From a virus, in IMG/VR virus record IMGVR_UViG_3300012936_000004, positions 25,415-89,414 of that record: 64,000 nt of DNA. One strand, given 5' to 3'. The notes beneath the pieces were generated by a model. That model made no database searches and had not been told where the DNA came from. It saw nothing but the letters and a program-made list of their open reading frames with translations. Every line of letters begins with the position of its first letter. The stretch's first letter is position 1. Of the stretch, positions 1-64,000 are shown in pieces. The position numbers and the translations under genes are program-made.

Positions 1-45
1 CAGTATGTGTCCACGTTGCTTCAACGTCAACAGTTTATTTATACG

Positions 46-162
46 TTATTTGGAAAGTTTTGTCAAGTAATTTTGAGCAATAGTTTTCTTATGGGTAATT
101 AATAAAATTTTACTATTCTCATCTAAGACAATATACTTACCATCTCTATGTTCTATACTCAT
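46..162 (-). CDS. small basic protein, 38 aa
   Basis: A short frame not long enough for routine ORF calling, lysine-rich at its C-terminal end; I recognise no family. Support comes from position: a good sigma70 promoter (TTGACA, 17-nt spacer, TATACT) ends exactly 6 nt before the ATG, so the transcript would begin at the start codon. The same geometry occurs at four recognisable or well-supported genes in the window. There is no Shine-Dalgarno sequence. Confidence 0.45.
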   Translation of the reverse strand: MSIEHRDGKYIVLDENSKILLITHKKTIAQNYLTKLSK

Positions 163-168
163 AGTTTA

Positions 169-197
169 AGTATACAATAATATACAAAGATTGTCAA
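169..197 (-). promoter_or_regulatory. early sigma70 promoter, leaderless geometry
   Basis: Read on the minus strand: -35 TTGACA, 17-nt spacer, -10 TATACT, then 6 nt to the ATG of the 38-aa gene, placing +1 at the start codon. Confidence 0.6.
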
Positions 198-199
198 TA

Positions 200-745
200 T
201 TAAAAATTAAGGAATTTTTCTGTTAAATTTTCAGCGGCAGTTTGTATTGCTGTGTCCCACTGCCTTGGAGGTAATGTGTTCCACATTAACTTATCACTAT
301 ACGGACAATTAGTCCAACTACTATGTCCTTTTTTATGTAACCCTACTATTTCGTCTTCAAGTTGTCCAGCACCCCATTGACTATGTCCAATTATAATACG
401 CCAATATTCTGGAAATTGTCCTAAGTTAAAAACGTTAATAATTGCTTTATCTCTAGTAACACTTAGCGTATTATTCAACTGTACTGTACTTGGAATCTTA
501 AAATCATTTGTGTGTAATACATATGCATGATTTACTTCTACTGGACCTCCGTAGTATAACGGAACGTTCTTTTGTAAGTTCATGCCTTTACGTAGCCGTT
601 CACTTACTTGTTGATCTAATTGACGATTAACCACCCAGCCACTAGCACCATTCATTGAGAATTCGTTCATATAAATCACAGTTTTATTAAAACTGAGATC
701 TCTTAATGTTGGCATACTGATTAAAAATCTATTAGATAAATCCAT
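200..745 (-). CDS. YqgE/AlgH family protein (DUF179)
   Basis: 181 aa, about the length of bacterial YqgE (E. coli near 187). Family features visible are an N-terminal FLISMP segment, a GASGWVVN stretch near residues 34-41, a GGPVEV turn, and GHSQWGAGQLEDE near residues 121-133. The cellular role of YqgE proteins is not settled. The start overlaps the stop of the upstream 57-aa gene (TAATG), so the two are translationally coupled and transcribed from the promoter at 936-965. Confidence 0.8.
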   Translation of the reverse strand: MDLSNRFLISMPTLRDLSFNKTVIYMNEFSMNGASGWVVNRQLDQQVSERLRKGMNLQKNVPLYYGGPVEVNHAYVLHTNDFKIPSTVQLNNTLSVTRDKAIINVFNLGQFPEYWRIIIGHSQWGAGQLEDEIVGLHKKGHSSWTNCPYSDKLMWNTLPPRQWDTAIQTAAENLTEKFLNF

Positions 746-918
746 TATTGAGTTTCCAATATTTCTCCGATTCGCTTATAACTGAGTTGTAAAAGTTCTT
801 GTAATTCTTTAACATTATCTTTTAAAATTTTATTTTCTTCAGTTACTGCTAATAGTTCACGACGATATAATTCGTTACCAGAAGGGTCTAAGTTTAAACC
901 TTCGTCTATTTTATGCAT
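745..918 (-). CDS. small coiled-coil protein, 57 aa
   Basis: An ORF below the usual size cut-off. The ATG follows a strong ribosome binding site (GGAGGC, 7 nt upstream). The protein is almost all charged helix, with heptad-like leucines through its second half (KILKDNVKELQELLQLSYKR), so a short coiled coil is likely. It is the first gene of a two-gene unit with the YqgE-like gene, overlapping by one base. No family recognised. Confidence 0.65.
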   Translation of the reverse strand: MHKIDEGLNLDPSGNELYRRELLAVTEENKILKDNVKELQELLQLSYKRIGEILETQ

Positions 919-935
919 GTTGATGCCTCCGTGTT

Positions 936-965
936 CTATTATATTTATCTGTATTTAAAAGTCAA
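936..965 (-). promoter_or_regulatory. overlapping early and late promoter
   Basis: Minus strand: TTGACT, 17-18 nt, then ATAATA/TAATAG gives a sigma70 promoter. The late box ATAAATA (942-948) lies inside the spacer. Both would feed the 57-aa and YqgE-like genes with a leader of about 15-20 nt that contains GGAGGC. Confidence 0.6.
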
Positions 966-991
966 GAAAAAAGGCCCTTGCGAGCCTTTTT
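966..991 (-). terminator. intrinsic terminator
   Basis: AAAAAGG and CCTTTTTT arms around a GC-containing loop, with T-runs on both sides, so it can work on either strand. It lies directly after the two DUF1127-region genes on the minus strand. Confidence 0.7.
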
Positions 992-1028
992 AGTTTTTTG
1001 TTATGTGCCGAATTGTCTCGATTCTTTT

Positions 1029-1214
1029 TTATGTTTTATTTAACTTTTTGATTTCCATCATGCACTGTTTAGCTTCATTATGGTAACCTAATCGTGTTAA
1101 TTCACTTGCGGCTCTTGAGTAACCTACGATTTCGCAGGTTGCTGTAATTCCACTCCAAATTCCTGAGAGCGGTGAGAATACGTAATTCATTACTGCTGTA
1201 GTCATTACACCCAC
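1029..1214 (-). CDS. small protein of the DUF1127 neighbourhood, 61 aa
   Basis: 61 aa with a hydrophobic first half and a C-terminal stretch (SRAASELTRLGYHNEAKQCM) that resembles small alphaproteobacterial proteins encoded beside DUF1127 genes. It overlaps the upstream DUF1127 gene by 10 bases and ends before a terminator, so the pair forms one unit. Function unknown. Confidence 0.65.
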   Translation of the reverse strand: MGVMTTAVMNYVFSPLSGIWSGITATCEIVGYSRAASELTRLGYHNEAKQCMMEIKKLNKT

Positions 1215-1429
1215 CCTTTCAGATTCTCATTAAGAATATCATTGTAGTGTTTATTTGCTATATGGCGAATCTCGCCACGTGACATACCAATGTCATTTAG
1301 CTCATAGTCTGTTAATCTACTTAACTCTTTTACAGTATTTCTTGCAGCCTTTCTAGCTTGCATTTTTACTCTTAATGTTCTTAACCAGTTCGAAGACCAG
1401 CCGAACGTATTTGCAACTAATGTAGTCAT
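1205..1429 (-). CDS. DUF1127 (YjiS-like) small protein
   Basis: 74 aa. The C-terminal two thirds carry the DUF1127 signature: a basic helix followed by RLTDYELNDIGMSRGEIRH near residues 40-58. Cellular DUF1127 proteins are small arginine-rich factors, some acting in RNA turnover or metabolic regulation in alphaproteobacteria. A phage copy may rewire host post-transcriptional control; this is inference. It shares a unit with the following 61-aa gene. The 148 bases upstream are AT-rich, with only a weak TTGATT-type promoter and small palindromes. Confidence 0.75.
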   Translation of the reverse strand: MTTLVANTFGWSSNWLRTLRVKMQARKAARNTVKELSRLTDYELNDIGMSRGEIRHIANKHYNDILNENLKGWV

Positions 1430-1577
1430 TTTCTTCTTCTTTCTATGTATATGTATATGTGTGATCCGAGTCTAACTAAGTTAGTTTTACTCCTTGTACA
1501 TCTATATTTAACACGAAAAACCTAGAAAAACAATCAAGAATTATGCATTCTCGATATGCGTTTAGTGCATAGCTAAA

Positions 1578-2369
1578 TTATTGATTGAATAATGTACGGA
1601 TACTTTCAGCGTTATCTAATGTATAAGGTGATTTGGATTTTGTTTTCATTCTTGCAATGCAACGATATTCTGCTCTACGTGCAGTTGTATCATCTCTACC
1701 TGGTATTCTCATTTTAGTACCTGCAAATCCAATACGCATTTCGACATTAACTGTACCTTTAAACATAGGTACATTTAAGCCTAGAGGATCTTCGCCTAAA
1801 TAGAATAAACCAGCACCTCCAACTTGAATATAAAAAACATTTTTCTTATTGTATAGATTACTGATATAACGATCATCTAATGTTACAATTTGATTAAGTG
1901 CTTTATGGTGACCACTTGCTTTTAATTCTTCACGTGCATTTACTTCCGCTACAAACGGAATACCTGTGTTACGTGCATGAAAGTCTATAGGGTCTTTTGT
2001 TTTTAATTCTTCGATATAAGCCTCTAGAGCAGGTTGTGCATCTTCGGCCGCTTTTAAAATAAGAGCAAGATCATCTGGTTCTGTGCCTGCTTTTAGCTTT
2101 GGACTTGCGTACCACATACCATCACCAAAGCCGACACTACCGCCGCCCATTTGATCATTCATACTTGCTTTAACTTCAATGTTAAACTTTTGACCATTAT
2201 AGTTTGCTTCGATGTCACCTTCTCCAGTGTTACTAAATCCTGCACTAGTATCTGCTTTAAATTTTAAACCAGGTACTTCTGCTTGTGCTAGTGCTGAAAG
2301 AACAGCGGCCTCATATTCAAGACCACCGTCATTTCTACCTTCGACAGTTAATAATTCTTTTGCTCTCAT
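1578..2369 (-). CDS. PD-(D/E)XK nuclease-like late protein
   Basis: 263 aa. The segment GDIEANYNGQKFNIEVKAS near residues 51-69 fits the nuclease core: D52, then E65-V66-K67 (ExK), with a conserved-looking E at 19-20 in the preceding helix. Substrate unknown. It has its own late box (TAAATA) ending 5 nt before the ATG, so it is expressed late and probably leaderless. Its N-terminus MRAKELLTVEG resembles that of another late protein here (MRARELLTEA) and T4 capsid-targeting leaders, so virion packaging is possible. Confidence 0.6.
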   Translation of the reverse strand: MRAKELLTVEGRNDGGLEYEAAVLSALAQAEVPGLKFKADTSAGFSNTGEGDIEANYNGQKFNIEVKASMNDQMGGGSVGFGDGMWYASPKLKAGTEPDDLALILKAAEDAQPALEAYIEELKTKDPIDFHARNTGIPFVAEVNAREELKASGHHKALNQIVTLDDRYISNLYNKKNVFYIQVGGAGLFYLGEDPLGLNVPMFKGTVNVEMRIGFAGTKMRIPGRDDTTARRAEYRCIARMKTKSKSPYTLDNAESIRTLFNQ

Positions 2370-2374
2370 ACAGC

Positions 2375-2380
2375 TATTTA
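2375..2380 (-). promoter_or_regulatory. late promoter box, 5 nt from ATG
   Basis: TAAATA on the minus strand, 5 nt before the start of the nuclease-like gene; predicts a leaderless late mRNA. Confidence 0.65.
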
Positions 2381-3580
2381 TTAATTTCCAGTAGTTGATG
2401 CTTCGTAAGTTTTATTATACTGATTATTAACACGAATAAATGTTGTACACTTACTCAATTGTTTTAGCGATGGAGCACCAACATACGTACAAGTACTTCT
2501 AATGCCTCCCAGAATGTTCTGTATTGTATTTGCTACAGGTCCTCTGTATGGTACTAATGCTGTACGTCCTTCGCTACTACGATAATCTTTAAGTCCATCA
2601 AAGTGCTTATTATTTGCAGTAGCTGAACTCATGCCATAAAACTGTACAAATTTCTTATGCTCGAATATTGGTTGCATTGGAGGTTCATCAAGTTCTCCAG
2701 ACGCTATTTTTTCTTTAATGTTACGTACTTCTTCTTCTGGCAAATGGGTAGGAAAAGGTACTTGTTCAGCTCTGCCTGTTTCAAGTACTTCGATTATTAC
2801 CTCGCCGCCCCCTTCATCGTGCCCAGCAAGCATACCACCAAGCATAACAAAATCTGCTCCACCTGCAAAGGCTTTAGCGACATCTCCAGGGCAATTACAC
2901 CCACCGTCAGCAATAATGTGACCGCCAAGTCCGTGTGCGGCATCTGCACACTCAATGACTGCCGATAATTGCGGATATCCAACACCAGTTTGTATCCTAG
3001 TAGTGCAAACAGACCCGGGACCAATACCCACTTTAACAATATCTGCTCCATTTAGTATTAACTCCTGTGTTTGATCTGCGGTAACTACATTACCTGCAAT
3101 AATCACTATGTTCGGATATTCGTTACGAAAATCTCTTACATAGTTTACGAATCGTTCGCTGTAACCGTTTGCAACATCAATACAAACATATTTTAAACGT
3201 TCACCAACGGCTTTATACACTTTGTAAAATTTATTTTTGTCACTATCTTGAATACCAATACTCATTGCAACATGTGAAGTTCGCTCCATCATGCCTTCAG
3301 AAAAATAAGTAATAAGTTCATCTGCACTATATGTTTTTACTAGACAAGTAAAGATATCACCTTCTGCAAGTTTATCTGCTTGTTCAAATGTACCAACACC
3401 ATCCATGTTACTTGCCATAATAGGTACACCAAAGTAATGAATATTCTCAGAATCATTATTGTAATTTACAAAGTTAAATTCTCTGTTTAAGTTTACTTCT
3501 TTACGTGAGCCTAATGTACTCCGTTTTGGTCGGATTAAGACATCGCTATAATCCAATAGTATTTCGTTTTCAATTCTCAT
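2381..3580 (-). CDS. guaC: GMP reductase (IMPDH/GMPR family)
   Basis: 399 aa (bacterial GuaC is near 347). It catalyses NADPH-dependent deamination of GMP to IMP. The catalytic loop is [11 protein letters not shown] with Cys192, followed by the GMPR-specific run [17 protein letters not shown] and a [17 protein letters not shown] phosphate/nucleotide site. No CBS domains are visible, which fits GMPR rather than IMPDH. It lies 3 bases from clpS and overlaps the late box of the gene before it. The likely role is reshaping the host purine pool during phage DNA synthesis, with apt, nrdAB and rpiB elsewhere in the window. Confidence 0.85.
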
Positions 3581-3583
3581 TGT

Positions 3584-3883
3584 TTACTCTTCTTCTATTT
3601 TAAATGTCAATGGATAGCCGTTGCTACGACTTACTATTGTTGCTTCGTGAACTTTTTGTTCTGCAATTTCATAGAAATAAATTCCTGCAATTCCTTGTCC
3701 TTTTGCATGTACTTCCATTGTAACTTGTTCAGCTTGTGCTGTGGTTTTATTAAAAATATGAACCAACAGTTCGATAACAAACGGCATTGGAGTTTGATCA
3801 TCATTTAATAATATAACTTTGTACTTACTTGGAATAGTAAAGTCAATTGATATATCTTCATCTACTGCTAATTCTGTGCTCAT
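3584..3883 (-). CDS. clpS: ClpS-like adaptor of the ClpAP protease
   Basis: 99 aa, full length for the family (E. coli 106). The N-degron pocket residues are present: LLNDDQTPM (Asn-Asp-Asp) near residues 25-33 and His in MEVHAKGQG, followed by the AEQKVHEA helix. ClpS delivers N-end-rule substrates to ClpA and blocks SsrA-tagged substrates. A phage copy could redirect host proteolysis. It is followed by guaC 3 bases downstream, and a hairpin separates it from hsp20 upstream. Confidence 0.85.
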   Translation of the reverse strand: MSTELAVDEDISIDFTIPSKYKVILLNDDQTPMPFVIELLVHIFNKTTAQAEQVTMEVHAKGQGIAGIYFYEIAEQKVHEATIVSRSNGYPLTFKIEEE

Positions 3884-3900
3884 ATTAAAACCTTAGATAA

Positions 3901-3924
3901 GAGGGACAAGATAACTTGCCCCTC
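3901..3924 (-). terminator. stem-loop between hsp20 and clpS
   Basis: GAGGGGCAAG-TTAT-CTTGTCCCTC on the minus strand: a strong stem without a long U-tract. It may attenuate or stabilise the hsp20 message rather than fully terminate. Confidence 0.5.
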
Positions 3925-3932
3925 GAATGATA

Positions 3933-4367
3933 TTACTTTGCATATTCAATTTCGATTTTACGTGGTTTTTTCTCATCTGGAATAATGCGCTCTAATTCAA
4001 TATAAAGCATACCGTTTTCCATACGAGCACCATGTACAACTACGTCATCCGCAAGTGTAAATTTACGTTCAAATCTACGTTGTGCTACGCCTTTATGGAC
4101 ATATGTCCAATCTTCTGATTCTACGTCTTGTGGATTATAACTAATTGTTAATGCCCCATCTGCAACTTCAATATTTAAATCTTCCATACGTACTCCGGCA
4201 ACTGCCATTTCAATTTGGAAGTTTTCTTCCTGTTGGATAATATTGTAAGGGGGATATCCTGTATTATTTGAATGTTCTACATATCTGAACATATCATCAA
4301 ATATTCTGTCAAATCCAACGCTGTGTGGGGTAAGTTTATTCAAATCGAATGTTGTTAGTCTTGTCAT
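3933..4367 (-). CDS. Hsp20 small heat-shock protein
   Basis: 144 aa alpha-crystallin-type chaperone. The core runs from about residue 40 to 135, including FQIEMAVAGVRMEDLNIEV near residues 50-68 and the near C-terminal region GMLYIELERIIP. It binds unfolding proteins without ATP. sHSPs are common in marine T4-like phages. The AAGGAG ribosome binding site is predicted to be sequestered in a ROSE-like hairpin (see the leader entry), so translation may respond to temperature. Confidence 0.9.
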   Translation of the reverse strand: MTRLTTFDLNKLTPHSVGFDRIFDDMFRYVEHSNNTGYPPYNIIQQEENFQIEMAVAGVRMEDLNIEVADGALTISYNPQDVESEDWTYVHKGVAQRRFERKFTLADDVVVHGARMENGMLYIELERIIPDEKKPRKIEIEYAK

Positions 4368-4373
4368 TTTGTT

Positions 4374-4459
4374 TCTCCTTATAAAAGCAAGATTAATGTT
4401 GTGGACCCATAATTGGCATCCACTTGTATTTATGTTTAGAGGGCTAACCGTGACCCTCT
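4374..4459 (-). promoter_or_regulatory. ROSE-like RNA thermometer in hsp20 leader
   Basis: Minus-strand RNA just before the hsp20 ATG folds UCUUGCUU with AAGGAGA across a UUAU loop (4374-4392). This puts UUGCU opposite AGGA with one bulged G, the hallmark of ROSE elements. Two more hairpins lie upstream: GTGGA/TCCAC (4401-4423) and AGAGGG/CCCTCT (4438-4459). Family knowledge: ROSE leaders control small heat-shock genes in alphaproteobacteria. A late box (ATAAATA, 4427-4433) lies between the hairpins. Confidence 0.6.
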
Positions 4460-4571
4460 ACGTGCTTATTAGGTAGCAACCCCTGTCTTATTAAATTTGG
4501 TCATATAGTTTGTTTTATGTATTTCTTATCGTGTCTTGGGGCATGTTTCAGCGCCATCTTCTTATGTAATT

Positions 4572-4600
4572 AATATAGTGTTGATACCACTAAATGTCAA
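4572..4600 (-). promoter_or_regulatory. early sigma70 promoter for hsp20
   Basis: TTGACA, 17 nt, TATATT on the minus strand. It gives a leader of about 200 nt in front of hsp20. The leader holds the hairpins described, plus an 18-codon frame that I do not call as a gene. Confidence 0.65.
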
Positions 4601-4713
4601 GAGATTTTCTTTACTAAATTTTTAATTTTTGCTTTTGCAGATATCCAGCCCATAGCAAAACCTACTGCCATAACGCTTATAAGAGCAATTGAGTGCCATA
4701 TTAAAAAACTCAT
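4597..4713 (-). CDS. single-span membrane peptide, 38 aa
   Basis: Below the usual ORF cut-off. ATG follows a strong GAGGAGA site. Residues about 3-24 form one hydrophobic helix with small residues (LISVMAVGFAMGW), followed by a Lys-rich tail. The stop overlaps the -35 box of the hsp20 promoter. It is last in the IF-3/S21 unit. Function unknown. Confidence 0.6.
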   Translation of the reverse strand: MSFLIWHSIALISVMAVGFAMGWISAKAKIKNLVKKIS

Positions 4714-4714
4714 T

Positions 4715-4864
4715 TTATTCTCCTCTTTTAATATAATGATGCGGATACGCCTTAGGACGTTCACTTTTAATCATTTCCATGTGAGCTTCCGCTTCAGCTT
4801 CTGTATTGAAACGTGCCACTGCAACTTCGTCTTCCATACGTGGAATATAGATTACTTCAAACAT
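4715..4864 (-). CDS. small protein, 49 aa
   Basis: Short frame between rpsU-like and the membrane peptide, with an AAAGGAG site 7 nt before the ATG. Acidic middle helix (NTEAEAEAHMEM) and basic C-terminus; its end contains the ribosome binding site of the next gene. Fits a small host-interaction protein; no family recognised. Confidence 0.65.
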   Translation of the reverse strand: MFEVIYIPRMEDEVAVARFNTEAEAEAHMEMIKSERPKAYPHHYIKRGE

Positions 4865-4875
4865 TATTTACTCCT

Positions 4876-5112
4876 TTAGTAACCGAATTTTTCTTTATTT
4901 TTTTCTACTTGTTTTAACCAACGCTTACGTGCCGCCGCCTTTTCTTTTTTCTTCTTTAGACTAGGCTTCTCAAAAAATTCTTTATCACGCATATCTTTAA
5001 AAAGGCCTTCATTGTTACACATTTTTTTTAGTTTACGCATAGCTCTTGCAACATCATTATTACGGACTTCTACATAAAGACCTTTACCTTCTTGTTCTCT
5101 TCTTCTAGCCAT
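4876..5112 (-). CDS. rpsU: ribosomal protein bS21 homologue
   Basis: 78 aa (E. coli 71). Basic throughout, with the family pattern VEVRNNDVARAMRKLKKM followed by a Lys/Arg-rich helix ending KRWLKQVEKNKEKFGY. bS21 sits on the 30S platform near the anti-Shine-Dalgarno and affects initiation. Phage bS21 is thought to replace the host copy; this is family knowledge from other marine and huge phages. It overlaps the IF-3 gene by 8 bases, so the two translation factors are coupled. Confidence 0.9.
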   Translation of the reverse strand: MARRREQEGKGLYVEVRNNDVARAMRKLKKMCNNEGLFKDMRDKEFFEKPSLKKKKEKAAARKRWLKQVEKNKEKFGY

Positions 5113-5650
5113 TCTTTCCTCTTCTTATTATTCCAATTAATCTATTTCCGTTTAGGGATGGTTTACTATCCCATTCTACTTCATTAAATGATTCATATAC
5201 ACGTGTCAGTATGTCAAAGCCCAATTGCTTATTAGCATTTTCTCTGCCACGAAAGCGTACCATAAGTTTAACTTTATTTCCTTTTGCAAGAAACTTGTCA
5301 ATATGATTTAACTTTGTTTCAAAATCATGATCACCAATTCCTGGACGGAATTGTACTTCTTTAACTTCAACTCGACTTTCACGTTGTCGTTTTGCCGCAT
5401 CTTTTTCTCGACGCTTTTGTTCGTAGAAGTATTTATTAGCATCTAAAATCTTTGCTACAGGAGGGTCAGACGATTCTGTAATTACTACTAAATCAAGTCC
5501 TTTGCTCTCTGCGATTCGAAGTGCTTCTATCTTACTAATAACACCTAGCTGAGCCGAGTCATCTATAACTCGCAAAGTGTTGTATCTTATATGTCCATTG
5601 ATTGCTGGTTTTGAATCTTGCTTTCTAAACTTTGACATCTTTACCCGCAC
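5105..5650 (-). CDS. infC: translation initiation factor IF-3
   Basis: Full-length two-domain IF-3 (181 aa from GTG; 177 from ATG at 5638). The N-domain has INGHIR and LGVISKIEALRIAE; the linker is basic; the C-domain has VKEVQFRPGIGDHDFETKL and VRFRGRE. IF-3 checks the start codon and initiator tRNA and discriminates against leaderless mRNAs in E. coli. The AAGGAG site is best spaced for a different ATG (5657) that opens a 10-codon frame overlapping the IF-3 start. The IF-3 start is therefore GTG at long spacing or a coupled ATG, which suggests regulated initiation. Confidence 0.92.
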   Translation of the reverse strand: MRVKMSKFRKQDSKPAINGHIRYNTLRVIDDSAQLGVISKIEALRIAESKGLDLVVITESSDPPVAKILDANKYFYEQKRREKDAAKRQRESRVEVKEVQFRPGIGDHDFETKLNHIDKFLAKGNKVKLMVRFRGRENANKQLGFDILTRVYESFNEVEWDSKPSLNGNRLIGIIRRGKNG

Positions 5651-5666
5651 GTATCATTTAATCTCC

Positions 5667-6083
5667 TTATACAAATTGAGAAACTACCATATCCATGTAG
5701 TCCTCGGGTGACTTATAAATTGTGTACTCATGTACAGAATTTAATAACTTAACAAGTGTTGACTTTTTATTTTTTTCACTAATAAGTACTAAATTAGCCT
5801 CAGACAGCATTGCCGCAATAATACTAGTTTCACTAGCAGTATCTAAGTCAACAAAAACATTATCGCTTAATCTCATTACACTTAGAGTCCAAGCAACATT
5901 ATCATCTTTAATATTACTATTCGGTTTATATAAATTTATAGGAACCGTTTTAAATAAATTTTCATGAACTGCTTCAACTGAGTCGAAAAATTTATTGTTT
6001 GTACTTAAAACAGTGACACTGGGCCCTGACTCAAGTAATTGCATTTCAGGGGGTGTTATAACATAAACACTATTTTCATTCAT
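5667..6083 (-). CDS. uncharacterised protein, 138 aa
   Basis: No family recognised. The N-terminus (VYVITPPEMQLLESGPSVTV) is followed by alternating hydrophobic strands and helices compatible with a small alpha/beta fold. It lies 16 bases upstream of the IF-3 start and 11 bases downstream of the large membrane coiled-coil gene, so all three are likely co-transcribed. Confidence 0.6.
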   Translation of the reverse strand: MNENSVYVITPPEMQLLESGPSVTVLSTNNKFFDSVEAVHENLFKTVPINLYKPNSNIKDDNVAWTLSVMRLSDNVFVDLDTASETSIIAAMLSEANLVLISEKNKKSTLVKLLNSVHEYTIYKSPEDYMDMVVSQFV

Positions 6084-6094
6084 TGTTTTAATTT

Positions 6095-8287
6095 TTAGTC
6101 CTCTTTGAAAGGTTTAGTAGGGGTTAATTTACCTGTATATCCAGGTGACCAAATATCGTGACGTAATTTTAATTCATCGTCAGTTAATTCTGCATCTGAT
6201 CTACTATCAGTATAAGGGTTATAATTGTCTTTGTCAACTACTTTTGGTTGCAATACTTCCTTAATACTTTCCTCTTTCATATCACTATAGCTTTGTGTAG
6301 GTTCATCAACTACAGGTGTTTCTTCAATCTCTGCTTCTTCCCATTTGCTTACTACAGGCTCTGGCTTTGGCTCAGGCTTTTTAGGCTCAGGTTTCTTTTT
6401 CTTCGGAGCAGGCGGAGTTGGAGGTGTATAAGGTTTATTTCCTTCACGTCTCCACTCAAAGGTATATTGTGCGGCAATTAGTAGTGCAACTGCTAGTGGA
6501 TCAAATACAAAGATAATAATAAGTATTACCCAACGTACTGCCTCTTCTAATGTATCTCTGTCAGCATCTTCATATATAAATTCTGCAAGATACTTAACTG
6601 GACCTACTTCAGCTTCTAGTTTACGTGCTTCTGCTTGTAGTGCAAACTTACGTTCTGTAATAGAATCTATTTCATCATTTGCCGCTTTGATACGATTATT
6701 TTGTGCATCTACAATAGCATCTAAATCTGCATTTTCACCAACTTGAATTTTTGCTCTTAGTCTTTCAATTACAGCTTGTGCATTTAAAATTTCATCTTCT
6801 GCAAGTTTACGTATTTTTGCAATCTCTGCACGTGCTTTTTCAATTACAGAATCTTCTGTATTTTGTAACTTACTAATAGTAGATTGTGCAACTGTACGAG
6901 CTTGTCTGTTAGCAGGAATATCCGATTTTAACACACCATTAATTTTTTCTTCAATAACTTCTCTAGAACCTGCTAATGCGCTTTGTGCATCTTTTCTAAT
7001 ACGACTAATAGTATCTAACAAATCCTTCTTACGGTTTTGTATACTTGTTGTTTGGTCGCCTCTAATACTTTCAATTAATCCTGTTAAACGCTCACGTTCT
7101 GCATTTACATTTAATTGTGCATTATCACGTATAGTGCTTGATTGGGCTTGTAAGTCTTTAATAAGACCACCTAAACGTTCACGCTCTTTATCTACAACTG
7201 TTTGTGCTTGTGTACGTAGTACTGTTTCTTGTGCTTGTAGTTCGCTTATACGGGCTCTCTGTGCTTCTAACCAAGCATTGTATGCTCTTGTAGTATTACT
7301 ACCAAACAACCCATCACTAGTAACACCAATTACAGCCTGGCCTTCTTGTATCTTAGCACGTTCTTTACTTTGTAATTTATTTGTTGTTACAATAATATTT
7401 TCTTCTATTGTAGCAATTTGTGCTTTTAATGTATCAACTGCGCTATAGTCTGGTTGTAAATTTGCAATACGTTCTTCAAGTTCACTTATTTGTGACTTTA
7501 ATGTTTCAATAGCACCTAACTCTGGTTGCAATTTAGCAATAATATTTTCGTATTCTGAGGCTTGTTCATTTAACTTAACTAAATCGTTATCTAACTGTGC
7601 AATTTGATCTTTATACGGTTGTACTTGTGCTTCTACACTCGCAACACTTGTATTAGAAAGTTCAGTTCTATACTGTTCAACTAGTTTGTTTAGTCTTTGT
7701 AATTCGGTATCCAAACTAGTAATTTCATCTTCGTAAACTGCAATACGATTTTGTAGTGCTTGTTCCTGTGCAGTAATAATACCTTGTTGTTCGTCTATAC
7801 TTGGCTGACGTCTACTGTATGCATTATCAATACGTGATTGTTCAGCATCAATTTTGTCTTGAATACCTACGTCTTGTTTATCAGCATCTTGTTCTGCTTT
7901 TATTATACGTTGTTCGGCACGTAGGATAATATCTTTTTGTCGTCCTACTTCTTCATCCATTCTGGATAATTGTGCTACTTGTTCCTTTGCCGCACTTGTT
8001 TGTTCAATGTGTGCTTTACTTAGGAAACCAAAAATACCCATACTTGTAATAAACATCAAGACAAGTACGGCTGTACCTAAATACAATCGCATCCACCATT
8101 TAGCTTTATCCCAATAACGGTGTAACCAAACTGCGGTTACTAACTTACCAATTTCTAATGCTCCGCCCATTATTATAATTGGGATAGCGGCAGCCGCAAA
8201 GATTGCTACCAGCCCTGCCACGCTATAATATATTGCAACGGCACTGATGGTTAAGGCTACTAATAATGTTAATATTCCAAAAAACAA
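6095..8287 (-). CDS. large membrane-anchored coiled-coil protein with a peptidoglycan-binding-like segment
   Basis: 730 aa. Residues 1-90 hold about three transmembrane helices with the motif GGALEIGKLVTAVWLHRYW. Residues about 95-560 are long coiled coil rich in Q, E, R and A. Residues 311-340 (IGVTSDGLFGSNTTRAYNAW) resemble a peptidoglycan-binding repeat. A further hydrophobic span lies near 570-605, then a Pro/Lys tail and an acidic C-terminus. Proteins with the same N-terminal motif occur in marine phages, to my recollection. It may be an envelope-spanning protein acting in the infected cell; function unknown. Confidence 0.7.
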   Translation of the reverse strand: MFFGILTLLVALTISAVAIYYSVAGLVAIFAAAAIPIIIMGGALEIGKLVTAVWLHRYWDKAKWWMRLYLGTAVLVLMFITSMGIFGFLSKAHIEQTSAAKEQVAQLSRMDEEVGRQKDIILRAEQRIIKAEQDADKQDVGIQDKIDAEQSRIDNAYSRRQPSIDEQQGIITAQEQALQNRIAVYEDEITSLDTELQRLNKLVEQYRTELSNTSVASVEAQVQPYKDQIAQLDNDLVKLNEQASEYENIIAKLQPELGAIETLKSQISELEERIANLQPDYSAVDTLKAQIATIEENIIVTTNKLQSKERAKIQEGQAVIGVTSDGLFGSNTTRAYNAWLEAQRARISELQAQETVLRTQAQTVVDKERERLGGLIKDLQAQSSTIRDNAQLNVNAERERLTGLIESIRGDQTTSIQNRKKDLLDTISRIRKDAQSALAGSREVIEEKINGVLKSDIPANRQARTVAQSTISKLQNTEDSVIEKARAEIAKIRKLAEDEILNAQAVIERLRAKIQVGENADLDAIVDAQNNRIKAANDEIDSITERKFALQAEARKLEAEVGPVKYLAEFIYEDADRDTLEEAVRWVILIIIFVFDPLAVALLIAAQYTFEWRREGNKPYTPPTPPAPKKKKPEPKKPEPKPEPVVSKWEEAEIEETPVVDEPTQSYSDMKEESIKEVLQPKVVDKDNYNPYTDSRSDAELTDDELKLRHDIWSPGYTGKLTPTKPFKED

Positions 8288-8289
8288 AT

Positions 8290-8637
8290 TTACTCTCCGT
8301 ATTGCGAAGCGAGTCCTTCGCTAACTAATACTTTGTTTACGTCAACTTTGTTTCCGTTTTCATCAAGGACGTAAACATATCCTAATGTTCGTCCTGCTTT
8401 TCCACGTTTGTTCATAAGTGTATTACAAGTAAATTCTTTTCCTATTAATTCAATTAATCTATTTTTACAGCTTATAGCTTTTTCCTTTTCTGTAGGAGAA
8501 AAACTTTTCATATCTGGTGGATTAACACCAAATAGTTTTATGCGCTGGCGTACAAGAACATTAAATCCTAAATCAATTTCTGCATCAATTGTACTGCCAT
8601 CAATCACTCTTATTGTAAAACATTTATATTCGTACAT
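8290..8637 (-). CDS. staphylococcal-nuclease-like protein
   Basis: 115 aa from MYEYK. The ATG at 8637 lies 4 bases after the previous stop, which is why I prefer it to an upstream start inside that gene. SNase-fold features are FTIRVIDGSTIDAEIDLG and RQRIKLFGVNPPD, matching the usual DGDT, IDLG and RLxGIDAPE positions, then a C-terminal VNKVLVSEGLA helix. The acidic residue is Asp in place of Glu, so catalysis is likely but not certain. Probably degrades nucleic acid. Confidence 0.7.
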   Translation of the reverse strand: MYEYKCFTIRVIDGSTIDAEIDLGFNVLVRQRIKLFGVNPPDMKSFSPTEKEKAISCKNRLIELIGKEFTCNTLMNKRGKAGRTLGYVYVLDENGNKVDVNKVLVSEGLASQYGE

Positions 8638-8641
8638 TGGA

Positions 8642-9322
8642 TTATGACCCACTGTTACTCTGTTGATCAGCAATCCATTGTTTTGCAACTTGCTTAGTAG
8701 GTGGGGTAGTTAAAAACCTACGCATAGTTTTAGATACTTGATCAATTCTTTTTCGTACATCACTACCATCACTATTATCAATAATAAAAGTGTTCGATCC
8801 AAATGTTTGTTGAAAACGTCCGATATTTTGTTGTACACTTTTCCAACTATTTGTTGCTATGTCAACAGGTACGGTCCTATCTCGTTTTTCATTTCTGGCT
8901 AGAGCTGTTTCAATATCTGTATTCACAAATACCATTGCAGTGTCATAACCTAACGATAGGAGTCGTGTGTTCATTTTTGCAATTTTGTCGTACTCTCTAC
9001 CAGTTCCATCAATAACCATTCCAAGACGTCCATTTTGATAAAGTTCATCTTGTTTTGCTGTTATATTTTTTGCTGAAGCTCTTACACGATCACGTGGTTC
9101 TGCTTCATCATCTGGCATTTTCCAACTTAGGTTTGCTTTACTCATTAATATTTCAAATGCAGTATCACTGTTTAGCATTTTCATACCGCCAAACTGTCCA
9201 AACAGATTTCTAGCTACAAAACTCTTGCCACTGCCAGGACCGCCCGCCATGAACACTGCTTTAAAAATATAAGGATCATTAAGACCCTCTTCTACGGGTT
9301 GAACTACTTCACTAATTTTCAT
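8642..9322 (-). CDS. P-loop kinase (zeta-toxin/polynucleotide-kinase-like)
   Basis: 226 aa from MKISEVV. That start lies 5 nt after a late box, so I prefer it to an ATG 33 bases upstream. Walker A is GGPGSGKS at residues 27-34, followed by a Ser/Asp-rich SDTAFEIL loop, a VIDGTG strand (Walker B-like) and a basic lid (RNEKRDRT). The family phosphorylates nucleotides, nucleic-acid ends or sugar nucleotides; the substrate here cannot be read. The first 12 residues, with VEE followed by G, resemble a cleavable capsid-targeting leader. Confidence 0.7.
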   Translation of the reverse strand: MKISEVVQPVEEGLNDPYIFKAVFMAGGPGSGKSFVARNLFGQFGGMKMLNSDTAFEILMSKANLSWKMPDDEAEPRDRVRASAKNITAKQDELYQNGRLGMVIDGTGREYDKIAKMNTRLLSLGYDTAMVFVNTDIETALARNEKRDRTVPVDIATNSWKSVQQNIGRFQQTFGSNTFIIDNSDGSDVRKRIDQVSKTMRRFLTTPPTKQVAKQWIADQQSNSGS

Positions 9323-9327
9323 ACATA

Positions 9328-9334
9328 TATTTAG
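9328..9334 (-). promoter_or_regulatory. late promoter box, 5 nt from ATG
   Basis: CTAAATA on the minus strand, 5 nt before the kinase ATG at 9322. Confidence 0.6.
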
Positions 9335-9345
9335 CTTAAATTTTA

Positions 9346-9867
9346 CTAATCCCACCTGTAATATATGTGAGATCCTATGCGTCCGACTAATTGTAGTTCT
9401 CTAGCCCACCGGGGGGACACATATGTAGCATGATAGTGTGTTGCACCTTCTGTTATGCCTTTAAATTGATCAAGGTATAGCATTAAATATGAAATTTGTT
9501 GTGCTTCTGCCCAAGCATCTTCATCCTGTGGTTCATCTTTTTTACCATCGCAATACCAACTAAACTGACAAGCATTTCGAATCATAACCATCTTGTTTGG
9601 ATCTTTCCAACTTGGTTTTTGTTTACCTTGTTTCACAACTGAACAAATCGAATCTGGATAACGACTGTCTTTTACACGATTGAGAACAACATCTGCAACT
9701 GCATATTTGTCTGCTAAATTACTACCACGTGCTTCATAGTAGATATTCAAAGCTAGACAATATAATTGCGGATGTGTTTCTTCAGTATAATATTCTAGTT
9801 TTGCATTTTTTGCATGAACGCTAGAAGTAAATATTACTGCTAATAGTACTAAAATTATACGAATCAT
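9346..9867 (-). CDS. exported cell-wall hydrolase (SleB/CwlJ type)
   Basis: 173 aa from MIRII, which has GAGG 6-7 nt upstream. Signal peptide residues 1-19 end in a VHA cleavage site. The mature domain carries the Hydrolase_2 core: LALNIYYEARG with the probable catalytic Glu, ADVVLNRV, the C...FSWYCDG segment and the final GSHIYY. Likely a lytic transglycosylase-like enzyme that opens peptidoglycan from the periplasm for lysis. It could also act in the virion, but the signal peptide favours export. Confidence 0.85.
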   Translation of the reverse strand: MIRIILVLLAVIFTSSVHAKNAKLEYYTEETHPQLYCLALNIYYEARGSNLADKYAVADVVLNRVKDSRYPDSICSVVKQGKQKPSWKDPNKMVMIRNACQFSWYCDGKKDEPQDEDAWAEAQQISYLMLYLDQFKGITEGATHYHATYVSPRWARELQLVGRIGSHIYYRWD

Positions 9868-9888
9868 ATTTTGCCTCATTATAAAAAT

Positions 9889-10110
9889 TTAAAGTTGTCC
9901 AAATTTTACTACTCTTCGGACTGTTCCACGATCATCGAAAAACTTAACTTCTCCGTCTTTAATTTGTCCTTGTTGTACAAGTCCGTTTCGTTCTTTAACT
10001 TTATTTTTCATATGTTGTATGGCTTCTTTTTTAGTACCAAACAACTCAAATTGTTTTTTTACACTGCCGTATGAATTGTATTCAATTGTTTCTATTTCAA
10101 ATGTTGCCAT
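9889..10110 (-). CDS. small uncharacterised protein, 73 aa
   Basis: Starts at MATFEIET with GGAG 8 nt upstream; the longer frame runs back through the promoter and is rejected. Mixed alpha/beta, basic centre (HMKNKVKERNG). First gene after the early promoter at 10134-10162, so early expressed. No family recognised. Confidence 0.6.
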   Translation of the reverse strand: MATFEIETIEYNSYGSVKKQFELFGTKKEAIQHMKNKVKERNGLVQQGQIKDGEVKFFDDRGTVRRVVKFGQL

Positions 10111-10133
10111 GGCTTTGCTCCTATCGTATATAC

Positions 10134-10162
10134 AATATAGTATAGATAGGAACAAATGTCAA
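10134..10162 (-). promoter_or_regulatory. early sigma70 promoter
   Basis: TTGACA, 17 nt, TATATT on the minus strand, with a 24-nt leader containing GGAG before the 73-aa gene. Confidence 0.7.
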
Positions 10163-10167
10163 GGTAT

Positions 10168-10428
10168 TTACCATTCTTTTTTGTAACCATCTGCTTCGTT
10201 GTCGTTGTAACCTTTTGTGTAGGCTACAATCTGTTCAGCAGTCATATCTTTCATTTCGATACGTTGTCCTTTGCCAGTACCTAGTGGCCAATAGTGTGGA
10301 TCAAAATCTCGTCCATAATAACTATCAGCACCACCACGATCATAAGGACCACCGTGTATATCATCATACACGGTATCATTCTCTAGTTTAGCGGTAACGG
10401 TTAAAGGAAGTTCAGTTTCAATACTCAT
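10168..10428 (-). CDS. small uncharacterised protein, 86 aa
   Basis: The start MSIETELP overlaps the previous stop as ATGA (10425-10428), preferred over an ATG five codons upstream. The middle is rich in Gly, Tyr and Asp (GGADSYYGRDFDPHYWPLG), and the end is helical (MTAEQIVAYTKGYNDNEADG). I recall similar small proteins in marine phages. Third gene of a coupled early unit. Confidence 0.6.
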   Translation of the reverse strand: MSIETELPLTVTAKLENDTVYDDIHGGPYDRGGADSYYGRDFDPHYWPLGTGKGQRIEMKDMTAEQIVAYTKGYNDNEADGYKKEW

Positions 10429-10637
10429 GCGTACTGACTCCATTTTTCATTCCACATTTCACCGACGCCTTCGTCGATATCATCAACTGATAGGTAACCA
10501 ATCAATCCTGCTTGAGAAAAAATAGCACCAGCACGAGCTACTGCTTCTGAGATGTGTTCACATTCACCAATTATGTCTGCAACATCATCCCAGGCTTTTT
10601 CTTCAATATCCATAAGCCAACTTTTAGTAGCACTCAT
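10425..10637 (-). CDS. small protein, paralogue of the gene at 39055-39261
   Basis: 70 aa. It shares with the 39055-39261 product the pattern (S/N)W(L/I)(M/L)D, W...IGECE and a final W-N-x-x-W, so the two are diverged copies. Acidic and helical. Coupled on both sides (TAATG at 10637, ATGA at 10425). Function unknown; early class. Confidence 0.6.
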   Translation of the reverse strand: MSATKSWLMDIEEKAWDDVADIIGECEHISEAVARAGAIFSQAGLIGYLSVDDIDEGVGEMWNEKWSQYA

Positions 10638-10981
10638 TATTCAACCTCCTCAAAGCCAACCATTGCAACTTTATATTTCTTAGGACCACATACCATGTAG
10701 TCACCCATTGACGTAGACCGAAGTCCCATTTTCTTACCACCAACATCATGCAACGGAGCCATTACAGTAACGTTTTCATTATAATCACCATTTGGTTCCA
10801 TTGTACCATCTGGAAGTTCGAAGCTCTCTTGTTTGATGCTCCACGAACCCATTATATTATTAGTCCAACGATATGCATAACTCATTGCTTCTTCTGGAGT
10901 ACAATTTTCCATTGGAATGTCAACAAATGCTACTGTGTTTGATTGTTCTTCAAACGCTGAATGAATAACTGCTACTTGCAT
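10637..10981 (-). CDS. uncharacterised early protein, 114 aa
   Basis: First gene of the unit driven by the promoter at 11007-11035, with AAGGAG before the ATG. Its C-terminal half is basic and Gly-rich (GGKKMGLRSTSMGDYMV). No family recognised. The segment EEAMSYAYRWTNN recalls EEARHWFQTWTSS in the 66-aa gene at 39273-39473, which lies beside the paralogue of this gene's downstream neighbour, so a two-gene block may have been duplicated. Confidence 0.55.
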   Translation of the reverse strand: MQVAVIHSAFEEQSNTVAFVDIPMENCTPEEAMSYAYRWTNNIMGSWSIKQESFELPDGTMEPNGDYNENVTVMAPLHDVGGKKMGLRSTSMGDYMVCGPKKYKVAMVGFEEVE

Positions 10982-11006
10982 ATTTTTCTCCTTAAATTAC
11001 TCTTAT

Positions 11007-11035
11007 ACTTTACACTCAAGATATCTTGGTGTCAA
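11007..11035 (-). promoter_or_regulatory. early sigma70 promoter
   Basis: TTGACA, 17 nt, TAAAGT on the minus strand, abutting the stop of the gene before it. Confidence 0.65.
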
Positions 11036-11036
11036 C

Positions 11037-11351
11037 CTAAAAATGCAACTTTTTTAAACTTTTTTCTAACTGAAGTACATTGGTATCTGCACCCATAATG
11101 TACTCATGTCCAACAAGTTCGCTTTCAGATTTAATTAACGATTTGATAGTACTAACTAGTGTGTTCACACCTAGTATATCATATTGCTCAACATTGCTCC
11201 ATGCCTTCTTACGCCACTTAATGTCGTTCTCAGGATTAAGCATTTCTACAGTACGCAATATAGCAAGTACTTTCTCATTTACTGATTTACGTTCAGGATT
11301 AAAAGTCATCTCAATTGACTTTAGTGCTTTTTCCATTGCCGCATTAGCCAT
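11037..11351 (-). CDS. uncharacterised early protein, 104 aa
   Basis: All-helical by composition, with mixed charge and Lys-rich end (KSLKKLHF). The start overlaps the end of the 42-aa gene upstream. No family recognised. Confidence 0.55.
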   Translation of the reverse strand: MANAAMEKALKSIEMTFNPERKSVNEKVLAILRTVEMLNPENDIKWRKKAWSNVEQYDILGVNTLVSTIKSLIKSESELVGHEYIMGADTNVLQLEKSLKKLHF

Positions 11352-11472
11352 TGTTGAGCTCCTCTTCTTGTTCTTTTAATGCATCCCAAAGATCTTCTGG
11401 AAATGCGCCATAGCCTCTAGCACGGTTGTATGCTACATAATCTGCATATGTTTTATGATCTATTGCTTGCAT
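11344..11472 (-). CDS. small acidic protein, 42 aa
   Basis: Short frame beginning MQAIDHKTYADYVAYNRARG and ending in Glu-rich helix. First gene after the early promoter at 11504-11532. Its last codons carry a GAGGAG site for the following 104-aa gene, which supports coupling. Confidence 0.55.
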   Translation of the reverse strand: MQAIDHKTYADYVAYNRARGYGAFPEDLWDALKEQEEELNNG

Positions 11473-11503
11473 TTCTAATCCTTTTTTTAACGCTTATACA
11501 TAT

Positions 11504-11532
11504 AATATAATGGTTCTAGACCCAAGAGTCAA
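11504..11532 (-). promoter_or_regulatory. early sigma70 promoter
   Basis: TTGACT, 17 nt, TATATT on the minus strand; part of the repeated terminator-promoter cassette. Confidence 0.65.
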
Positions 11533-11582
11533 CCGAAACCACAAGAAAAGAAATGTGTGTTTTCAATAGGTTGTAATTTTTT
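11533..11582 (-). repeat. terminator-promoter cassette, copy 1
   Basis: Intergenic block after the HNH gene: an A/T run, the box TTACAAC, TATTGAAA, an imperfect hairpin (AACACACA...TTGTGGTT) and then TTGACT. It shares a 25-base identical core with the copy at 39523-39578; a diverged third copy lies at 42928-42983. Confidence 0.6.
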
Positions 11583-12113
11583 TTAAATTTTTTTTAAGTC
11601 AAGCCAGGTATTCCAACTAGGATGACGCACTTGTATTTCCATTTGTTTACGTTTTCTTACAAGTTCAAAGTAGCCAGGTCTATATGGTTTATGTTTAGGT
11701 AACCATTGTTTTCCTACTTTATTACCTTTGCGACTATTGCAAGGTGTACATGCACTTACACTATTCTCCCATGTAGTTTTTCCGCCTTTACTTAACGGTA
11801 ATACATGATCTAGTGTAAGCTGACTTTTAGGGAATAATTCCATGCAATACTGACAAGTATACATATCACGTAGATGCATGTTATGTCGTGAAAAACGCAC
11901 CTTTTTGGTGCGTCTCAGATAATCTTTAAGCATAATAACTGCGGGTACCCGTGTTTCCCAGGATACACTCCGGACCATCCAATCGTCATACCATTCTAAT
12001 ACTGTACACTTATCATGATACATATACATGATAGCTTCTTTCCATTGAACAATACTCAAAGGAAGAAAACTTACGGGCTGTGCATCAGCATTTAGAACTA
12101 AAGTATCGCTCAT
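11583..12113 (-). CDS. HNH endonuclease
   Basis: 176 aa. Zinc-HNH core: CQYC (87-90), LDHVLPLSKGG with the Asp-His pair (102-103), TWEN, then ACTPCNSRKG with the second Cys pair (122, 125). It cleaves DNA; in phages such single-domain HNH proteins are homing nucleases or act with the packaging machinery. A late box ends 5 nt before its ATG, so this copy is late and probably leaderless, which favours a packaging or virion role over homing. Confidence 0.85.
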   Translation of the reverse strand: MSDTLVLNADAQPVSFLPLSIVQWKEAIMYMYHDKCTVLEWYDDWMVRSVSWETRVPAVIMLKDYLRRTKKVRFSRHNMHLRDMYTCQYCMELFPKSQLTLDHVLPLSKGGKTTWENSVSACTPCNSRKGNKVGKQWLPKHKPYRPGYFELVRKRKQMEIQVRHPSWNTWLDLKKI

Positions 12114-12118
12114 ACTAA

Positions 12119-12124
12119 TATTTA
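12119..12124 (-). promoter_or_regulatory. late promoter box, 5 nt from ATG
   Basis: TAAATA then TTAGT then the HNH ATG, minus strand; it lies within the 3' end of the upstream gene. Confidence 0.65.
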
Positions 12125-12460
12125 TTTTTCATCGTCAAAGAACTTACTAAAATCGGGTACATAGATAAATTCTTCATCTTTACTTGTATCATATGAGACT
12201 GTAACTGTATAGTTTTCGTTTTCGTCTACTGTTTGAATATCATCCCAAAGTCTACTTAATGCATCATCTGTCCATGTTGAAGCTTCATTATCAGTAGTTT
12301 GAACAATATCTTTAAATCTCATCCAATCGTGATATTGATTTACATCATCCGAATTACAAGGATTATAACCTTCACTAATCATATGTTTAATTAAACTACG
12401 GTCTTTAATTCCGCTTTTACGATACGCTCGTTCAACTTGTAAATCTATTATGTCTGACAT
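12122..12460 (-). CDS. uncharacterised protein, 112 aa
   Basis: Acidic, with a helical first half and a strand-rich end (YTVTVSYDTSKDEEFIYVPDF). Its start overlaps the stop of the 96-aa gene by one base. No family recognised. Confidence 0.55.
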   Translation of the reverse strand: MSDIIDLQVERAYRKSGIKDRSLIKHMISEGYNPCNSDDVNQYHDWMRFKDIVQTTDNEASTWTDDALSRLWDDIQTVDENENYTVTVSYDTSKDEEFIYVPDFSKFFDDEK

Positions 12461-12750
12461 TAATCACACTCCGGAAATTTGTATTCTACAATTTTCTTAA
12501 TTGGATTAAATGCACCGTTAAGTTTTTCCTTAACGTATGTTTTTGGTTCTTCTGTACCATAACGATATATTGCTTGTTTAGCGAAACCAAAGATTTCTCT
12601 TTTATTACTAGATAAAATTGTTTCACGCATATCGCTATCACCTAAATCATCTAAGTATCTTAGTGCATAGGTTGTTATGTCGTTTACGCTTAGTGGGACC
12701 TCTACTTTTGCCAATATTTTACGCCCATCGCCAGTGTCTTTACTTCTCAT
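12460..12750 (-). CDS. uncharacterised protein, 96 aa
   Basis: First gene of the unit from the promoter at 12825-12853. Basic N-terminus, then mixed alpha/beta; ends EYKFPECD. No family recognised. Confidence 0.55.
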   Translation of the reverse strand: MRSKDTGDGRKILAKVEVPLSVNDITTYALRYLDDLGDSDMRETILSSNKREIFGFAKQAIYRYGTEEPKTYVKEKLNGAFNPIKKIVEYKFPECD

Positions 12751-12824
12751 TTTTGTGCCTTTCAGTGCCTATAATATAATATGATGTGCCATGACATCTC
12801 TCCATTATTTCTTACATTAGTAAG

Positions 12825-12853
12825 ATATTATGGCAAGATGACTTGCTTGTCAA
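12825..12853 (-). promoter_or_regulatory. early sigma70 promoter
   Basis: TTGACA, 17 nt, TAATAT on the minus strand. A hairpin (AACCAG-TCTTTT-CTGGTT) just upstream, after the structural gene, may end the late transcript. Confidence 0.65.
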
Positions 12854-12882
12854 CCAGAAAAGACTGGTTATAGTAATATTTA

Positions 12883-15378
12883 TTAGATAATATTTAAGAT
12901 TTCTAAATTTATAGCCCAGTTAACGTCAGTTACAGTGTCTCCTTTTGCTGTAACTTTAAATGCTCCGGCAAATACACTTGCTGTTACATTCCATCCATCG
13001 TATTCTAATACAAATTTACTATTATTTGGAGGATCACTTTCGAGTGGACTAACAGTTTGTCCTGTATCTACACGCCATAATTTATAATCATATTCAACAA
13101 TATCTCCTGCATTATATGTAGTTCCGGCGTTCCATAAATCGTAACTGGACTCTTGTGTGCTTCGTTGATAATCAGTTCTAACTGTTGGTTCTACTAAACT
13201 AATAGTACCGCTTACATTTTGTACTGTACCTTCAATTTTAAAAGTTCTAACTTGGTTTGTTGAAGGACTTTTGCCAATTGCTTTAACAGTAAAAAACCAT
13301 GCTTCGTTTGTTGCTGGTTGAGGCATAACACCATCAAATGTTATATCTGTAGTAGAGCTTGCTGTAGTTGTACTAGCTGTTGTTTTATATAATCCACTAT
13401 CTGATATTTCAATTGTGTTGTTACCTGAATCAGTAACACTTAATGTTCCTGCGCCTTTTAATGTTTTAAACTGAAAATTATTAACATTTCTACCAGCAAA
13501 TACTTCTACTTCGCCGCCAACATTTGTAGCCGTAAGATTCTCAGATATTTGAATTTCATTTGCATTTTGTGTAACAGTAATTCCAGTACTTGCAGTAATT
13601 GAACGTAATTCACTTTCATTTGTTGTTACATTATTTTGTTTGAATACTTCAGCACCAGTTCCAATATTTGCTAAATCAGCGGCTCCTCCCGATCCACCTC
13701 CCGAACCTGTTCCGATGTTTAGCCATTGATTAACATCTCCAAAGTATGCTTCTACTTTATGTGTATCTGTATTATAGCGTATTCTACCTGCTTCGTTTGG
13801 ACTACGTTCTAATGTATCTCCAACTGGTAATTTAATACTTCCTGTGCCTGGAATTACAGTGTTATTTTCTAATCCAATAACTGTATTACCACCAAGTCCT
13901 TGATTATTAAATGCAAATACTTGATTTGTAGTACCATATATTCCACGTGTAATTACACTATCGCCATTTTTAACAACATAGCCATCCGATGTTAAGTTAT
14001 TAAGATTTTCTAAGAAAGTAGTAAATATCCGACTCATTAGTTGGAAATCAGACATTGTTCCTGTAGTGCCATTATTTTTTACATAACTTGTTAATTGATC
14101 ACTTCTGACTATAATATCACCTGGGCTAGTTGTTAATGCAAGCATACCCGATTCACTACCAACAATATGAACACTACTAGCAGATCCACTTGATGTATTA
14201 TTATAAACAATTGTTGTTGTTCCTGATGTAGTACTGCCTCCGCTACCAGTAGCAAATGTACTAAATCCTCCTGCATTGTAACCTGGATTATTTGCTTCAT
14301 CAACTGGTGTCGATCCAGCACTTGTTTGTGTATCTCTTTGTTCGTATACTTCTCTATAACCTTTAATATTACCACAGTAATCAAATACAGGTACTTGATT
14401 GCTTACTGTTGGTAAAGGATCATCTTCTCTTTTTAGAATATCTAAGAGTTCATCATCAAATAATAATTCAAAGATATTATCGTATTCTTCTATCTCTCCC
14501 GTCTCAGGGTCAGTATACTGAACTGGATAACCTGCTAGATTATCATACAATCCTTTCATACTATTAGCAAGTCCTGCATTACCTGCAACGTTTCCACTAC
14601 CCGGATTGTGCATTACACCAACACGACCTGTGTTGTCATATGTACCCGATACATTTTGAGTAAAGTTACTACCGCCTAAGTCATGTGCGCCTGAGATATT
14701 ATTTTCAAATGCAATTAAACTTGAGACTTCATTACGTAATGACTCTGCTTGTGAAACTAAACTTGCAATTTCATTTAATGGTAATGAACCTGCAATAACA
14801 TCATCAATTCTGTTAGCAATAGATCCTAAAAATCCGCCAACAAATGCATTTGGATTGAAACTTGCACCGCATAAACTATAATTAATATCAGGTGCTAGTT
14901 GACCCATATTGTTCATGATTGCTTGACCTGGGCCTAAAAAACTACCAAAACTTCTTTCAAGCATATTTGGAATAGCAACTGGATCAATTGGTTTTGCACA
15001 AAAGTTTAGTAGACTTGCTACTTGTTGTGCTTCTGCTAAAATTGTATTAGCACGACCTAATACTGCATCTAGTTTTGTATGATCCATAAATGCATTTAAT
15101 GAATCACCTGCTTGCGTAATAGCATCTAAAAGTTCTTGTTGAATATTAGGTAACTGTAGTAGTCCATCTATACTACAACGTAAGTTAAGTTGTAAGTTTG
15201 GAAGTTTAACACCGTTACCACTAAGTATACCACACATAATTTCACGCATAGTAAAACTATACTCAGCCATACCGACAATTCTACCGGCTTCACTACCTAG
15301 TGTTCCACTTAGGTGATGTTTGGCGTCCAAATACTCATTGACATTTTGCAGTCCTGATTTGAAATCTGTATAACTCAT
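12883..15378 (-). CDS. large virion protein, baseplate/fibre type
   Basis: 831 aa. Residues 1 to about 270 are helical, with conserved-looking Cys and Asn-Pro turns. The rest is low-charge, rich in Gly, Ser, Thr and Asn, with repeated strand patterns typical of phage fibres, including RIRYNTDTHKVEAYFGDVNQWLNIG (about 545-570), a common fibre motif. The C-terminal 200 residues look like stacked beta domains. It overlaps the PAAR gene by 4 bases, so it is probably a baseplate or tail-fibre component made with the spike tip. Confidence 0.65.
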   Translation of the reverse strand: MSYTDFKSGLQNVNEYLDAKHHLSGTLGSEAGRIVGMAEYSFTMREIMCGILSGNGVKLPNLQLNLRCSIDGLLQLPNIQQELLDAITQAGDSLNAFMDHTKLDAVLGRANTILAEAQQVASLLNFCAKPIDPVAIPNMLERSFGSFLGPGQAIMNNMGQLAPDINYSLCGASFNPNAFVGGFLGSIANRIDDVIAGSLPLNEIASLVSQAESLRNEVSSLIAFENNISGAHDLGGSNFTQNVSGTYDNTGRVGVMHNPGSGNVAGNAGLANSMKGLYDNLAGYPVQYTDPETGEIEEYDNIFELLFDDELLDILKREDDPLPTVSNQVPVFDYCGNIKGYREVYEQRDTQTSAGSTPVDEANNPGYNAGGFSTFATGSGGSTTSGTTTIVYNNTSSGSASSVHIVGSESGMLALTTSPGDIIVRSDQLTSYVKNNGTTGTMSDFQLMSRIFTTFLENLNNLTSDGYVVKNGDSVITRGIYGTTNQVFAFNNQGLGGNTVIGLENNTVIPGTGSIKLPVGDTLERSPNEAGRIRYNTDTHKVEAYFGDVNQWLNIGTGSGGGSGGAADLANIGTGAEVFKQNNVTTNESELRSITASTGITVTQNANEIQISENLTATNVGGEVEVFAGRNVNNFQFKTLKGAGTLSVTDSGNNTIEISDSGLYKTTASTTTASSTTDITFDGVMPQPATNEAWFFTVKAIGKSPSTNQVRTFKIEGTVQNVSGTISLVEPTVRTDYQRSTQESSYDLWNAGTTYNAGDIVEYDYKLWRVDTGQTVSPLESDPPNNSKFVLEYDGWNVTASVFAGAFKVTAKGDTVTDVNWAINLEILNII

Positions 15379-15680
15379 ATTCCGTTTCCTGCACGAACAT
15401 TCGGGCTGGCTGTTGCCGCTTTAGGATTACAATGTGGTCCACCTGGTATCGGACATAATCTATCCGGTTTAGCTGGATCACGTAAAAGTATTACAGGAGT
15501 ACTTTCAGCATGTACTTTTCCTGGTGTAATACTTGCAATTAAACCTCCATTGCCGTGACTATTAGGATCATTGTTTATACTAATCCACCGATAGTTCACA
15601 CGTACACTTCTACTACGAGCAATAGTACTTGCGCTACAATCTCTTTTGTCTTGATCTCTATGAACAGGTCTGTGTGCCAT
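15375..15680 (-). CDS. PAAR-like tail spike tip protein
   Basis: 101 aa. PAAR-type pattern: DPNSHGNGG, ASITPGKVHAESTPVILL, and PIPGGPHCNPKAATASPNVRAGNG, with His and Cys that can bind a metal ion. Such proteins cap the central spike and pierce the outer membrane (T4 gp5.4 is an example). A late box lies 5 nt before the ATG. It heads the unit with the large structural gene. Confidence 0.8.
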   Translation of the reverse strand: MAHRPVHRDQDKRDCSASTIARSRSVRVNYRWISINNDPNSHGNGGLIASITPGKVHAESTPVILLRDPAKPDRLCPIPGGPHCNPKAATASPNVRAGNGI

Positions 15681-15685
15681 ACTAC

Positions 15686-15691
15686 TATTTA
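15686..15691 (-). promoter_or_regulatory. late promoter box, 5 nt from ATG
   Basis: TAAATA-GTAGT-ATG on the minus strand, in front of the PAAR gene. Confidence 0.7.
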
Positions 15692-15698
15692 TTAGTAG

Positions 15699-15998
15699 TT
15701 AAATTGCAATTCCTGTAGTTTCTTTCATATAACCTTCAGCAATACCTTTGTGTGGTTTACTAATTGCTACTACTTGTTGTTTACCAATTATTACAGGATC
15801 ACTACTACTCGTATCAATGCTCATTAACCATGGAATAAGCATTGCTTTACCATCAGTTGGATTAAGTGTTAGCACTGTTGGCTTAATTACTTTTAGTTCA
15901 TCTCCCGTATCGGCATCAAAACGTGCAACTATTTCTTCACCTGTGCTAAGTTTAACTGTTATTACATCGCTTTTTTTAAAGTTTGAAATCACCAACAT
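15699..15998 (-). CDS. Sm/Hfq-fold-like small protein
   Basis: 99 aa. The first half (DVITVKLSTGEEIVARFDAD...VIKPTVL) reads as the bent five-strand sheet of Sm-like proteins. The second half includes MLIPWLMSID and ends ETTGIAI, as in a small protein common to T4-like marine phages. Possibly RNA-binding; this is inference. It overlaps grx by 23 bases. Confidence 0.55.
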   Translation of the reverse strand: MLVISNFKKSDVITVKLSTGEEIVARFDADTGDELKVIKPTVLTLNPTDGKAMLIPWLMSIDTSSSDPVIIGKQQVVAISKPHKGIAEGYMKETTGIAI

Positions 15999-16254
15999 CT
16001 AAATTTATATCTCCAATAAGTTCACGTACGGTATCTGGTTGCATTCTACTCAACGCCATACCGCCGCCTTCTACTAATAATTTGCCTTTATGATAGATTT
16101 GAGGCATAGTTCTATGTCCTTCTTTTATTAAAAACTCACGAGCTTCTTCGTTCTCTGCAATATTAATTGTTTCAAACTCGAAGCCGTGCTTTTTTAAATA
16201 CTGCTTTGCAACATCACAGTAAGGACAAAATGGTTTAGTATATACTGTAATCAC
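15976..16254 (-). CDS. grx: glutaredoxin
   Basis: 92 aa thioredoxin fold with a CPYC active site at residues 10-13 and the TMPQIYHKGKLLVEGGG cis-Pro/glutathione region. It supplies electrons to ribonucleotide reductase. It overlaps nrdB by 4 bases, so the reductase and its reductant are coupled. Confidence 0.92.
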   Translation of the reverse strand: MITVYTKPFCPYCDVAKQYLKKHGFEFETINIAENEEAREFLIKEGHRTMPQIYHKGKLLVEGGGMALSRMQPDTVRELIGDINLDVGDFKL

Positions 16255-17381
16255 AAAGCAAACCCTTTAAAGGTATCTTTGCTTACATCTTGTTTCGTAC
16301 CACCGTTAATATAACTTGTAATTTCTGTTTCTTGTGGTGCTACTTGTACATCACTTCCTGCAATCCATTTTTGTGTCCAAGGTAACGGATTAGTTGTTAC
16401 GTTATAAACTTTAGGAAGCCCTGCATTATTCATTCTCTTCATTGCAATATGCTCAATATATTCACTGAGTAGATCTCTATTAAGACCTAACATACTACCA
16501 TCTTTAAACAAATAGTCTGCCCATGCTTTTTCTTGGTCTACTGCATCTGTAAACATTTTAATAGATTCTTCTTCAGTTTCTTTTGCAATTTCTGCAAATA
16601 CTGGATCATCTTTTTTAAGTGTTTTAAGAAGTAACTGTGTACTACCTAAATGTAAGTTTTCATCACGTGCAATAAACTTAATAATTTTGGCATTACCTTC
16701 CATCTTTTTAAGTTCTGCAAATGCCCATGAGCAAGCAAAACTTACATAAAAACGAACGCCTTCTAGTATGTTCACACTCATAATAGCAAGCCATAATTTC
16801 TTTTTAAGTTCACGTAAATCAACTACAACTTTTTTACCATTAACTGTATGTGTGCCTTCACCTAATAAATTGTAATACATTGCACCTTCGATAAGATCAT
16901 CATAATACTTGGAAATGTCTCCTGCACAATCAACAATTTCTGGAATATCCATTAGTTCATCAAAAATAATACTTGGATTATTATATACATTACGAATAAT
17001 ATGTGTATATGAACGACTGTGAATTGTTTCACTAAAAGTCCAAGTAATAATCCAGTTTTCTAATTCTGGTAAACTTACAATGCTTCCAAAACTTTCTGCT
17101 GGCGCACGACCTTGCACACTATCAAGCAAAATTTGTCTTTTCAAATTACTTGTAAAAATATGCTTTTCGTGTTCTGTTAAATTTTTAAAGTCTTTACCAT
17201 CACGGTATGTGTCAACTTCTTCTGGTCTCCAGAAGAATCCTAATTGTTTGTCTGTAAATTTATCAAAACTAGGATACTTCATTGTATCATAGCGTTGAAT
17301 TGTAACGCCTCCAGACGGATCTAGGAACGCTAAATTTTCTACATGATTACTTTTGTTTGTTACATCAAATACTGAACTCAT
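16251..17381 (-). CDS. nrdB: ribonucleotide reductase class Ia beta subunit
   Basis: 376 aa, the length of E. coli NrdB. Di-iron and radical residues are visible: D87, E118, H121 and the radical Tyr125 in SETIHSRSYTH, with later Glu/His ligands in the SFACSWAFAELKKMEG and ARDENLHLG regions. It generates the tyrosyl radical used by NrdA. Between nrdA and grx in one operon. Confidence 0.95.
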   Translation of the reverse strand: MSSVFDVTNKSNHVENLAFLDPSGGVTIQRYDTMKYPSFDKFTDKQLGFFWRPEEVDTYRDGKDFKNLTEHEKHIFTSNLKRQILLDSVQGRAPAESFGSIVSLPELENWIITWTFSETIHSRSYTHIIRNVYNNPSIIFDELMDIPEIVDCAGDISKYYDDLIEGAMYYNLLGEGTHTVNGKKVVVDLRELKKKLWLAIMSVNILEGVRFYVSFACSWAFAELKKMEGNAKIIKFIARDENLHLGSTQLLLKTLKKDDPVFAEIAKETEEESIKMFTDAVDQEKAWADYLFKDGSMLGLNRDLLSEYIEHIAMKRMNNAGLPKVYNVTTNPLPWTQKWIAGSDVQVAPQETEITSYINGGTKQDVSKDTFKGFAL

Positions 17382-17390
17382 TTTCTTTCC

Positions 17391-19697
17391 TTATATTACA
17401 CAACTTTCGCAGGCTTCTTCTTCTTCGATAATAATATCGCTGTTCTCTATATTAGTAGATTCTTCTAGTTTGTCAATATCTATTTCACCTGCGCCATCAA
17501 ATGTATTGAAATAGTACAATTGCTTACCACCATACTTATAGAACATCATTAAGTGTTGTAACATTGTACTCATTGGAATCTTTTCATCTTCATAAAATGT
17601 TGGATTATAACTTGTGTTTACGCTGATGCCTTGGTCAATATACTTTTGTAGTACTGCCATAATTTTTAGATAACCTTCAGGACTTGATTGATCCCAAAGC
17701 AATTCATACTTGTTTTTCAAATGATGGATACCGGGTACAACTTGTTTTAGAACACCATGTTTACTTTGTTTAACACTTACTAAACTACGTGGCGGCTCAA
17801 TGCCGTTTGTAGCATTACTAATTTGTGCTGATGTTTCAGCTGGCATTAGTGCCATTAGTGTACTGTTACGGATGCCTGTTTCTTGCAACATGCTACGTAA
17901 ACTATTCCAATCCATGCGTTCTACATGTGGTACTAGTTCGTCTACATCTTGCTTGTAGGTGTCTATTGGTAGTAAACCATTATGATATTTTGTTTGATCA
18001 CTCCATAAGCAAGCACCTTGCTCTTGTGCAATTTCTGCACTTGCTTTAATAAGATAATAACTCCATGCTTCAGCATATTCGTCGATCATTTCTAAATTTG
18101 GATCACTGTATGTCATCCCATTTTTAGCCATCCAATATGCTAGATTAATAATTCCAACACCTAGTGGACGTCTACCCATTGTTGCCATTTGTGCGGCAAT
18201 TACAGGATAATCTTGGTATGTTAATAATGCATCAAGTCCACGTACTGCTAATTTGCAAATCTTTTCAAAGTCTTGTGGCTTTTTAACATTACCCCAATTA
18301 ATAGCACTTAATGTACATAATGCAATCTCTCCACTTTCATCATTAAAATCATTTAATGGCTTTGTGGGTAGATTAATCTCGCAACATAAGTTACTCATAC
18401 GTACAGGTGCTACGTTTTCATTAAAACTACTATGACTGTTAGCATTGTCTACATTCATTAGATAAATGCGTCCAGTGTCTTTACGTTCACCCATAAAATG
18501 ACTGAACAATTCAATAGCACTAATTGTTTTTTTACGTAGTCTTGTGTTACGTTCTGCACGTTCGTATAGTTCTTTAAATTCGTCTTGGTCTGCAAAGAAC
18601 GCTTCATACAAGCCTGGTACATCACTAGGCGAAAATAATGTAATGTCTCCACCAGAAATCAATCTTTCGTACATTAACTTATTAAATTGTACACCATAGT
18701 CCATATGACGTACACGGTTATCTTCTACACCTTTGTTGTTTTTTAGTACCAACAAGTCTTCAACTTCGTAATGCCAAATTGGATAGTAAAGTGTTGCCGC
18801 ACCATTACGTACACCACCTTGACTACAGCTACGTGTTGCCGCTTGAAACATTTTATAGAATGGAATAACACCTGTATGATATGCATCGCCTTTACGAATC
18901 GGCGAACCAATAGCACGAACACTTCCTGCACCAATACCAATTCCTGCTTTTTGACTTACATATTTTACAATACTGCTAGTAGTAGCATTAATGCTATCAA
19001 GACTATCACCAGTCTCAATAAGAACACAACTACTAAACTGACGCTGAGGAGTACGAACTCCGGCCATAACAGGAGTAGGCAAACTAATATCAAAGTTACT
19101 AACAGCATCATAATAATCCTTAATCCATCGCATACGTGTTTCTTTTGGATAACTGTTAAACAATGTTGCCGCAATTAACATATATGCTACTTGTGGTGTT
19201 TCTTTAATTATACCTGTGACACGATTTTGTACAAGATACTTACCACGCCATTGCTCCATAGCCGCATAGGTAAAATTTTCATCTCTATCATGTTTGATGT
19301 AATCATTCATTTCGTTGATTTCATCGTCATTAAATTGATCTAGTAAGTCTTGTGTATAAAATCCTTCGTCAATATTTTTTACAATAATATCTTTAAGATG
19401 GGGAGGTTCGAATTGTCCGTATACCATTTTACGTAGATGATATACAATAAGACGACCTGCTACCCATTGGTAGTTTGGTGTATCTTCATCAATAAGTTCA
19501 CTTGCACTTTTAATAAGAGTTTCTTGAATATCTTCACTAGTAATACCGTTATAGAAATGTAAGTTACTTTTCATTTCAACCTGACTCGGACTAACTCCGT
19601 TAATACCTTCACATGCATAAAATACAACTTTGTGAATTTTATCCAGGTCGATTCCTTCTTTATTTCCATTACGTTTAGTTACTAGAATATTGCTCAT
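17391..19697 (-). CDS. nrdA: ribonucleotide reductase class Ia alpha subunit
   Basis: 768 aa. An N-terminal ATP-cone (about 1-90) is kept, so allosteric dATP control is possible. The catalytic barrel includes SNLCCEINLPTKPL with the thiyl Cys, and the C-terminal tail ends CESCVI, carrying the shuttle cysteines. It reduces ribonucleoside diphosphates to dNDPs. First gene of nrdA-nrdB-grx. Confidence 0.95.
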   Translation of the reverse strand: MSNILVTKRNGNKEGIDLDKIHKVVFYACEGINGVSPSQVEMKSNLHFYNGITSEDIQETLIKSASELIDEDTPNYQWVAGRLIVYHLRKMVYGQFEPPHLKDIIVKNIDEGFYTQDLLDQFNDDEINEMNDYIKHDRDENFTYAAMEQWRGKYLVQNRVTGIIKETPQVAYMLIAATLFNSYPKETRMRWIKDYYDAVSNFDISLPTPVMAGVRTPQRQFSSCVLIETGDSLDSINATTSSIVKYVSQKAGIGIGAGSVRAIGSPIRKGDAYHTGVIPFYKMFQAATRSCSQGGVRNGAATLYYPIWHYEVEDLLVLKNNKGVEDNRVRHMDYGVQFNKLMYERLISGGDITLFSPSDVPGLYEAFFADQDEFKELYERAERNTRLRKKTISAIELFSHFMGERKDTGRIYLMNVDNANSHSSFNENVAPVRMSNLCCEINLPTKPLNDFNDESGEIALCTLSAINWGNVKKPQDFEKICKLAVRGLDALLTYQDYPVIAAQMATMGRRPLGVGIINLAYWMAKNGMTYSDPNLEMIDEYAEAWSYYLIKASAEIAQEQGACLWSDQTKYHNGLLPIDTYKQDVDELVPHVERMDWNSLRSMLQETGIRNSTLMALMPAETSAQISNATNGIEPPRSLVSVKQSKHGVLKQVVPGIHHLKNKYELLWDQSSPEGYLKIMAVLQKYIDQGISVNTSYNPTFYEDEKIPMSTMLQHLMMFYKYGGKQLYYFNTFDGAGEIDIDKLEESTNIENSDIIIEEEEACESCVI

Positions 19698-19713
19698 GTG
19701 TCTCTGTCCTTTA

Positions 19714-20169
19714 TTACTGTTTGATTATATTTTTTACTTCGTCACTGTTTTCAACAATGCACGTGCCATCGGTTGGTAATGTACTTATAACATCACGCTC
19801 GTAGTTAAGCAAGTACTTATCATCGATTAATGCACATAATCTTTGTAGGCTATGCTCCCTACAAGTTATGTACAGTAGTTCATTTTTTATATTTGGATTA
19901 GCATAGTATATCGTGTAACTCATTCCTAATGCCAAACTGTTTTCACAAAAATCTCCTTGATGTAGCATTTCCCAAGGGGTAGGCCATTGAGAAGAATTAA
20001 CTGGATCAATGGCAATGCGAATCAAAGGAGCGGTTTGCCACCATTTAATTACTGTATCACATACATCGATTATATTGTTCGTATCGAGGCTTTTACGGAA
20101 ATCTCTCCACATACTTAAACGTTTGCTAGGAGATTCAAACCACGCCCCGTGGTTTAGTTGCTGTTCCAA
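19714..20169 (-). CDS. conserved marine-phage protein, 151 aa
   Basis: Trp-rich, with WPTPWEMLHQGDFCENSLALGMSYT in the middle. I recall this pattern in hypothetical proteins of marine T4-like phages but know no function. It precedes nrdA by 16 bases and overlaps the fibre-like gene upstream by 16 bases. Confidence 0.55.
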   Translation of the reverse strand: MEQQLNHGAWFESPSKRLSMWRDFRKSLDTNNIIDVCDTVIKWWQTAPLIRIAIDPVNSSQWPTPWEMLHQGDFCENSLALGMSYTIYYANPNIKNELLYITCREHSLQRLCALIDDKYLLNYERDVISTLPTDGTCIVENSDEVKNIIKQ

Positions 20170-20822
20170 AGTTTATATGTATACTTAAATTTACTAATTA
20201 AATTATCATTGTCTGTATAAAGAAGTTTCAATCTACCTGCTGTTTGAATATCAACACTAAACACAATATCAATTGTGCCAGTTTCTGTATAGTTATCGTC
20301 AATTGTCGTAGTTGAATTTACTGTATCTGTACCAAATCTTAGTTGCCCAATACGTACACCATTTGTACTGCTTAGTGTATAATCTAAAATAACTACATCT
20401 GATTCTGTTGTATCAATACTAAAACCTGTTTCTGCTAAGTTACCATTTGCTGGTAATGATAATGAAGGAACAACTGAAGAAAATCTATCAATTTCAATTT
20501 CTGAATTGTATTTGGCAGTAATAGCTGTACCATTAGCTGGTGCTGTTGCAAATGTAAGTCCTGTTCCTGATATAGTATAATCGCCTGTGTTAACTTGATT
20601 ACCATCTACTAACACTGCAATAATATTATTAGGATTACTTAGTGCAATAGGAACAAAAAACTCAATAACATTTCCATCACCTGTACCAATATCAACAATT
20701 GTATTACCAATGAATAGCCTATGCTGATCTGTAGCATATCCTAGTTCACCTGAATCTAATAAAGGTAAATCTGTAAAGTCACCTTGTCTAATTTGAATTT
20801 TACTAATACGTGTATCTGCCAT
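20154..20822 (-). CDS. fibre-like virion protein, 222 aa
   Basis: The N-terminus KIQIRQGDFTDLPLLDSGELGYATDQHRLFIG is a common phage fibre adaptor pattern. The remainder is Thr/Asn/Ser-rich beta structure, including an Ig-like stretch (VNTGDYTISGTGLTFATAPA). Late box ATAAATA at 20842 with a GAGGAAAA ribosome binding site. Probably a tail-tip or decoration protein. Confidence 0.6.
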   Translation of the reverse strand: MADTRISKIQIRQGDFTDLPLLDSGELGYATDQHRLFIGNTIVDIGTGDGNVIEFFVPIALSNPNNIIAVLVDGNQVNTGDYTISGTGLTFATAPANGTAITAKYNSEIEIDRFSSVVPSLSLPANGNLAETGFSIDTTESDVVILDYTLSSTNGVRIGQLRFGTDTVNSTTTIDDNYTETGTIDIVFSVDIQTAGRLKLLYTDNDNLISKFKYTYKLWNSN

Positions 20823-20841
20823 TTTATTTTCCTCTATAACA

Positions 20842-20848
20842 TATTTAT
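20842..20848 (-). promoter_or_regulatory. late promoter box, leadered
   Basis: ATAAATA on the minus strand, about 20 nt before the fibre-like gene, which has its own Shine-Dalgarno sequence. Confidence 0.6.
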
Positions 20849-21519
20849 GCTATATTATAGAACTCCTCAACTCTTTTAGCCCACTTACTTTCCCATTCTT
20901 TAAACTCGTCTGGGCCAACTTCAAACAGTTGCCAATTGCATTCACGACTACACATAAAAATAGCAATGTTTTCTATTTTAGTTTCATATAGTTCGTTATG
21001 TGCTAATCCATAAGCGGCACCTTGCATAAAGTAATCATCAATCCATTCACGTTTCTTAGGCTTGTTGGTTTGTTTGAAGTCCATTATAGTAGGCTTACCT
21101 TTGTATACACCAACTAAGTCAGTTGTACCAGCATATAATCCAGGATAGCATAAGTTTACTTCGCTACCCCACACTTCTTGTAAATGCGGCTCTACATGCT
21201 TTTTAACAGTTTCTGCCATCATTTCTGCTTGTAGTATACGATCTCCTGTATAGTCTTCATTCTTTACCCAACTTTCTAATATGTTGTGCATAATGGTTCC
21301 GACATTAGCGGCTTCTGTAACTATTTTTTGAGCTTGTTTTTCACCAACTCTTTTTTTCCAGTTAGCAAGTGCTTCTCTTTTTTCTCTTGGTTTTGTTTTA
21401 TCCAATATAGTTGTAACACTAGGTACTGGCTCGCCAAAAGGATTTTCATACAAACGTTTACCGTTTACGCTTTTACGCTTGAATTCTTCATACTTGTAGG
21501 GTGAATTTATCTTTAACAT
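20845..21519 (-). CDS. PD-(D/E)XK exonuclease (Cas4/RecB-like)
   Basis: 224 aa. PSVTTILDKTKP near the start, VGTIMHNILESW (helix with conserved His), then GTTDLVGVYKGKPTIMDFKQT with the catalytic Asp and Asp-x-Lys, followed by a Gln-Tyr motif helix (DDYFMQGAAYGLAHNE). This matches the exonuclease of marine T4-like phages, thought to act in host DNA breakdown or recombination. The -10 box of its early promoter ends 6 nt from the ATG, so the message is probably leaderless. Confidence 0.75.
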   Translation of the reverse strand: MLKINSPYKYEEFKRKSVNGKRLYENPFGEPVPSVTTILDKTKPREKREALANWKKRVGEKQAQKIVTEAANVGTIMHNILESWVKNEDYTGDRILQAEMMAETVKKHVEPHLQEVWGSEVNLCYPGLYAGTTDLVGVYKGKPTIMDFKQTNKPKKREWIDDYFMQGAAYGLAHNELYETKIENIAIFMCSRECNWQLFEVGPDEFKEWESKWAKRVEEFYNIA

Positions 21520-21525
21520 TATATG

Positions 21526-21554
21526 AATATAACGTAGAAAGTATTATTTGTCAA
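21526..21554 (-). promoter_or_regulatory. early sigma70 promoter, leaderless geometry
   Basis: TTGACA, 17 nt, TATATT, then 6 nt to the exonuclease ATG, minus strand. Confidence 0.7.
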
Positions 21555-22171
21555 TAACTAATAATCCAACTAAATGTTTTATTTGTGTTAGTATTAATTT
21601 GTTGATCGACACTGTATCCGAGATTTTCAAAGTACTTGACCACTTGTTGCATTTGATCAGTTTTAGCACGATCATTTGTTGTTCCGTCCCATACTGTATA
21701 AAAACTAACACTGTCTGGATTTGTTGCTGTTATAGTTGTAGCTGTTAAACCTAAGTCAACGTTAGCAGTACCAGCACCAACTACCATATCCCAGGTTGTA
21801 CTTTGTGTTGTAGTATATGTAATGATTAAATGATCAGTTGTACTTTTACTTGCAACAATACCTGATAATCCTGCATCGTTGATATCTGCAATAACTGCAT
21901 TTAAGTTTGTGCCACTTGTACCTAATGTAATTGTAGCACCGTTTAAGATAAGTGTAGGTGTACCAGTAATAGTTGGATTTGCAATACTGCCATTTGCAAC
22001 AACATCTGGTGTGCTTTCCGTCATTGCTGTGCCATCATCGACAATTGTTTGATACAGACCTGAACCTGCATCAGTTAAAATTTTCTCCATGATGTGATTA
22101 ACTTCACGGAAAATTGTTAAGTCTTGTCTTGCTTTAGCACGAGCTTCAGCTCTATTAATGTAATATGTCAT
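21551..22171 (-). CDS. virion protein, 206 aa
   Basis: Helical ends (RAEARAKARQDLTIFREVNHIMEKIL; MQQVVKYFENLGYSVDQQ) flank a Thr/Gly/Asn-rich beta insertion from about residue 45 to 155. The ends resemble a small structural protein shared by marine myophages; the insertion looks like a surface domain. It overlaps the 103-aa gene by 4 bases. Confidence 0.55.
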   Translation of the reverse strand: MTYYINRAEARAKARQDLTIFREVNHIMEKILTDAGSGLYQTIVDDGTAMTESTPDVVANGSIANPTITGTPTLILNGATITLGTSGTNLNAVIADINDAGLSGIVASKSTTDHLIITYTTTQSTTWDMVVGAGTANVDLGLTATTITATNPDSVSFYTVWDGTTNDRAKTDQMQQVVKYFENLGYSVDQQINTNTNKTFSWIISY

Positions 22172-22479
22172 TTCTGAGCCTTTTTAATTTGTTTGGACGC
22201 TAATTTAGATACAGTCTGATCGTCTTTTTTATTGGGGGAACTTGGAATAGCTGTATCTAAAGTAACTTCTTGTTTGTTAGCACTACCTACACTATCTAGC
22301 TTGCCGAGTAAAGTTAATAAATTCTTCATATCAATAAGGTATCCAGATGCTTTTAACTTAGCTAAAAGAGTAGGAGTACTAATTTTAGTTAAGCCACGTG
22401 CTTTTGAACGAACAATAAGTTCTTCAATACCGTTAAGCACGTATCCTTGACCTTCGTATATGAATTCATTAATTAACAT
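22168..22479 (-). CDS. probable virion protein with capsid-targeting-like N-terminus, 103 aa
   Basis: Starts MLINEFIYEGQG. EFIYE followed by G closely matches the T4 internal-protein leader ...QEFIAE followed by A, including the I-x-E protease site. The rest is basic and helical with a Lys-rich tail. No further family call. Confidence 0.5.
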   Translation of the reverse strand: MLINEFIYEGQGYVLNGIEELIVRSKARGLTKISTPTLLAKLKASGYLIDMKNLLTLLGKLDSVGSANKQEVTLDTAIPSSPNKKDDQTVSKLASKQIKKAQK

Positions 22480-22489
22480 TAAACTTTTA

Positions 22490-23329
22490 TTACCCGTCTA
22501 ATTCGTTAATAAGATTAATGAAATCTGCTTGAGACATTTGACCACTTTCTACCATTTTAAAGAGCTTGTCTTTACTCTCTAGAAACTTTTTTTTAGCTAG
22601 TGTCTCTTTTTCCATAGCATTAATTGCAGATTCTGCTTTCATTTCACGACCTACTGGATTTTCATCACCTGCGGCTGCCGGATCTGCATCAAAATCATCA
22701 TCCATATCTCCCATTGGCTCATCGCCCATGTCCATGTCTGGTTCCATACTCATATCTGTTGGAGCAGGAGCCGCACTTTGATCACCAGTTGCTACTAGTG
22801 TTGCATTTTCCATTGCCTCTTTTGCCGACTTAGCTTGTTCTAAGAATGCACCAAGAGCTGCCTCTGCCGCATTGTTATATGCTTCCGCAACATCAAAGCC
22901 GATTTGCTCTTTCATTGCATCTACAATTGGCATAAGTTCTTGTACTTGCATTTCTGCTAGGTCTTCGACCATTTTCTGTACTTTGTCAACCATTTCTTTA
23001 GCCGCCAACAATACTTCTGCTTGCTCTAAGTCTGCCGCTTCTTTTACTTTTGTTTTTACTGTGCCAGCACTTCTAGTTGGCGCAACTTCATTGATATATG
23101 TTCTCAATGAATGTGAAATTAAATGTAATTTATTATATTGTGGACTCTCCCAATATGTTGCATTACTTTCTTTAATTTCTATAATCTTTGCATCGGTAGC
23201 ATTTAACATGCGCTCCAATGAATTTGTACTCATTTCGCTAATATCGATTGTATGACCAAAAGTATTTGCTAAAATACCATTGATTTTATCAACGTTATGA
23301 GATGCTGAGTTTAAATCGTTTAAATACAT
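22490..23329 (-). CDS. structural/scaffold-like protein, 279 aa
   Basis: Helical, with the block LEQAEVLLAAKEMVDKVQKMVEDLAEMQVQ and many Ala/Glu/Met residues. An acidic Met/Asp-rich linker follows at about 195-225 and a helical tail closes the protein. I recall the central block from marine T4-like virion proteins. A perfect TATAAATA late box and GGGAATTAGGA leader precede it. Confidence 0.6.
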   Translation of the reverse strand: MYLNDLNSASHNVDKINGILANTFGHTIDISEMSTNSLERMLNATDAKIIEIKESNATYWESPQYNKLHLISHSLRTYINEVAPTRSAGTVKTKVKEAADLEQAEVLLAAKEMVDKVQKMVEDLAEMQVQELMPIVDAMKEQIGFDVAEAYNNAAEAALGAFLEQAKSAKEAMENATLVATGDQSAAPAPTDMSMEPDMDMGDEPMGDMDDDFDADPAAAGDENPVGREMKAESAINAMEKETLAKKKFLESKDKLFKMVESGQMSQADFINLINELDG

Positions 23330-23356
23330 TTTCCTAATTCCCTAGTTTATATAGTA

Positions 23357-23364
23357 TATTTATA
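23357..23364 (-). promoter_or_regulatory. late promoter box, perfect TATAAATA
   Basis: Exact T4-type box on the minus strand, about 27 nt before the 279-aa gene. Confidence 0.75.
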
Positions 23365-23866
23365 GTCTTTTTAATATTTTTTGTTTCGCTTCGCTTACTT
23401 TGCGTTTTGCATCAGATGCTTTTGCTAATGCAACGTCTTCATTTATTCCACGCTTCGCTCTTGAGTTATGTGTCCATAGTTCATATAATGAATTAGCATA
23501 ATCATTATCAAATTTTTCCAATTCTGCAATCCCACCGAGCTTACCTGTCATTTGTTTTTTTACAATACCCATTGCTGTTTCAAACAATGCTAATTCACGA
23601 TGTATAATACGATCACCTTCTACAATATTGTAAAAACGTTTTTCTCTACCAGCAAATTCTTGCAATACGATATCGATTCGATAGTTTTGTACAGTAACAC
23701 TAGATTCATCTACACGACTGTTTAATGCAACTTTCAAATCTACGTCATGATCTGCGGCTTCAGACAAGTTATGATACACTGTATCTACTTTTTCTTTCAT
23801 TAATTTTGGATTAGCACGTTGTAACTTAGATAAGATGTCGTGCATTTGCTTTGTGTTGGGATCCAT
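23360..23866 (-). CDS. conserved phage protein, 168 aa
   Basis: Middle region YRIDIVLQEFAGREKRFYNIVEGDRIIHRELALFETAMGIVK and a Lys-rich helical tail. I recall the LALFETAMGIVK segment from conserved marine T4-like phage proteins of unknown function. Its position among late genes suggests a virion part. The start lies 2 bases after the previous stop. Confidence 0.55.
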   Translation of the reverse strand: MDPNTKQMHDILSKLQRANPKLMKEKVDTVYHNLSEAADHDVDLKVALNSRVDESSVTVQNYRIDIVLQEFAGREKRFYNIVEGDRIIHRELALFETAMGIVKKQMTGKLGGIAELEKFDNDYANSLYELWTHNSRAKRGINEDVALAKASDAKRKVSEAKQKILKRL

Positions 23867-23868
23867 GT

Positions 23869-24096
23869 TTATGCCTTTCCGTAATTATTGATATTAAGTT
23901 TATAACTAGCGTTGCCTTGATTAACTACTTTATCTAATACGCCTCGGTGAACTAAATTTTGTGCAATATAAGACTCACGTTCATTTAATTCTTTTCCCTC
24001 TAATAATTTATCTTCTGTAAAATGTGTTTCTAAAAATTTACTTTCTCTAGAATTGATAAATGTAGGGAATCCTCCTTTGGTGACTATTGCTTTCAT
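23869..24096 (-). CDS. small protein, possibly winged-helix, 75 aa
   Basis: NERESYIAQNLVHRGVLDKVV followed by a short strand reads like the recognition helix and wing of a small winged-helix domain. Confidence is low. Coupled to the gene upstream by a 4-base overlap. Confidence 0.5.
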   Translation of the reverse strand: MKAIVTKGGFPTFINSRESKFLETHFTEDKLLEGKELNERESYIAQNLVHRGVLDKVVNQGNASYKLNINNYGKA

Positions 24097-24359
24097 TGTT
24101 GTTGCTCCGGACTTCCAGGTGCTTGCGGTTGCATTGCTCTAATAGGAATACCTGTTGCAACTCGTTTTGAGACACGTTTTTGAGCTTGAAACTGTTGTTG
24201 TGCTTTGACATTTGCTTCGTCATTTGCATTTTTATTTTGATTGTTTACACGACGATTCATGTTTGCGTTAGTAGCACCTTGTTGACGTACTGCCGCACGG
24301 CTTGTTCCATATGCGGGTTCATCTTGTGTACTATATTCTACTATATCACGTATTCTCAT
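24093..24359 (-). CDS. Gln/Asn-rich protein with capsid-targeting-like leader, 88 aa
   Basis: Starts MRIRDIVEYS, with an I-V-E site after residue 8. The rest is disordered by composition: Gln/Asn-rich centre, basic KRVSKRVATG, and a Pro/Gln tail. Such composition suits an internal DNA-associated or scaffold protein. No family recognised. Confidence 0.5.
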   Translation of the reverse strand: MRIRDIVEYSTQDEPAYGTSRAAVRQQGATNANMNRRVNNQNKNANDEANVKAQQQFQAQKRVSKRVATGIPIRAMQPQAPGSPEQQQ

Positions 24360-24364
24360 AATTG

Positions 24365-24646
24365 TTACCTATTTAAACGTTTTAATGCTTTACTTGCTGG
24401 GTTAAACTTCTTAGTACGGTTTGCTTTTTTAGACATACGTGCGCCCATTTTTGCTTTTGTTTTTCTAAGATTCATACGTTTCTTAATATCAATTGGCGCA
24501 CTACACTGACTTGGATCAGCAACGATCCTTCCTTTACGTCTACCTACAGAACAACGATACTTGCGTACAAGTTTTCTGCCTTTTCTAGCCCAAACAAGTT
24601 GTGCTTCAACAACAGGTTCTTCTGATGTAAATTCGTTAAAGTTCAT
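24365..24646 (-). CDS. very basic late protein, 93 aa
   Basis: An acidic leader (MNFNEFTSEEPVVEA) precedes a strongly Arg/Lys-rich body with CSVGRRKGRIVADPSQCSAP and KKANRTKKFNPASKALKR. A basic, DNA-binding virion protein released from an acidic propeptide is plausible. TATAAATA lies 5 nt before the ATG, so it is late and leaderless in design. Confidence 0.65.
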   Translation of the reverse strand: MNFNEFTSEEPVVEAQLVWARKGRKLVRKYRCSVGRRKGRIVADPSQCSAPIDIKKRMNLRKTKAKMGARMSKKANRTKKFNPASKALKRLNR

Positions 24647-24651
24647 ATTAC

Positions 24652-24659
24652 TATTTATA
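24652..24659 (-). promoter_or_regulatory. late promoter box, 5 nt from ATG
   Basis: Perfect TATAAATA then GTAAT then ATG, minus strand. Confidence 0.75.
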
Positions 24660-24668
24660 CGGAAAGTG

Positions 24669-24965
24669 TTAGGTCATTAACAGTGTAACTATTACTGTTA
24701 ATACACCTGCTATGATAGTACCGCCAGTACCCATCATTATTTTATTTGTTGTATTACCTGCTTTGATCATATCCTCACGGAGTCGACCAAATTCTCTTAT
24801 GCCGTCTTCACGCATTTGGAAAACGGTTTTTTCAATGCCTGTAAGGCGAGTGTCTATGTTGTTAACTTTTTCTTCCAATACACGATACCTCTCGGCACAC
24901 AGATCAACGTGTGCTTCCAGATTCTCCCGCTCGAGTTGCGTGGTTTGAATCGCTGAAACTGACAT
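24669..24965 (-). CDS. coiled-coil protein with C-terminal membrane anchor (XhlA/holin-accessory-like)
   Basis: 98 aa. Residues about 8-60 form a coiled coil (LEEKVNNIDTRLTGIEKTVFQM). Residues about 77-97 are one hydrophobic helix (GGTIIAGVLTVIVTLLM). The layout resembles XhlA-type lysis accessory proteins or spanin-like anchors; the role is inferred only from architecture. It has a leader of about 150 nt with hairpins. Confidence 0.55.
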   Translation of the reverse strand: MSVSAIQTTQLERENLEAHVDLCAERYRVLEEKVNNIDTRLTGIEKTVFQMREDGIREFGRLREDMIKAGNTTNKIMMGTGGTIIAGVLTVIVTLLMT

Positions 24966-25124
24966 TAAATACGCTTTCTACGGCTTAAATGCTTCTTAGC
25001 ATCGTGTTAGTAGTAGCCTTTTGATAACGGAGGCTAGTGACTGACTCCGCATATGCCTAATATAGTGTGCCTTTTTTCTTTGCCTAGTAGAGTTCGCTTA
25101 CTGCTTTCTACAATAGTATTTATA
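24966..25124 (-). promoter_or_regulatory. structured late leader RNA with TATAAATA at its head
   Basis: TATAAATA at 25117-25124 starts a leader with no good reading frame. It contains CGGAG/CTCCG and ATGCT/AGCAT hairpins and a repeated GTAGAAAGC near both ends, and leads into the coiled-coil membrane gene. It may be a regulatory leader or a separate small RNA. Confidence 0.45.
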
Positions 25125-25127
25125 ATA

Positions 25128-25547
25128 TCATACCAATTTAATAAAGTATAGGTTAATGTATTCATCCGACTTTGTATTAAAAATATTGTTTAAAAAATTA
25201 ACAGTTTCGTCTAAGTACGGAGTAAATGCTATTCTATTACAGTCTTGTTTTAAAAAATAAACATTATTATCATCTTGAGTAAAAACGTTGCTATGTTCGC
25301 TACTAAAGTCAAATTTCCATACTGTATGTAGTCCTGAATATGCAGTTCCGAAGGCGTAATCAACTACATCTTGTGCTTCAAAACGCTCAACTCTAATGTC
25401 CAATGGTTGACTTCTCATGCCAATACACTGAACTAATGTGTTTAAATTTTGTTGTTGATTGTATCCGTGTATATTTTTACTTCTATAGTTTATTATGTTA
25501 CTATTTGTAATGTCCACTAACGTATACGCTGTGTATTTTTCTGACAA
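25128..25547 (-). CDS. conserved phage protein, 139 aa, TTG start
   Basis: The frame begins with TTG 8 bases after the previous stop, with AAGGTG upstream. Its N-terminus (YTAYTLVDITNSN), QQQNLNTLVQCIGMRSQP and HTVWKFDFSSEHSNVF match, to my recollection, a protein common in marine T4-like phages. Function unknown. It ends just before the TATAAATA of the next unit. Confidence 0.6.
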   Translation of the reverse strand: MSEKYTAYTLVDITNSNIINYRSKNIHGYNQQQNLNTLVQCIGMRSQPLDIRVERFEAQDVVDYAFGTAYSGLHTVWKFDFSSEHSNVFTQDDNNVYFLKQDCNRIAFTPYLDETVNFLNNIFNTKSDEYINLYFIKLV

Positions 25548-25555
25548 GTGTCACC

Positions 25556-26353
25556 TTACTTAACTAGTGATCTGCCAAACGCTCTTCCTGCCGCAAAGCC
25601 GCCAACTGCCGCTGTAGCGCCTGCAACGGTTCTAAAAGCCGCTCGTTTCAATCTACCAGCACCTTTTTCTGCATTTCTTACATTTTTGATTTCTAGTCCG
25701 TTATTCTGTGTCATTGACTTAAAACTAGGATATAGTTCACTTTTAATTGCTTTAGTTCTATAAAACTGTAGCAATCTAGTACTTGCTAATCCACGTTGTG
25801 CAGTATCTGAACCTGACCAGTTACTAACAATACGTCTAACACTTCTGTAATTACTATTTTGTATATCCATTCCACGCTCTAACTGCATAAAATAGTTTTG
25901 TGCGCCAACAATTGGTCTACCGGCTGCCATTTGTTGCAAGTACTGTCTAATCTTTTGCTCTGGTAATTTAACTTTATTTGCTTGAATACCAGCGGCATCA
26001 CTACTAGCAAATTTGCCAGAACTAATACTGTGCAATGCTTGATAAAGATCAGTACCGTTGTTTCTATAGTTTTTAAATTGACCGCCACCTGCAAGTAAAG
26101 TGCGTTTAGCATACGCCTGGGCTTGTGGAGCAGTGGAATAATCTTGATACATTGTATGTAATGTTAACATATTTAAAAATGCAAAGTCTAAGTTACTGCG
26201 TAAATCGCTAGTCTCAAGTTGACGCTTAGTTCTAAATAGTTTACTTTCGTTTAGACCGCCAATAAAACTGTATCGAGATTCTGTTTCATCCTCAATTGAA
26301 TGTCCGCCTTGCATTGCCGCATATTGTTGTAATGTATATTTTTTCTGTTCCAT
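25556..26353 (-). CDS. late protein, probably virion-associated, 265 aa
   Basis: Helical, with many Arg and Tyr/Gln, an LLAGGGQFKNYRNNG loop and a C-terminal Ala/Gly-rich hydrophobic stretch (VAGATAAVGGFAAGRAFG). The tail could insert in a membrane, as in injected internal proteins. Late box 5 nt before the ATG. No family recognised. Confidence 0.55.
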   Translation of the reverse strand: MEQKKYTLQQYAAMQGGHSIEDETESRYSFIGGLNESKLFRTKRQLETSDLRSNLDFAFLNMLTLHTMYQDYSTAPQAQAYAKRTLLAGGGQFKNYRNNGTDLYQALHSISSGKFASSDAAGIQANKVKLPEQKIRQYLQQMAAGRPIVGAQNYFMQLERGMDIQNSNYRSVRRIVSNWSGSDTAQRGLASTRLLQFYRTKAIKSELYPSFKSMTQNNGLEIKNVRNAEKGAGRLKRAAFRTVAGATAAVGGFAAGRAFGRSLVK

Positions 26354-26358
26354 AATAA

Positions 26359-26365
26359 TATTTAT
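26359..26365 (-). promoter_or_regulatory. late promoter box, 5 nt from ATG
   Basis: ATAAATA then TTATT then ATG, minus strand. Confidence 0.65.
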
Positions 26366-26366
26366 C

Positions 26367-27440
26367 TTACAAATTAGGTTGCCATCTACTACGTGGTACT
26401 AGTTTAATTTTATCTCTACCAGCAACATAACCTTCTCCACCTTCTTCACCTTTTGTACTTGCTTTAATATCAGCAGGTGCTGAATCTAATTGTGCAATAA
26501 TAGAATCTTTAACTGTCATAATTTTTACAACCAATTGTAATATTGCATTTAAACCTTTTGTATCTGATGCTAATAATTTGGCTTGCTGTCCTGCACTTAC
26601 TTTACTAGTCTTAAGCCAATCAAAAAACCCACTACCTAGTTTGTCTAGTTTACGTTGTTTGGTCATTTGATTAACATATGTATAAACAATGCCGCCTTTA
26701 TTGCTTAATCCTTTTTCAGGTGTTAACCAAGCATCAATTATTGATCCATTTGTATTAGCTAATTGTACTATTTCTTCAACTGCGCTTGTATCAATACTTG
26801 GAGTATGAGAAACATATGTTTGTCCAAACACTACTACTTCGTTTGTGTTCAATCTTTTTGTATCTTTAAGAGGTGTACCTGTACGATCTCCAAACTCTCC
26901 AAATATACTGTGTGCGGCAATACCGATTCGACTACCACCAATACGTTTACCAATAGCACTATCAGCATCTACAGTGTATGTTACGTTATTTGGCTCAAAC
27001 ATGTAAGCACCATTATTAGTTGTAAAAGGTTTAGATGGACTGTACAATAAGTCTCCGTAAACAAATCCACGCATATCTAAAGCAGTATTTTGTTCCATCA
27101 AATCAAATACTGCACCCATATTATCAGCGAAGTCTTGTCTCCAATCTTCGCCTTTGCCTGTCCCCATAATGAATTGTTTAAGTTCGTCACTACTAGTACT
27201 TTTACTTTTACCCCAACCATTTTTACCAGTTAGTACAAATGTACCATTACTATCACGCCCCCAATAAATTGTAGGATTGCCGTCCCATTTAATGGCAACA
27301 TCACTTGAGTCTTGTCCTAGTCTTTGTAAAATAGTTGCCGCACGTTTAGCACCTTTACTACCTTCAGCAAATACTAAATCTTCTAAATGCTGATATTCAC
27401 GACCGACTGTGGCTTCTGTGAGTAATTCTCTTGCTCGCAT
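26367..27440 (-). CDS. ligase-like nucleotidyltransferase with KxDG motif
   Basis: 357 aa. KWDGNPTIYWGRD (Lys51) matches motif I of covalent nucleotidyltransferases (KxDG), and FVLTGKNGWGKS and FVYGDLLYS resemble later ligase motifs. Such enzymes seal or cap nucleic-acid ends through a lysyl-AMP or GMP. The N-terminus MRARELLTEA has an L-T-E site as in T4 capsid-targeting leaders. It overlaps the Pol-beta-type gene by one base, so the two probably act together. Substrate unknown. Confidence 0.6.
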   Translation of the reverse strand: MRARELLTEATVGREYQHLEDLVFAEGSKGAKRAATILQRLGQDSSDVAIKWDGNPTIYWGRDSNGTFVLTGKNGWGKSKSTSSDELKQFIMGTGKGEDWRQDFADNMGAVFDLMEQNTALDMRGFVYGDLLYSPSKPFTTNNGAYMFEPNNVTYTVDADSAIGKRIGGSRIGIAAHSIFGEFGDRTGTPLKDTKRLNTNEVVVFGQTYVSHTPSIDTSAVEEIVQLANTNGSIIDAWLTPEKGLSNKGGIVYTYVNQMTKQRKLDKLGSGFFDWLKTSKVSAGQQAKLLASDTKGLNAILQLVVKIMTVKDSIIAQLDSAPADIKASTKGEEGGEGYVAGRDKIKLVPRSRWQPNL

Positions 27441-28231
27441 TAATCAAGTTCTTTCCAATTTGGATCATTTGCTCTAATGTTTGCTAATAGCTCTTCGCCT
27501 TCTTTACCCAATATTGATACAATAGATTCAACACTGCCCATATCTTCTTTGCGGGCATTAGGGCCTAATAATAATTTAGCAATCTCATTAATGTCACGGC
27601 TAATAAGTCCGTTAGGATCTTTTTTACCATTTGGTAAACGCTTATAAAGTCCATCAAAGTTACTCCATAGCATACCTTTTTCTCGAGCAATAATACTCAA
27701 TAGTTGTTGCTTGTTTTTTCCTTTAAACTTACTTCCTTGCGGAATATTGTGTGTATGAAACTGTGCCGCATTTGCCGCATTTGGCACAACCATAATATCA
27801 ACTTGATGTGCATGGTCGCCCATTGGTACTTTAACGTGTACACTATTACCACTCTGAGCTGTATCAAATCCTGCTAAGTCATATAACTGACGTAGTTTTT
27901 GTCTAATAACTTTATCAGGTTCGTCTGGCATTTTAAAATGTTGTTTAAGTATATCAGTATCGACTATTAAATCTAAGTCACCACTAACTTTACCTTTAGT
28001 TGGAGTTGCACCTGATCCTATTGGAATTGCACTAGCACCTGTTTTAGAAAGTACAGTGTTTACACTTTTCATAATGCTTGGAATCATTGCATGATCAAAC
28101 GGTATCGCATCATCACCAAAGACCTTACCACCTTCGCTTAGATGTAAGTCGTTCTGTAAAATTCTTTTAATGCGGCTACCTCGTCTAATTTTACGTTTAA
28201 ACTTACCGCCTAGTATATCTTTAATTTTCAA
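27440..28231 (-). CDS. Pol-beta-superfamily nucleotidyltransferase
   Basis: 263 aa. GSG (72-74) followed by GDLDLIVD with Asp85 and Asp87, and a later HQVDIMVV supplying the third acidic residue: the minimal nucleotidyltransferase active site. The first 30 residues are very basic (KFKRKIRRGSRIKR) and end in LSE before GG, a possible protease site. It probably adds nucleotides or repairs nucleic-acid ends alongside the KxDG protein. Middle gene of a three-gene late unit. Confidence 0.65.
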   Translation of the reverse strand: MKIKDILGGKFKRKIRRGSRIKRILQNDLHLSEGGKVFGDDAIPFDHAMIPSIMKSVNTVLSKTGASAIPIGSGATPTKGKVSGDLDLIVDTDILKQHFKMPDEPDKVIRQKLRQLYDLAGFDTAQSGNSVHVKVPMGDHAHQVDIMVVPNAANAAQFHTHNIPQGSKFKGKNKQQLLSIIAREKGMLWSNFDGLYKRLPNGKKDPNGLISRDINEIAKLLLGPNARKEDMGSVESIVSILGKEGEELLANIRANDPNWKELD

Positions 28232-28463
28232 CTCGTTTGATCCCTCTTATAAACTTCTTAGGATCTTTAGTTCGGATTGAATTAATTAAGCGTTTATTTA
28301 AATCAGCGGCGGTTTCAACATCGAAACTTTCGTTGATTAAATTAATTAAGTTAATAGCAGTGACAATAACTTGCTCGGCATTAGACTCAACAATCTGCTT
28401 TTTGTCTCTCTTAGGAGCCATTGCATTAATTTCTTCCAAAATTGATCTTGTTTTTCTTTTCAT
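28221..28463 (-). CDS. small late protein, 80 aa
   Basis: I choose the ATG at 28463 (MKRKTRSILEE) because a TATAAATA box lies 8 nt upstream; the longer frame would run through the promoter. Basic ends with an acidic helical centre. It overlaps the nucleotidyltransferase by 11 bases and heads the unit. No family recognised. Confidence 0.55.
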   Translation of the reverse strand: MKRKTRSILEEINAMAPKRDKKQIVESNAEQVIVTAINLINLINESFDVETAADLNKRLINSIRTKDPKKFIRGIKRVEN

Positions 28464-28471
28464 AACACTAC

Positions 28472-28479
28472 TATTTATA
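28472..28479 (-). promoter_or_regulatory. late promoter box, 8 nt from ATG
   Basis: Perfect TATAAATA on the minus strand, 8 nt before the ATG at 28463. Confidence 0.75.
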
Positions 28480-28485
28480 AATATT

Positions 28486-28712
28486 GTTGCTGAAACATTG
28501 GTGGAAAGCACTTATGGCACTTTTGCATTTTCTGATTAAGAACTTAGGATCCATTGGAAAAATAAGAACTATAACATCAGTGGTAGCGGGCAAACAACAG
28601 GCTTACTTTTTGGCTCATACAGGCTCATACTTATTGACTCTTTAAGGCTAGCCCGTTGTTCGATATCATACATAGACTAGAATAAGGTCAACGGCATCAA
28701 TGTTTCAGCAAC
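28486..28712 (-). ncRNA. candidate structured RNA closed by a 15-bp inverted repeat
   Basis: A perfect 15-base inverted repeat (GTTGCTGAAACATTG and its complement, 28486-28500 and 28698-28712) encloses about 200 bases without a supported gene. Inside are complementary blocks (CGGGC/GCCCG, AACAAC/GTTGTT). The element begins at the last base of the gp41 stop codon and ends just before a late promoter. No known RNA family recognised. Confidence 0.4.
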
Positions 28713-30103
28713 TATTCCCTTCGTTTTAATAAGTTTTTTAATCTATCAGCATTATCAACTGCAACTGCGGCTGTTGGTGCAGTTTGTACACCTGCTGGGC
28801 TCACACTACTTTGAGCATTTGCTTTTAGGCTTTGATAGATACTTGCAACTTGTCCATCTTCACCCTGCTCATCTTCATCTAAATCTGTAATACGTAACGT
28901 TGACATATCATAACCTAAGTCTAGTTTAGTGCCAACTCCGCTACTACTACGTGTTTTCATAAATTGTATTTGTACTCTACCACGTTCACGCATTGCACGG
29001 CTACTAAAAATACCTATTAGGTTATCTGCTGTATTAATTTTACTAATACCGCCTGCAATGTGAGAATGATCAAACTCTACTTCATCAACAGCCGCACGAT
29101 TTAACTGCGATGCTGTAACAAACAATATGTTTAATTCTGTTGCTAAGTTACGTAACTCTTCAGATACAAATTTATCTTTAATAAATTGATCACTTGGATT
29201 AACTTTAACACTTACAGGCATCATTAAATCTAAGTAGTCAACAAATAGTGCATCTACTTTTAAGTTCTTTTGTATTTGAAATTCTTTTAAGTATGCTTTG
29301 ACATCATTGATTGTACTACCATTACTCATTTGTATAATTTGTAATACACCTGCTTTTTTACTTGCCATCTTAACTTTGAGCTCAACATCATCTGCATTTT
29401 TCATAACATCACGTGTACTCATATTAGTAAGCATAGCATCAAGTCGCATACTACAAAGTTCTTCACTAAGTTCTAAACTTACATAGACAACATTCTTACC
29501 TGCTAGTGCCCAGTTAAGTGCCATATTTTGCATAAACAAACTTTTACCACTACCACTACCACCTGCAAAAATGTTTAGTTCGCCTGGATTAAATCCGCCA
29601 TACAATACTTTATCTAAACTATCCCAACCTGTACTATTTTGTCCTCTATTATCTTTTATAGTTTGTATACGTCCTGCAGGATCTTCCCAATAGTTTAGTC
29701 CAAAGTCTTTAGCAAGTCCAATGCTCACTGCGTCTTTAATAATAGATTCAACACTTCCATACTCATGCCGTTCTAGTTTGTCTGCACTTTGTAATATTGC
29801 ACCTTCTAATGCTTTATGTCTACAAAACTTTTCGTATTCATCCATAAACCATTTCTTATGATCATCTGTAATTTTATCTTTTACGTCATCAAATTGTTGT
29901 TGTGTCTTTGCACCAATTTGTTCGTGTGTAGGTAAATCACCATATCCATCTACATGCTCTTGTATAAAGTCCATTACAGGCTGATACTTACGAGCAAAAT
30001 ATTTGCTTTGTGTAATAGCATTACATCTAACAAAAAGATCTTTTTCTGCTAGTAAAAATTCAATGTACAGTTTCTGTAAATCTTCTGTATACTCTTCACT
30101 CAT
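28712..30103 (-). CDS. 41: replicative DNA helicase (T4 gp41/DnaB-like)
   Basis: 463 aa. N-terminal helical domain, then a RecA-like core: Walker A GGSGSGKS (181-188), VVYVSLELSEE, and a Walker B-like ALFVDYLDLMMP strand, then an arginine-finger region (FMKTRSSSGVG). It unwinds the lagging-strand template with the primase at 30346-31362. The Gln/Ala/Val tail is low complexity. Confidence 0.9.
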   Translation of the reverse strand: MSEEYTEDLQKLYIEFLLAEKDLFVRCNAITQSKYFARKYQPVMDFIQEHVDGYGDLPTHEQIGAKTQQQFDDVKDKITDDHKKWFMDEYEKFCRHKALEGAILQSADKLERHEYGSVESIIKDAVSIGLAKDFGLNYWEDPAGRIQTIKDNRGQNSTGWDSLDKVLYGGFNPGELNIFAGGSGSGKSLFMQNMALNWALAGKNVVYVSLELSEELCSMRLDAMLTNMSTRDVMKNADDVELKVKMASKKAGVLQIIQMSNGSTINDVKAYLKEFQIQKNLKVDALFVDYLDLMMPVSVKVNPSDQFIKDKFVSEELRNLATELNILFVTASQLNRAAVDEVEFDHSHIAGGISKINTADNLIGIFSSRAMRERGRVQIQFMKTRSSSGVGTKLDLGYDMSTLRITDLDEDEQGEDGQVASIYQSLKANAQSSVSPAGVQTAPTAAVAVDNADRLKNLLKRRE

Positions 30104-30401
30104 CTAATTCGCCTGTTAACTTTTTTTGAATGTACTCACTACGAGTGTATATCATTCGCCAATCTCTTCCCTTTTTAGGAACTGCACCATTCATATCCAT
30201 TGTTATAACGTATTCATAGTAATATGTCAACCAAATCCATTGATTAGTTATATCACTACGTTTAGGCCACCAAGCAAACTGTTTAATCCATTCGCTTTGC
30301 AAATCTGTGTGTGCGCTTATATGTTTCATACCTGCATTATATACATCATCTACAGTAAGACTTTGCCAAGACTTGTATTTTTGTTTTGTTTTTGAATGCA
30401 C
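30096..30401 (-). CDS. conserved protein of the helicase-primase unit, 101 aa
   Basis: Trp-rich (FAWWPKRSDITNQWIWLTYYYE). I recall this pattern between gp41 and gp61 genes in marine T4-like phages; function unknown. It overlaps gp41 by 8 bases and gp61 by 56 bases, so all three are tightly coupled. Confidence 0.65.
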   Translation of the reverse strand: MHSKTKQKYKSWQSLTVDDVYNAGMKHISAHTDLQSEWIKQFAWWPKRSDITNQWIWLTYYYEYVITMDMNGAVPKKGRDWRMIYTRSEYIQKKLTGELDE

Positions 30402-31362
30402 TTTCTAATATACTCCTAACTGTAAATAATCTTCCGTATTTTTGTACTGCGTCAGCGGCATCTTTACAGTTTTCCCAAGGAGGAAAACTTACTTGCCAGT
30501 CTCGCCTTAAAGCCGCACGAACTAAATCGTTACCTGCTTTATCTGCATCTGGAACTACAATAACTTCTGTATCTAAACTATCTACTATATCACATTGTGT
30601 CATACTGGGTGTATTACCTTGCATAGCAACACCACCAACTAGTAATGCATCAAACTGTCCTTCAGTAACAATTGTATACTTATGTGACTTTTGCTTGTCT
30701 ATGTTATAAACAAAATGCTTTGGACTTTGCAAATAGTATTTAGGTATTTCTTTGTTTGGAGTTTTGCCAACCCAACGTGCAGTATATCCTACAACATTAT
30801 TGTTATGATAAAACGGAAGTATTACTCTATTACTAAAATGTTTAAATGGTGACCAATGCCAGTGTTTATAAAAACTTACACCACGCTCCTCAACATATTC
30901 ACATGCGGCAACAAACTTAGCAAGTTCTGTTTCTGTTAGTTTACTAGTATCCACATTGTGTAGAGGAACTGCATCTGGAGGCAATACAGAATCTGGCCAA
31001 TCTATTTTTACTTCACGCTGTTCTGCTTTTTGTATAAACTGATCTGCAATACTTGCTTCTTCTTGTTCTTTAAGTAGTTCAAAGTTAATACGCTGTATCT
31101 GTGCAGGATCTGCTCCCAACTGTTCTAATAGTTCTTTTAAACGTCCTGCTATTCTACGACCTTGTGACCATCCAGTTTTAAATCCACAGTTAAAACAATT
31201 GTACTGAAACTTTTCATCGTCAAACATAAAACCGCCACGTTTACGTTTGTCTGGACCATGCCCACGAGTATGACACATCGGACAGTTTCCACTAATCCAA
31301 CCACTAGGTGTTTGTTTCCACCCACCAGGCATATTTTGTCTTACAAAGTCGAGTACAATCAT
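30346..31362 (-). CDS. 61: DNA primase (T4 gp61/DnaG-like)
   Basis: 338 aa. N-terminal zinc-binding module with CPMC (about 24-27) and CFNCG (about 55-59). TOPRIM core: YTIVTEGQFDALLVGG with the metal Glu and VVPDADKAGNDL with the DxD. It makes RNA primers with gp41. The -10 of its promoter is 6 nt from the ATG, so the message is probably leaderless. Confidence 0.9.
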   Translation of the reverse strand: MIVLDFVRQNMPGGWKQTPSGWISGNCPMCHTRGHGPDKRKRGGFMFDDEKFQYNCFNCGFKTGWSQGRRIAGRLKELLEQLGADPAQIQRINFELLKEQEEASIADQFIQKAEQREVKIDWPDSVLPPDAVPLHNVDTSKLTETELAKFVAACEYVEERGVSFYKHWHWSPFKHFSNRVILPFYHNNNVVGYTARWVGKTPNKEIPKYYLQSPKHFVYNIDKQKSHKYTIVTEGQFDALLVGGVAMQGNTPSMTQCDIVDSLDTEVIVVPDADKAGNDLVRAALRRDWQVSFPPWENCKDAADAVQKYGRLFTVRSILESAFKNKTKIQVLAKSYCR

Positions 31363-31368
31363 AAGTTA

Positions 31369-31397
31369 ATAATACAATTTATTTTGAGAAATGTCAA
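31369..31397 (-). promoter_or_regulatory. early sigma70 promoter, leaderless geometry
   Basis: TTGACA, 17 nt, TATTAT, then 6 nt to the primase ATG, minus strand. Confidence 0.7.
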
Positions 31398-31400
31398 TAG

Positions 31401-31844
31401 TTAGCCTTGTGTCATTAATTTACGAACTTCTAATACATAACTTGCTCGCATATTCTGATCACTATGAAGTGCATATTCACGCCCAAATTCATCTGTATAA
31501 GTAATAACAATATTATATAACCCAGGATCGGTATTTGCATTTAAGTCTTGGTTATCAAAACGTAAAACTGCAATACCACGATCATAATCAAAAGGAATTA
31601 AAGTCTTATTTAAGATAACTATTTTATTATTATTGAGAACATGAGCAGTAAAAGTTTTAGTTTGTAAATTTTCTGGCTTACGGTCAGTTGTTTGAACAAA
31701 AAATTCAATATCAGTATGCACACCTTGGTAATGTACCAATGGCTTATGATTGCTAACACCGTGATATGTTGTTCCCTTACGAGTAGGTACTAATATTTCA
31801 CTACGTTGGTTATAAATGTAACTGGTAGTTTGATAATTGTTCAT
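31401..31844 (-). CDS. late structural-type protein, 147 aa
   Basis: Beta-rich, with the Ig-like strand pattern DPGLYNIVITYTDEFGREYAL near the C-terminus. Similar small proteins accompany tail genes in marine phages. A late box and GGAGAT ribosome binding site precede it. It is divergent from the plus-strand gene at 31887. Confidence 0.55.
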   Translation of the reverse strand: MNNYQTTSYIYNQRSEILVPTRKGTTYHGVSNHKPLVHYQGVHTDIEFFVQTTDRKPENLQTKTFTAHVLNNNKIVILNKTLIPFDYDRGIAVLRFDNQDLNANTDPGLYNIVITYTDEFGREYALHSDQNMRASYVLEVRKLMTQG

Positions 31845-31860
31845 GTTAAATCTCCACTAG

Positions 31861-31866
31861 TATTTA
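31861..31866 (-). promoter_or_regulatory. late promoter box (minus side of divergent pair)
   Basis: TAAATA on the minus strand, with a leader carrying GGAGAT before the gene at 31844. Confidence 0.6.
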
Positions 31867-31872
31867 TTTGAA

Positions 31873-31878
31873 TAAGTA
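31873..31878 (+). promoter_or_regulatory. late promoter box variant (plus side)
   Basis: ATAAGTA-type box 8 nt before the plus-strand ATG at 31887; the same variant lies in front of the terminase and 136-aa genes. Confidence 0.55.
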
Positions 31879-31886
31879 ATATTACA

Positions 31887-32267
31887 ATGACGTATATACC
31901 ACAAAAATACCAAAAACTTTTAAACGAGTTTCCGTTTTTAACACTAGTATCATACGGCGATAATGAATATGTTGGCATAATGCAAAATGTAGACCAATAC
32001 ATGGCTAGTATGTATAACTTCGATAGCATTAAATCTAACGATAACAAAATAGAATTTTTAGACTTAGGTGAAGAATGGTGGTGGGGAACAAATCGTATGA
32101 TTCCTATCAATATTATATTTAAAAGTCGTTGGGAAAAATTTAGACCAACACTTGTAACATTTAGTCAAAAGAATTTTCAAATTATTGCAGGGCCTAGCAT
32201 AAGTTTAAACAACATTATCCAAAAACGTGTTAAACGCAGAAACATTCAATTAGTAAGAAAACTCTAA
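31887..32267 (+). CDS. conserved phage protein, 126 aa
   Basis: The only plus-strand gene in the first 62 kb. FLTLVSYGDNEYVGIMQNVDQYMASMY, LDLGEEWWWGTNRMIPINIIF and the basic end KRVKRRNIQLVRKL match, to my recollection, a widespread marine T4-like phage protein of unknown role. Late box 8 nt from ATG. Its end overlaps the convergent gene at 32264 by 4 bases. Confidence 0.65.
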   Translation: MTYIPQKYQKLLNEFPFLTLVSYGDNEYVGIMQNVDQYMASMYNFDSIKSNDNKIEFLDLGEEWWWGTNRMIPINIIFKSRWEKFRPTLVTFSQKNFQIIAGPSISLNNIIQKRVKRRNIQLVRKL

Positions 32268-32821
32268 TATAATTGTTCGCAGATTAAGTTCATGTGTACT
32301 ACAATAGCAGTAGCATAAGCAACCGCATGTGCTTTCTTAAAGTAGTAAGCATCACTACCGGGAGGCTTAATCCAAACTTCTCGATTAATTGTTTCCCAGT
32401 CACTGGTCAATAAGTAGCGTTTAGCAGGACGAATAACTGCAATACTAGCCGCTAAATCTGAAATACTTCTCGGCTTTAAGTTTTTAATTACTTCATAATG
32501 GTTGCCAATATGAAATAGTTTTTCTACAAACTCTTTGTGTTCTAACAATTCCCAAAGTGGCTCTGTTGTCATTAATGTGTTTAGATGATCTTCATCACGC
32601 ACTTCTTTGTATATACTAACATTAAGCATATCTAATTTAAAGTATCCTACATCATCTGCTTCTTTATGATCTACTGTGCATAATCCTTTAAAAGGATCAC
32701 TTGGCACACGATGAAAATAAACACCTGTATTGTGTTTACGATTTTTTAAACGTGCAGGAACGTGTCGTAGTTTATTTAAAACTGTGTCTCTATTTGCAAA
32801 GTCTATATCAATATCTGGCAT
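32264..32821 (-). CDS. DNA polymerase III alpha-like fragment protein
   Basis: 185 aa. It begins PDIDIDFANRD, like the DnaE catalytic signature (LPDIDxDF), and ends FKKAHAVAYATAIV, like the DnaE FNKSHAAAY segment, with GYFKLDMLNVS in between. The full polymerase core is missing (DnaE is about 1160 aa), so it is unlikely to polymerise DNA. It may mimic or bind host Pol III, or be a remnant under new selection. I recall similar mini-DnaE proteins in marine phages. Confidence 0.6.
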   Translation of the reverse strand: MPDIDIDFANRDTVLNKLRHVPARLKNRKHNTGVYFHRVPSDPFKGLCTVDHKEADDVGYFKLDMLNVSIYKEVRDEDHLNTLMTTEPLWELLEHKEFVEKLFHIGNHYEVIKNLKPRSISDLAASIAVIRPAKRYLLTSDWETINREVWIKPPGSDAYYFKKAHAVAYATAIVVHMNLICEQLY

Positions 32822-32829
32822 GTCTTTTC

Positions 32830-33108
32830 CTATAAAAATAATTGTACCATAGCAATACTATTCATTACTACAAACCAAGCACATAATACGATAGCAAATC
32901 CTGCTTTTCGAATTATTGTACTAATTACACCAAGTATACTACCAACTAGATATAATGGAATAAAAATCTTTGTTGCAGGATCTAATACTGTGTATGTTAG
33001 AATTGCACTTGCAGATACTAATAAAATAGTTTCTACTAGTTCACAATAAAAAGCAAATGGACTGAGTCTATAGCTTTCTTTAAAAAAGTTTACAACACCA
33101 TTAATCAT
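32830..33108 (-). CDS. small membrane protein, 92 aa
   Basis: Start MINGVV overlaps the upstream stop as ATGA. Three hydrophobic stretches (LVETILLVSASAILTYTV; IFIPLYLVGSILGVIST; FAIVLCAWFVVMNSIAMV) suggest three membrane spans. Role unknown. Confidence 0.6.
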   Translation of the reverse strand: MINGVVNFFKESYRLSPFAFYCELVETILLVSASAILTYTVLDPATKIFIPLYLVGSILGVISTIIRKAGFAIVLCAWFVVMNSIAMVQLFL

Positions 33109-33761
33109 TCTACTGGTTCTCCGTCTATAATGTGTCTCACCCAAGCGGCATCTTGTGGTGACTGTTCTGTTTTCTTCCCCCAATAGCCAGCATCAATAGT
33201 ATTTGCTATTCTATTAAAGCATTCATCTGGCATATCACGTAATGCATTTTGTGCCCTTGTACTACAAATAATAATCCAAGGACTTATCTTTCCAGACTCT
33301 ACCCAATCAGAAATTGTATATCCTCCAGCAGTTTCCCAGAAAGTTTCAAAGTAATCTACCTTACTAGCAGTTTCAATGAAGCGTTCTAATGCACGGTCTA
33401 CTGTTTCCTTTTTTAAATGATCTTTAACAAAAAGCATATACATTCTATCTGTAGGCCAGTCTTTTAGTTTTGCTTGTTTACGTACTAACCAACGAGTGTA
33501 TGCTTCTGCATCAATCACACGTGTATTAATACAGTAACTACCATACTTCACAAAAGCACTAAAGAACTGACTATCAACAAAGTCTTTATATTCCTTAGGC
33601 TTGTGTTGCATACTCAACCTATAAAACAAATCAAAAGAACTAAAACCTGCAACTGTTTCAGGAAATTCTTTTGCAAGCCAACGTCTCTTCTTTTCACAAG
33701 TATGAGCTACTAGTGAACTTTCACGTTTAAATTCTCTGTTACAGTATTCACACTTCATCAT
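33105..33761 (-). CDS. zinc-finger protein, 218 aa
   Basis: The N-terminus has CEYC...HTC (CxxC at about 4-7 and His/Cys near 20-22), a C2HC-type finger. The helical remainder has many aromatic residues. I recall this gene next to small replication-region genes in marine phages; function unknown, nucleic-acid binding likely. Confidence 0.6.
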   Translation of the reverse strand: MMKCEYCNREFKRESSLVAHTCEKKRRWLAKEFPETVAGFSSFDLFYRLSMQHKPKEYKDFVDSQFFSAFVKYGSYCINTRVIDAEAYTRWLVRKQAKLKDWPTDRMYMLFVKDHLKKETVDRALERFIETASKVDYFETFWETAGGYTISDWVESGKISPWIIICSTRAQNALRDMPDECFNRIANTIDAGYWGKKTEQSPQDAAWVRHIIDGEPVE

Positions 33762-33927
33762 CTGAGATTTCTAATATTGCTCTCGCTGTTCTATTTTTAA
33801 TAATCACATTAGCTTCTGGTTCAATATTATCATATTCACTGTCTGGTATTAATACAACAATTTTATAACTTTCGTCTGGCCAGACTAAATCCATTTGTAC
33901 TTCACCTTGTAAACATTTTACTTTCAT
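33748..33927 (-). CDS. small protein, tandem paralogue of the next gene upstream, 59 aa
   Basis: Start MKVKCLQGEV at 33927 overlaps the previous stop (ATGA). It shares V-x-C-x-x-G-x-x-Q-x-D-L-x-W with the adjacent 33924-34121 product, so the two are a tandem duplication. Beta-rich; function unknown. Confidence 0.55.
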   Translation of the reverse strand: MKVKCLQGEVQMDLVWPDESYKIVVLIPDSEYDNIEPEANVIIKNRTARAILEISDDEV

Positions 33928-34121
33928 AGTATACCCGCTTCTTCTGTTACTTCGATTACTGTATCTTTTTCTAAGTATGAAAACTTTGCAATAATCCCAT
34001 CTTCCACTTTGTAGTATGTACCGCCATCTAGTATTTGTATTCGCCAACCGTGATCATTATCATCTTTTGGTATCCAACTCAAATCTAACTGTAGACTTCC
34101 TTTGTGACAATATACCATCAT
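33924..34121 (-). CDS. small protein, tandem paralogue, 65 aa
   Basis: Second member of the pair (VYCHKGSLQLDLSW). Two ATGs start the frame; it overlaps the stop of the 152-aa gene. Function unknown. Confidence 0.55.
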   Translation of the reverse strand: MMVYCHKGSLQLDLSWIPKDDNDHGWRIQILDGGTYYKVEDGIIAKFSYLEKDTVIEVTEEAGIL

Positions 34122-34576
34122 TTGAATATATCCTTTATTTCTTTTTTATTCATACCTTGTTGCTCCATACGATCTACAAACACTTCTTTATCATTTGTTT
34201 GTGCAAACAACTCTAACTCATCTTCGTTGTAGTTAGGAAACTGTTCTGCAAGCCAAGTTAAAAATTTATTCTTTTTACCTGCTTTACCCGGAGGAACCCA
34301 TTCGTGATATTCTGTTTTACCTGTACCTGCAATTTGTAATAGTTGCAATTGTAATTGCGGATGACTTTTTAACGTATTAAAGTCAACATTAGCAAACTCA
34401 TTTACTAACATCAAATAATTAGGAGCGTTCGATCCACGTACACTACTAGCCCATCGCATTTGAATCCACATTTGTTTGTCATACTTTTCACGTTCTTCTT
34501 TTGTCAAACTTTTATACCAAGCACGATCTTTTGTGTCGATTGCTCTCATTTCATTTTTAATATCTAGTTTACTCAT
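34118..34576 (-). CDS. conserved protein, possibly clamp-loader small-subunit-like, 152 aa
   Basis: Start MSKLDIK at 34576 overlaps the upstream stop (TTATGA). The pattern MRWASSV...YLMLVNEFAN, HPQLQLQLLQIAGTG and YHEWVPP is loosely similar to phage gp62 (clamp-loader small subunit), but gp44 and gp45 are not nearby, so I hold this weakly. Confidence 0.5.
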   Translation of the reverse strand: MSKLDIKNEMRAIDTKDRAWYKSLTKEEREKYDKQMWIQMRWASSVRGSNAPNYLMLVNEFANVDFNTLKSHPQLQLQLLQIAGTGKTEYHEWVPPGKAGKKNKFLTWLAEQFPNYNEDELELFAQTNDKEVFVDRMEQQGMNKKEIKDIFK

Positions 34577-34671
34577 AACCCTAAACTCCACATCCAAATT
34601 GGAATAATAATAAAATGTAAAGCAATACAAATACCTAACATCAAATATACAATACGCTTTTGTGGATCCAT
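34573..34671 (-). CDS. membrane peptide, 32 aa
   Basis: One hydrophobic helix (YLMLGICIALHFIIIPIWMW) after a short basic N-terminus (MDPQKR). Stop overlaps the next ATG as ATGA. One of several tiny coupled frames in this stretch. Confidence 0.45.
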   Translation of the reverse strand: MDPQKRIVYLMLGICIALHFIIIPIWMWSLGL

Positions 34672-34675
34672 ATGC

Positions 34676-34837
34676 TTAACTTTTTTTATTCTTTTTCCTT
34701 TGAGGACCGTTTGTATATACTAACTCATCAGGATCAGTTCGTAATCCAGCTTCACATATTGTTATTTTATTACCTTTAGCAAGCCATTCATTGATTGCAT
34801 TAGTTTCTTCTTCTTTAATAATTACTTTACTGTTCAT
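34676..34837 (-). CDS. small basic-tailed protein, 53 aa
   Basis: Helix-strand pattern (VIIKEEETNAINEWLAKGN) and a Lys/Asn/Arg-rich end. It overlaps the 35-aa membrane peptide by 11 bases. No family recognised. Confidence 0.5.
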   Translation of the reverse strand: MNSKVIIKEEETNAINEWLAKGNKITICEAGLRTDPDELVYTNGPQRKKNKKS

Positions 34838-34934
34838 CAAATTTACCTTTTCTTATATAGTTTATTAGATTGGGTAGTAATAAAAAGAAACTTACTACAA
34901 GACTTAAACCCAATATGTATACCCAGTCTGGCAT
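34827..34934 (-). CDS. membrane peptide, 35 aa
   Basis: One membrane span (VYILGLSLVVSFFLLLPNLI) and a basic tail. The ATG overlaps the upstream stop (TAATG). Confidence 0.5.
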   Translation of the reverse strand: MPDWVYILGLSLVVSFFLLLPNLINYIRKGKFDEQ

Positions 34935-35149
34935 TACCACAATCCAATTGTTTTACCGTTACCTACTATTATAAAGCCACATGTTAAAATATGCAAGACA
35001 ATCCAGAACGTTCTGAACAATAATGCTTTATGAACATCACTTTGTGTAATAGGTAAAAACTCTGGCTTGTCGTCATCATTAAGACCAACAGGCATGCCTA
35101 CTGTTCTCGCCCACAATTTAAGCCATCTTCGTTGCCCACGCATTACCAT
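34934..35149 (-). CDS. small membrane protein, 71 aa
   Basis: Basic Trp-rich start (RGQRRWLKLWART), then one span near residues 44-62 (LLFRTFWIVLHILTCGFIIV). It overlaps the 166-aa gene by 7 bases. No family recognised. Confidence 0.5.
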   Translation of the reverse strand: MVMRGQRRWLKLWARTVGMPVGLNDDDKPEFLPITQSDVHKALLFRTFWIVLHILTCGFIIVGNGKTIGLW

Positions 35150-35643
35150 AAATCCGCTGTACTAAGTACGTCTGGTATTTTACTTGTTTCTTTAACAATA
35201 AAAATGCAATCAGGATTTTCTTTTTCGTTTAGTGGTACTGTTAATATATGTCCGTACTTTAATTTTGGAAAGTACCATTTCACTTCTTGGAAAATATTAA
35301 CAATCTCGATTTCTGTAAATGTAGGAATAAATCCTGTAATAGGATTAAACACAAAACTTTTAAACCCACGATCATTCAAACTTGTAACAGGTAATACTTC
35401 CGGATCACCAATACTAGGGTCACAACATACTATACTCCAATCCAATGGAACTTTAAGTGTACGATTACCTATCTTTAAAACTGCGGCTGGGCTACTAAAA
35501 CTTTCTAAGAATACTAGTGGAACAAATATATAATCTGCATTATCTTTATCTGTATAATCTAATACACAATATCTTATATCGTCGATTTCTTCTGGAACGA
35601 AATCTAAATTATATCCATTATTTTCTACTGTTAATATTTTCAT
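35143..35643 (-). CDS. conserved phage protein, 166 aa
   Basis: Beta-rich. CSIVCCDPS-like segment (DWSIVCCDPSIGDPEVLP), GFIPTFTEIEI and a C-terminal PDCIFIVKETSKIPD. I recall similar proteins next to uvsW in marine phages; function unknown. It overlaps uvsW by 4 bases. Confidence 0.6.
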   Translation of the reverse strand: MKILTVENNGYNLDFVPEEIDDIRYCVLDYTDKDNADYIFVPLVFLESFSSPAAVLKIGNRTLKVPLDWSIVCCDPSIGDPEVLPVTSLNDRGFKSFVFNPITGFIPTFTEIEIVNIFQEVKWYFPKLKYGHILTVPLNEKENPDCIFIVKETSKIPDVLSTADLW

Positions 35644-37094
35644 TTGTAATTTACTTTCTCTACATGGAAAGGATAGTTGGCTTCCTTGTAATATTTTTTA
35701 CGTTCAGTTAAATGTCTTTTACTAAACTTTGCACTGCTTGTGACATCCCATATTTGCACATGGTCTTTATCCTGTGCTTTACGTATTCCTCGACCTATTG
35801 ATTGAATAACACGTACAAAAGATTTACCAGGTTCAATAAGAACAAGATTAAAGATGCGAGGAATATTAATCCCCACGGCGGCAACACCGTAGGTTGCAAT
35901 AATGATTTTATTGTTTGCATCGCTAACTTCATCGTATTCGTCCTTTCTGTCCTGTGTTTTCATTTTACCAGATATAAAAACTGTTTCTTCGCCAAGTCTT
36001 TCTAGCAATCCTTCACCAGCTTTTATTCTGTCAACTAATACTAATGTATTTCCGGACTCAGACATTCGTGAAATAATTTCACTCATATAGTCTAATCGAT
36101 TTCTATCAGTTGTTAAGTAAGTGAGCTCGCTCTGATAGTTACCATAATTAAGATCATCTTGTAATTGTAATATGTTCACTTGACATTGTGCTAATACACC
36201 TTGATCTTGTAACTCACTTGCCGCTAATTGATGTACAACTTCTCCTAAGCCTACTTCTAAACTTAAACGTTCATGATCTGCTTTAGGTATTGTACCTGTT
36301 AGTCCCCAACGAATAGGAACATTACGAAAACTTCCTGTGAGTAACTTTTTAAGTACATCTGCTTTTGCTTGGTGTACTTCGTCTACCATAATACATACTA
36401 CATCTTCAGCAAACTCATCTAAACTCATTTCGCTTTCGCCATCACGGAAACGTTTTTCAATTAAGTTTAAACTTTGCCAAGTACAAATAGTATGAGTTTT
36501 ACCAAACTCTTTACGGTCACCAAAGTACACACCAACGTCTAACCCTAAGTTAATATAGTCTGCTTCTGTTTGTGTTACTAGGTCTTTATTAGGTACAATA
36601 ACAATACTACGTCCGTATGGTTCTATTAAGTTACTAAGTGCGGCAGTCATTAATGTCTTACCAGCACCTGTTGCAATCTCTTGGATGCTTTGGTTGTTCT
36701 CTAAAAATTTATTAATAATGCTTACCTGATAATCTCTTAATACAACAGGCTCACCTCCTGCTGGATGTTTATCAGGCCATGTTTTATCGCTGAAGTGATC
36801 TTCTGTAACTTGTGGGAACTCAAACTTCCATGTCTTTCTAGTATCCTCTATTTCAAAATCATATTTTTGTTCTTGAAGTATTGGAATAATATGTGGCAAT
36901 GCATTAACAAATGTGTTGCCGCCCATTGTAAAAAAGCCTACACAACCGTCCCAACGTCCTAGTTTATAGGCGGGTACATGTCTTGCATAAGGTAAAAAGA
37001 ACTTTAGTTTTTGTTCACACTTACGACGAGTTTGTAAGTCGAGTCCTTCAACTTTACAATTAACTTCGTCTTTAAGGATAATTTTACACTTCAT
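35640..37094 (-). CDS. uvsW: UvsW-like recombination helicase
   Basis: 484 aa superfamily 2 helicase. Walker A ATGAGKT (141-147), DEVH box (MVDEVHQAK), WGLTGTI motif III, and C-terminal motifs V and VI (GVAAVGINIPR; QSIGRGIRKA). In T4, UvsW drives branch migration and R-loop removal at the switch from origin- to recombination-dependent replication. Its promoter -10 is 6 nt from the ATG. Confidence 0.9.
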   Translation of the reverse strand: MKCKIILKDEVNCKVEGLDLQTRRKCEQKLKFFLPYARHVPAYKLGRWDGCVGFFTMGGNTFVNALPHIIPILQEQKYDFEIEDTRKTWKFEFPQVTEDHFSDKTWPDKHPAGGEPVVLRDYQVSIINKFLENNQSIQEIATGAGKTLMTAALSNLIEPYGRSIVIVPNKDLVTQTEADYINLGLDVGVYFGDRKEFGKTHTICTWQSLNLIEKRFRDGESEMSLDEFAEDVVCIMVDEVHQAKADVLKKLLTGSFRNVPIRWGLTGTIPKADHERLSLEVGLGEVVHQLAASELQDQGVLAQCQVNILQLQDDLNYGNYQSELTYLTTDRNRLDYMSEIISRMSESGNTLVLVDRIKAGEGLLERLGEETVFISGKMKTQDRKDEYDEVSDANNKIIIATYGVAAVGINIPRIFNLVLIEPGKSFVRVIQSIGRGIRKAQDKDHVQIWDVTSSAKFSKRHLTERKKYYKEANYPFHVEKVNYK

Positions 37095-37100
37095 AAGTTT

Positions 37101-37129
37101 ACTATAACCTAAGATTGTTTTTTTGTCAA
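37101..37129 (-). promoter_or_regulatory. early sigma70 promoter, leaderless geometry
   Basis: TTGACA, 17 nt, TATAGT, then 6 nt to the uvsW ATG, minus strand. Confidence 0.7.
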
Positions 37130-37157
37130 GAATTACATAAATACTTATATAAAAGAA

Positions 37158-37188
37158 GGGCTAGTAAGATGTCTTACCTTACTAGCCC
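37158..37188 (-). terminator. strong intrinsic terminator
   Basis: An 11-bp perfect stem (GGGCTAGTAAG / CTTACTAGCCC) followed on the minus strand by TTCTTTT. A second hairpin (CCCGG...CCGGG then CTTTTT, 37195-37250) lies between it and the ATPase gene and contains a GAGAGT microrepeat. Confidence 0.8.
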
Positions 37189-37261
37189 CTAGTGAAAAAG
37201 CCCGGCGAGTGAGAGTGAGAGTGACGCAGACAGAGGAGTCCACTTCCGGGTTTTTATATTT

Positions 37262-38275
37262 CTAGCCACGTTTCATACAAGTCATTTCTACGTAACGTTG
37301 CCACTTATCGCCATTCATCCTTTTCAGGTCGGCAATTTTTAAAACCATACGCAAGCTCATTTCACGTAGCCTGTTTCGGTTATCATGAATATAAGTCATT
37401 AGCTTGCTTGTTTCAGCTTCACCAAACTTATATTCGTCTAGCATACCGTCTGAGACGATCTGCTTACAGCGCAAGAACTTGTCTCGCATTGTATCTAATG
37501 TTAAGTCCAAGTAGTGACAACGTGACATAATCGCATCTAAGTGATCTTTTAGTTTACCACGTGTTTTGTCAAACTTGAGATTCGTAATAAAGATGATCGA
37601 ACCTTTAAACTCAAATTTATCTGGAATACCTTCGTTAGCAAGCACTCGGCTTTCTGAACGCCAACTTAGGTAACGTTTAGGACTGCTATCAAGTGCCGCT
37701 TTGAGTAAGTTCAAACTTGTCTCATCATACAGTACACTATCACAGTCATCTAGTACAAGTACTGAACCGCTTTCGCTGTATTCATATAGTAACTTGTATA
37801 AACCTATTGCACTAGCGGCGCCTTTTTCCATACCATACTTACGTCCAGTATTACCAGCCCCACCGCTCATCTTATTCATCATTTCCGCTTCACGGATAAC
37901 TTTCTCAACTCCATAGGATTTACCAACACCTGGAGGTCCTGTTACTACCATTCCACGTACTACACCATCACAGGAAGCATAACTCATATCTTCTAAAATT
38001 TGAAATCGTTCACGCAATCTTTCGATAATTTCTGCGTCGGTTTCATTTTTTGTAGCATCAGCTTCTACTGTTTCGCCGTCTTTCATCACTTCAAAGAACT
38101 CCGGACTTTGTACTTTAATACGGACGTTACCGTCTGGCATGCCTGCATGGTCTAATCCATCTACAGTAATGTAGTTGCTTTTAGCACCTTCCGTATAACC
38201 TTTTACTAGTGTAAACACTGTGTCGGTTACTGGCATATTGCGGTAGCTTCCGTTTCTAATTAATACTTGTTTCAT
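37262..38275 (-). CDS. AAA+ ATPase
   Basis: 337 aa. Walker A GPPGVGKS (113-120), Walker B VLVLDDCDS, sensor-1-like IIFITNLKF and an Arg-rich C-terminal lid (DNRNRLREMSLRMVLK). It resembles an AAA+ protein seen in large marine phages and is not a clear clamp-loader gp44. A replication or remodelling role is inferred from its place next to uvsW. SD GAGAG precedes ATG. Confidence 0.75.
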   Translation of the reverse strand: MKQVLIRNGSYRNMPVTDTVFTLVKGYTEGAKSNYITVDGLDHAGMPDGNVRIKVQSPEFFEVMKDGETVEADATKNETDAEIIERLRERFQILEDMSYASCDGVVRGMVVTGPPGVGKSYGVEKVIREAEMMNKMSGGAGNTGRKYGMEKGAASAIGLYKLLYEYSESGSVLVLDDCDSVLYDETSLNLLKAALDSSPKRYLSWRSESRVLANEGIPDKFEFKGSIIFITNLKFDKTRGKLKDHLDAIMSRCHYLDLTLDTMRDKFLRCKQIVSDGMLDEYKFGEAETSKLMTYIHDNRNRLREMSLRMVLKIADLKRMNGDKWQRYVEMTCMKRG

Positions 38276-38314
38276 GGTCTCTCACTCCAATTAACTGTTT
38301 CTATCTACAACTTA

Positions 38315-38342
38315 ACAATAGCATCTATATATCTACTGTCAA
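38315..38342 (-). promoter_or_regulatory. early sigma70 promoter
   Basis: TTGACA, 16 nt, TATTGT on the minus strand; leader about 40 nt. Confidence 0.6.
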
Positions 38343-39040
38343 CCTTTTTCTTCAATTTTTACATAATTAAATACAGTTTCTTTACAATCACTGAACTTAC
38401 TTACGTCATGTTGTTTTACTTTACCAGTAATAACAACGTCTTTATTTTCAATAATACCAGAGATGTCTGGCTCTTTGCTGAAGAAGAACTTTATAATATT
38501 TTCTTCTTTAGTAACACAGGTTACCAAATGGATACCATATTTTGCAATAAATTTGACATCTTTAATTAATGCTTGGAACCGCATACGTTCTCCAGGCTTA
38601 CCAACAAAATCACTCTTAGGACGCATGTCAGTGAACCAATCGTCTAACGTTTGGCGTTTCTCTTGAACACGAGCACTATTTGGTAAACTAGCAAGAACAC
38701 TAACACCAAAGTTATCAGTTTGCTCACTACTAATAGTTTTTAATACGCCTTCCTCAAATGAGTTCATTGTGTTCATTAGTTTTTTACCAACTAACGTGTC
38801 ACGAAACGAATTAACAATATTGGTAGCTTCTTCTTTAACTTCGTCTGTAATTGTAGGCATTTCAAAATCTTCAATACCATTTAGATAATTACTAATTGTG
38901 GTTTTATTATCATAAACATTTTTGTCTTGTTCATGATCATAATATCCATAACCACTTTTAATAAAACCTTGTTCTGCATCTACAATAATAGCAAGCTGAA
39001 GAACTTGTTCTGTATTATACATTGAACGATGTTTAGCCAT
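38339..39040 (-). CDS. uncharacterised replication-region protein, 233 aa
   Basis: Helical N-terminal two thirds; the C-terminal third is strand-rich and could be a small OB-like domain (KYGIHLVTCVTKEENIIKFFF, NKDVVITGKVKQHDVS). Upstream neighbour of the AAA+ ATPase. No firm family. Confidence 0.55.
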   Translation of the reverse strand: MAKHRSMYNTEQVLQLAIIVDAEQGFIKSGYGYYDHEQDKNVYDNKTTISNYLNGIEDFEMPTITDEVKEEATNIVNSFRDTLVGKKLMNTMNSFEEGVLKTISSEQTDNFGVSVLASLPNSARVQEKRQTLDDWFTDMRPKSDFVGKPGERMRFQALIKDVKFIAKYGIHLVTCVTKEENIIKFFFSKEPDISGIIENKDVVITGKVKQHDVSKFSDCKETVFNYVKIEEKG

Positions 39041-39054
39041 TTTTAAATGCTCCC

Positions 39055-39261
39055 TTAAACTGAGTCTGCCCAGTAGTCATTCCAAAGAGCTGTATAGCCA
39101 ACTTCTTTGATATGATTTGCGTCATCTGATCCTTGAAGTAAATGTTCGTGCCCTTTCATTACTTCTTCCCATTCAGCAACACATTCACATTCGCCAATGG
39201 TTTTATGAGCTCTACTCCAAAAAATTTCAACATTATCAAGTATCCAATTACTCATTCCCAT
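39055..39261 (-). CDS. small protein, paralogue of the gene at 10425-10637
   Basis: 68 aa with NWILDN, W...IGECE and a final W-N-x-x-W, aligned with the 10425-10637 product. Acidic and helical; early class. Confidence 0.6.
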   Translation of the reverse strand: MGMSNWILDNVEIFWSRAHKTIGECECVAEWEEVMKGHEHLLQGSDDANHIKEVGYTALWNDYWADSV

Positions 39262-39272
39262 ATCTCACTCCT

Positions 39273-39473
39273 TTACACAAACTTTACTTCAACTATCTCT
39301 TTATCGTCCCATAAGATAATAGTTCTTCTACTTAATTGCTTGGACGATGTCCAAGTTTGAAACCAATGTCTTGCTTCTTCTTCTGTACATTCAACAATTG
39401 CATTCCACTCAGGAACAGTACCGCCTACCGCTTTACTTATCGTTCCAAATTGTGATGTAACTGACCAAGCCAT
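39273..39473 (-). CDS. small early protein, 66 aa
   Basis: Trp-rich, with ECTEEEARHWFQTWTSS that recalls NCTPEEAMSYAYRWTNN in the 114-aa gene at 10637-10981. The pair here (39055, 39273) thus parallels the pair at 10425/10637. SD AAGG; promoter at 39500. Confidence 0.55.
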   Translation of the reverse strand: MAWSVTSQFGTISKAVGGTVPEWNAIVECTEEEARHWFQTWTSSKQLSRRTIILWDDKEIVEVKFV

Positions 39474-39499
39474 TGTGTTTCCTTTTTACCTTCATATTA

Positions 39500-39528
39500 A
39501 ATATAGTGATTTTTAAACCGAATGTCAA
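39500..39528 (-). promoter_or_regulatory. early sigma70 promoter
   Basis: TTGACA, 17 nt, TATATT, minus strand; part of the repeated cassette. Confidence 0.7.
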
Positions 39529-39578
39529 CAGAAATCGTAAGAAAAGAAATGTGTGTTTTCAATGAGTTGTAATTTTTT
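39523..39578 (-). repeat. terminator-promoter cassette, copy 2
   Basis: Same order as copy 1 (11533-11582): A/T run, TTACAAC, TTGAAAACACACATTTC core, then the -35 box. A 25-base core is identical to copy 1. Confidence 0.6.
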
Positions 39579-39788
39579 TTAAGCGGCGTAACGCTTAACA
39601 GTATCGTAAGTCATTACTCCATTAAGCCAATTTTCAGCGGCATCTTGAACATAATGATAACTTTTATTAGGATATTCAATTTCACCAACTAATCTATTAT
39701 TTGAATAAAATGAACAATATAAAACTTCTTTGTGGAGGGATATGGTTGCCAATTTATCTTGGCTTTCGAACTTCTTAAGAATTTTCAT
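39579..39788 (-). CDS. small early protein, 69 aa
   Basis: Beta-rich first half (LATISLHKEVLYCSFYSNNRLVGEIEYP), then a helix. No family recognised. It overlaps the Lys-rich 58-aa gene by 14 bases. Confidence 0.5.
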   Translation of the reverse strand: MKILKKFESQDKLATISLHKEVLYCSFYSNNRLVGEIEYPNKSYHYVQDAAENWLNGVMTYDTVKRYAA

Positions 39789-39951
39789 TGGGATAATCTT
39801 TCTTTAGGTTTTTTGCTTCGTTGCGAAGCTGTTTAGTAGTACTACGTTTTATTTTTTGCTTTTTTATCTTTTGCTTTTTTGGATCAGTCGTGTAATCCTG
39901 TACTGTTTCATCAACAGTATTGTTCATAGGATAAAGAGTTTGTTTTTTCAT
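39775..39951 (-). CDS. Lys-rich small protein, 58 aa
   Basis: Short frame with dense lysines (DPKKQKIKKQKIKRSTTK), likely nucleic-acid binding or disordered. ATG overlaps the zinc-ribbon stop (ATGA). Confidence 0.5.
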   Translation of the reverse strand: MKKQTLYPMNNTVDETVQDYTTDPKKQKIKKQKIKRSTTKQLRNEAKNLKKDYPNENS

Positions 39952-40115
39952 TTGTCCGAATCATCTTTACTTACACGGCATTTTTTACCACAACTAGGGC
40001 AATGCAAAGACGCTCGGTCTATACAGTATTTTTCTTCCATAGTTGGGTAGGACCAGTAGTAATTGCATGAACTGCAAGTGAGATGCCAGATAATTTCTTT
40101 CTGAGCTCTTATCAT
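39948..40115 (-). CDS. zinc-ribbon protein, 55 aa
   Basis: CSSC (about 15-18) and CPSC (about 39-42) form a zinc ribbon. Start MIRAQKE chosen because a late box lies 5 nt upstream; a longer frame would extend through that box. Confidence 0.6.
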   Translation of the reverse strand: MIRAQKEIIWHLTCSSCNYYWSYPTMEEKYCIDRASLHCPSCGKKCRVSKDDSDK

Positions 40116-40120
40116 AAGTT

Positions 40121-40127
40121 TATTTAT
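40121..40127 (-). promoter_or_regulatory. late promoter box, 5 nt from ATG
   Basis: ATAAATA then AACTT then ATG of the zinc-ribbon gene, minus strand. Confidence 0.65.
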
Positions 40128-40315
40128 GTTTGGGGTGAATCTCGATAGACACAAATACCTTGCATACCAGGAGGAAAATATCCTTGTTCACCTCCGGCGG
40201 TTACTGCTAACTGTTCTCTGTCTGCAAAGCATTTGTACATTGTTCTATAATTTCCGACATCTGTGGCTTGAAGTTCTCCATTATCTAAAAATATAATAAA
40301 AACTAATGTCCACAT
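40124..40315 (-). CDS. small exported-type protein, 63 aa
   Basis: Short hydrophobic start (MWTLVFIIFL) that may be a truncated signal or anchor, then a Cys-containing domain (KCFADREQLAV, QGICVYRD). Follows the ncRNA/tRNA block. No family recognised. Confidence 0.5.
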   Translation of the reverse strand: MWTLVFIIFLDNGELQATDVGNYRTMYKCFADREQLAVTAGGEQGYFPPGMQGICVYRDSPQT

Positions 40316-40329
40316 GATGTATCCTGAAA

Positions 40330-40500
40330 ATAATATGTGTGGGGAGGGTTAGGATCCTCCAATGAGCCACTGCCAGTACTACCTGTGCTATCCTGGACTC
40401 ATACATGCCTGCATCTGCTAAGACGAACCGCTAAGTTCCTTTGGCATTACCTTAGCCCCATACTGTAAGGGCTTATTCAGTCACCACGATCCATGACCCG
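40330..40500 (-). ncRNA. candidate structured RNA in the tRNA cluster
   Basis: No supported gene. Several strong local stems can be drawn on the minus strand: ATGAG/CTCAT enclosing CCAG/CTGG, GGAGG/CCTCC, AGCCC/GGGCT and CTAAG/CTTAG. T4 tRNA clusters also contain stable RNAs of unknown function, so an analogue is plausible. It could instead be a processed spacer. Confidence 0.35.
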
Positions 40501-40515
40501 TCGGTCTGGAAATTC

Positions 40516-40605
40516 TGGCGGACAGTCAGGGATTCGAACCCTGGGAAGGCGTTAACCTTCGTCGGTTTAGTAGACCGGTGCTTTAAACCTCTCAGCCAAC
40601 TGTCC
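40516..40605 (-). tRNA. tRNA-Ser (anticodon reads ACU)
   Basis: Class II tRNA, 90 nt with encoded CCA and G73. Acceptor GGACAGT/ACTGTCC, Ser-type D arm and long variable arm, T arm intact. The anticodon loop is CTACTAA where the E. coli Ser-GCU loop is CTGCTAA, giving ACU, an A34 rarely seen in bacteria. The top anticodon-stem pair is C-A. Confidence 0.85.
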
Positions 40606-40611
40606 AACAAC

Positions 40612-40698
40612 TTAAAAATGTACACTCACTTGTAACCTTTCGGGCTCTCGTCCCATACACTGGAAAGTAGGTGTATCTACTCTGGTGTACATTTTTAA
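40612..40698 (-). ncRNA. structured RNA with 14-bp closing stem and possible pseudoknot
   Basis: A perfect 14-base inverted repeat (TTAAAAATGTACAC at 40612-40625 and complement at 40685-40698) closes the element. Inside, ATACAC/GTGTAT forms a hairpin whose loop CTTTCC can pair with downstream GAAAGG, plus a GGG/CCC st hairpin (GGGACGAGAGCCC). It sits between tRNA-Ser and an early promoter. It does not fit a tRNA or a ribozyme class I know. Confidence 0.5.
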
Positions 40699-40710
40699 AT
40701 TGTTAAGTTT

Positions 40711-40738
40711 AAATTAACATCTATTCTTTTGTTGTCAA
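40711..40738 (-). promoter_or_regulatory. early sigma70 promoter inside the tRNA cluster
   Basis: TTGACA, 16 nt, TAATTT on the minus strand, about 13 nt before the structured RNA; would also read tRNA-Ser. Confidence 0.55.
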
Positions 40739-40747
40739 CCTTTTTTT

Positions 40748-40824
40748 TGGAGTGGGTGACTGGACTCGAACCAGCATAACACGGATTTGCAATCCGGTCC
40801 GTAACCAATTCCGGACACACCCAC
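40748..40824 (-). tRNA. tRNA-Cys (GCA)
   Basis: Acceptor GTGGGTG/CACCCAC, U73 and encoded CCA; anticodon loop TTGCAAA; T arm CTGGTTCGAGTCCAG. Standard class I fold. Confidence 0.9.
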
Positions 40825-40829
40825 TTAAT

Positions 40830-40916
40830 TGGTACCTCCTGCCAGACTCGAACTGGCACGCTATATTCAGCGACAGATTTTAAGTCTGTTGTGTCTACCT
40901 ATTCCACCAAGGAGGC
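40830..40916 (-). tRNA. tRNA-Leu (UAA)
   Basis: Class II; acceptor GCCTCCT/AGGAGGT, A73, encoded CCA; anticodon loop CTTAAAA; long variable arm. It reads UUA, frequent in this AT-rich genome. Confidence 0.9.
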
Positions 40917-40917
40917 T

Positions 40918-41002
40918 TGGCACAGGTGGCGAGATTCGAACTCGCTCAGCTTACGCACTGGTTTTGGAGACCAGCATACCTCTCCAACTGTATCGCACCT
41001 GC
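40918..41002 (-). tRNA. tRNA-Trp (CCA) with an enlarged variable loop
   Basis: Acceptor GCAGGTG/CACCTGT, G73 as in bacterial tRNA-Trp, encoded CCA; anticodon stem-loop CTGGT-CTCCAAA-ACCAG. The variable region is 12 nt (TGCGTAAGCTGA) instead of the usual 4-5. One base separates it from tRNA-Leu. Confidence 0.85.
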
Positions 41003-41009
41003 ATTATTA

Positions 41010-41084
41010 TGGTAGCCCGTAGGGGAATCGAACCCCTCTTTCAAGGTTGAAAACCTTGCGTCCTAACCGATAGACGAACGGGCC
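41010..41084 (-). tRNA. tRNA-Glu (UUC)
   Basis: Acceptor GGCCCGT/ACGGGCT, A73, encoded CCA; anticodon loop TTTTCAA; T arm GGGGTTCGATTCCCC. First tRNA of the cluster; its 5' end overlaps the end of the 61-aa CDS. Confidence 0.9.
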
Positions 41085-41248
41085 ATAGAATTATAAGTTT
41101 CCTCTAGTTCTTGTTTACGTTGTGTCATCCAACTAATCGCTGTATGAATGTGTCCAGTGTCGTGAGGTTGTAATTGGCTCTTAGCAAACTCAATCTCTTT
41201 ATCAATTACATCTATAACAAATGCAAGTTCTACTTCACTATCATACAT
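41063..41248 (-). CDS. small conserved protein, 61 aa
   Basis: Helical, with SQLQPHDTGHIHTAISWMTQRKQEL, a pattern I recall from other marine phages. Its last codons and stop lie inside tRNA-Glu (22-base overlap). It overlaps the 97-aa gene upstream by 8 bases. Function unknown. Confidence 0.6.
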   Translation of the reverse strand: MYDSEVELAFVIDVIDKEIEFAKSQLQPHDTGHIHTAISWMTQRKQELEETYNSMARSSIG

Positions 41249-41534
41249 TCGATTGTACCGGATCCTCTTTTGTTATTGTATATAACTTTTTAATGATACT
41301 GTCAACATCTTTTTCACTTAGAAATCCTTTTACAGTATCACCTTCTTCAGTGATCCCAGGTAACTCTATCATGTTATCATTTTTGAATACACCAATTTCA
41401 TACAGCCCTTTTTTACCGCCATATGAAAATTGATGGCTAACAACACTGAGTTCATATTGGTCGCCAAACTTTAACAACACCTGAGTGCCTCCATAATCTC
41501 TCAGAGGCTGTTGTTTAAAATTTCCTAGTTTCAT
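41241..41534 (-). CDS. uncharacterised early protein, 97 aa
   Basis: Strand-rich (TQVLLKFGDQYELSVVSHQFSYGG), helical end. Overlaps both neighbours by 4-8 bases. No family recognised. Confidence 0.55.
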   Translation of the reverse strand: MKLGNFKQQPLRDYGGTQVLLKFGDQYELSVVSHQFSYGGKKGLYEIGVFKNDNMIELPGITEEGDTVKGFLSEKDVDSIIKKLYTITKEDPVQSNV

Positions 41535-41824
41535 GCCGCTACCTTTCCGACGATCATTGAGGTTGGTACACGTGTTACGGTACGACCAAACGGAGTAGCG
41601 CCGCCGGCTACAACTTCAACTGTTTTTTGATTCATCTTAGTAATTGTACCAGTATGAACAAGCCCACGTGATTCCCATTGGATAGTATCACCTTTTTTCA
41701 AACCACGTTTGGCTTGAGAACCAATATAGTTCATTTGGCGTTTCCACTCTTGTGCAAGAACATTAAGATCGGATTGAGATGAAATTTTACGAATTGCATC
41801 AATTGCATTTTGAAGATTTGACAT
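41531..41824 (-). CDS. small protein with SH3/KOW-like half, 97 aa
   Basis: Helical first half; second half LKKGDTIQWESRGLVHTGTITKMNQKTVEVVAGG reads as an SH3-like barrel, possibly RNA or protein binding. Coupled to both neighbours. Confidence 0.55.
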   Translation of the reverse strand: MSNLQNAIDAIRKISSQSDLNVLAQEWKRQMNYIGSQAKRGLKKGDTIQWESRGLVHTGTITKMNQKTVEVVAGGATPFGRTVTRVPTSMIVGKVAA

Positions 41825-42015
41825 TAGTTTATAAACTCCAATACTTGTTCATGAACGAACATTTGATTTTCATTAATGGCTTCCAATTCTTCCATTGTAG
41901 CTTCTACGCCATCAATTTCAGCCTCTGCGATAAAAGCATCACAAAATTTTGGATAGTCCGCCATGTCGACCTGATCGACACATATTACATTTACTTTATC
42001 AAAATCTATTTTCAT
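41824..42015 (-). CDS. small acidic protein, 63 aa
   Basis: Very acidic (FIAEAEIDGVEATMEELEAINE), mixed alpha/beta. Single-base overlaps with both neighbours. No family recognised. Confidence 0.5.
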   Translation of the reverse strand: MKIDFDKVNVICVDQVDMADYPKFCDAFIAEAEIDGVEATMEELEAINENQMFVHEQVLEFIN

Positions 42016-42437
42016 TACGCCGCCTCCTCAACGGTGTTACATATATAAGGTTTATTCCACTGACCAACATTGATATCAAGATAATATGCAGTATCAAAAT
42101 AGTCAGTCATTGCATCAGAATTATCGTACCACTTTGTACCTTTCATAGCTTGAACAAGTTCTGCAATGAACGGTTCTGCTTCGCCATAAAACTCTGGATA
42201 AAACTGGTTAACTTGAACATATCCATCATTTGGATGATAATTGGTACCTCGCCGCTCTGCAATTTCTTTATTGCGAGCATTTGCCATGCTAATAAAATCA
42301 GCAGTACCTTCTTTAATATTAACAACAAGTGTGCTATGATTATGTACAGCTACGGAACCTTTATATCCGTGCTTTTTAAGAACTGCTTTAATACCTGGTG
42401 CTAGTTCTTTTTTCATTTCTTGTGATACATATGCCAT
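42015..42437 (-). CDS. LPD29-like protein, 140 aa
   Basis: Begins MAYVSQEMKKELAPGIKAVLKKHG and contains AVHNHSTLVVNIK and DINVGQWNKPY, matching my memory of the LPD29 (polyvalent-protein-associated) domain found as a small protein in phages and plasmids. Role unknown. Early promoter at 42471. Confidence 0.65.
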   Translation of the reverse strand: MAYVSQEMKKELAPGIKAVLKKHGYKGSVAVHNHSTLVVNIKEGTADFISMANARNKEIAERRGTNYHPNDGYVQVNQFYPEFYGEAEPFIAELVQAMKGTKWYDNSDAMTDYFDTAYYLDINVGQWNKPYICNTVEEAA

Positions 42438-42470
42438 TTGCTAACTCCTGTTTGCTTAACTTATACATAT

Positions 42471-42499
42471 AATATAAGCATGATGTCTTGGTTTGTCAA
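42471..42499 (-). promoter_or_regulatory. early sigma70 promoter
   Basis: TTGACA, 17 nt, TATATT, minus strand; leader about 25-30 nt. Confidence 0.7.
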
Positions 42500-42507
42500 T
42501 ACCTAAT

Positions 42508-42882
42508 TTAACTTTTTTTAAACTTTTTTAGCATTTTTTCTTGCTCTGCATACGCTTCAATCTCCCAAGGACGATCCATGTATGCAATATCGCTAACTTC
42601 AAACATAGGAAATTCTTTTAATACATCTTGTTTAACATGTACAAATTCATGAAAGATTGCTGTAACTAAATCTTCATAACTCAATCCACGTTTAACACGG
42701 ATTTCATATTCACGATCATCGTCACCTTCTAAACAATCAGCTTCTACATCTAAATGCTTGGTAATCTCTACGTCTATTGCTAGTTTACGATGCTTTGGTA
42801 ACCAGTACTTTTTAGCAAACCAAAGTGCTTCAGTAACTGCTTGTCTTTCTTTTTTAGTACCGCCGATTACACTATAAAGCAT
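42508..42882 (-). CDS. SprT-like zinc metallopeptidase
   Basis: 124 aa. HEFVH (78-82) is the HExxH zinc site, with a downstream Glu in RPWEIEAYAEQE as likely third ligand. SprT-like folds cleave proteins, some at DNA-protein crosslinks. The target is unknown. SD present; promoter at 42905. Confidence 0.7.
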   Translation of the reverse strand: MLYSVIGGTKKERQAVTEALWFAKKYWLPKHRKLAIDVEITKHLDVEADCLEGDDDREYEIRVKRGLSYEDLVTAIFHEFVHVKQDVLKEFPMFEVSDIAYMDRPWEIEAYAEQEKMLKKFKKS

Positions 42883-42904
42883 TAATGTCTCCTTCTACAT
42901 ATAT

Positions 42905-42933
42905 AATATAGTGATTATAAATTCAGAAGTCAA
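42905..42933 (-). promoter_or_regulatory. early sigma70 promoter
   Basis: TTGACT, 17 nt, TATATT, minus strand; part of the third terminator-promoter cassette. Confidence 0.7.
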
Positions 42934-42983
42934 TAAAAAAGTGCAGAAAAGAATCCTGCACTTTCAATAGTTTGTAATTTTTT
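42934..42983 (-). terminator. intrinsic terminator in cassette copy 3
   Basis: AGTGCAG/CTGCACT stem followed by TTTTTTATT on the minus strand (42934-42962), preceded by the TTACAA / ATTGAAA boxes seen in the other two cassette copies. It ends the NfuA-like transcript just before the next promoter. Confidence 0.75.
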
Positions 42984-43298
42984 TTAGTAATAATCACCAT
43001 AACCAGCACCTGGACCGGCACTGTAGTAAGGATTATTATAGTTTGGATCATCCATACCGTCAACGGCAGTAACTTCAGGTACATAATGCTTGAGCATATT
43101 TTCTACACCCATTTTTAGTGTCATACTACTACTAGCACAGCCTGAACATCCTCCTTGTAATAGCACTAATACACGACCAGATTCTACATCAAAGTCTTGT
43201 AATTCGATCATACCACCATGTCCTGCAACTGCGGGGTTAATGTTTTCCTCGATAATAGTGCTTATTTGTTCAATGATTTCTTCTTTTGTACGTTCCAT
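42984..43298 (-). CDS. NfuA/NifU-like Fe-S scaffold protein
   Basis: 104 aa from MERTKEE, chosen because a late box lies 5 nt upstream and a longer frame runs into a tRNA. The core matches the NifU C-terminal domain: INPAVAGHGGMIELQDF and GGCSGCASSSMTLK with the CxxC pair (51, 54). It builds or carries [4Fe-4S] clusters. A Gly/Tyr/Asn-rich tail is extra to the family. A late gene in a unit with the Asn-anticodon tRNA and the AsnRS-like gene. Confidence 0.85.
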   Translation of the reverse strand: MERTKEEIIEQISTIIEENINPAVAGHGGMIELQDFDVESGRVLVLLQGGCSGCASSSMTLKMGVENMLKHYVPEVTAVDGMDDPNYNNPYYSAGPGAGYGDYY

Positions 43299-43303
43299 AA
43301 TAC

Positions 43304-43309
43304 TATTTA
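43304..43309 (-). promoter_or_regulatory. late promoter box, 5 nt from ATG
   Basis: CTAAATA then GTATT then ATG, minus strand; wedged between tRNA 3' end and the NfuA start. Confidence 0.65.
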
Positions 43310-43312
43310 GTT

Positions 43313-43414
43313 TGGCTCTGGGGGGAGGATTCGAACCTCCACGGTAAATATATTGCAGTATATTAAACCACACGATAAACAGTCGTGCGTGTCTACCATT
43401 TCCACCACCCCAGA
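43313..43414 (-). tRNA. class II tRNA with Asn anticodon (GUU)
   Basis: 102 nt with encoded CCA. Acceptor TCTGGGG/CCCCAGA with U1-A72 and G73, as in tRNA-Asn. D arm GTGGAAATGGTAGACAC as in tRNA-Leu. Anticodon stem CACGA/TCGTG with loop CTGTTTA, nearly the tRNA-Asn loop (CTGTTAA), giving GUU. Very long variable arm of 30 nt (TGGTTTAATATACTGC...). T arm GGAGG/CCTCC. Position 37 is U, normally a purine. It looks like a chimera of Leu body and Asn identity elements. Confidence 0.8.
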
Positions 43415-43422
43415 ATATTGGG

Positions 43423-44265
43423 TTAAGCCGCTATGGCTAACTCTTGTTTTTTATCTAATGCCGCAATCATACGTGTCATACCAATGCCACCGCCAACTCT
43501 TTGGAAGAAGTCAAACTCTAAGAACTTTTCTAGTTCTGCTTCTACTCTATCTTTACCAAATAGTTTGTAAAGTAGTTCAGCATATTCTCCGTCTACAATG
43601 CTATGAAATGTATCACGCATCATATCTACATCACAACTACGTTCTGCTGATCCTATAGTTTCCATGCCTCCTAATATAACATCCATCTTCTTGGCAGTTA
43701 TACCATCGTCATTTCTACTCATATTCCAGAACGGACTTGTCATTTCAGGAAAGTTTGTTATTAATGTTGAACCAAAACGTTCAAACATTTTAGTTTCATG
43801 GGTAGCATCCATTTCAATATTTTTGCCTATTTGAAAATGATCTTGCCATTCTGCATAAGTCTTTTCTGTAAGCGGATCAAAGCCTAAGTATTCACATAGT
43901 TCATACTCCATTGCTTTTAGATCATCTACACTACCTGGCATTTCAAATTCGAACATTGGAAATATTATATCGTGTCTGCCTGGAATAGCATTAGGCTCTT
44001 GTCTATAAGACGTTGACACACAAAAAAAGCCCTTCGAATCGGGCTTAGTAAGTAATTCATGTTCTAACCACATCTGTCCCGTTTGCGGTAGAGGCCATAC
44101 TTCGCCTGCATAATTGTATGTTGCTACATTGAACGGATCTTCACATGCGGCTAAGATACTTAAACGGTTTTGAGTATGTACTTCTTCAAATCCTTTGTCC
44201 AAAAAAAAGGACCTCAAAAGGCCTACTGTGTGTGTAAATTTTGTTGGTGATATTAATTGCGTCAT
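43423..44265 (-). CDS. AsnRS/AspRS-like class II synthetase core without anticodon-binding domain
   Basis: 280 aa. Class IIb catalytic motifs: motif 2 SYRQEP...GRH...FPMFEFE (Arg88, Glu90, Arg97-His98), the ILGGMETIGSAERS segment, and motif 3 VGGGIGMTRM with Arg265. The N-terminal OB-fold that reads the anticodon is absent (full AsnRS is about 460 aa), as in archaeal asparagine synthetase AS-AR and EpmA. It could make asparagine, charge the adjacent tRNA, or modify another target. The tRNA lies 8 bases downstream. SD AAAGGAG. Confidence 0.7.
   Translation of the reverse strand: MTQLISPTKFTHTVGLLRSFFLDKGFEEVHTQNRLSILAACEDPFNVATYNYAGEVWPLPQTGQMWLEHELLTKPDSKGFFCVSTSYRQEPNAIPGRHDIIFPMFEFEMPGSVDDLKAMEYELCEYLGFDPLTEKTYAEWQDHFQIGKNIEMDATHETKMFERFGSTLITNFPEMTSPFWNMSRNDDGITAKKMDVILGGMETIGSAERSCDVDMMRDTFHSIVDGEYAELLYKLFGKDRVEAELEKFLEFDFFQRVGGGIGMTRMIAALDKKQELAIAA
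44022..44046 (-). terminator. terminator-like hairpin inside the AsnRS-like gene
   Basis: AAGCCC-gattcgaa-GGGCTT followed by a run of seven U on the minus strand, about 220 nt into the coding sequence. It has the form of an intrinsic terminator and could limit read-through to the tRNA and NfuA-like gene. Confidence 0.45.
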
Positions 44266-44392
44266 TTTTTTTCTCCTTTTAGTATTTTAGCCTAAAAAAA
44301 AATTACTACTGTCGTAGTTCTTTTGTTCAACCTAAAAAAAATATGCTCAAAAAAATTTGAGAGACGTTATGTCATCGAGTTATTTATCAAAG
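44266..44392 (-). promoter_or_regulatory. U-tract-rich leader with late box
   Basis: A late box ATAAATA (44381-44387) starts a leader of about 110 nt with three U-runs of 7-9 and a CTCAAA/TTTGAG hairpin. A weak sigma70 candidate (TTGAAC...AGTAAT) lies inside. No gene seen. Confidence 0.5.
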
Positions 44393-44815
44393 TTATAACT
44401 TTTTAATTCTATTTGTATGACGTCCGCCTTCAAACTCTGTGTTGAGAAATGTTTCAACAATATTAGTTATCCAAGATGGATCTGTTACTCTTGCTCCTAA
44501 GCATAATATATTTGCGTTATTATGTTTTCTAGTAAGCATTGCTGTCTGTGTATCTTTACAGAGTCCTGCTCGTATTGTTGAATAACGGTTAGCCGCTATA
44601 CTCATACCAATTCCTGTACCGCAAACAAGAATGCCAAAGTCAGCACTTGTATCGGATACCAAACTACATACATGTTTAGCGAAATCCGGATAATCACAAC
44701 TATCTTCACTATAACAACCACAGTCTACAATGATATGTTTTTGATCTTTTAACCAATCTACTATTGCTTGTTTTATTTTGTAACCTCCATGGTCACTTGC
44801 TATTGCTATATTCAT
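44393..44815 (-). CDS. rpiB: ribose-5-phosphate isomerase B
   Basis: 140 aa, family length. SDHGG (7-11), catalytic Cys65 in VCGTGIGMSIAANR, and His98 in TRKHNNANILCLGAR. It interconverts ribulose-5-P and ribose-5-P, feeding PRPP and nucleotide synthesis. It overlaps uvsY by 4 bases, so it is expressed with recombination genes. Confidence 0.92.
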   Translation of the reverse strand: MNIAIASDHGGYKIKQAIVDWLKDQKHIIVDCGCYSEDSCDYPDFAKHVCSLVSDTSADFGILVCGTGIGMSIAANRYSTIRAGLCKDTQTAMLTRKHNNANILCLGARVTDPSWITNIVETFLNTEFEGGRHTNRIKKL

Positions 44816-45270
44816 AATGATACATCCTCTAATCCTGCCGCACGTAGTTTTACAATATTATTAATTTGAAACTGTTTGGCATCTAACGCTTTAATAAGTC
44901 CCATATACTTATTTCGTATAAGTGCAAACTCATTACAAATATGCTGTTGGTCAACTACGTCTTGTTCACCTTCAGCATACTTGTCTGCATCTCTTGAACT
45001 TAATGCTCGATTATAATGTTCAAGAAACTTTTTATATTTTTCTGTTTTAACTTTTCGTAATTCAATGTTGAGGTATTCTAGTATAGCCTCAATTTCCTGC
45101 AACTGATTAAAACGATGTTCAACTATACCGGGCATGTTGCGTGAATGCTTTTCAACATTACCTTTTAAACTACACTCTACACGAGCTTCGTCTAGTTGCG
45201 TTTCGTAATAATTAATTGCAGGAATTATTTTATTAAAGTCCTTGCGGATTTCATTAAACCACTGTGACAT
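44812..45270 (-). CDS. uvsY: UvsY-like recombination mediator
   Basis: 152 aa, helical, same size class as T4 UvsY (137). Pattern NYYETQLDEARVECSLKGNVEKHSRNMPGI...RFNQLQ and the C-terminal LIKALDAKQFQINNIVKLRAAG fit the family. It loads UvsX on gp32-coated ssDNA. It is in the same unit as uvsX and one gene away. Confidence 0.8.
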   Translation of the reverse strand: MSQWFNEIRKDFNKIIPAINYYETQLDEARVECSLKGNVEKHSRNMPGIVEHRFNQLQEIEAILEYLNIELRKVKTEKYKKFLEHYNRALSSRDADKYAEGEQDVVDQQHICNEFALIRNKYMGLIKALDAKQFQINNIVKLRAAGLEDVSL

Positions 45271-45516
45271 TTACCATTCATCATCTTCGTTGTACTCATC
45301 AAAGTCTACATGTTCAATATAGTTGTCTCTGATAATTTTGTCAATAGTTCCGTCAAATCCAACAAACTCGTCAGCCGCATCTTCGATATCAACACGTTCG
45401 CCTAGAGTCATTAGAAATTTTTGACACGCATCATACCGATCTTTGGCACTAATGTAAGGTTTCATAGCCATCCAAAGATCCATGTATGTTTCAATTTCGT
45501 CTTCACTCAGTCTCAT
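45271..45516 (-). CDS. small acidic protein between uvsX and uvsY, 81 aa
   Basis: Helical then very acidic (DFDEYNEDDEW). Adjacent to uvsY with no gap and overlaps uvsX by 14 bases. I recall a similar gene in marine phages in this position; function unknown. Confidence 0.6.
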   Translation of the reverse strand: MRLSEDEIETYMDLWMAMKPYISAKDRYDACQKFLMTLGERVDIEDAADEFVGFDGTIDKIIRDNYIEHVDFDEYNEDDEW

Positions 45517-46621
45517 TAATAGTGGCTTCCTCAGATAGCTGTTCGTCGATATTTAGTTCATCTAATTCAATTACTGCATTATCTACTTCTTCATCATCCC
45601 ACTGTTTCATGATTAAGTCCAAACACCCATCTTCGTTGAGTTCCCACGCTTTACGAAACTTTAAAAGTTCTTCTCCAGTTTCTTTGTTAACATATTTTAG
45701 TCTGTTTCCAGTTTTTGTTAATACACTTTTACCTTCTGCTAAGTCTACTAATCCACTATATGGAGACATTCCTGTCTCATATGGAATCTTAACTTGTACA
45801 CTTTCAAAAGGTTTGCTGTAACGTGTTTTCATAACTTTACATGCGGCACGAATACCACGCACTTCTGAAATTTTATTACCAGCTTCATCTTCTTTTAGTT
45901 TTAATTTACGCATAGCGACAACAATACTACTAGCATAGATAAAGCCTTGTCCACCACTAATTTTATCATCAGGGTCAAACATATCTTGTGATGCATATGT
46001 ATGGTTAGTTGCTACTAGTCCTACATTATAATCACCAAACATGTTTACACAGTTTCTTACAAGTGCAGTAAGTGCTTTAGGTTTACGACCTAAGTCACCT
46101 TTTAAGTCACCTTTTTCAAACTGATTGATGTCTGTTGGTGTAAGCATCATTCCTAAACTATCAATTACAAATAATACTTTAGGACGATCTTCATCTTCTT
46201 TTTCAGCATATTGTGATTTGTAGTCTTTCATAAATTCATTAACGAGTTTTGCAACATCGTCAATCATTGCTACGTTTAGTTTAAGAAGTTTATCTTCTGC
46301 TGTATCTACATCTAATGCATGTAACCATTTTTCATCTAGTGCATTTTCTGTATCAATTAATACTACAAAAATACCTTGACGTTGTGCTTCACGTACTAAG
46401 TTACCTGAACAGATAAAACTTTTACCTGCGCCAGATTCACCTGCAAACACACTTACTTTACCTAACGGAATACCGCCATCAAAACGTCCACTAACTAGTT
46501 TGTTTAATGTATAATTGCCTGTCGAAATCCACGTATCTGGATCTCTAAATCCTGTACTAAGTCCAGGCACACTCTTAGTAATACTTTTGCGAAATTTCGC
46601 AATATCAAAAGGTCTTGCCAT
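45503..46621 (-). CDS. uvsX: UvsX RecA-like recombinase
   Basis: 372 aa from MARPFD, chosen because GGAGA lies just upstream. Walker A GESGAGKS (61-68), Walker B VLFVIDSLGMM, and NHTYASQDMFDPDDKISGGQG for the DNA-binding loops. It forms filaments on ssDNA and drives strand exchange and recombination-dependent replication. Confidence 0.95.
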   Translation of the reverse strand: MARPFDIAKFRKSITKSVPGLSTGFRDPDTWISTGNYTLNKLVSGRFDGGIPLGKVSVFAGESGAGKSFICSGNLVREAQRQGIFVVLIDTENALDEKWLHALDVDTAEDKLLKLNVAMIDDVAKLVNEFMKDYKSQYAEKEDEDRPKVLFVIDSLGMMLTPTDINQFEKGDLKGDLGRKPKALTALVRNCVNMFGDYNVGLVATNHTYASQDMFDPDDKISGGQGFIYASSIVVAMRKLKLKEDEAGNKISEVRGIRAACKVMKTRYSKPFESVQVKIPYETGMSPYSGLVDLAEGKSVLTKTGNRLKYVNKETGEELLKFRKAWELNEDGCLDLIMKQWDDEEVDNAVIELDELNIDEQLSEEATINETE

Positions 46622-46641
46622 AATTATCTCCATGAAAGAAC

Positions 46642-46660
46642 GGGGCGACTATGCCGCCCC
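46642..46660 (-). terminator. stem-loop between gp32 and uvsX
   Basis: GGGGCG-gcatagt-CGCCCC on the minus strand, followed by GTTCTTTC. It may reduce read-through from the highly expressed gp32 into uvsX. Confidence 0.5.
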
Positions 46661-46679
46661 TTCGGTATGTTGTTAAGAA

Positions 46680-47717
46680 TTAATTACCACGAGCACGTAT
46701 TGCGGCTAAAATATCTTGTGCGCTTGGCTTTTCGCCATCTGCCGCTGGTGCTGTTGCCGCTACTGTTTCAGCAACTTGCTCTTGTTGAGCTGGTGGTGTT
46801 ACAGGTGCAGGCTCTGGTGCCGCTTCTGCTACAGGAGCAGGAGTTGGCGTAGCCGCAGGCTGTGGTGCAGGACTAGCCGATGGTGTACTATTACTATTTG
46901 GTACACTATTGCTAGTATCAATTTGTACGCCGGACGGACGATAAAAATTTCCCCATGCTACCGGATCATATAATTTTCCATCAACACTTGCTTCAAACAT
47001 TTGACCAATTACAGCTAATTCTGCTTCACTTGGTTGTTTAGGAAGATAGTCATTTAATGTATACAAACCATATGACTCAATTGCTGAACGCTCATCGCTG
47101 TTTAGCGAACGTTCTTTACGAGACCAACTAGAAGTTGAATAGTCTGAATATTGACCTTTTGTAGTTTTAGTAAGACGGAAGTCTGTACCTGCTTCGTAAT
47201 CCGTTGGAAGTTCTTCAAAATCACTATCCATAAGTGCGCCTTTAATAATATTAAAGATACTTGGATTAATAATGAATCTACGAATTGGATTCTCAGGTTT
47301 TTCTTCATCGAGGGATGATTCCGTTACAAAACCTTGGAATACGTAACTACGCTTTTTCCAGTACTTACGTCCCATGTCCTCAAGTGCAGGATCTTTAAAC
47401 CATTGCCGCACCTCAGACAGTACAGGGCAACTTCCTACTGGACCCCACATTTCGTTACAAGGTACATTAACTGTTACTCGACGAGAATCAGGTTGTCCTT
47501 CGACTCCTGCAAATTCTAATCGAATCATTTGACGCTCACGCCAAAAGAAAGTATTACTCGTATCTCCATCTGGAAGGAAACGAATTACACTAGTTGAATT
47601 TTCTGGGATATTCCAAAACGGATAGATTGCGTTATCGCCTCCTCCGCTTGATTGATTACCGCTACCACGATTATCTTGCTCTTGTAGTTTTGCACGAATT
47701 TCTGCCAATGATGCCAT
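46680..47717 (-). CDS. 32: single-stranded DNA-binding protein (T4 gp32-like)
   Basis: 345 aa (T4: 301). Region 30-230 matches gp32, including FWRERQMIRLEF, the Cys-containing VNVPCNEMWGPVGSCPV zinc region and a KKRSYVFQGFV strand. The C-terminal tail is long and Pro/Ala-rich with few acidic residues, unlike T4's acidic tail, then a short helix (AQDILAAIRARG). Coats ssDNA and organises replication. SD AAGGAG. Confidence 0.85.
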   Translation of the reverse strand: MASLAEIRAKLQEQDNRGSGNQSSGGGDNAIYPFWNIPENSTSVIRFLPDGDTSNTFFWRERQMIRLEFAGVEGQPDSRRVTVNVPCNEMWGPVGSCPVLSEVRQWFKDPALEDMGRKYWKKRSYVFQGFVTESSLDEEKPENPIRRFIINPSIFNIIKGALMDSDFEELPTDYEAGTDFRLTKTTKGQYSDYSTSSWSRKERSLNSDERSAIESYGLYTLNDYLPKQPSEAELAVIGQMFEASVDGKLYDPVAWGNFYRPSGVQIDTSNSVPNSNSTPSASPAPQPAATPTPAPVAEAAPEPAPVTPPAQQEQVAETVAATAPAADGEKPSAQDILAAIRARGN

Positions 47718-47788
47718 AGTTTTTCTCCTTATATATGCCTATGTTTTTGCCTAAGTTTTGCCTTTGTGACAATGTACTTATTGTCTTG

Positions 47789-47817
47789 ATAATAATACGT
47801 TTTTTGCCAGTTGTCAA
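47789..47817 (-). promoter_or_regulatory. early sigma70 promoter for gp32
   Basis: TTGACA, 17 nt, TATTAT, minus strand, with about 70 nt leader. Confidence 0.65.
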
Positions 47818-49160
47818 TGAAAAAGTTTATCTATATCGTAATTTTCAAACTTTTTTTCAAACTCTTTTGACCAGTTAACTGACTCTGAACGTACCTCTTC
47901 TTTTTCAACGACACTTAGCTTGGGCATCAGCATTGTAATTGCTTTAGCTGACTTACCTAGCATAGCATCGTCTTGTATACTGTCAACTAAATTACTTGCT
48001 TTTTGTAATTTTTCTGACAATTCGTTCTCGCTTTCGTCTAATACGTTAGCGATGTATTCCATTACTGCACCTAATTGTGATCTTGCTGATTCCATTTTTG
48101 CTCTCATTGGATTTTCAGGATCTGCTTTTAAGTCAGTACCTTCACGTAAACCAAATGCGTCTTTCGATTCAACAAATGAAACTAAGTTACTAATTGCTTC
48201 TTCGACTGCCGATCTCTGTTCACGTATAAAATTCATTTCTTTTACTAGTGCTTGTACATATGGTAATGCACCTTCTACATTTTCATCAAAGTACGAAACT
48301 GTAAACTTATCTTTAATATCACTAAAATCATCTTCATCTAATTTTTCATCAGAAGTTGAAAATGCTTCTAATGCATTTGAATATGTTTTACTACCTTTTA
48401 GCTTATGGAGAGTTTCACGGATATTTGCAATACGTGAATTAACTGCTTCGACGATTTCAGTTGTATCTTCATTAACTAAATTATTTCTATCACTATATCT
48501 CTTAAACTCTTTTAGTTTTTTAAGCTCGATACATTGTTCAACAATATGTTTACCAAAGTCATCATACGGTGTACCACCTTCTTTAACATGACGTAACATA
48601 GCTCTACCACCTGCTAAGTTGTTACTTGGAAATTTATAGCGTTCACCTTCAGCGTTTTCAATATAGATAGCACTAATGTTTCTACTGCGTGATCCACGCT
48701 GTTCTTCATTGACTGGCTTATTATGTTTAATAATAAGTCTTGCGCTTTCTAATTTTTGGTAGCTACTTTTTGTGCTTCCATATGCTTGTCCGATTGCTTC
48801 GTTTACTTTATTCATGTCTCTTACCTTTTGTGCTTGGTAGTCAAAATCCTTTGGTTCTATTTCTTTAGTATAGCTTTTTAATGTATATTCGATAATACTT
48901 TGATTAGCTAACTTCTTGACTAGATATAATGTATCTTTAAGAACGTCCATATCTGTTGTTGCACCAACACTTACTTTAATTTCACGAGTGTTAGTAGTTT
49001 CGTCTAGACTAATCATCGTATCAGTATCATTTAGATAAAAACGTCTACTTGTTAAAGGATCGACCGTAGTTGCGCCTTCATCTGTAAACATTTGTAATTT
49101 GTGCCCGTTGCCTTTGAGTATCTTAAAAATCTTTTCTGCAACTGTTTCTGAACTCAACAT
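47814..49160 (-). CDS. conserved late protein, probably virion, 448 aa
   Basis: The segment SSYQKLESARLIIKHNKPVNEEQRGSRSRNISAIYIENAEGERYKFP (about 130-178) is, to my recollection, conserved in marine T4-like phages. The rest is helical and charged. CTAAATA abuts the ATG and TATAAATA lies 26 nt upstream, so it is late. Function unknown; a head- or packaging-associated role is inferred from neighbours. Confidence 0.6.
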   Translation of the reverse strand: MLSSETVAEKIFKILKGNGHKLQMFTDEGATTVDPLTSRRFYLNDTDTMISLDETTNTREIKVSVGATTDMDVLKDTLYLVKKLANQSIIEYTLKSYTKEIEPKDFDYQAQKVRDMNKVNEAIGQAYGSTKSSYQKLESARLIIKHNKPVNEEQRGSRSRNISAIYIENAEGERYKFPSNNLAGGRAMLRHVKEGGTPYDDFGKHIVEQCIELKKLKEFKRYSDRNNLVNEDTTEIVEAVNSRIANIRETLHKLKGSKTYSNALEAFSTSDEKLDEDDFSDIKDKFTVSYFDENVEGALPYVQALVKEMNFIREQRSAVEEAISNLVSFVESKDAFGLREGTDLKADPENPMRAKMESARSQLGAVMEYIANVLDESENELSEKLQKASNLVDSIQDDAMLGKSAKAITMLMPKLSVVEKEEVRSESVNWSKEFEKKFENYDIDKLFH

Positions 49161-49186
49161 TATTTAGAACTTTCTTTGTTATATTG

Positions 49187-49194
49187 TATTTATA
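49187..49194 (-). promoter_or_regulatory. late promoter box, perfect TATAAATA
   Basis: Overlaps the terminase stop codon; 26 nt before the 448-aa gene. A second TAAATA touches that gene's ATG. Confidence 0.65.
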
Positions 49195-50746
49195 CCAAAA
49201 AGGTAATCGGCATAGGTTCTATATTTTCTTCATCAGAGAAGCTATCTTTAAGTTCATTATATGTAGTTTCGTCATATTGTGCGACATGTTGTGCAATACG
49301 AACTACTAGTAATGCCGCCATTACCAAATCATCTGTTTCGCCATCTTTAGCGGCGTAACTACTACCACGTGCTATAAATGTTTTAGTTTCACGCAATAAT
49401 GTATTACTGGCAATTTCCATCTTATCAGTTTCAATCCAATTTTTAAATTTACTACATGCACTAAGTTTACTTTTATTAGTTGTAGTAAATCCACGTCTAA
49501 ATGATCTGTTACTACCTGCACGTTTAGGTTCACTTATAAATGTGCCTGGGATATTATCTTCTCCCATTTCGGCTATGACTACTAGTGCCGCTTCTCCAAG
49601 TGTATTATTTTCTACACTCCAATATATTTCACTTTCGGGTGCTTGTTCTTGTATTTCTGTTAACATAATACGTAGTATTTTTATTTGTTCTTGTACTGGT
49701 GTTTTATTATGCATCCATTCTGCAACTTGTTTCATGCCTGGTAACTCATATATTTGTATAGCACTATTATCACCGCCTGTTCCCAAACTTGGATCTAATC
49801 CTGCAATATATGTTTTACCTTTTTGTATAGGTCTATACCATCGTACTTGTCCAGACTTTTTATATACATCTTTGTATTCCATTAATGTTAATTTTAAACT
49901 ATCAATAAGTGTCTCATCAAACGCTATGAACTCATTCATATGTTCACGTCTAAATCTTTCTTCACCTATTTTTGCTTGTTCTTCATCTGCCCAAACTTGA
50001 TCTCTGTCCGGATGTGCTTTCCAGTCTGCACTATAAGCCTTAAAACCGTTCTTCCCCGTTTCTTTTTCATTTCCATATTCATCTTGAGTTTTGTTAGCTT
50101 CTCTCCAAATTTGTGCAAATTGATCATCATCTTGATTTGGTGTGCTTGTAATAATACATTTACCACCTGTACTAAGTGTTGGACTAAGTGCAGTCCAAAA
50201 CTCACGAGCAATGGTAGGACGTACAAATGCAAACTCGTCTAAGTATGCCATTGAAATACTTAAACCACGTCCAGTATTTTCTGTAGTTGCTTGTGCTATA
50301 ATACGTGAACCATTATCAAATTCAATTGATCCTTTATTATAACTTGTGACTCCTGCACGTATAAAGTTAGGCAATAGTTCGTAACCAAAACGAACACGTT
50401 GCATAATCTCTTGAGCACCACTATATTTGTGTGCGGCAATAAGAATTGTTTGATCTGGATTAAACATTGCATACCATAAAAGGTATGCGGCAGCCGCTGT
50501 AGACTTACCCATCTGTCTACTAATAAGTGCAATACTGTATTTGTGATTATGATAGGCTTCTAATAATCCTTCTTGAAAATCGAATAAATCAAACTTCATA
50601 CGTCCTTTAGTAGGATGCTGAATCCAAACATATTCTCTAATAAAATATTGAGGATCCAAAGCACATTTAGCCAATTCCTCAATTTGAGACTTGGTATACT
50701 TTTCACGCTGGTATGGTGACTTGATTAAGTCTGAATTTGCACTCAT
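49190..50746 (-). CDS. 17: terminase large subunit (T4 gp17)
   Basis: 518 aa. ATPase: Walker A SRQMGKST (76-83), Walker B SMAYLDEFAF, coupling CIITSTPNQ. Nuclease: IAGLDPSLGTGGDNS (first Asp), SVENNTLGEA and the late DGETDDLVMA. It pumps and cuts concatemeric DNA into proheads. A late box variant lies 5 nt before the ATG. Confidence 0.95.
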   Translation of the reverse strand: MSANSDLIKSPYQREKYTKSQIEELAKCALDPQYFIREYVWIQHPTKGRMKFDLFDFQEGLLEAYHNHKYSIALISRQMGKSTAAAAYLLWYAMFNPDQTILIAAHKYSGAQEIMQRVRFGYELLPNFIRAGVTSYNKGSIEFDNGSRIIAQATTENTGRGLSISMAYLDEFAFVRPTIAREFWTALSPTLSTGGKCIITSTPNQDDDQFAQIWREANKTQDEYGNEKETGKNGFKAYSADWKAHPDRDQVWADEEQAKIGEERFRREHMNEFIAFDETLIDSLKLTLMEYKDVYKKSGQVRWYRPIQKGKTYIAGLDPSLGTGGDNSAIQIYELPGMKQVAEWMHNKTPVQEQIKILRIMLTEIQEQAPESEIYWSVENNTLGEAALVVIAEMGEDNIPGTFISEPKRAGSNRSFRRGFTTTNKSKLSACSKFKNWIETDKMEIASNTLLRETKTFIARGSSYAAKDGETDDLVMAALLVVRIAQHVAQYDETTYNELKDSFSDEENIEPMPITFLV

Positions 50747-50751
50747 ACTAA

Positions 50752-50757
50752 TACTTA
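50752..50757 (-). promoter_or_regulatory. late promoter box variant, 5 nt from ATG
   Basis: TAAGTA then TTAGT then the terminase ATG, minus strand. Confidence 0.6.
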
Positions 50758-50759
50758 TC

Positions 50760-51170
50760 TCAGATTTCTTTAGCTTCTGCTTTTAATTGACTATAACTTT
50801 GCTCGTTACCTGTTGGTTCTTTTGTTACAAGAGGTGTTGGTTCAATTTCTTCAACTACTGCTGGCTTTACTTCAGTCCATGTAGTTTTTGGTTTTTTTGT
50901 TTCTTGTTGTTTACGAAGTGGCATCCTAATATTATAGTTTTCATCTTTAAAGTTTTTTAGTGCATCAAAATGTGAATCTTTAATATCGTCTGTTAATCTT
51001 CTTAGATTACGCCTTGTTGTTTCAAAATATTGAACTTGTCCACCAATTTTTCTAACTGCATTTGCAAAGTCACTATTTGATTCAAATGCTTTTTCAAGTT
51101 TTTCAATCATTGATAATGCTTGTAAGAATGTTTTGTTGACTTTTTGGTCTTCTGTTACTTTATCTGTCAT
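50760..51170 (-). CDS. late protein, paralogue of the 51267-51824 gene, 136 aa
   Basis: Start MTDKVTED chosen because TAAGTA lies 5 nt upstream. Its first 75 residues share a pattern with the 185-aa gene beside it (a helix with AL..I..L.K.F, FANAVRKIGG, D-x-H-x-D-A-L). The rest is Lys/Thr/Pro-rich. Probably virion-associated. Confidence 0.55.
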   Translation of the reverse strand: MTDKVTEDQKVNKTFLQALSMIEKLEKAFESNSDFANAVRKIGGQVQYFETTRRNLRRLTDDIKDSHFDALKNFKDENYNIRMPLRKQQETKKPKTTWTEVKPAVVEEIEPTPLVTKEPTGNEQSYSQLKAEAKEI

Positions 51171-51175
51171 ACTAT

Positions 51176-51181
51176 TACTTA
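51176..51181 (-). promoter_or_regulatory. late promoter box variant, 5 nt from ATG
   Basis: TAAGTA then ATAGT then ATG, minus strand, next to the terminator of the preceding unit. Confidence 0.6.
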
Positions 51182-51186
51182 TCATT

Positions 51187-51216
51187 AAAAAAAAGAGCTA
51201 CATTTAAAATGTAGCC
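51187..51216 (-). terminator. intrinsic terminator
   Basis: GGGCTACATTT/AAATGTAGCTC stem followed by a run of eight U on the minus strand. Ends the unit 54740-51267. Confidence 0.85.
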
Positions 51217-51266
51217 CTTTACTCGTAAACCTTAACGCCTGAATTTAAGGTTATAGTTCTAACTTT

Positions 51267-51824
51267 TTAAATACCTGCTAGTTTCTTTAGCAGTGTAAGA
51301 TCTTCTTTCATAGTGTCTGCTGTTTCTAGATGTGCTATACCATCTCTTTGCAGTCCTTGCTCACTAAAATCAACTTCGTGACCAACTATGTTGCTTATTG
51401 CTTTTTCAAAACCAGTATCTGTATAAATTGTCCACGGACCATCGTGCATTACGTGTAGGCTAATATCACCTTCTTCGTCTTTATCAAATTTATAATCAGT
51501 AACCATTACTGACTTTGGATTATCACCATCGTCCCACATGCTATCGCCTGCTAGTGGAACTTCAATTGGAAACTTTGGCTTGCTTGGATCTTCAGAAATT
51601 GATTCTACTTCAACATTACCCATTGCATCATAATGTGCATCTTCTAATGCTCCGTACAATGTATCGAATGCTTCTTGTATAGCACCAAAATTTTGATCAC
51701 CGCCAAGGTCAACTACTGCTTTAGCAAGCATACCTTCATCACGGAATACTTTTTGTAAGTTGTTTATTTGTTCCATTGCTTTATCAAATGTGCGTTGGAC
51801 TTTCATTTCTTGGCTAGTTGGCAT
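51267..51824 (-). CDS. late protein with C-terminal LAGI motif, 185 aa
   Basis: N-terminal half parallels the 50760-51170 product. The C-terminus ends LTLLKKLAGI, a motif shared with its two upstream neighbours. Acidic, mixed fold. Starts at the base where the Pro-rich gene's stop codon ends. Probably an internal or scaffold-type virion protein. Confidence 0.5.
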   Translation of the reverse strand: MPTSQEMKVQRTFDKAMEQINNLQKVFRDEGMLAKAVVDLGGDQNFGAIQEAFDTLYGALEDAHYDAMGNVEVESISEDPSKPKFPIEVPLAGDSMWDDGDNPKSVMVTDYKFDKDEEGDISLHVMHDGPWTIYTDTGFEKAISNIVGHEVDFSEQGLQRDGIAHLETADTMKEDLTLLKKLAGI

Positions 51825-52348
51825 TAGCTTCTCCTAATATTCTTCAGGTAGTCTCTAAGACTTGGTGATTTAATCACAGGATCATCAACCTTCTTTGGCA
51901 ATGCAGGCCCAGGTATCTTTTTTGGATCACGGAATTCATCCCATCCGTCCCAATCTGGTGGCGGCATATAAATCAGCTTGGTGCCATCGAAGTCTGGCAA
52001 GCCTCTCCTGCCAGGCGCTGTTGGTATTTTTGGTTGAGGCTTAGGTCTATCAGGTCTAGGACCGCCTGGACTAGGTTTAGGATTAGGTTTATCCGGAGTT
52101 GGCATTGGTGGTACTTGCGGAGCACCTGGGATAAATCCTCTGTCGCCTGGCTCCTGTCCTGGCTCTGGAGCACCTGGAGTCCAGCCTCTATCTTTTTTAA
52201 GTCTATCTGCTGGTTCTTGTACCCCTGGAGTCCAGCCTCTATCTTTTTTAAGTCTATCTGCTGGTTCTTGTACACCTGGAGTAAAGCCTCTGTCACCTGG
52301 ACGTTTTTCGTTTAATCCTGATAATTTTTTAAGCCTGTTGATATCCAT
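51824..52348 (-). CDS. Pro-rich repeat protein, 174 aa
   Basis: Starts MDINRLKKLSGL (LAGI-type motif). Residues about 17-70 are near-exact repeats of RGWTPGVQEPADRLKKD, then a Pro/Lys stretch, then a short folded end (YMPPPDWDGWDEF). Likely extended or disordered. Function unknown. Confidence 0.55.
   Translation of the reverse strand: MDINRLKKLSGLNEKRPGDRGFTPGVQEPADRLKKDRGWTPGVQEPADRLKKDRGWTPGAPEPGQEPGDRGFIPGAPQVPPMPTPDKPNPKPSPGGPRPDRPKPQPKIPTAPGRRGLPDFDGTKLIYMPPPDWDGWDEFRDPKKIPGPALPKKVDDPVIKSPSLRDYLKNIRRS
52181..52302 (-). repeat. 51-base tandem repeat in the Pro-rich gene
   Basis: Two near-identical copies and diverged flanking copies encode 17-residue units. Differences between the core copies are few, so the expansion is recent. 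Confidence 0.7.
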
Positions 52349-52350
52349 TG

Positions 52351-53250
52351 TTAGATTCCTGCTAGTTGTTTTAGTGCATCGATGCTGTTATCTGGTGATT
52401 CATTTTTAGATTCCATGTAACCAAGCATATCATTAAAATCATTCTCGTCAATGCCATATTTTTTCATTATTGCATTGGCTTCATCATGCATACTACGTGT
52501 TATTGGGCTTTCAGCGAAGAACTTGTCCATATCGTCTTCTTCCCATTCCATGTCATCCTCATATCCATACTTTTTATTAAAAGCAATATATTCGTCTTGA
52601 TCATAGCTATCACTCATAATGCCTGAATTCAACATAGCTTGCATCCATCCGTTTGCAAGTTCGTCACCGTTAACACCTGTCTTTGTGTTATACTTTTCAG
52701 CCCATTCCTGTACTTCAATGTCGGCTTGTTTCATACTGCCTTCAGCAACACCAGAAAGTGATCTTAGTCTATTGATATCGTCATCTAATTTGTGTGCTAC
52801 ATCTTTTTTCATTGTAGTTTTGTGTGTTTTACCACCAAATTCAAATGTGTCTTTACCTGCACGAGCCGCTGCCGCTGCCGCTTGATTAAAAGCATTTTCA
52901 TCAATGTCTGCTTCGTCTACTGGTTCTTCGTTGTACTTTTTCTTTTTACCGTACTTGCCTTCTTTAAATTCAGCATATGCTTCTGTTACACTTTCTACTG
53001 TGTGATCAGGATAAATTTCTTCATCTACTGTAACATGGTCGCCTTTTGCTTTTAAATAACGTCTGAGGCTTGTATCTGCGGCACTACCCATTGTGGCTAG
53101 CGGATCATCCATCATTTCTTCTTGTGGTCTAGTTGTTGCATCTTCAAAACCCGCACTATCAGCTTCTTCAACTTCTGCTGTTGGCTCTAACTTGTTTAAA
53201 AGTTCTGGGTTTACGATGCCTGCTAATTTAACTAAGTCTCTTAAATCCAT
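52351..53250 (-). CDS. acidic late protein with three LAGI-type motifs, 299 aa
   Basis: MDLRDLVKLAGI at the N-terminus, NRLRSLSGVAEG near 165 and DALKQLAGI at the C-terminus. Strongly acidic, with an Ala-rich helix (NQAAAAAARAGK). Composition suggests a scaffold or disordered virion protein. First of three adjacent genes with this motif. Confidence 0.5.
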   Translation of the reverse strand: MDLRDLVKLAGIVNPELLNKLEPTAEVEEADSAGFEDATTRPQEEMMDDPLATMGSAADTSLRRYLKAKGDHVTVDEEIYPDHTVESVTEAYAEFKEGKYGKKKKYNEEPVDEADIDENAFNQAAAAAARAGKDTFEFGGKTHKTTMKKDVAHKLDDDINRLRSLSGVAEGSMKQADIEVQEWAEKYNTKTGVNGDELANGWMQAMLNSGIMSDSYDQDEYIAFNKKYGYEDDMEWEEDDMDKFFAESPITRSMHDEANAIMKKYGIDENDFNDMLGYMESKNESPDNSIDALKQLAGI

Positions 53251-53251
53251 T

Positions 53252-53752
53252 TTATTCTACCTTATACTCTGTCATGTTTTCTGATTTAGGTAAATTTTTA
53301 ACAAACTTTTCAACAAAGTCGTTTCCATAATTATCACTGTGATCTACTTTTTCTGACTCACTGTAATCTGCGTCTGCTAATACGCTTTTACCTTCTTCTG
53401 CGTCATCTTCATCTAGCGGATGAATTTCTTCAAACTCGCCTTCGTTATAAACACGGATCGTTCCGTAATGAATATTTGCCGCATTTGCTAATTCTTCTTG
53501 TAATGCAGGAGGTGTTGTTGGTAGTCTTACCTCAACCTCAAATGTAGTTACTGCACTAGGACCAATGTTACCAAAGCCAGCTGGGCTTTTTTGTATAATA
53601 CTTGTTTTTGGCGCACTAACGCTTTCTACATTATATCTTGCAAGATATGCTTCAATCTTGTCCATTGCTTCTTCTGTCATAGGTGCAACTGTTTGCACTT
53701 TAAACTTATATGATTTTTCAGATTCTGCAATATATTGTGCTAAACTTTTCAT
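53252..53752 (-). CDS. probable internal virion protein with T4-like targeting leader, 166 aa
   Basis: Starts MKSLAQYIAESE, close to the T4 internal-protein leader MKTYQEFIAEA, with I-A-E as the protease site. A small alpha/beta domain (20-110) follows, then an acidic tail. Late box ATAAATA and AAGGAT upstream. Confidence 0.55.
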   Translation of the reverse strand: MKSLAQYIAESEKSYKFKVQTVAPMTEEAMDKIEAYLARYNVESVSAPKTSIIQKSPAGFGNIGPSAVTTFEVEVRLPTTPPALQEELANAANIHYGTIRVYNEGEFEEIHPLDEDDAEEGKSVLADADYSESEKVDHSDNYGNDFVEKFVKNLPKSENMTEYKVE

Positions 53753-53772
53753 ATGATTAATCCTTACTAAAG

Positions 53773-54300
53773 TTATTTATCAGAATTATTAGATTTTATG
53801 CGGTCTACTAAGTCATTTAGTAAACTACTTCTATCAAAAAATTCTTCTGCTTCTCCTTCGATTGCTGTATCGCCTTTTGCGTTCTCTTTAGCAATCTGAT
53901 GTTCTAGTTTCTTTTCTTCTAAGTCAAGTTTACGTTTACGCATTTGCATTTCGATCATTTTGAGTTTTTTATCCATTTTTGCTGTTTTAGCAGTGATGGC
54001 ATTTGTCATCATTTTACTCGCACTATCAAATACAGGAGCCGCATGTCTATCTTCTACATTCTGTCCTAAGTCCATTAAATCCTGAAACGCTCCTATTGCT
54101 TGTGTTGCATAATCATCCATTTCGTGATCTAATGCTTCTAAATCTCGTACTGCTGGAAGTGCGGCATCAATTTTATCCACAGTTTCCATTGTTTCTTTTA
54201 ACTTGTCTAAATCAAAACCTGTTTCTTCTTCTTGTATAGGCTTTTCAATTTCTTCTTTCATTGGAGGTAAGTCAAATACTTCTTCGATTTTTCTACTCAT
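53773..54300 (-). CDS. 16: terminase small subunit-like protein (T4 gp16)
   Basis: 175 aa. ALPAVRDLEALDHEMDDYATQAIGAFQDLMDLGQNVE, then ASKMMTNAITAKTAKMDKKLKMIEMQMRKRKL, a coiled-coil pattern I know from gp16-like small terminases of marine T4-like phages. It regulates gp17 and DNA recognition. Overlaps the gp4-like gene by 4 bases. Confidence 0.65.
   Translation of the reverse strand: MSRKIEEVFDLPPMKEEIEKPIQEEETGFDLDKLKETMETVDKIDAALPAVRDLEALDHEMDDYATQAIGAFQDLMDLGQNVEDRHAAPVFDSASKMMTNAITAKTAKMDKKLKMIEMQMRKRKLDLEEKKLEHQIAKENAKGDTAIEGEAEEFFDRSSLLNDLVDRIKSNNSDK
53774..53780 (-). promoter_or_regulatory. late promoter box, leadered
   Basis: ATAAATA on the minus strand, overlapping the gp16-like stop; a ribosome binding site (AAGGAT) follows before the 166-aa gene. 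Confidence 0.6.
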
Positions 54301-54740
54301 TTTTTCTTCCTCTTTTTAGGATTATTGAATAACTCGTTTTCTGTAAGCACTCTAAATCCTACACCTTTTTGTTCTGCAAATACTTTTGCGGCTTGCCATT
54401 TAGCTTCATTTACTATAGCGGCGGCTTTTTGCGCTGTACCTTTAGCATTACCTAGTATTTGTCCAGCGGGTTTTATTTCTATAAATTCTGCTTGTCTATT
54501 TCCACTACGATCTTCGTATACTACAAAAAAATCAGGTACGTAATTACTTGCTTTTTGTGTTAAAGGATTGCGATATGGTATCCTGTGACTTTCACTAGCC
54601 CATGCAATAATGTTAGGATGATCATCACAAACTCGCATAAACTTTAATTCCCATCCACTTCGATAACGTGGACGATGTTTTCCTATATATTTGCTAGGAT
54701 TTTTAAGTTTATATATACCTTGTTGAAACTTTGTTGCCAT
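54297..54740 (-). CDS. 4: head completion protein (T4 gp4/gp50-like)
   Basis: 147 aa. FQQGIYKLKNPSKYIG, YRSGWELKFMRVCDDHPNIIAWASE, IPYRNPLTQK and NYVPDFFVVYEDRSG...EFIEIKP follow T4 gp4, which has a nuclease-like fold (D and ExK are present). It finishes filled heads before tail joining. Late box 8 nt upstream. Confidence 0.85.
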   Translation of the reverse strand: MATKFQQGIYKLKNPSKYIGKHRPRYRSGWELKFMRVCDDHPNIIAWASESHRIPYRNPLTQKASNYVPDFFVVYEDRSGNRQAEFIEIKPAGQILGNAKGTAQKAAAIVNEAKWQAAKVFAEQKGVGFRVLTENELFNNPKKRKKK

Positions 54741-54748
54741 TATATAGG

Positions 54749-54754
54749 TATTTA
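54749..54754 (-). promoter_or_regulatory. late promoter box, 8 nt from ATG
   Basis: TAAATA then 8 nt then the gp4-like ATG, minus strand. Confidence 0.65.
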
Positions 54755-55879
54755 TTAAAAAGCATCACCTATCTTATTTACAAAAGCAGGATATGCTTTT
54801 TTAACATCAAACCTTGGTGGATTTCTATTTGGATTATTATCATATCCACCTCCTTGATTAGATATCCCAACATCTTTGCCTGCTGGTCTTCCATCAATAT
54901 CATACATAGGCAACTCAGGCACAGGCGGTTCATTAGGAATATTAATTCCTACCGGTCTTCCATCAAATGCTTGACCTTCATCTTGAAAATTAGGAGTTCC
55001 TGATAAAACTGGATTCCCATTCTTATCTGTAACAACAGTTCCATCTGTGGATCTAACAAAGGGTTGTCCAAATTCTTTATTTGTTGGACCTCTATTATCT
55101 ACATTTCCTAGTGGAATAGCACGACCTACTCCATCTTTAATTACTTCGCCTGCGGCATTAACTAATACGCCTGCCGCCGCACTCTTTGCTACATTATATG
55201 CTTGTGTAGGAGCACCAATGCCGATACTTTGTGATCCGTTACTTTCATTTCCAGTTTCAAAATTAACTTGTTCTGGCATAAGTTGAACTTGCCATAGTAC
55301 AGGAGCACTATCACTATAGTCTAGTCTGTCGTGTTGTACTTGAGATATCATACAATTGTACATTGTAACACTTCTCTTAGAAGATCTTGTGTCATGACTT
55401 ATAATTTTAATTTTAGGAAAGAAGTATCTTTGTTCTGTAGGAACAGCATTTAGTCCAAATGTTCCATCAAATTCTGGTAGAACTGTGTCGTACTTTATAA
55501 TTGTACCTTGTGAAACACTATGTCCATGTCCGTAATGTTGTGCATAAGACTCCATTAAATACTGCCATTGGTTGTCAACAGTATCATAAAATGAAATCGC
55601 CGCCGCTGTTGGTTCTATACGAGTATGTACATGACGTAATCTGTTATACTGATTAACAGTTGTAGTGTTATAGCTATAATCCGGTAAGTTTACACCTTGC
55701 ACTCTGTGAAAGGTGAAACTTCTGCCATAGGATGAATCTTTTAAAATAACGCTTTCGTTTATAGTAATCTCAACGGAAAACTGAAACTTCTTGCGTGGGA
55801 TTTTTGACATTATAGAGTCATCAGCACCATAATGTTCTGCGGCTGCATTATAAGGGCCAGTATTAGCAGTTAATCCCAT
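54755..55879 (-). CDS. tail-tube-related or baseplate protein, 374 aa
   Basis: Residues 30-225 read as a tail-tube-type domain (FQFSVEITINESVILKD, SFTFHRVQGVNLPDYSYNT, SVTMYNCMISQVQHDRLDYSDSAPVLWQVQL). The C-terminal 150 residues are Gly/Asn/Pro-rich. It directly follows gp19, so a tube initiator or terminator (T4 gp54/gp48 or gp3 type) is possible. AAGGTAG ribosome binding site. Confidence 0.6.
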   Translation of the reverse strand: MGLTANTGPYNAAAEHYGADDSIMSKIPRKKFQFSVEITINESVILKDSSYGRSFTFHRVQGVNLPDYSYNTTTVNQYNRLRHVHTRIEPTAAAISFYDTVDNQWQYLMESYAQHYGHGHSVSQGTIIKYDTVLPEFDGTFGLNAVPTEQRYFFPKIKIISHDTRSSKRSVTMYNCMISQVQHDRLDYSDSAPVLWQVQLMPEQVNFETGNESNGSQSIGIGAPTQAYNVAKSAAAGVLVNAAGEVIKDGVGRAIPLGNVDNRGPTNKEFGQPFVRSTDGTVVTDKNGNPVLSGTPNFQDEGQAFDGRPVGINIPNEPPVPELPMYDIDGRPAGKDVGISNQGGGYDNNPNRNPPRFDVKKAYPAFVNKIGDAF

Positions 55880-55891
55880 CTGTTAGCTACC

Positions 55892-56497
55892 TTATGAAGT
55901 TGTATTACCACCAGTAGCGTTACTGATTGTTTGGTCTTGTCCTGCGCCTGTTAGTGTTGCGTTTCCTGCCGCATCATAAATTTCAGCATTGTCGTAACGA
56001 ATTGTTACTGACATTTGTACTTGATCACTTGTTGAATAAGCCATATCACCGTATTGAATATTACTAATATAGCAACCTGCTAGTTCAAATTTATCTAGTA
56101 CACCTGGTGTTGGATTTGCACCGTCAAGTGTTTCGACTACTGTTTGGAACTTGTATGATGCACCTGCACGTGGTGCGCTTTGTGTTGCATGATCAACTTG
56201 TCTATTAAGCTGATTATTTAATTCTCTTAATACTGCACTATCTACATCATCACGCAATGTAATTGTTACTGGCTCCCAAGTATGCTTACCAGCAAGATAA
56301 ATTCTACTGTTATACATATCTAATGGAATCTCGTCATGTGTTAGTGCCGGCCTTGTTACAGTCATTACGCTACGTGTTGGTGTTGGTGAAAATCCGTCAC
56401 CGATAAATTGTACACGGAAGCGATACTGTAGTTTTGGCATAATTGTTGTAGTGTTACCTGCATTGTCTGGTACACCTAGTGTTGTTAAAACTGCCAT
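55892..56497 (-). CDS. 19: tail tube protein (T4 gp19)
   Basis: 201 aa. LQYRFRVQFIGDGF, the GKHTWEPVTITLRDDVDSAVLRELNNQL helix-strand, and AGCYISNIQYGDMAYSTSDQVQMSVTIRYDN match gp19. Polymerises inside the sheath. SD GAGGAG; late box at 56529. Confidence 0.9.
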   Translation of the reverse strand: MAVLTTLGVPDNAGNTTTIMPKLQYRFRVQFIGDGFSPTPTRSVMTVTRPALTHDEIPLDMYNSRIYLAGKHTWEPVTITLRDDVDSAVLRELNNQLNRQVDHATQSAPRAGASYKFQTVVETLDGANPTPGVLDKFELAGCYISNIQYGDMAYSTSDQVQMSVTIRYDNAEIYDAAGNATLTGAGQDQTISNATGGNTTS

Positions 56498-56528
56498 AAT
56501 AATCTCCTCATAATACTGGCTCTATACG

Positions 56529-56534
56529 TATTTA
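56529..56534 (-). promoter_or_regulatory. late promoter box, leadered
   Basis: TAAATA on the minus strand, about 30 nt before the tube ATG; lies between terminator and gp19. Confidence 0.6.
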
Positions 56535-56544
56535 TTAAAATTAG

Positions 56545-56576
56545 TCAAAAAATTAGGCGCCCTTGAACGCCTAATT
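56545..56576 (-). terminator. intrinsic terminator after sheath gene
   Basis: AATTAGGCG/CGCCTAATT 9-bp stem then a U-run on the minus strand. Confidence 0.85.
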
Positions 56577-56597
56577 AAGTTTATAGTTAATTTATTA

Positions 56598-59000
56598 TTA
56601 TATTTGTGCTGAAAGTGTGCCAGTATTTACAATTCTAATTGGAATGTAAATAAACTCTGCTACTTTAGCTGGCTCAATCGCAACATCAATGTATAATTCG
56701 TTACGATCAATTCTTGCTGGTGTATTGTTTGTTTCATCACATACAACTGCAAAGTCAAAAATTCCTCTGCGGCTTAAAATGTCTGCTAAGAAACGTTCAA
56801 ACACTAGTTTAGCTCTATCACGTGTTTGCTGGTCGTTAATCTCAAATAAGAATGGACGAGCAATATGATCAAAACGTTCACGCAAGTAAGCAACTAAACG
56901 TGCTACGTTTACACGATCTAATGCACTATCAAATTGATGTAGTGTTTTTTGTCCGAAAACAACTGTACCTTGTCCAATAAATGTTGTGATTGGATTTAGT
57001 TTCTTTTCGTACATTGCATCTCTTTGACCTTGTGTTAGTGCAATTGATTTAAATTCACCTTCGTCAGTTAAGAAACCTACACTTGATGCGTTTTGTACAA
57101 CACCTCGTGTAAGACCTGCTGGAGCAAACCACTGAAACGATACATTATCATTATATGCATATGTGTATAGTGCCATGTGCGATGGAGGAACAACAACTGT
57201 TTTGCCGTTTATTGGCTCAGTTCCTGCACCCGATGGATAATAAACTGCACTATATGTGTCATTTGTTACTAATCCGTCGTCACCATTTTCGCTTGCAATT
57301 GCTTGGTTTTGTACCCAATTAACTGCATCTGTTGGATTTTTACGCATTGGTGTGTCAATAATAATAAATCCTGTTTCGCCTCTATCACTGTTTAGTGCTA
57401 CTAGTTCATCTGTTAGTTCAGGAAAGTTAGGAGCCGCTAACAATGTGAATGAGTTTGACGGATCACGTAGATCTTCGCCAATTGCAACCGCTTGCATTTT
57501 TGCCGCAATATATTTGTGTTGTGCAAAACGTCCAAATGCGCCTGAGCCATCTGCATGGTTTGCTACTGCATTTCTCCATTCAGTTGCTGATCCATCATAT
57601 TCACGAACAGTATTTGAACTTTGACCCATGTTAACTGCAAGCATCCCATCTGGGAATACTAGTGGATCTGGTGCACCTGTAATTGTTGTTGCCGCACCGC
57701 TGTTAGATGTGTCGCCTGCTGTGTCAGTAATATTTCCAAACAATACACCACGTGCAGTTGTTTGATCTGTATTATCATGTTGTACCCAGTCGCCTACTGA
57801 ACTGTTATATACACGCATATCTGGATATGATCTTTCGTTTGGTTGATTTGTATCTGCTAACAATGTGTTAACCCATACATCACCTGCACTTGGATTTGAC
57901 GGAGCATTTGCACTATATGATACACTTGAAGCTGGAACAAATGTGCCTGAATCTAAAACATAAATGTCTAATTCATCTAATTCAGGTTTGAACCATACTT
58001 GACCGTCTGCCGCTGTAGCAGTTGGGAAAGCAATACTTGCTTTTAGTGAACTAATTGCACCTGCCGCACTTGAAGCATCTAATACTTTAAGTGTTAAAAT
58101 ACCGCCTGTTGTGTCAACAACTATTTTATCTTCTTGTGATGCGCTTGCTGTTAATGCACTTGAGCTTGTACCATTTGCTGGAACATAACCAGTTACACTA
58201 GCACCTGTGCCAACACCAAGTACTTCTCTTGATACCCATCCTGTTGTTATATATTCATATACAACTAAGTTAAGACCGTTACCTGGAGATGTTGTTTTGA
58301 CCCAAACATCACCGTTACTTGGTGCCGCTGGTGTACTAAAGTGTTCGTCGAATGTTGCTGAACCTGAAATTGCGGCCCATGCTCCTCCGGATTCTGCATA
58401 GTATTCAATTGTATTATCTGCTTCACTAATTACAACATGGAAGCCACCTGTTACAACTGTAGCTGATGGTGCTGTGCCTGCCGCACCAGCAATAACTTCT
58501 ACTGTTGGAATTTTATTTTGCCATACATCAAGTGTACTATTATATGTATGAATACCATATGTACTTGCGTCTGTGTCTAACCAGTTTGTATTTACTGTTG
58601 ACCATGCCGCTGTTGGTGTTGCTGTAGTTGGCTCTAGTGCGCCTAAGTCTACATCAGCACGAACGATGTATGCAGTGTTACCTTGACCTAAGTAGCTGTA
58701 AGCCGCCATTAGACCGTATTCATTTGTTTCGTCACCTTGGACCACAACGTCTGTACTATTTGTACGGAAAGTTGGGTTACCAAAGAACTGTGTTACTTCT
58801 CGTTGTGATGTAACACGTACTACTTCACCTGCATGAGTACTCTTCGTGTATTTTGCAATACCGTCTGAAGCACTACCTGTAGGATCTGCTTTGTTTTCTC
58901 TTGTAGCTAGAACAATCAACGGACTTGTGCCAGCGCCTGGAGCACCGTATGCACTTTCATCTGAGATTTGTACTTCTACACCTGGGGATACTAAAGCCAT
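56598..59000 (-). CDS. 18: tail sheath protein (T4 gp18) with large repeat insertion
   Basis: 800 aa (T4: 659). The N-terminus SPGVEVQISDESAYGAPGAG and the C-terminal third (PAGLTRGVVQNAS, NPITTFIGQGTVVFGQKTL, VARLVAYLRERFDHIARPFLFE) are sheath-specific. Residues about 120-490 form an insertion with repeated units: NGDVWVKT (229-236), DGQVWFKP (332-339) and AGDVWVNT (372-379), each followed by a strand ending in W or F. The insertion would decorate the outer sheath surface. Confidence 0.9.
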   Translation of the reverse strand: MALVSPGVEVQISDESAYGAPGAGTSPLIVLATRENKADPTGSASDGIAKYTKSTHAGEVVRVTSQREVTQFFGNPTFRTNSTDVVVQGDETNEYGLMAAYSYLGQGNTAYIVRADVDLGALEPTTATPTAAWSTVNTNWLDTDASTYGIHTYNSTLDVWQNKIPTVEVIAGAAGTAPSATVVTGGFHVVISEADNTIEYYAESGGAWAAISGSATFDEHFSTPAAPSNGDVWVKTTSPGNGLNLVVYEYITTGWVSREVLGVGTGASVTGYVPANGTSSSALTASASQEDKIVVDTTGGILTLKVLDASSAAGAISSLKASIAFPTATAADGQVWFKPELDELDIYVLDSGTFVPASSVSYSANAPSNPSAGDVWVNTLLADTNQPNERSYPDMRVYNSSVGDWVQHDNTDQTTARGVLFGNITDTAGDTSNSGAATTITGAPDPLVFPDGMLAVNMGQSSNTVREYDGSATEWRNAVANHADGSGAFGRFAQHKYIAAKMQAVAIGEDLRDPSNSFTLLAAPNFPELTDELVALNSDRGETGFIIIDTPMRKNPTDAVNWVQNQAIASENGDDGLVTNDTYSAVYYPSGAGTEPINGKTVVVPPSHMALYTYAYNDNVSFQWFAPAGLTRGVVQNASSVGFLTDEGEFKSIALTQGQRDAMYEKKLNPITTFIGQGTVVFGQKTLHQFDSALDRVNVARLVAYLRERFDHIARPFLFEINDQQTRDRAKLVFERFLADILSRRGIFDFAVVCDETNNTPARIDRNELYIDVAIEPAKVAEFIYIPIRIVNTGTLSAQI

Positions 59001-59034
59001 TATATTTCTCCTCTGGATTTGTATTTGATAATAC

Positions 59035-59040
59035 TATTTA
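59035..59040 (-). promoter_or_regulatory. late promoter box, leadered
   Basis: TAAATA on the minus strand, about 35 nt before the sheath ATG, with GAGGAGA in the leader. Confidence 0.65.
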
Positions 59041-59090
59041 CCAGAGTTGCTATATATTCAGGGTGAAACGGATGTTAACTACGTACTTAA

Positions 59091-59636
59091 TTAACTTACT
59101 CTTTCTAAATATGCCATATCTAAGTGTAAAGGTTCATCTCTTACATATTTTAAATCTATTACTGTGCTTATACCTAGTACACTTGCACCTGTTTGTTCTA
59201 ATAGATGTTTAGTTGCTAATACACTACCGCCAGTTGCTACTAAGTCATCTGCTATTATACAACGGTCTGTATGCCCTAGTAATCCTGTTTGTAGTGTTAG
59301 TGTTGCTTCTCCGTATTCAAGTTCATAACTTTGTTCTAATAGTTCTCCAGGATACTTTGCACCTTTTTTACGAACCATTATAAATGGCAAGTTCATTGAA
59401 TGTGCTAGTATACTACCTAGTACAAAACCTCTACTTTCAATACCAACTATATGTGTAGGAGTTCTATGTTCAAATCTACAACGTGTTTTAATTAATAGTT
59501 CTTCCATAGACTGATTAAAGTATGGGCCAGCAAACAAACTGTTTAGATCATAAAAGTTTACACCTTCTACAGGGTAATTAGGTATTGTTCTGATGTAATC
59601 TTTGATTGGAGTTTTTCTTAATTCTGTATTTGCCAT
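59091..59636 (-). CDS. apt: adenine phosphoribosyltransferase
   Basis: 181 aa, family length. PRPP loop CIIADDLVATGGS (126-138), GIESRGFVLG near 65-74 and the flexible RKKGAKYPGE. It converts adenine and PRPP to AMP. It sits between the sheath and the dNMP kinase. Links to rpiB (PRPP supply) and guaC (purine pool). Confidence 0.9.
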   Translation of the reverse strand: MANTELRKTPIKDYIRTIPNYPVEGVNFYDLNSLFAGPYFNQSMEELLIKTRCRFEHRTPTHIVGIESRGFVLGSILAHSMNLPFIMVRKKGAKYPGELLEQSYELEYGEATLTLQTGLLGHTDRCIIADDLVATGGSVLATKHLLEQTGASVLGISTVIDLKYVRDEPLHLDMAYLERVS

Positions 59637-59639
59637 TTT

Positions 59640-60161
59640 CTAACTTATATCCTTTACACTATAACTGTCGATGTGTGATATAAGTGCATTTACATTAAAT
59701 TCTAAATCTTCTAATGTACCGTTATTACAAATTGTATAGTCTGACATCCATTGTTCAAGGCTCATACTATTTTTATTTTCCGGTGGCAAATGATCACTAC
59801 GATCAACCCATATACAATAATCAAATACACCAGTATTACGCATTGCATGGAACTCTTTTTTGTTTCTTAATCCACAATAGATATCATATTCAGCAAACAT
59901 TTCTCTACCTAGTGTAGCAGGGTCAGGAATATTATAATCACAGATAGCATCATACCATTCTTGTCTATGGTTATGTCTATCGGCATAACATTCTTCTTCG
60001 CTAGTATAGTTATATTTGTCTTTTAGGTTGTTATAGATAAACAACTTACTACAAAACTTGCTACTACTTTCAAAAGTATAACCGTATTTGTCTCTGAGAA
60101 TTTCGCAAACAGTATCTTTGCCATGTCTGCCATGGCCAATCACAAGTAATTTTAATTTCAT
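59640..60161 (-). CDS. 1: deoxynucleoside monophosphate kinase (T4 gp1-like)
   Basis: 173 aa from MKLKLLVIG, chosen because the -10 of the promoter lies 6 nt upstream; a longer frame crosses the promoter. P-loop GHGRHGKDT (9-17) with His in place of the usual small residue, REMFAEYD and VDRSDHLPPE lid region. It phosphorylates dNMPs. Early, while its upstream neighbour is late. Confidence 0.75.
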   Translation of the reverse strand: MKLKLLVIGHGRHGKDTVCEILRDKYGYTFESSSKFCSKLFIYNNLKDKYNYTSEEECYADRHNHRQEWYDAICDYNIPDPATLGREMFAEYDIYCGLRNKKEFHAMRNTGVFDYCIWVDRSDHLPPENKNSMSLEQWMSDYTICNNGTLEDLEFNVNALISHIDSYSVKDIS

Positions 60162-60167
60162 GTTTAG

Positions 60168-60196
60168 ATAATAATAGGATTTGGACTTTTTGTCAA
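60168..60196 (-). promoter_or_regulatory. early sigma70 promoter, leaderless geometry
   Basis: TTGACA, 17 nt, TATTAT, then 6 nt to the kinase ATG, minus strand; overlaps the gp13 stop. Confidence 0.7.
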
Positions 60197-60933
60197 CCGA
60201 TAATAACACCCAAACCAGCTTGTCCGTCTGTATAAGTTTTTAATTCTTCGTCTAACTTATCTATTGCCGCTTGGGCATCCATACGTAACATGTCTGCATT
60301 TAAACTTGTACCACCTTGTGGTCCTGCGATTGTATTAAACTTACCACGAGCTTCTGCTAATATTAGTTTTGCATATGCAAGTGCAAGATCCTTAATCCAA
60401 GGAGCCGCATACGGATCGTCTAGTAGGTTTTCATCTGAACGCTCAATATAACAATGAACATAAACTGTATCGTTTACTTTTTGCTTACGATGGATTAACA
60501 ATTCTTTTGTTGTAGTATTCCATGTAAACAATAGTTCTTCACCGAACACACGACTTAGTGCTTCACGGTGTTGTGAAAGGAAATCAAACGTTGCAATTCC
60601 ACCTGCTCTACCACTGTTTAGCAAGTAGGTATTCAAATATGCTGTTTCAAATGGTTCAATGTCTCCTACACTACTAGCATTTAATGCACCAGTTGTACGT
60701 CTGTATACATCTTTAACTTCGATAATATTGTCTGGTAGTGTATAAAGAGGTTGTTCTTTCACAAGATTCAGAACATGGAAATGTTCTTCAACTGCATTTT
60801 CACTACGTTGCCTATATTTTTCAAACGACTTACGAACTGATAAGTCATAATGCTCTGGGTCAAGTTCTACATCAACCATTTGTCCGCCTAAACGGAGTTC
60901 AATTTCTTTTATTAGATCATCACGTTTTGCCAT
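60193..60933 (-). CDS. 13: neck protein (T4 gp13-like)
   Basis: 246 aa. RDDLIKEIELRLGGQMVDVELDPEHYDLSVRKSFEKYRQRS at the start and KDLALAYAKLILAEARGKFNTIAGPQGGTSLNADMLR near the end match gp13-type neck proteins. It joins head and tail with gp14. Late box 5 nt before the ATG. Confidence 0.8.
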   Translation of the reverse strand: MAKRDDLIKEIELRLGGQMVDVELDPEHYDLSVRKSFEKYRQRSENAVEEHFHVLNLVKEQPLYTLPDNIIEVKDVYRRTTGALNASSVGDIEPFETAYLNTYLLNSGRAGGIATFDFLSQHREALSRVFGEELLFTWNTTTKELLIHRKQKVNDTVYVHCYIERSDENLLDDPYAAPWIKDLALAYAKLILAEARGKFNTIAGPQGGTSLNADMLRMDAQAAIDKLDEELKTYTDGQAGLGVIIG

Positions 60934-60938
60934 ACTAC

Positions 60939-60945
60939 TATTTAT
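60939..60945 (-). promoter_or_regulatory. late promoter box, 5 nt from ATG
   Basis: ATAAATA then GTAGT then the gp13 ATG, minus strand. Confidence 0.7.
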
Positions 60946-60947
60946 GT

Positions 60948-62102
60948 TTATTTAAACACTTTGAGTATAATAGTCTCTTCGTTAAAACGTCCATTCATCT
61001 TAGTGTCCGTTGTTTTTAGGTATCCGAACTGTGATTTAAGTTTATGTTTAGTAACTTTTTTCCAATTTGGTAGAACTTCGTCTGGCTTACGCACTGTTTT
61101 TTGTCTACTTGTGTTCTCATTGAAAAACTGTAGTGTTGTACCTTTTACACTTAAAGTTGCATGGTCTTCTGCATAGTAAATTCCTAGCTTACGATTTTTA
61201 CAATTAAACACAACTACCGCAGATGCACCAATAACTTCTGCTGGATTAACACTTGCAATTCCATGATCTGCATCACTAGGCTTAAACTTGAGCTTCTTGA
61301 CAAGGTCTGCCGCACTTTTTTGTTTAGGCTTACGTACTGCACGTGTTTGTTTTTTCTCTGCACGTATAATATCTAATGCTTGAAAGATACGTTGGTAAAA
61401 ACTTTGTAGTTCTTTCTTTTCTTTTGTACTTAGGTGATTGTAACCTTCTGCTAACTGTTGTTGCATGTCATCCTGCTTCTTAGAAGTAGGTAGATTAATC
61501 AATTCAGTTAGTTCTTCATATGTACCTTCGTAAAACTTTTGTATAAAGCGAGCATGTCCTAAGTTAATTTCAAGTTTACGGAACAATTGTAGAGGATTTT
61601 TATCTTTAAGAGGATTCTTCTTAGGATCACGAATCCAATCATCACACCAATCGTCCAATTCTTCCATTTTATCAATAGTAGCTTCTTCTAGCCTTTCTTG
61701 AATGCTTGGAATATAGACTTGCTTCTTTTTCTTTTCTTCTGCCTTTTTAAGCTCAACAACTTTAGCGCCTTCATCTGCAAGTTCTCTGATCCACTTATCT
61801 AATTTGCCCACATATGCAGGATGAATCTTGTCAGGAGCATGTTCTTCAAAGTGTGCGGCAGTTGCGTAATGACTTTTTCCACCAACTTTCCAGTCTGGAA
61901 GTTTATTAATGTTAGCAATTATTTTTTTATCGTAATTATTTTTAATATAATTTTTAACTTTAGTAAGCCACTCTTTTGCTTCGATCATATAATGAATATC
62001 ATACTGTACAGCATTCCATCCTTTGTCTAATGGAAGCTGATCCCACGCATTTGTTCTACGTTGCGCTCTAGGTTTTTTACGTTTTGTAACACTCTTAGCC
62101 AT
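60948..62102 (-). CDS. basic helical protein, 384 aa
   Basis: Lys/Arg-rich start (KRKKPRAQRRTN), long charged helices (100-270), then a mixed C-terminal domain with ASAVVVFNCKNRKLGIYYAED. I recall it as conserved in marine myophages; role unknown. GGAGAG site and an early promoter at 62128. Last minus-strand gene before the switch. Confidence 0.6.
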   Translation of the reverse strand: MAKSVTKRKKPRAQRRTNAWDQLPLDKGWNAVQYDIHYMIEAKEWLTKVKNYIKNNYDKKIIANINKLPDWKVGGKSHYATAAHFEEHAPDKIHPAYVGKLDKWIRELADEGAKVVELKKAEEKKKKQVYIPSIQERLEEATIDKMEELDDWCDDWIRDPKKNPLKDKNPLQLFRKLEINLGHARFIQKFYEGTYEELTELINLPTSKKQDDMQQQLAEGYNHLSTKEKKELQSFYQRIFQALDIIRAEKKQTRAVRKPKQKSAADLVKKLKFKPSDADHGIASVNPAEVIGASAVVVFNCKNRKLGIYYAEDHATLSVKGTTLQFFNENTSRQKTVRKPDEVLPNWKKVTKHKLKSQFGYLKTTDTKMNGRFNEETIILKVFK

Positions 62103-62127
62103 ATAACTCTCCTGGACAATTCATACT

Positions 62128-62156
62128 TATAATAGCATCATTATATATGTTGTCAA
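62128..62156 (-). promoter_or_regulatory. early sigma70 promoter
   Basis: TTGACA, 16-17 nt, TATTAT/ATTATA, minus strand; back to back with the plus-strand late box. Confidence 0.6.
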
Positions 62157-62159
62157 CCG

Positions 62160-62166
62160 ATAAATA
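62160..62166 (+). promoter_or_regulatory. late promoter box, 8 nt from ATG (plus strand)
   Basis: ATAAATA then 8 nt then ATG at 62175. Together with the minus early promoter this is a divergent early/late switch point. Confidence 0.7.
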
Positions 62167-62174
62167 CAAGTGTT

Positions 62175-63335
62175 ATGCCAAGATTAAGTTTATATAAACC
62201 AACAAAAACTAATGATTTTAACTTTATGGACCGCCAAATTCGAGAACAATTTTGGGTAGGCGGTACTGGTGTTCATGTACACAAGTACGTTGGACCAGCG
62301 GTTGTACCTACCGACGGAGATCCAAGCACACCAGATTACATAGATGGTAGAGAAATTGATCCACTAAGTGGAGATTTTATTAATATCGACGGTATTATTA
62401 ATGAAACTAAAATACAAGACTTATTGTTTATGGAAAACAGAGATCGTAAGTACGATTCAGACATATACGAATTGCGTGGTGTGTATAATGTAACAGATAA
62501 TGATTTTGAACTTACACAGTTTGGTTTATTTTTAAGTAATGATATGTTATACATGTCATTTCATATGAACGAAATGGTAGAAGTACTTGGCAGAAAACTA
62601 TTAGCAGGCGATGTACTAGAGCTACCACACTTACGTGATGACTTATTACTTAACGCAGATAAAAAAGCAATCAACAAATACTATGTTATTAGTGATGCTA
62701 ACAGAGGTGCTGAAGGTTTTTCACCTACATGGTATCCACATATTTGGAGAGTTAAACTAAGTCCACTAACAGACAGTCAAGAATACAACGATATACTTGG
62801 AGATGCAAAAGGTGAAGGTAGTCTTAAAGACGACATTAGTACATACATCACAGAATATAAAATTAATGATGCAGTTGTTGCTAGTGCAAATGCACAAGAC
62901 CCTGATGGTACTACAGATAGAGATCATCTATTTGGTTATGATTATGCAACAAGTGGAGGTATTGTAAACAAAGACAATACATATAATCACGGAGAAACTA
63001 TTCCAACAGGAACAGAATTTCCAAGTAGTCCTGCAAATGGAGACTATTTTATACGTACAGACTTCATTCCTAATAGAATGTTTGTAAGACGTGGATCAAA
63101 ATGGCATAGAGTAAACGATAACTTAACAGACCGTACATGGACAGATATTACATATAATGCAAGTGATTATATTAACAACAAAGATACTACTGTAGTAGGT
63201 AGTTCAGAATTTTTAGAAAGACAACCTATAAGTCAAGTGATTACACCTAAACCAGATAATGAAATAGAGTTTGAACCAAATTCTGCATTTTCAGTTGCTG
63301 GATATTATCAAAATGGGTATGTCGAGGACAACTAA
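62175..63335 (+). CDS. neck protein (probable T4 gp14-like)
   Basis: 386 aa. The first 220 residues follow gp14 spacing: IQDLLFMENRDRKYDSDIYELRGVYNV, NEMVEVLGRKLLAGDVLELPHLRDD and WYPHIWRVKLSPLTDSQEYNDILG. It also holds a copy of the PSSPANGDYFIRT...W unit found in the sheath insertion. The gp13-like gene lies 1.2 kb away on the other strand. Confidence 0.6.
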   Translation: MPRLSLYKPTKTNDFNFMDRQIREQFWVGGTGVHVHKYVGPAVVPTDGDPSTPDYIDGREIDPLSGDFINIDGIINETKIQDLLFMENRDRKYDSDIYELRGVYNVTDNDFELTQFGLFLSNDMLYMSFHMNEMVEVLGRKLLAGDVLELPHLRDDLLLNADKKAINKYYVISDANRGAEGFSPTWYPHIWRVKLSPLTDSQEYNDILGDAKGEGSLKDDISTYITEYKINDAVVASANAQDPDGTTDRDHLFGYDYATSGGIVNKDNTYNHGETIPTGTEFPSSPANGDYFIRTDFIPNRMFVRRGSKWHRVNDNLTDRTWTDITYNASDYINNKDTTVVGSSEFLERQPISQVITPKPDNEIEFEPNSAFSVAGYYQNGYVEDN

Positions 63336-63355
63336 GAGAGTAAGAGGAAAAGAAA

Positions 63356-64000
63356 ATGGCAATTGTTAAAAGATTGGTAAAAGGTAGTGCTCTAACACAC
63401 GCAGAATTAGATGGTAACTTTACTGACCTAGACACCCGTGTTGGTACACTAGAAAGCACAACAGACAGTGATAGTCAAACACTAACACTTGTTGGAACAG
63501 ATTTAAGTATTAGCGATGGTAATACAGTAGACCTAAGTGGATTAGGTGGCGGAGGCGGTGGCAGTGGACTATCAAGCGTAGTAGCTGACACAACTCCACA
63601 GTTAGGCGGTGACTTAGATGTAAACGGCAAAACTATCACAGCCGCAAGTTTAAATGTAGCAATAAATCCACCAGCTGGAGGTTTTTTACATTTAGGCTTT
63701 GGAACAGCAGATGCTCACAGTGTTAGAATGTATGATATGTACGCATTTCCAAAAGCAGTACCTAATACAGGTGATGTACTAACAGCTGGTGCGAATTCAT
63801 ATGAGCTTGAATGGGCGGCACCAACAGGCGGTGGAGCTCAAGGTCCACAAGGTCCACAAGGACCGGCAGGTGCAACAGGTGCAACGGGTCCACAAGGACC
63901 GGCAGGAACAGTTGATACAAATTCAGACTTAGACATGAACGGTAACAAAGTGTTGTTTGGTAATGTGTATTCGCAACTTGCAGACTTACCAAGTGCTTCA
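63356..64000 (+). CDS. tail fibre protein, cut by window end
   Basis: 215 codons open to the last base, no stop. N-terminus AIVKRLVKGSALTHAELDGNFTDL is a common fibre start in marine phages. SSVVADTTPQLGGDLDVNG-type repeats follow and a collagen-like Gly-X-Y run (GPQGPQGPAGATGATGPQ) lies at about 163-183. SD GAGGAAAAG, 20 bases after the gp14-like stop. Probably receptor-binding fibre shaft. Confidence 0.8.
   Translation, partial: MAIVKRLVKGSALTHAELDGNFTDLDTRVGTLESTTDSDSQTLTLVGTDLSISDGNTVDLSGLGGGGGGSGLSSVVADTTPQLGGDLDVNGKTITAASLNVAINPPAGGFLHLGFGTADAHSVRMYDMYAFPKAVPNTGDVLTAGANSYELEWAAPTGGGAQGPQGPQGPAGATGATGPQGPAGTVDTNSDLDMNGNKVLFGNVYSQLADLPSAS

Follow-up and report, generated by a model that had tools for sequence, protein, structure and literature searches.

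The window, a stretch of 64,000 nucleotides of viral DNA, carries a class II tRNA with the anticodon GUU directly behind the gene for a stand-alone synthetase core that resembles asparaginyl-tRNA synthetase (AsnRS), and the enzyme and the tRNA very probably form a functional unit. One would not expect a conserved class II tRNA-Asn; the normal bacterial class II tRNAs are those for Leu, Ser, Tyr or Sec. Judging from sequence, we see about an even prospect that the phage mini-AsnRS charges this RNA as an orthogonal class II tRNA-Asn of its own and that the tRNA then decodes AAU/AAC codons.

Read on the minus strand from 43414 to 43313, the tRNA gene runs TCTGGGG TG GTG GAAATGGTAGA CAC G CACGA CTGTTTA TCGTG, followed by the 30-nt variable arm and by GGAGG TTCGAAT CCTCC CCCCAGA G CCA (Table 1). 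All pairs are formed in the acceptor (7/7), anticodon (5/5) and T (5/5) stems, the D stem is of the 3-bp Leu type, the anticodon loop is CTGTTTA, and the T loop is TTCGAAT. An earlier note on this DNA had described a Leu-type class II body with a 30-nt variable arm that bears Asn identity elements, namely a GUU loop, U1-A72 and G73; the description holds for the window tRNA, the architecture is conserved in its relatives, and the three elements are invariant among them. The U37 that the note regarded as unusual is present and typical of the family (72/88 distinct sequences). The synthetase core directly upstream of the tRNA was overlooked in that note. ARAGORN placed a tRNA gene at identical coordinates with a shifted anticodon, which resulted in a tRNA-Asp(atc) call, and an Rfam scan with the default fast filters missed the gene. 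With permissive filters, the scoring of the Infernal type that had been proposed gave 47.9 bits over the whole model of the Rfam tRNA family (gathering score 29). The gene fails as a bacterial class I tRNA-Asn, having an arm of 13-37 nt across the family instead of a short variable loop, and U37 in the window instead of A37 (t6A), which occurs in only 13/88 sequences. It also fails as a tRNA-Leu, with G73 and GUU in place of A73 and a Leu anticodon, and as a tRNA-Sec-like molecule with a longer acceptor stem (8/4, 9/3 etc.), with 7 bp in the acceptor and 5 bp in the T stem.

Table 1. Coordinates of the tRNA, its parts, the synthetase core and the downstream gene in the window.
Feature	Position	Strand	Remarks
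Stand-alone class IIb synthetase core, AsnRS-like	43423..44265	(-)	280 aa; stop 8 nt before tRNA 5' end; PF00152, PHROG 29758
Class II tRNA-Asn(GUU)	43313..43414	(-)	102 nt, CCA encoded; 109.6 bits with family model R1
Acceptor 5' strand	43408..43414	(-)	U1 at 43414; partner strand 43317-43323, A72 at 43317
Anticodon GTT (G34 U35 U36)	43378..43380	(-)	U37 next, at 43377
Variable arm, 30 nt	43341..43370	(-)	Covarying helix; arm 13-37 nt among relatives
Discriminator G73 (43316) and encoded CCA	43313..43316	(-)	G73 in 88/88 distinct sequences
NfuA/NifU C-terminal-like gene	42984..43298	(-)	Downstream neighbour, not a conserved part of the pair

Covariation, a further check named in the earlier note, was assessed in an alignment of 36 distinct relatives, with slid alignments and 500 shuffles as controls. 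Pair cells were paired in 95.9% of cases compared with 37-60% in the slid controls, and 22/30 pairs had changed on both sides, a result matched by 0/500 shuffles, which rules out a chance fold. The acceptor, D, anticodon and T stems kept 100% of their pairs amid abundant compensatory changes, with changes on both sides in 6/7 acceptor pairs, 5/5 pairs of the anticodon stem and 5/7 pairs of the variable-arm helix (helix 4). The elbow bases are kept in the family. Among the distinct tRNA sequences found downstream of the enzyme, where the anticodon was left unconstrained bar a small tie-break, GTT, U1-A72 and G73 were each present in 48/48. The invariance of GUU rests on this set of 48 sequences and not on the scan with the tRNA alone described below, as the DNA pattern used there fixes U33 and GUU. 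Position 37 was free in that scan, and the 88 distinct sequences had U in 72, A in 13 and C in 3. CCA is encoded in 59 of the 88 and is absent in the P-SSM2 type.

GCAA at the tip and TATTTA in the 3' strand are common to the long variable arms (L006-L085) and absent from the short arms (13-17 nt), which looks like the gain or loss of a stem-loop within the arm. In the tRNAs of loci L019, L023 and L062, the T stem (GCATGG/CCTGC) contains a bulge of one base. On a Methylophilaceae-binned contig (L120:6077-6170), the 3' acceptor strand of the tRNA does not pair fully and ends in ACCACCA, as if the end of this tRNA had been exchanged.

The 280-aa core matches the Pfam family PF00152 (tRNA-synt_2, D, K and N; E = 4e-15) and PHROG 29758, whose function is unknown. 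Against the curated asnS family TIGR00457 it reached 29.3 bits with a cut-off of 342.6, and membership of the curated AsnRS or AspRS families was rejected because the scores are below cut-off. An AlphaFold (AF2) model of the core had a pLDDT of 91.7, and a Foldseek search with this model ranked solved AsnRS structures best, with the Asn-adenylate-bound 1x54 at E = 3e-17 and a TM score of 0.77 over the query; a profile search with the enzyme family also returned AsnRS first. Motifs 2 and 3 of the class II synthetases are present and their motif residues are invariant. The anticodon-binding domain, N-terminal in AsnRS, is missing (280 aa compared with 434 aa in the best PDB match, of which the catalytic part only was aligned). 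The residues of the amino-acid site are QTGQMWLE in the family, QSSQLYLE in AsnRS and QSPQLYKQ in AspRS, whose lysine binds the Asp side chain; the site resembles that of AsnRS, unlike AspRS. Cellular and phage enzymes have 73 conserved positions in common, among them those of the unusual SILAACEDP loop. In the motif 2 loop the two groups differ (Q89, A93), and these differences were rejected as a strict marker of the tRNA, since P-SSM2, L094 and L120 retain Pro at 93.

Relatives of the core are encoded on about 600 viral contig stretches. A class II tRNA followed the enzyme in 77/86 loci (48 distinct tRNA sequences), and the association was also evident from the other side: when viral contigs were scanned independently with a DNA pattern that describes only the tRNA, 114 loci were detected; 106 of them had enough upstream sequence, and the co-oriented core immediately preceded the tRNA in 106/106. 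This linkage is specific to the enzyme, which rules out that the tRNA merely has a tandem-tRNA neighbour. A conventional short tRNA-Asn was not seen in any of about 200 viral loci. Enzymes accompanied by the tRNA group into one large clade of marine phages, with a few losses, in a phylogeny of 106 enzymes (SH-aLRT 92); the two genes are adjacent in 25/32 sampled members of this clade. On some contigs within the clade an intact enzyme occurs without the tRNA, including a 187-kb phage record; these records may be incomplete. A tblastn search located the core in the cyanophages P-SSM2, P-SSM5 and P-SSM7, where it is annotated as 'tRNA ligase'. In P-SSM5 and P-SSM7 a tRNA-Asn of 85-86 nt is annotated after the enzyme, and in P-SSM2 the family tRNA occupies 162083-162171, with PSSM2_198 and PSSM2_200 on either side. 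The RefSeq record NC_006883.2 puts the tRNA-Asn PSSM2_199 at 164094-164179, coordinates that look stale. The family tRNA is the sole tRNA in P-SSM2 and P-SSM5 (252-kb genomes).

Upstream of the pair, the window encodes a ribose-5-phosphate isomerase B (44393-44815, minus strand), and an IscU-like gene comes after the pair in 15 other phage loci. The tRNA-Ser at 40516-40605 (minus strand) has the anticodon ACU (A34), unusual in bacteria, and related loci gave five 'Ser act' calls. The tRNA-Trp(CCA) at 40918-41002 (minus strand) has 85 nt and a 12-nt variable region (TGCGTAAGCTGA), longer than in usual class I tRNA-Trp.

An RNA with the Asn identity set and a protein with an AsnRS-like fold and site, two independent lines of evidence, converge in one tightly linked pair of genes; the simplest account would be that the core charges the tRNA with Asn and that the tRNA decodes AAU/AAC. 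The asparagine identity set in bacteria consists of the anticodon and G73 (PMC9976931), and U1-A72 is the usual end of bacterial tRNA-Asn (PMC4206432). The earlier note had left three options for the tRNA, Asn decoding, mis-decoding and a non-ribosomal role, and the adjacent synthetase core favours the first. We infer that core and tRNA are transcribed together and the tRNA is then cut out, after which the core would make Asn-AMP and attach Asn to A76. Because it lacks an anticodon-binding domain, the core would read the acceptor end (G73, U1-A72), and perhaps also the long arm. For the same reason GUU is unlikely to be kept for the core, and decoding or host enzymes probably keep it; in a tRNA whose Asn would be delivered to AAU/AAC on host ribosomes, GUU would be retained because the ribosome reads the anticodon. 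The class II body and a non-purine at position 37 would shield the tRNA from host charging and modification, and the same features could guard against tRNA-cutting defences. For phage tRNAs, a link has been drawn between changes in the anticodon loop and evasion of host nucleases (PMC10264068). The outcome would be an asparagine supply of the phage independent of the host. Decoders of ANN codons normally have A37 with t6A, and U or C at position 37 in 75/88 sequences is evidence against decoding. The intact enzyme without the tRNA in at least one phage record, that of 187 kb, also speaks against this account.

Outside the phage clade, homologues of the core occur in cells, mostly in Patescibacteria and also in Pasteurella atlantica, Midichloriaceae, Chlamydiae, Dependentiae and others; two huge phages are likewise outside the tRNA-bearing clade. 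In a search with the family model, the class II tRNA-Asn was absent from the cellular genomes with the core and from the two huge phages, and 20 of the best class II model matches there, considered as cognate candidates, were ordinary tRNA-Leu except for one tRNA-Pro. The cellular proteins are 50-63% identical to the phage core, with active-site residues common to both, and in several unrelated lineages they are encoded next to pyrF, pyrE-type and pyrD genes. Eleven core-bearing genomes (L123, L113, L114, L124, L100, L137, L141, L150, L158, L163 and L166) had matches above cut-off to CarB in 0, PyrB in 1, PyrC in 1 and dihydroorotate dehydrogenase in 9, compared with 14, 14, 11 and 14, respectively, of 14 control genomes. 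This pattern hints at an unrecognised route to dihydroorotate in core-bearing cells; the early pyrimidine genes may simply have been lost in reduced genomes, for which the choice of these 11 genomes leaves room. A full AsnRS is encoded in addition to the core in 6/11, and a canonical AsnRS role of the cellular core is unlikely where the two coexist. The core is rare in the family of P. atlantica (2/61 genomes). In about 15 loci (L010, L011, L016, L019, L022, L024, L062, L066, L069, L079, L008 and others), a relative (34-48%) of an unusual phosphoribosyltransferase of the P. atlantica operon is encoded close to the phage enzyme.

Since the tRNA-less cellular homologues lie in pyrimidine operons and often coexist with a full AsnRS, the chemistry of the family may not be aminoacylation. 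The leading alternative, which we consider somewhat unlikely, is that the core is mainly an enzyme of the pyrimidine pathway, making for example dihydroorotate or a precursor from asparagine, bicarbonate and ATP, and that the tRNA serves as a carrier, a regulator or an Asn source and not as a decoder. The gene neighbourhoods, the missing CarB, PyrB and PyrC, the common active-site residues and the phosphoribosyltransferase relatives are all consistent with it. However, this phosphoribosyltransferase is absent in P-SSM2, P-SSM5 and P-SSM7, the tRNA is confined to the phage branch, and the invariant GUU, U1-A72 and G73 of the linked RNA are left unexplained. In a more specific form, doubtful in our judgement, the family is a new asparagine-using class II branch that replaces CarAB, PyrB and PyrC in cells and that became linked, in marine phages, to a private non-standard tRNA-Asn with a role tied mainly to that chemistry and not to decoding. 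The original chemistry may have concerned asparagine in pyrimidine synthesis, with the phage branch having turned to tRNA charging or kept both.

We regard as improbable that host enzymes charge the tRNA (AsnRS, or a non-discriminating AspRS with GatCAB) and that the core acts afterwards on the tRNA or on Asn. The tRNA does present the full Asn identity set of the host type, including the U1-A72 recognised by GatCAB (PMC9976931, PMC4206432), and with a core that lacks the anticodon-binding domain the invariant anticodon could serve host synthetases; the strict pairing with an AsnRS-like core would remain unexplained, and the class II body and U37 should be poor for host recognition. Loading with Ser or Leu owing to the class II body, with mis-decoding of Asn codons, appears very improbable. 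A long arm and G73 are identity features for SerRS and allo-tRNAs whose anticodons are foreign receive serine (PMC7609411), and the body is Leu-type, but G73 is an antideterminant for LeuRS (PMC9976931), the variable arm differs in sequence and in length (13 to 37 nt), and the partner with the Asn-type site is always adjacent. A decayed, functionless tRNA-Leu, the outcome the earlier note had set against its own reading, has in its favour a D-arm body in common with the phage tRNA-Leu at 40830-40916 of the window, but is practically negligible and already refuted by the fully paired acceptor, D, anticodon and T stems, their compensatory changes and the invariant anticodon.

If the charging pair is real, abundant marine phages would come with a full charging system of their own for a single amino acid, this natural, tight and minimal pair could serve as a compact orthogonal tool in genetic-code work, and the reason why phages carry tRNAs would become testable in cultured phages such as P-SSM2, with its sole tRNA. 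The cellular homologues pose a separate and testable question about the start of pyrimidine synthesis.

The two-gene pair is seemingly undescribed: in the literature covered, mostly open full text with few subscription papers or preprints, neither a class II tRNA-Asn nor the enzyme-tRNA pair was found to be described, and records and papers carry only the annotations 'tRNA ligase' and 'tRNA-Asn' for its members. The cyanophage 'tRNA ligase' T4-GC 194 (PMC3037559) and the annotated tRNA-Asn of P-SSM2, P-SSM5 and P-SSM7 belong to this enzyme-tRNA family, and the papers found on those genes make no remark on the pairing, the class II body or the AsnRS-like nature. Bacterial class I tRNA-Asn(GUU) has the same GUU, U1-A72 and G73, whereas the phage tRNA has a variable arm of 13-37 nt, a Leu-type D arm and mostly U37; class II tRNA-Leu has the same body, D arm and variable-arm architecture, whereas the phage tRNA has GUU, U1-A72 and G73, not A73. 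The core resembles AsnRS (TIGR00457; 1x54, 2xgt) in its class IIb fold, motifs 1-3 and QxxQxxLE site, and differs from it in the missing anticodon-binding domain, a score of 29 bits against a cut-off of 343 and the unusual invariant SILAACEDP loop. Odd tRNAs are known from cells in the form of selC* tRNA-Cys with its dedicated CysRS* and of allo-tRNAs (Mukai 2017, reviewed in PMC7609411); like the phage tRNA they are structurally odd, with a dedicated synthetase in the Cys case, but they are cellular and have tRNA-Sec-like acceptor domains, unlike the ordinary 7/5 Leu-type body found here. Huge phages also encode synthetases, which have been proposed to charge phage tRNAs (PMC7162821); those enzymes match curated families of the host type, whereas the phage core described here is minimal and appears beside one putatively private tRNA.
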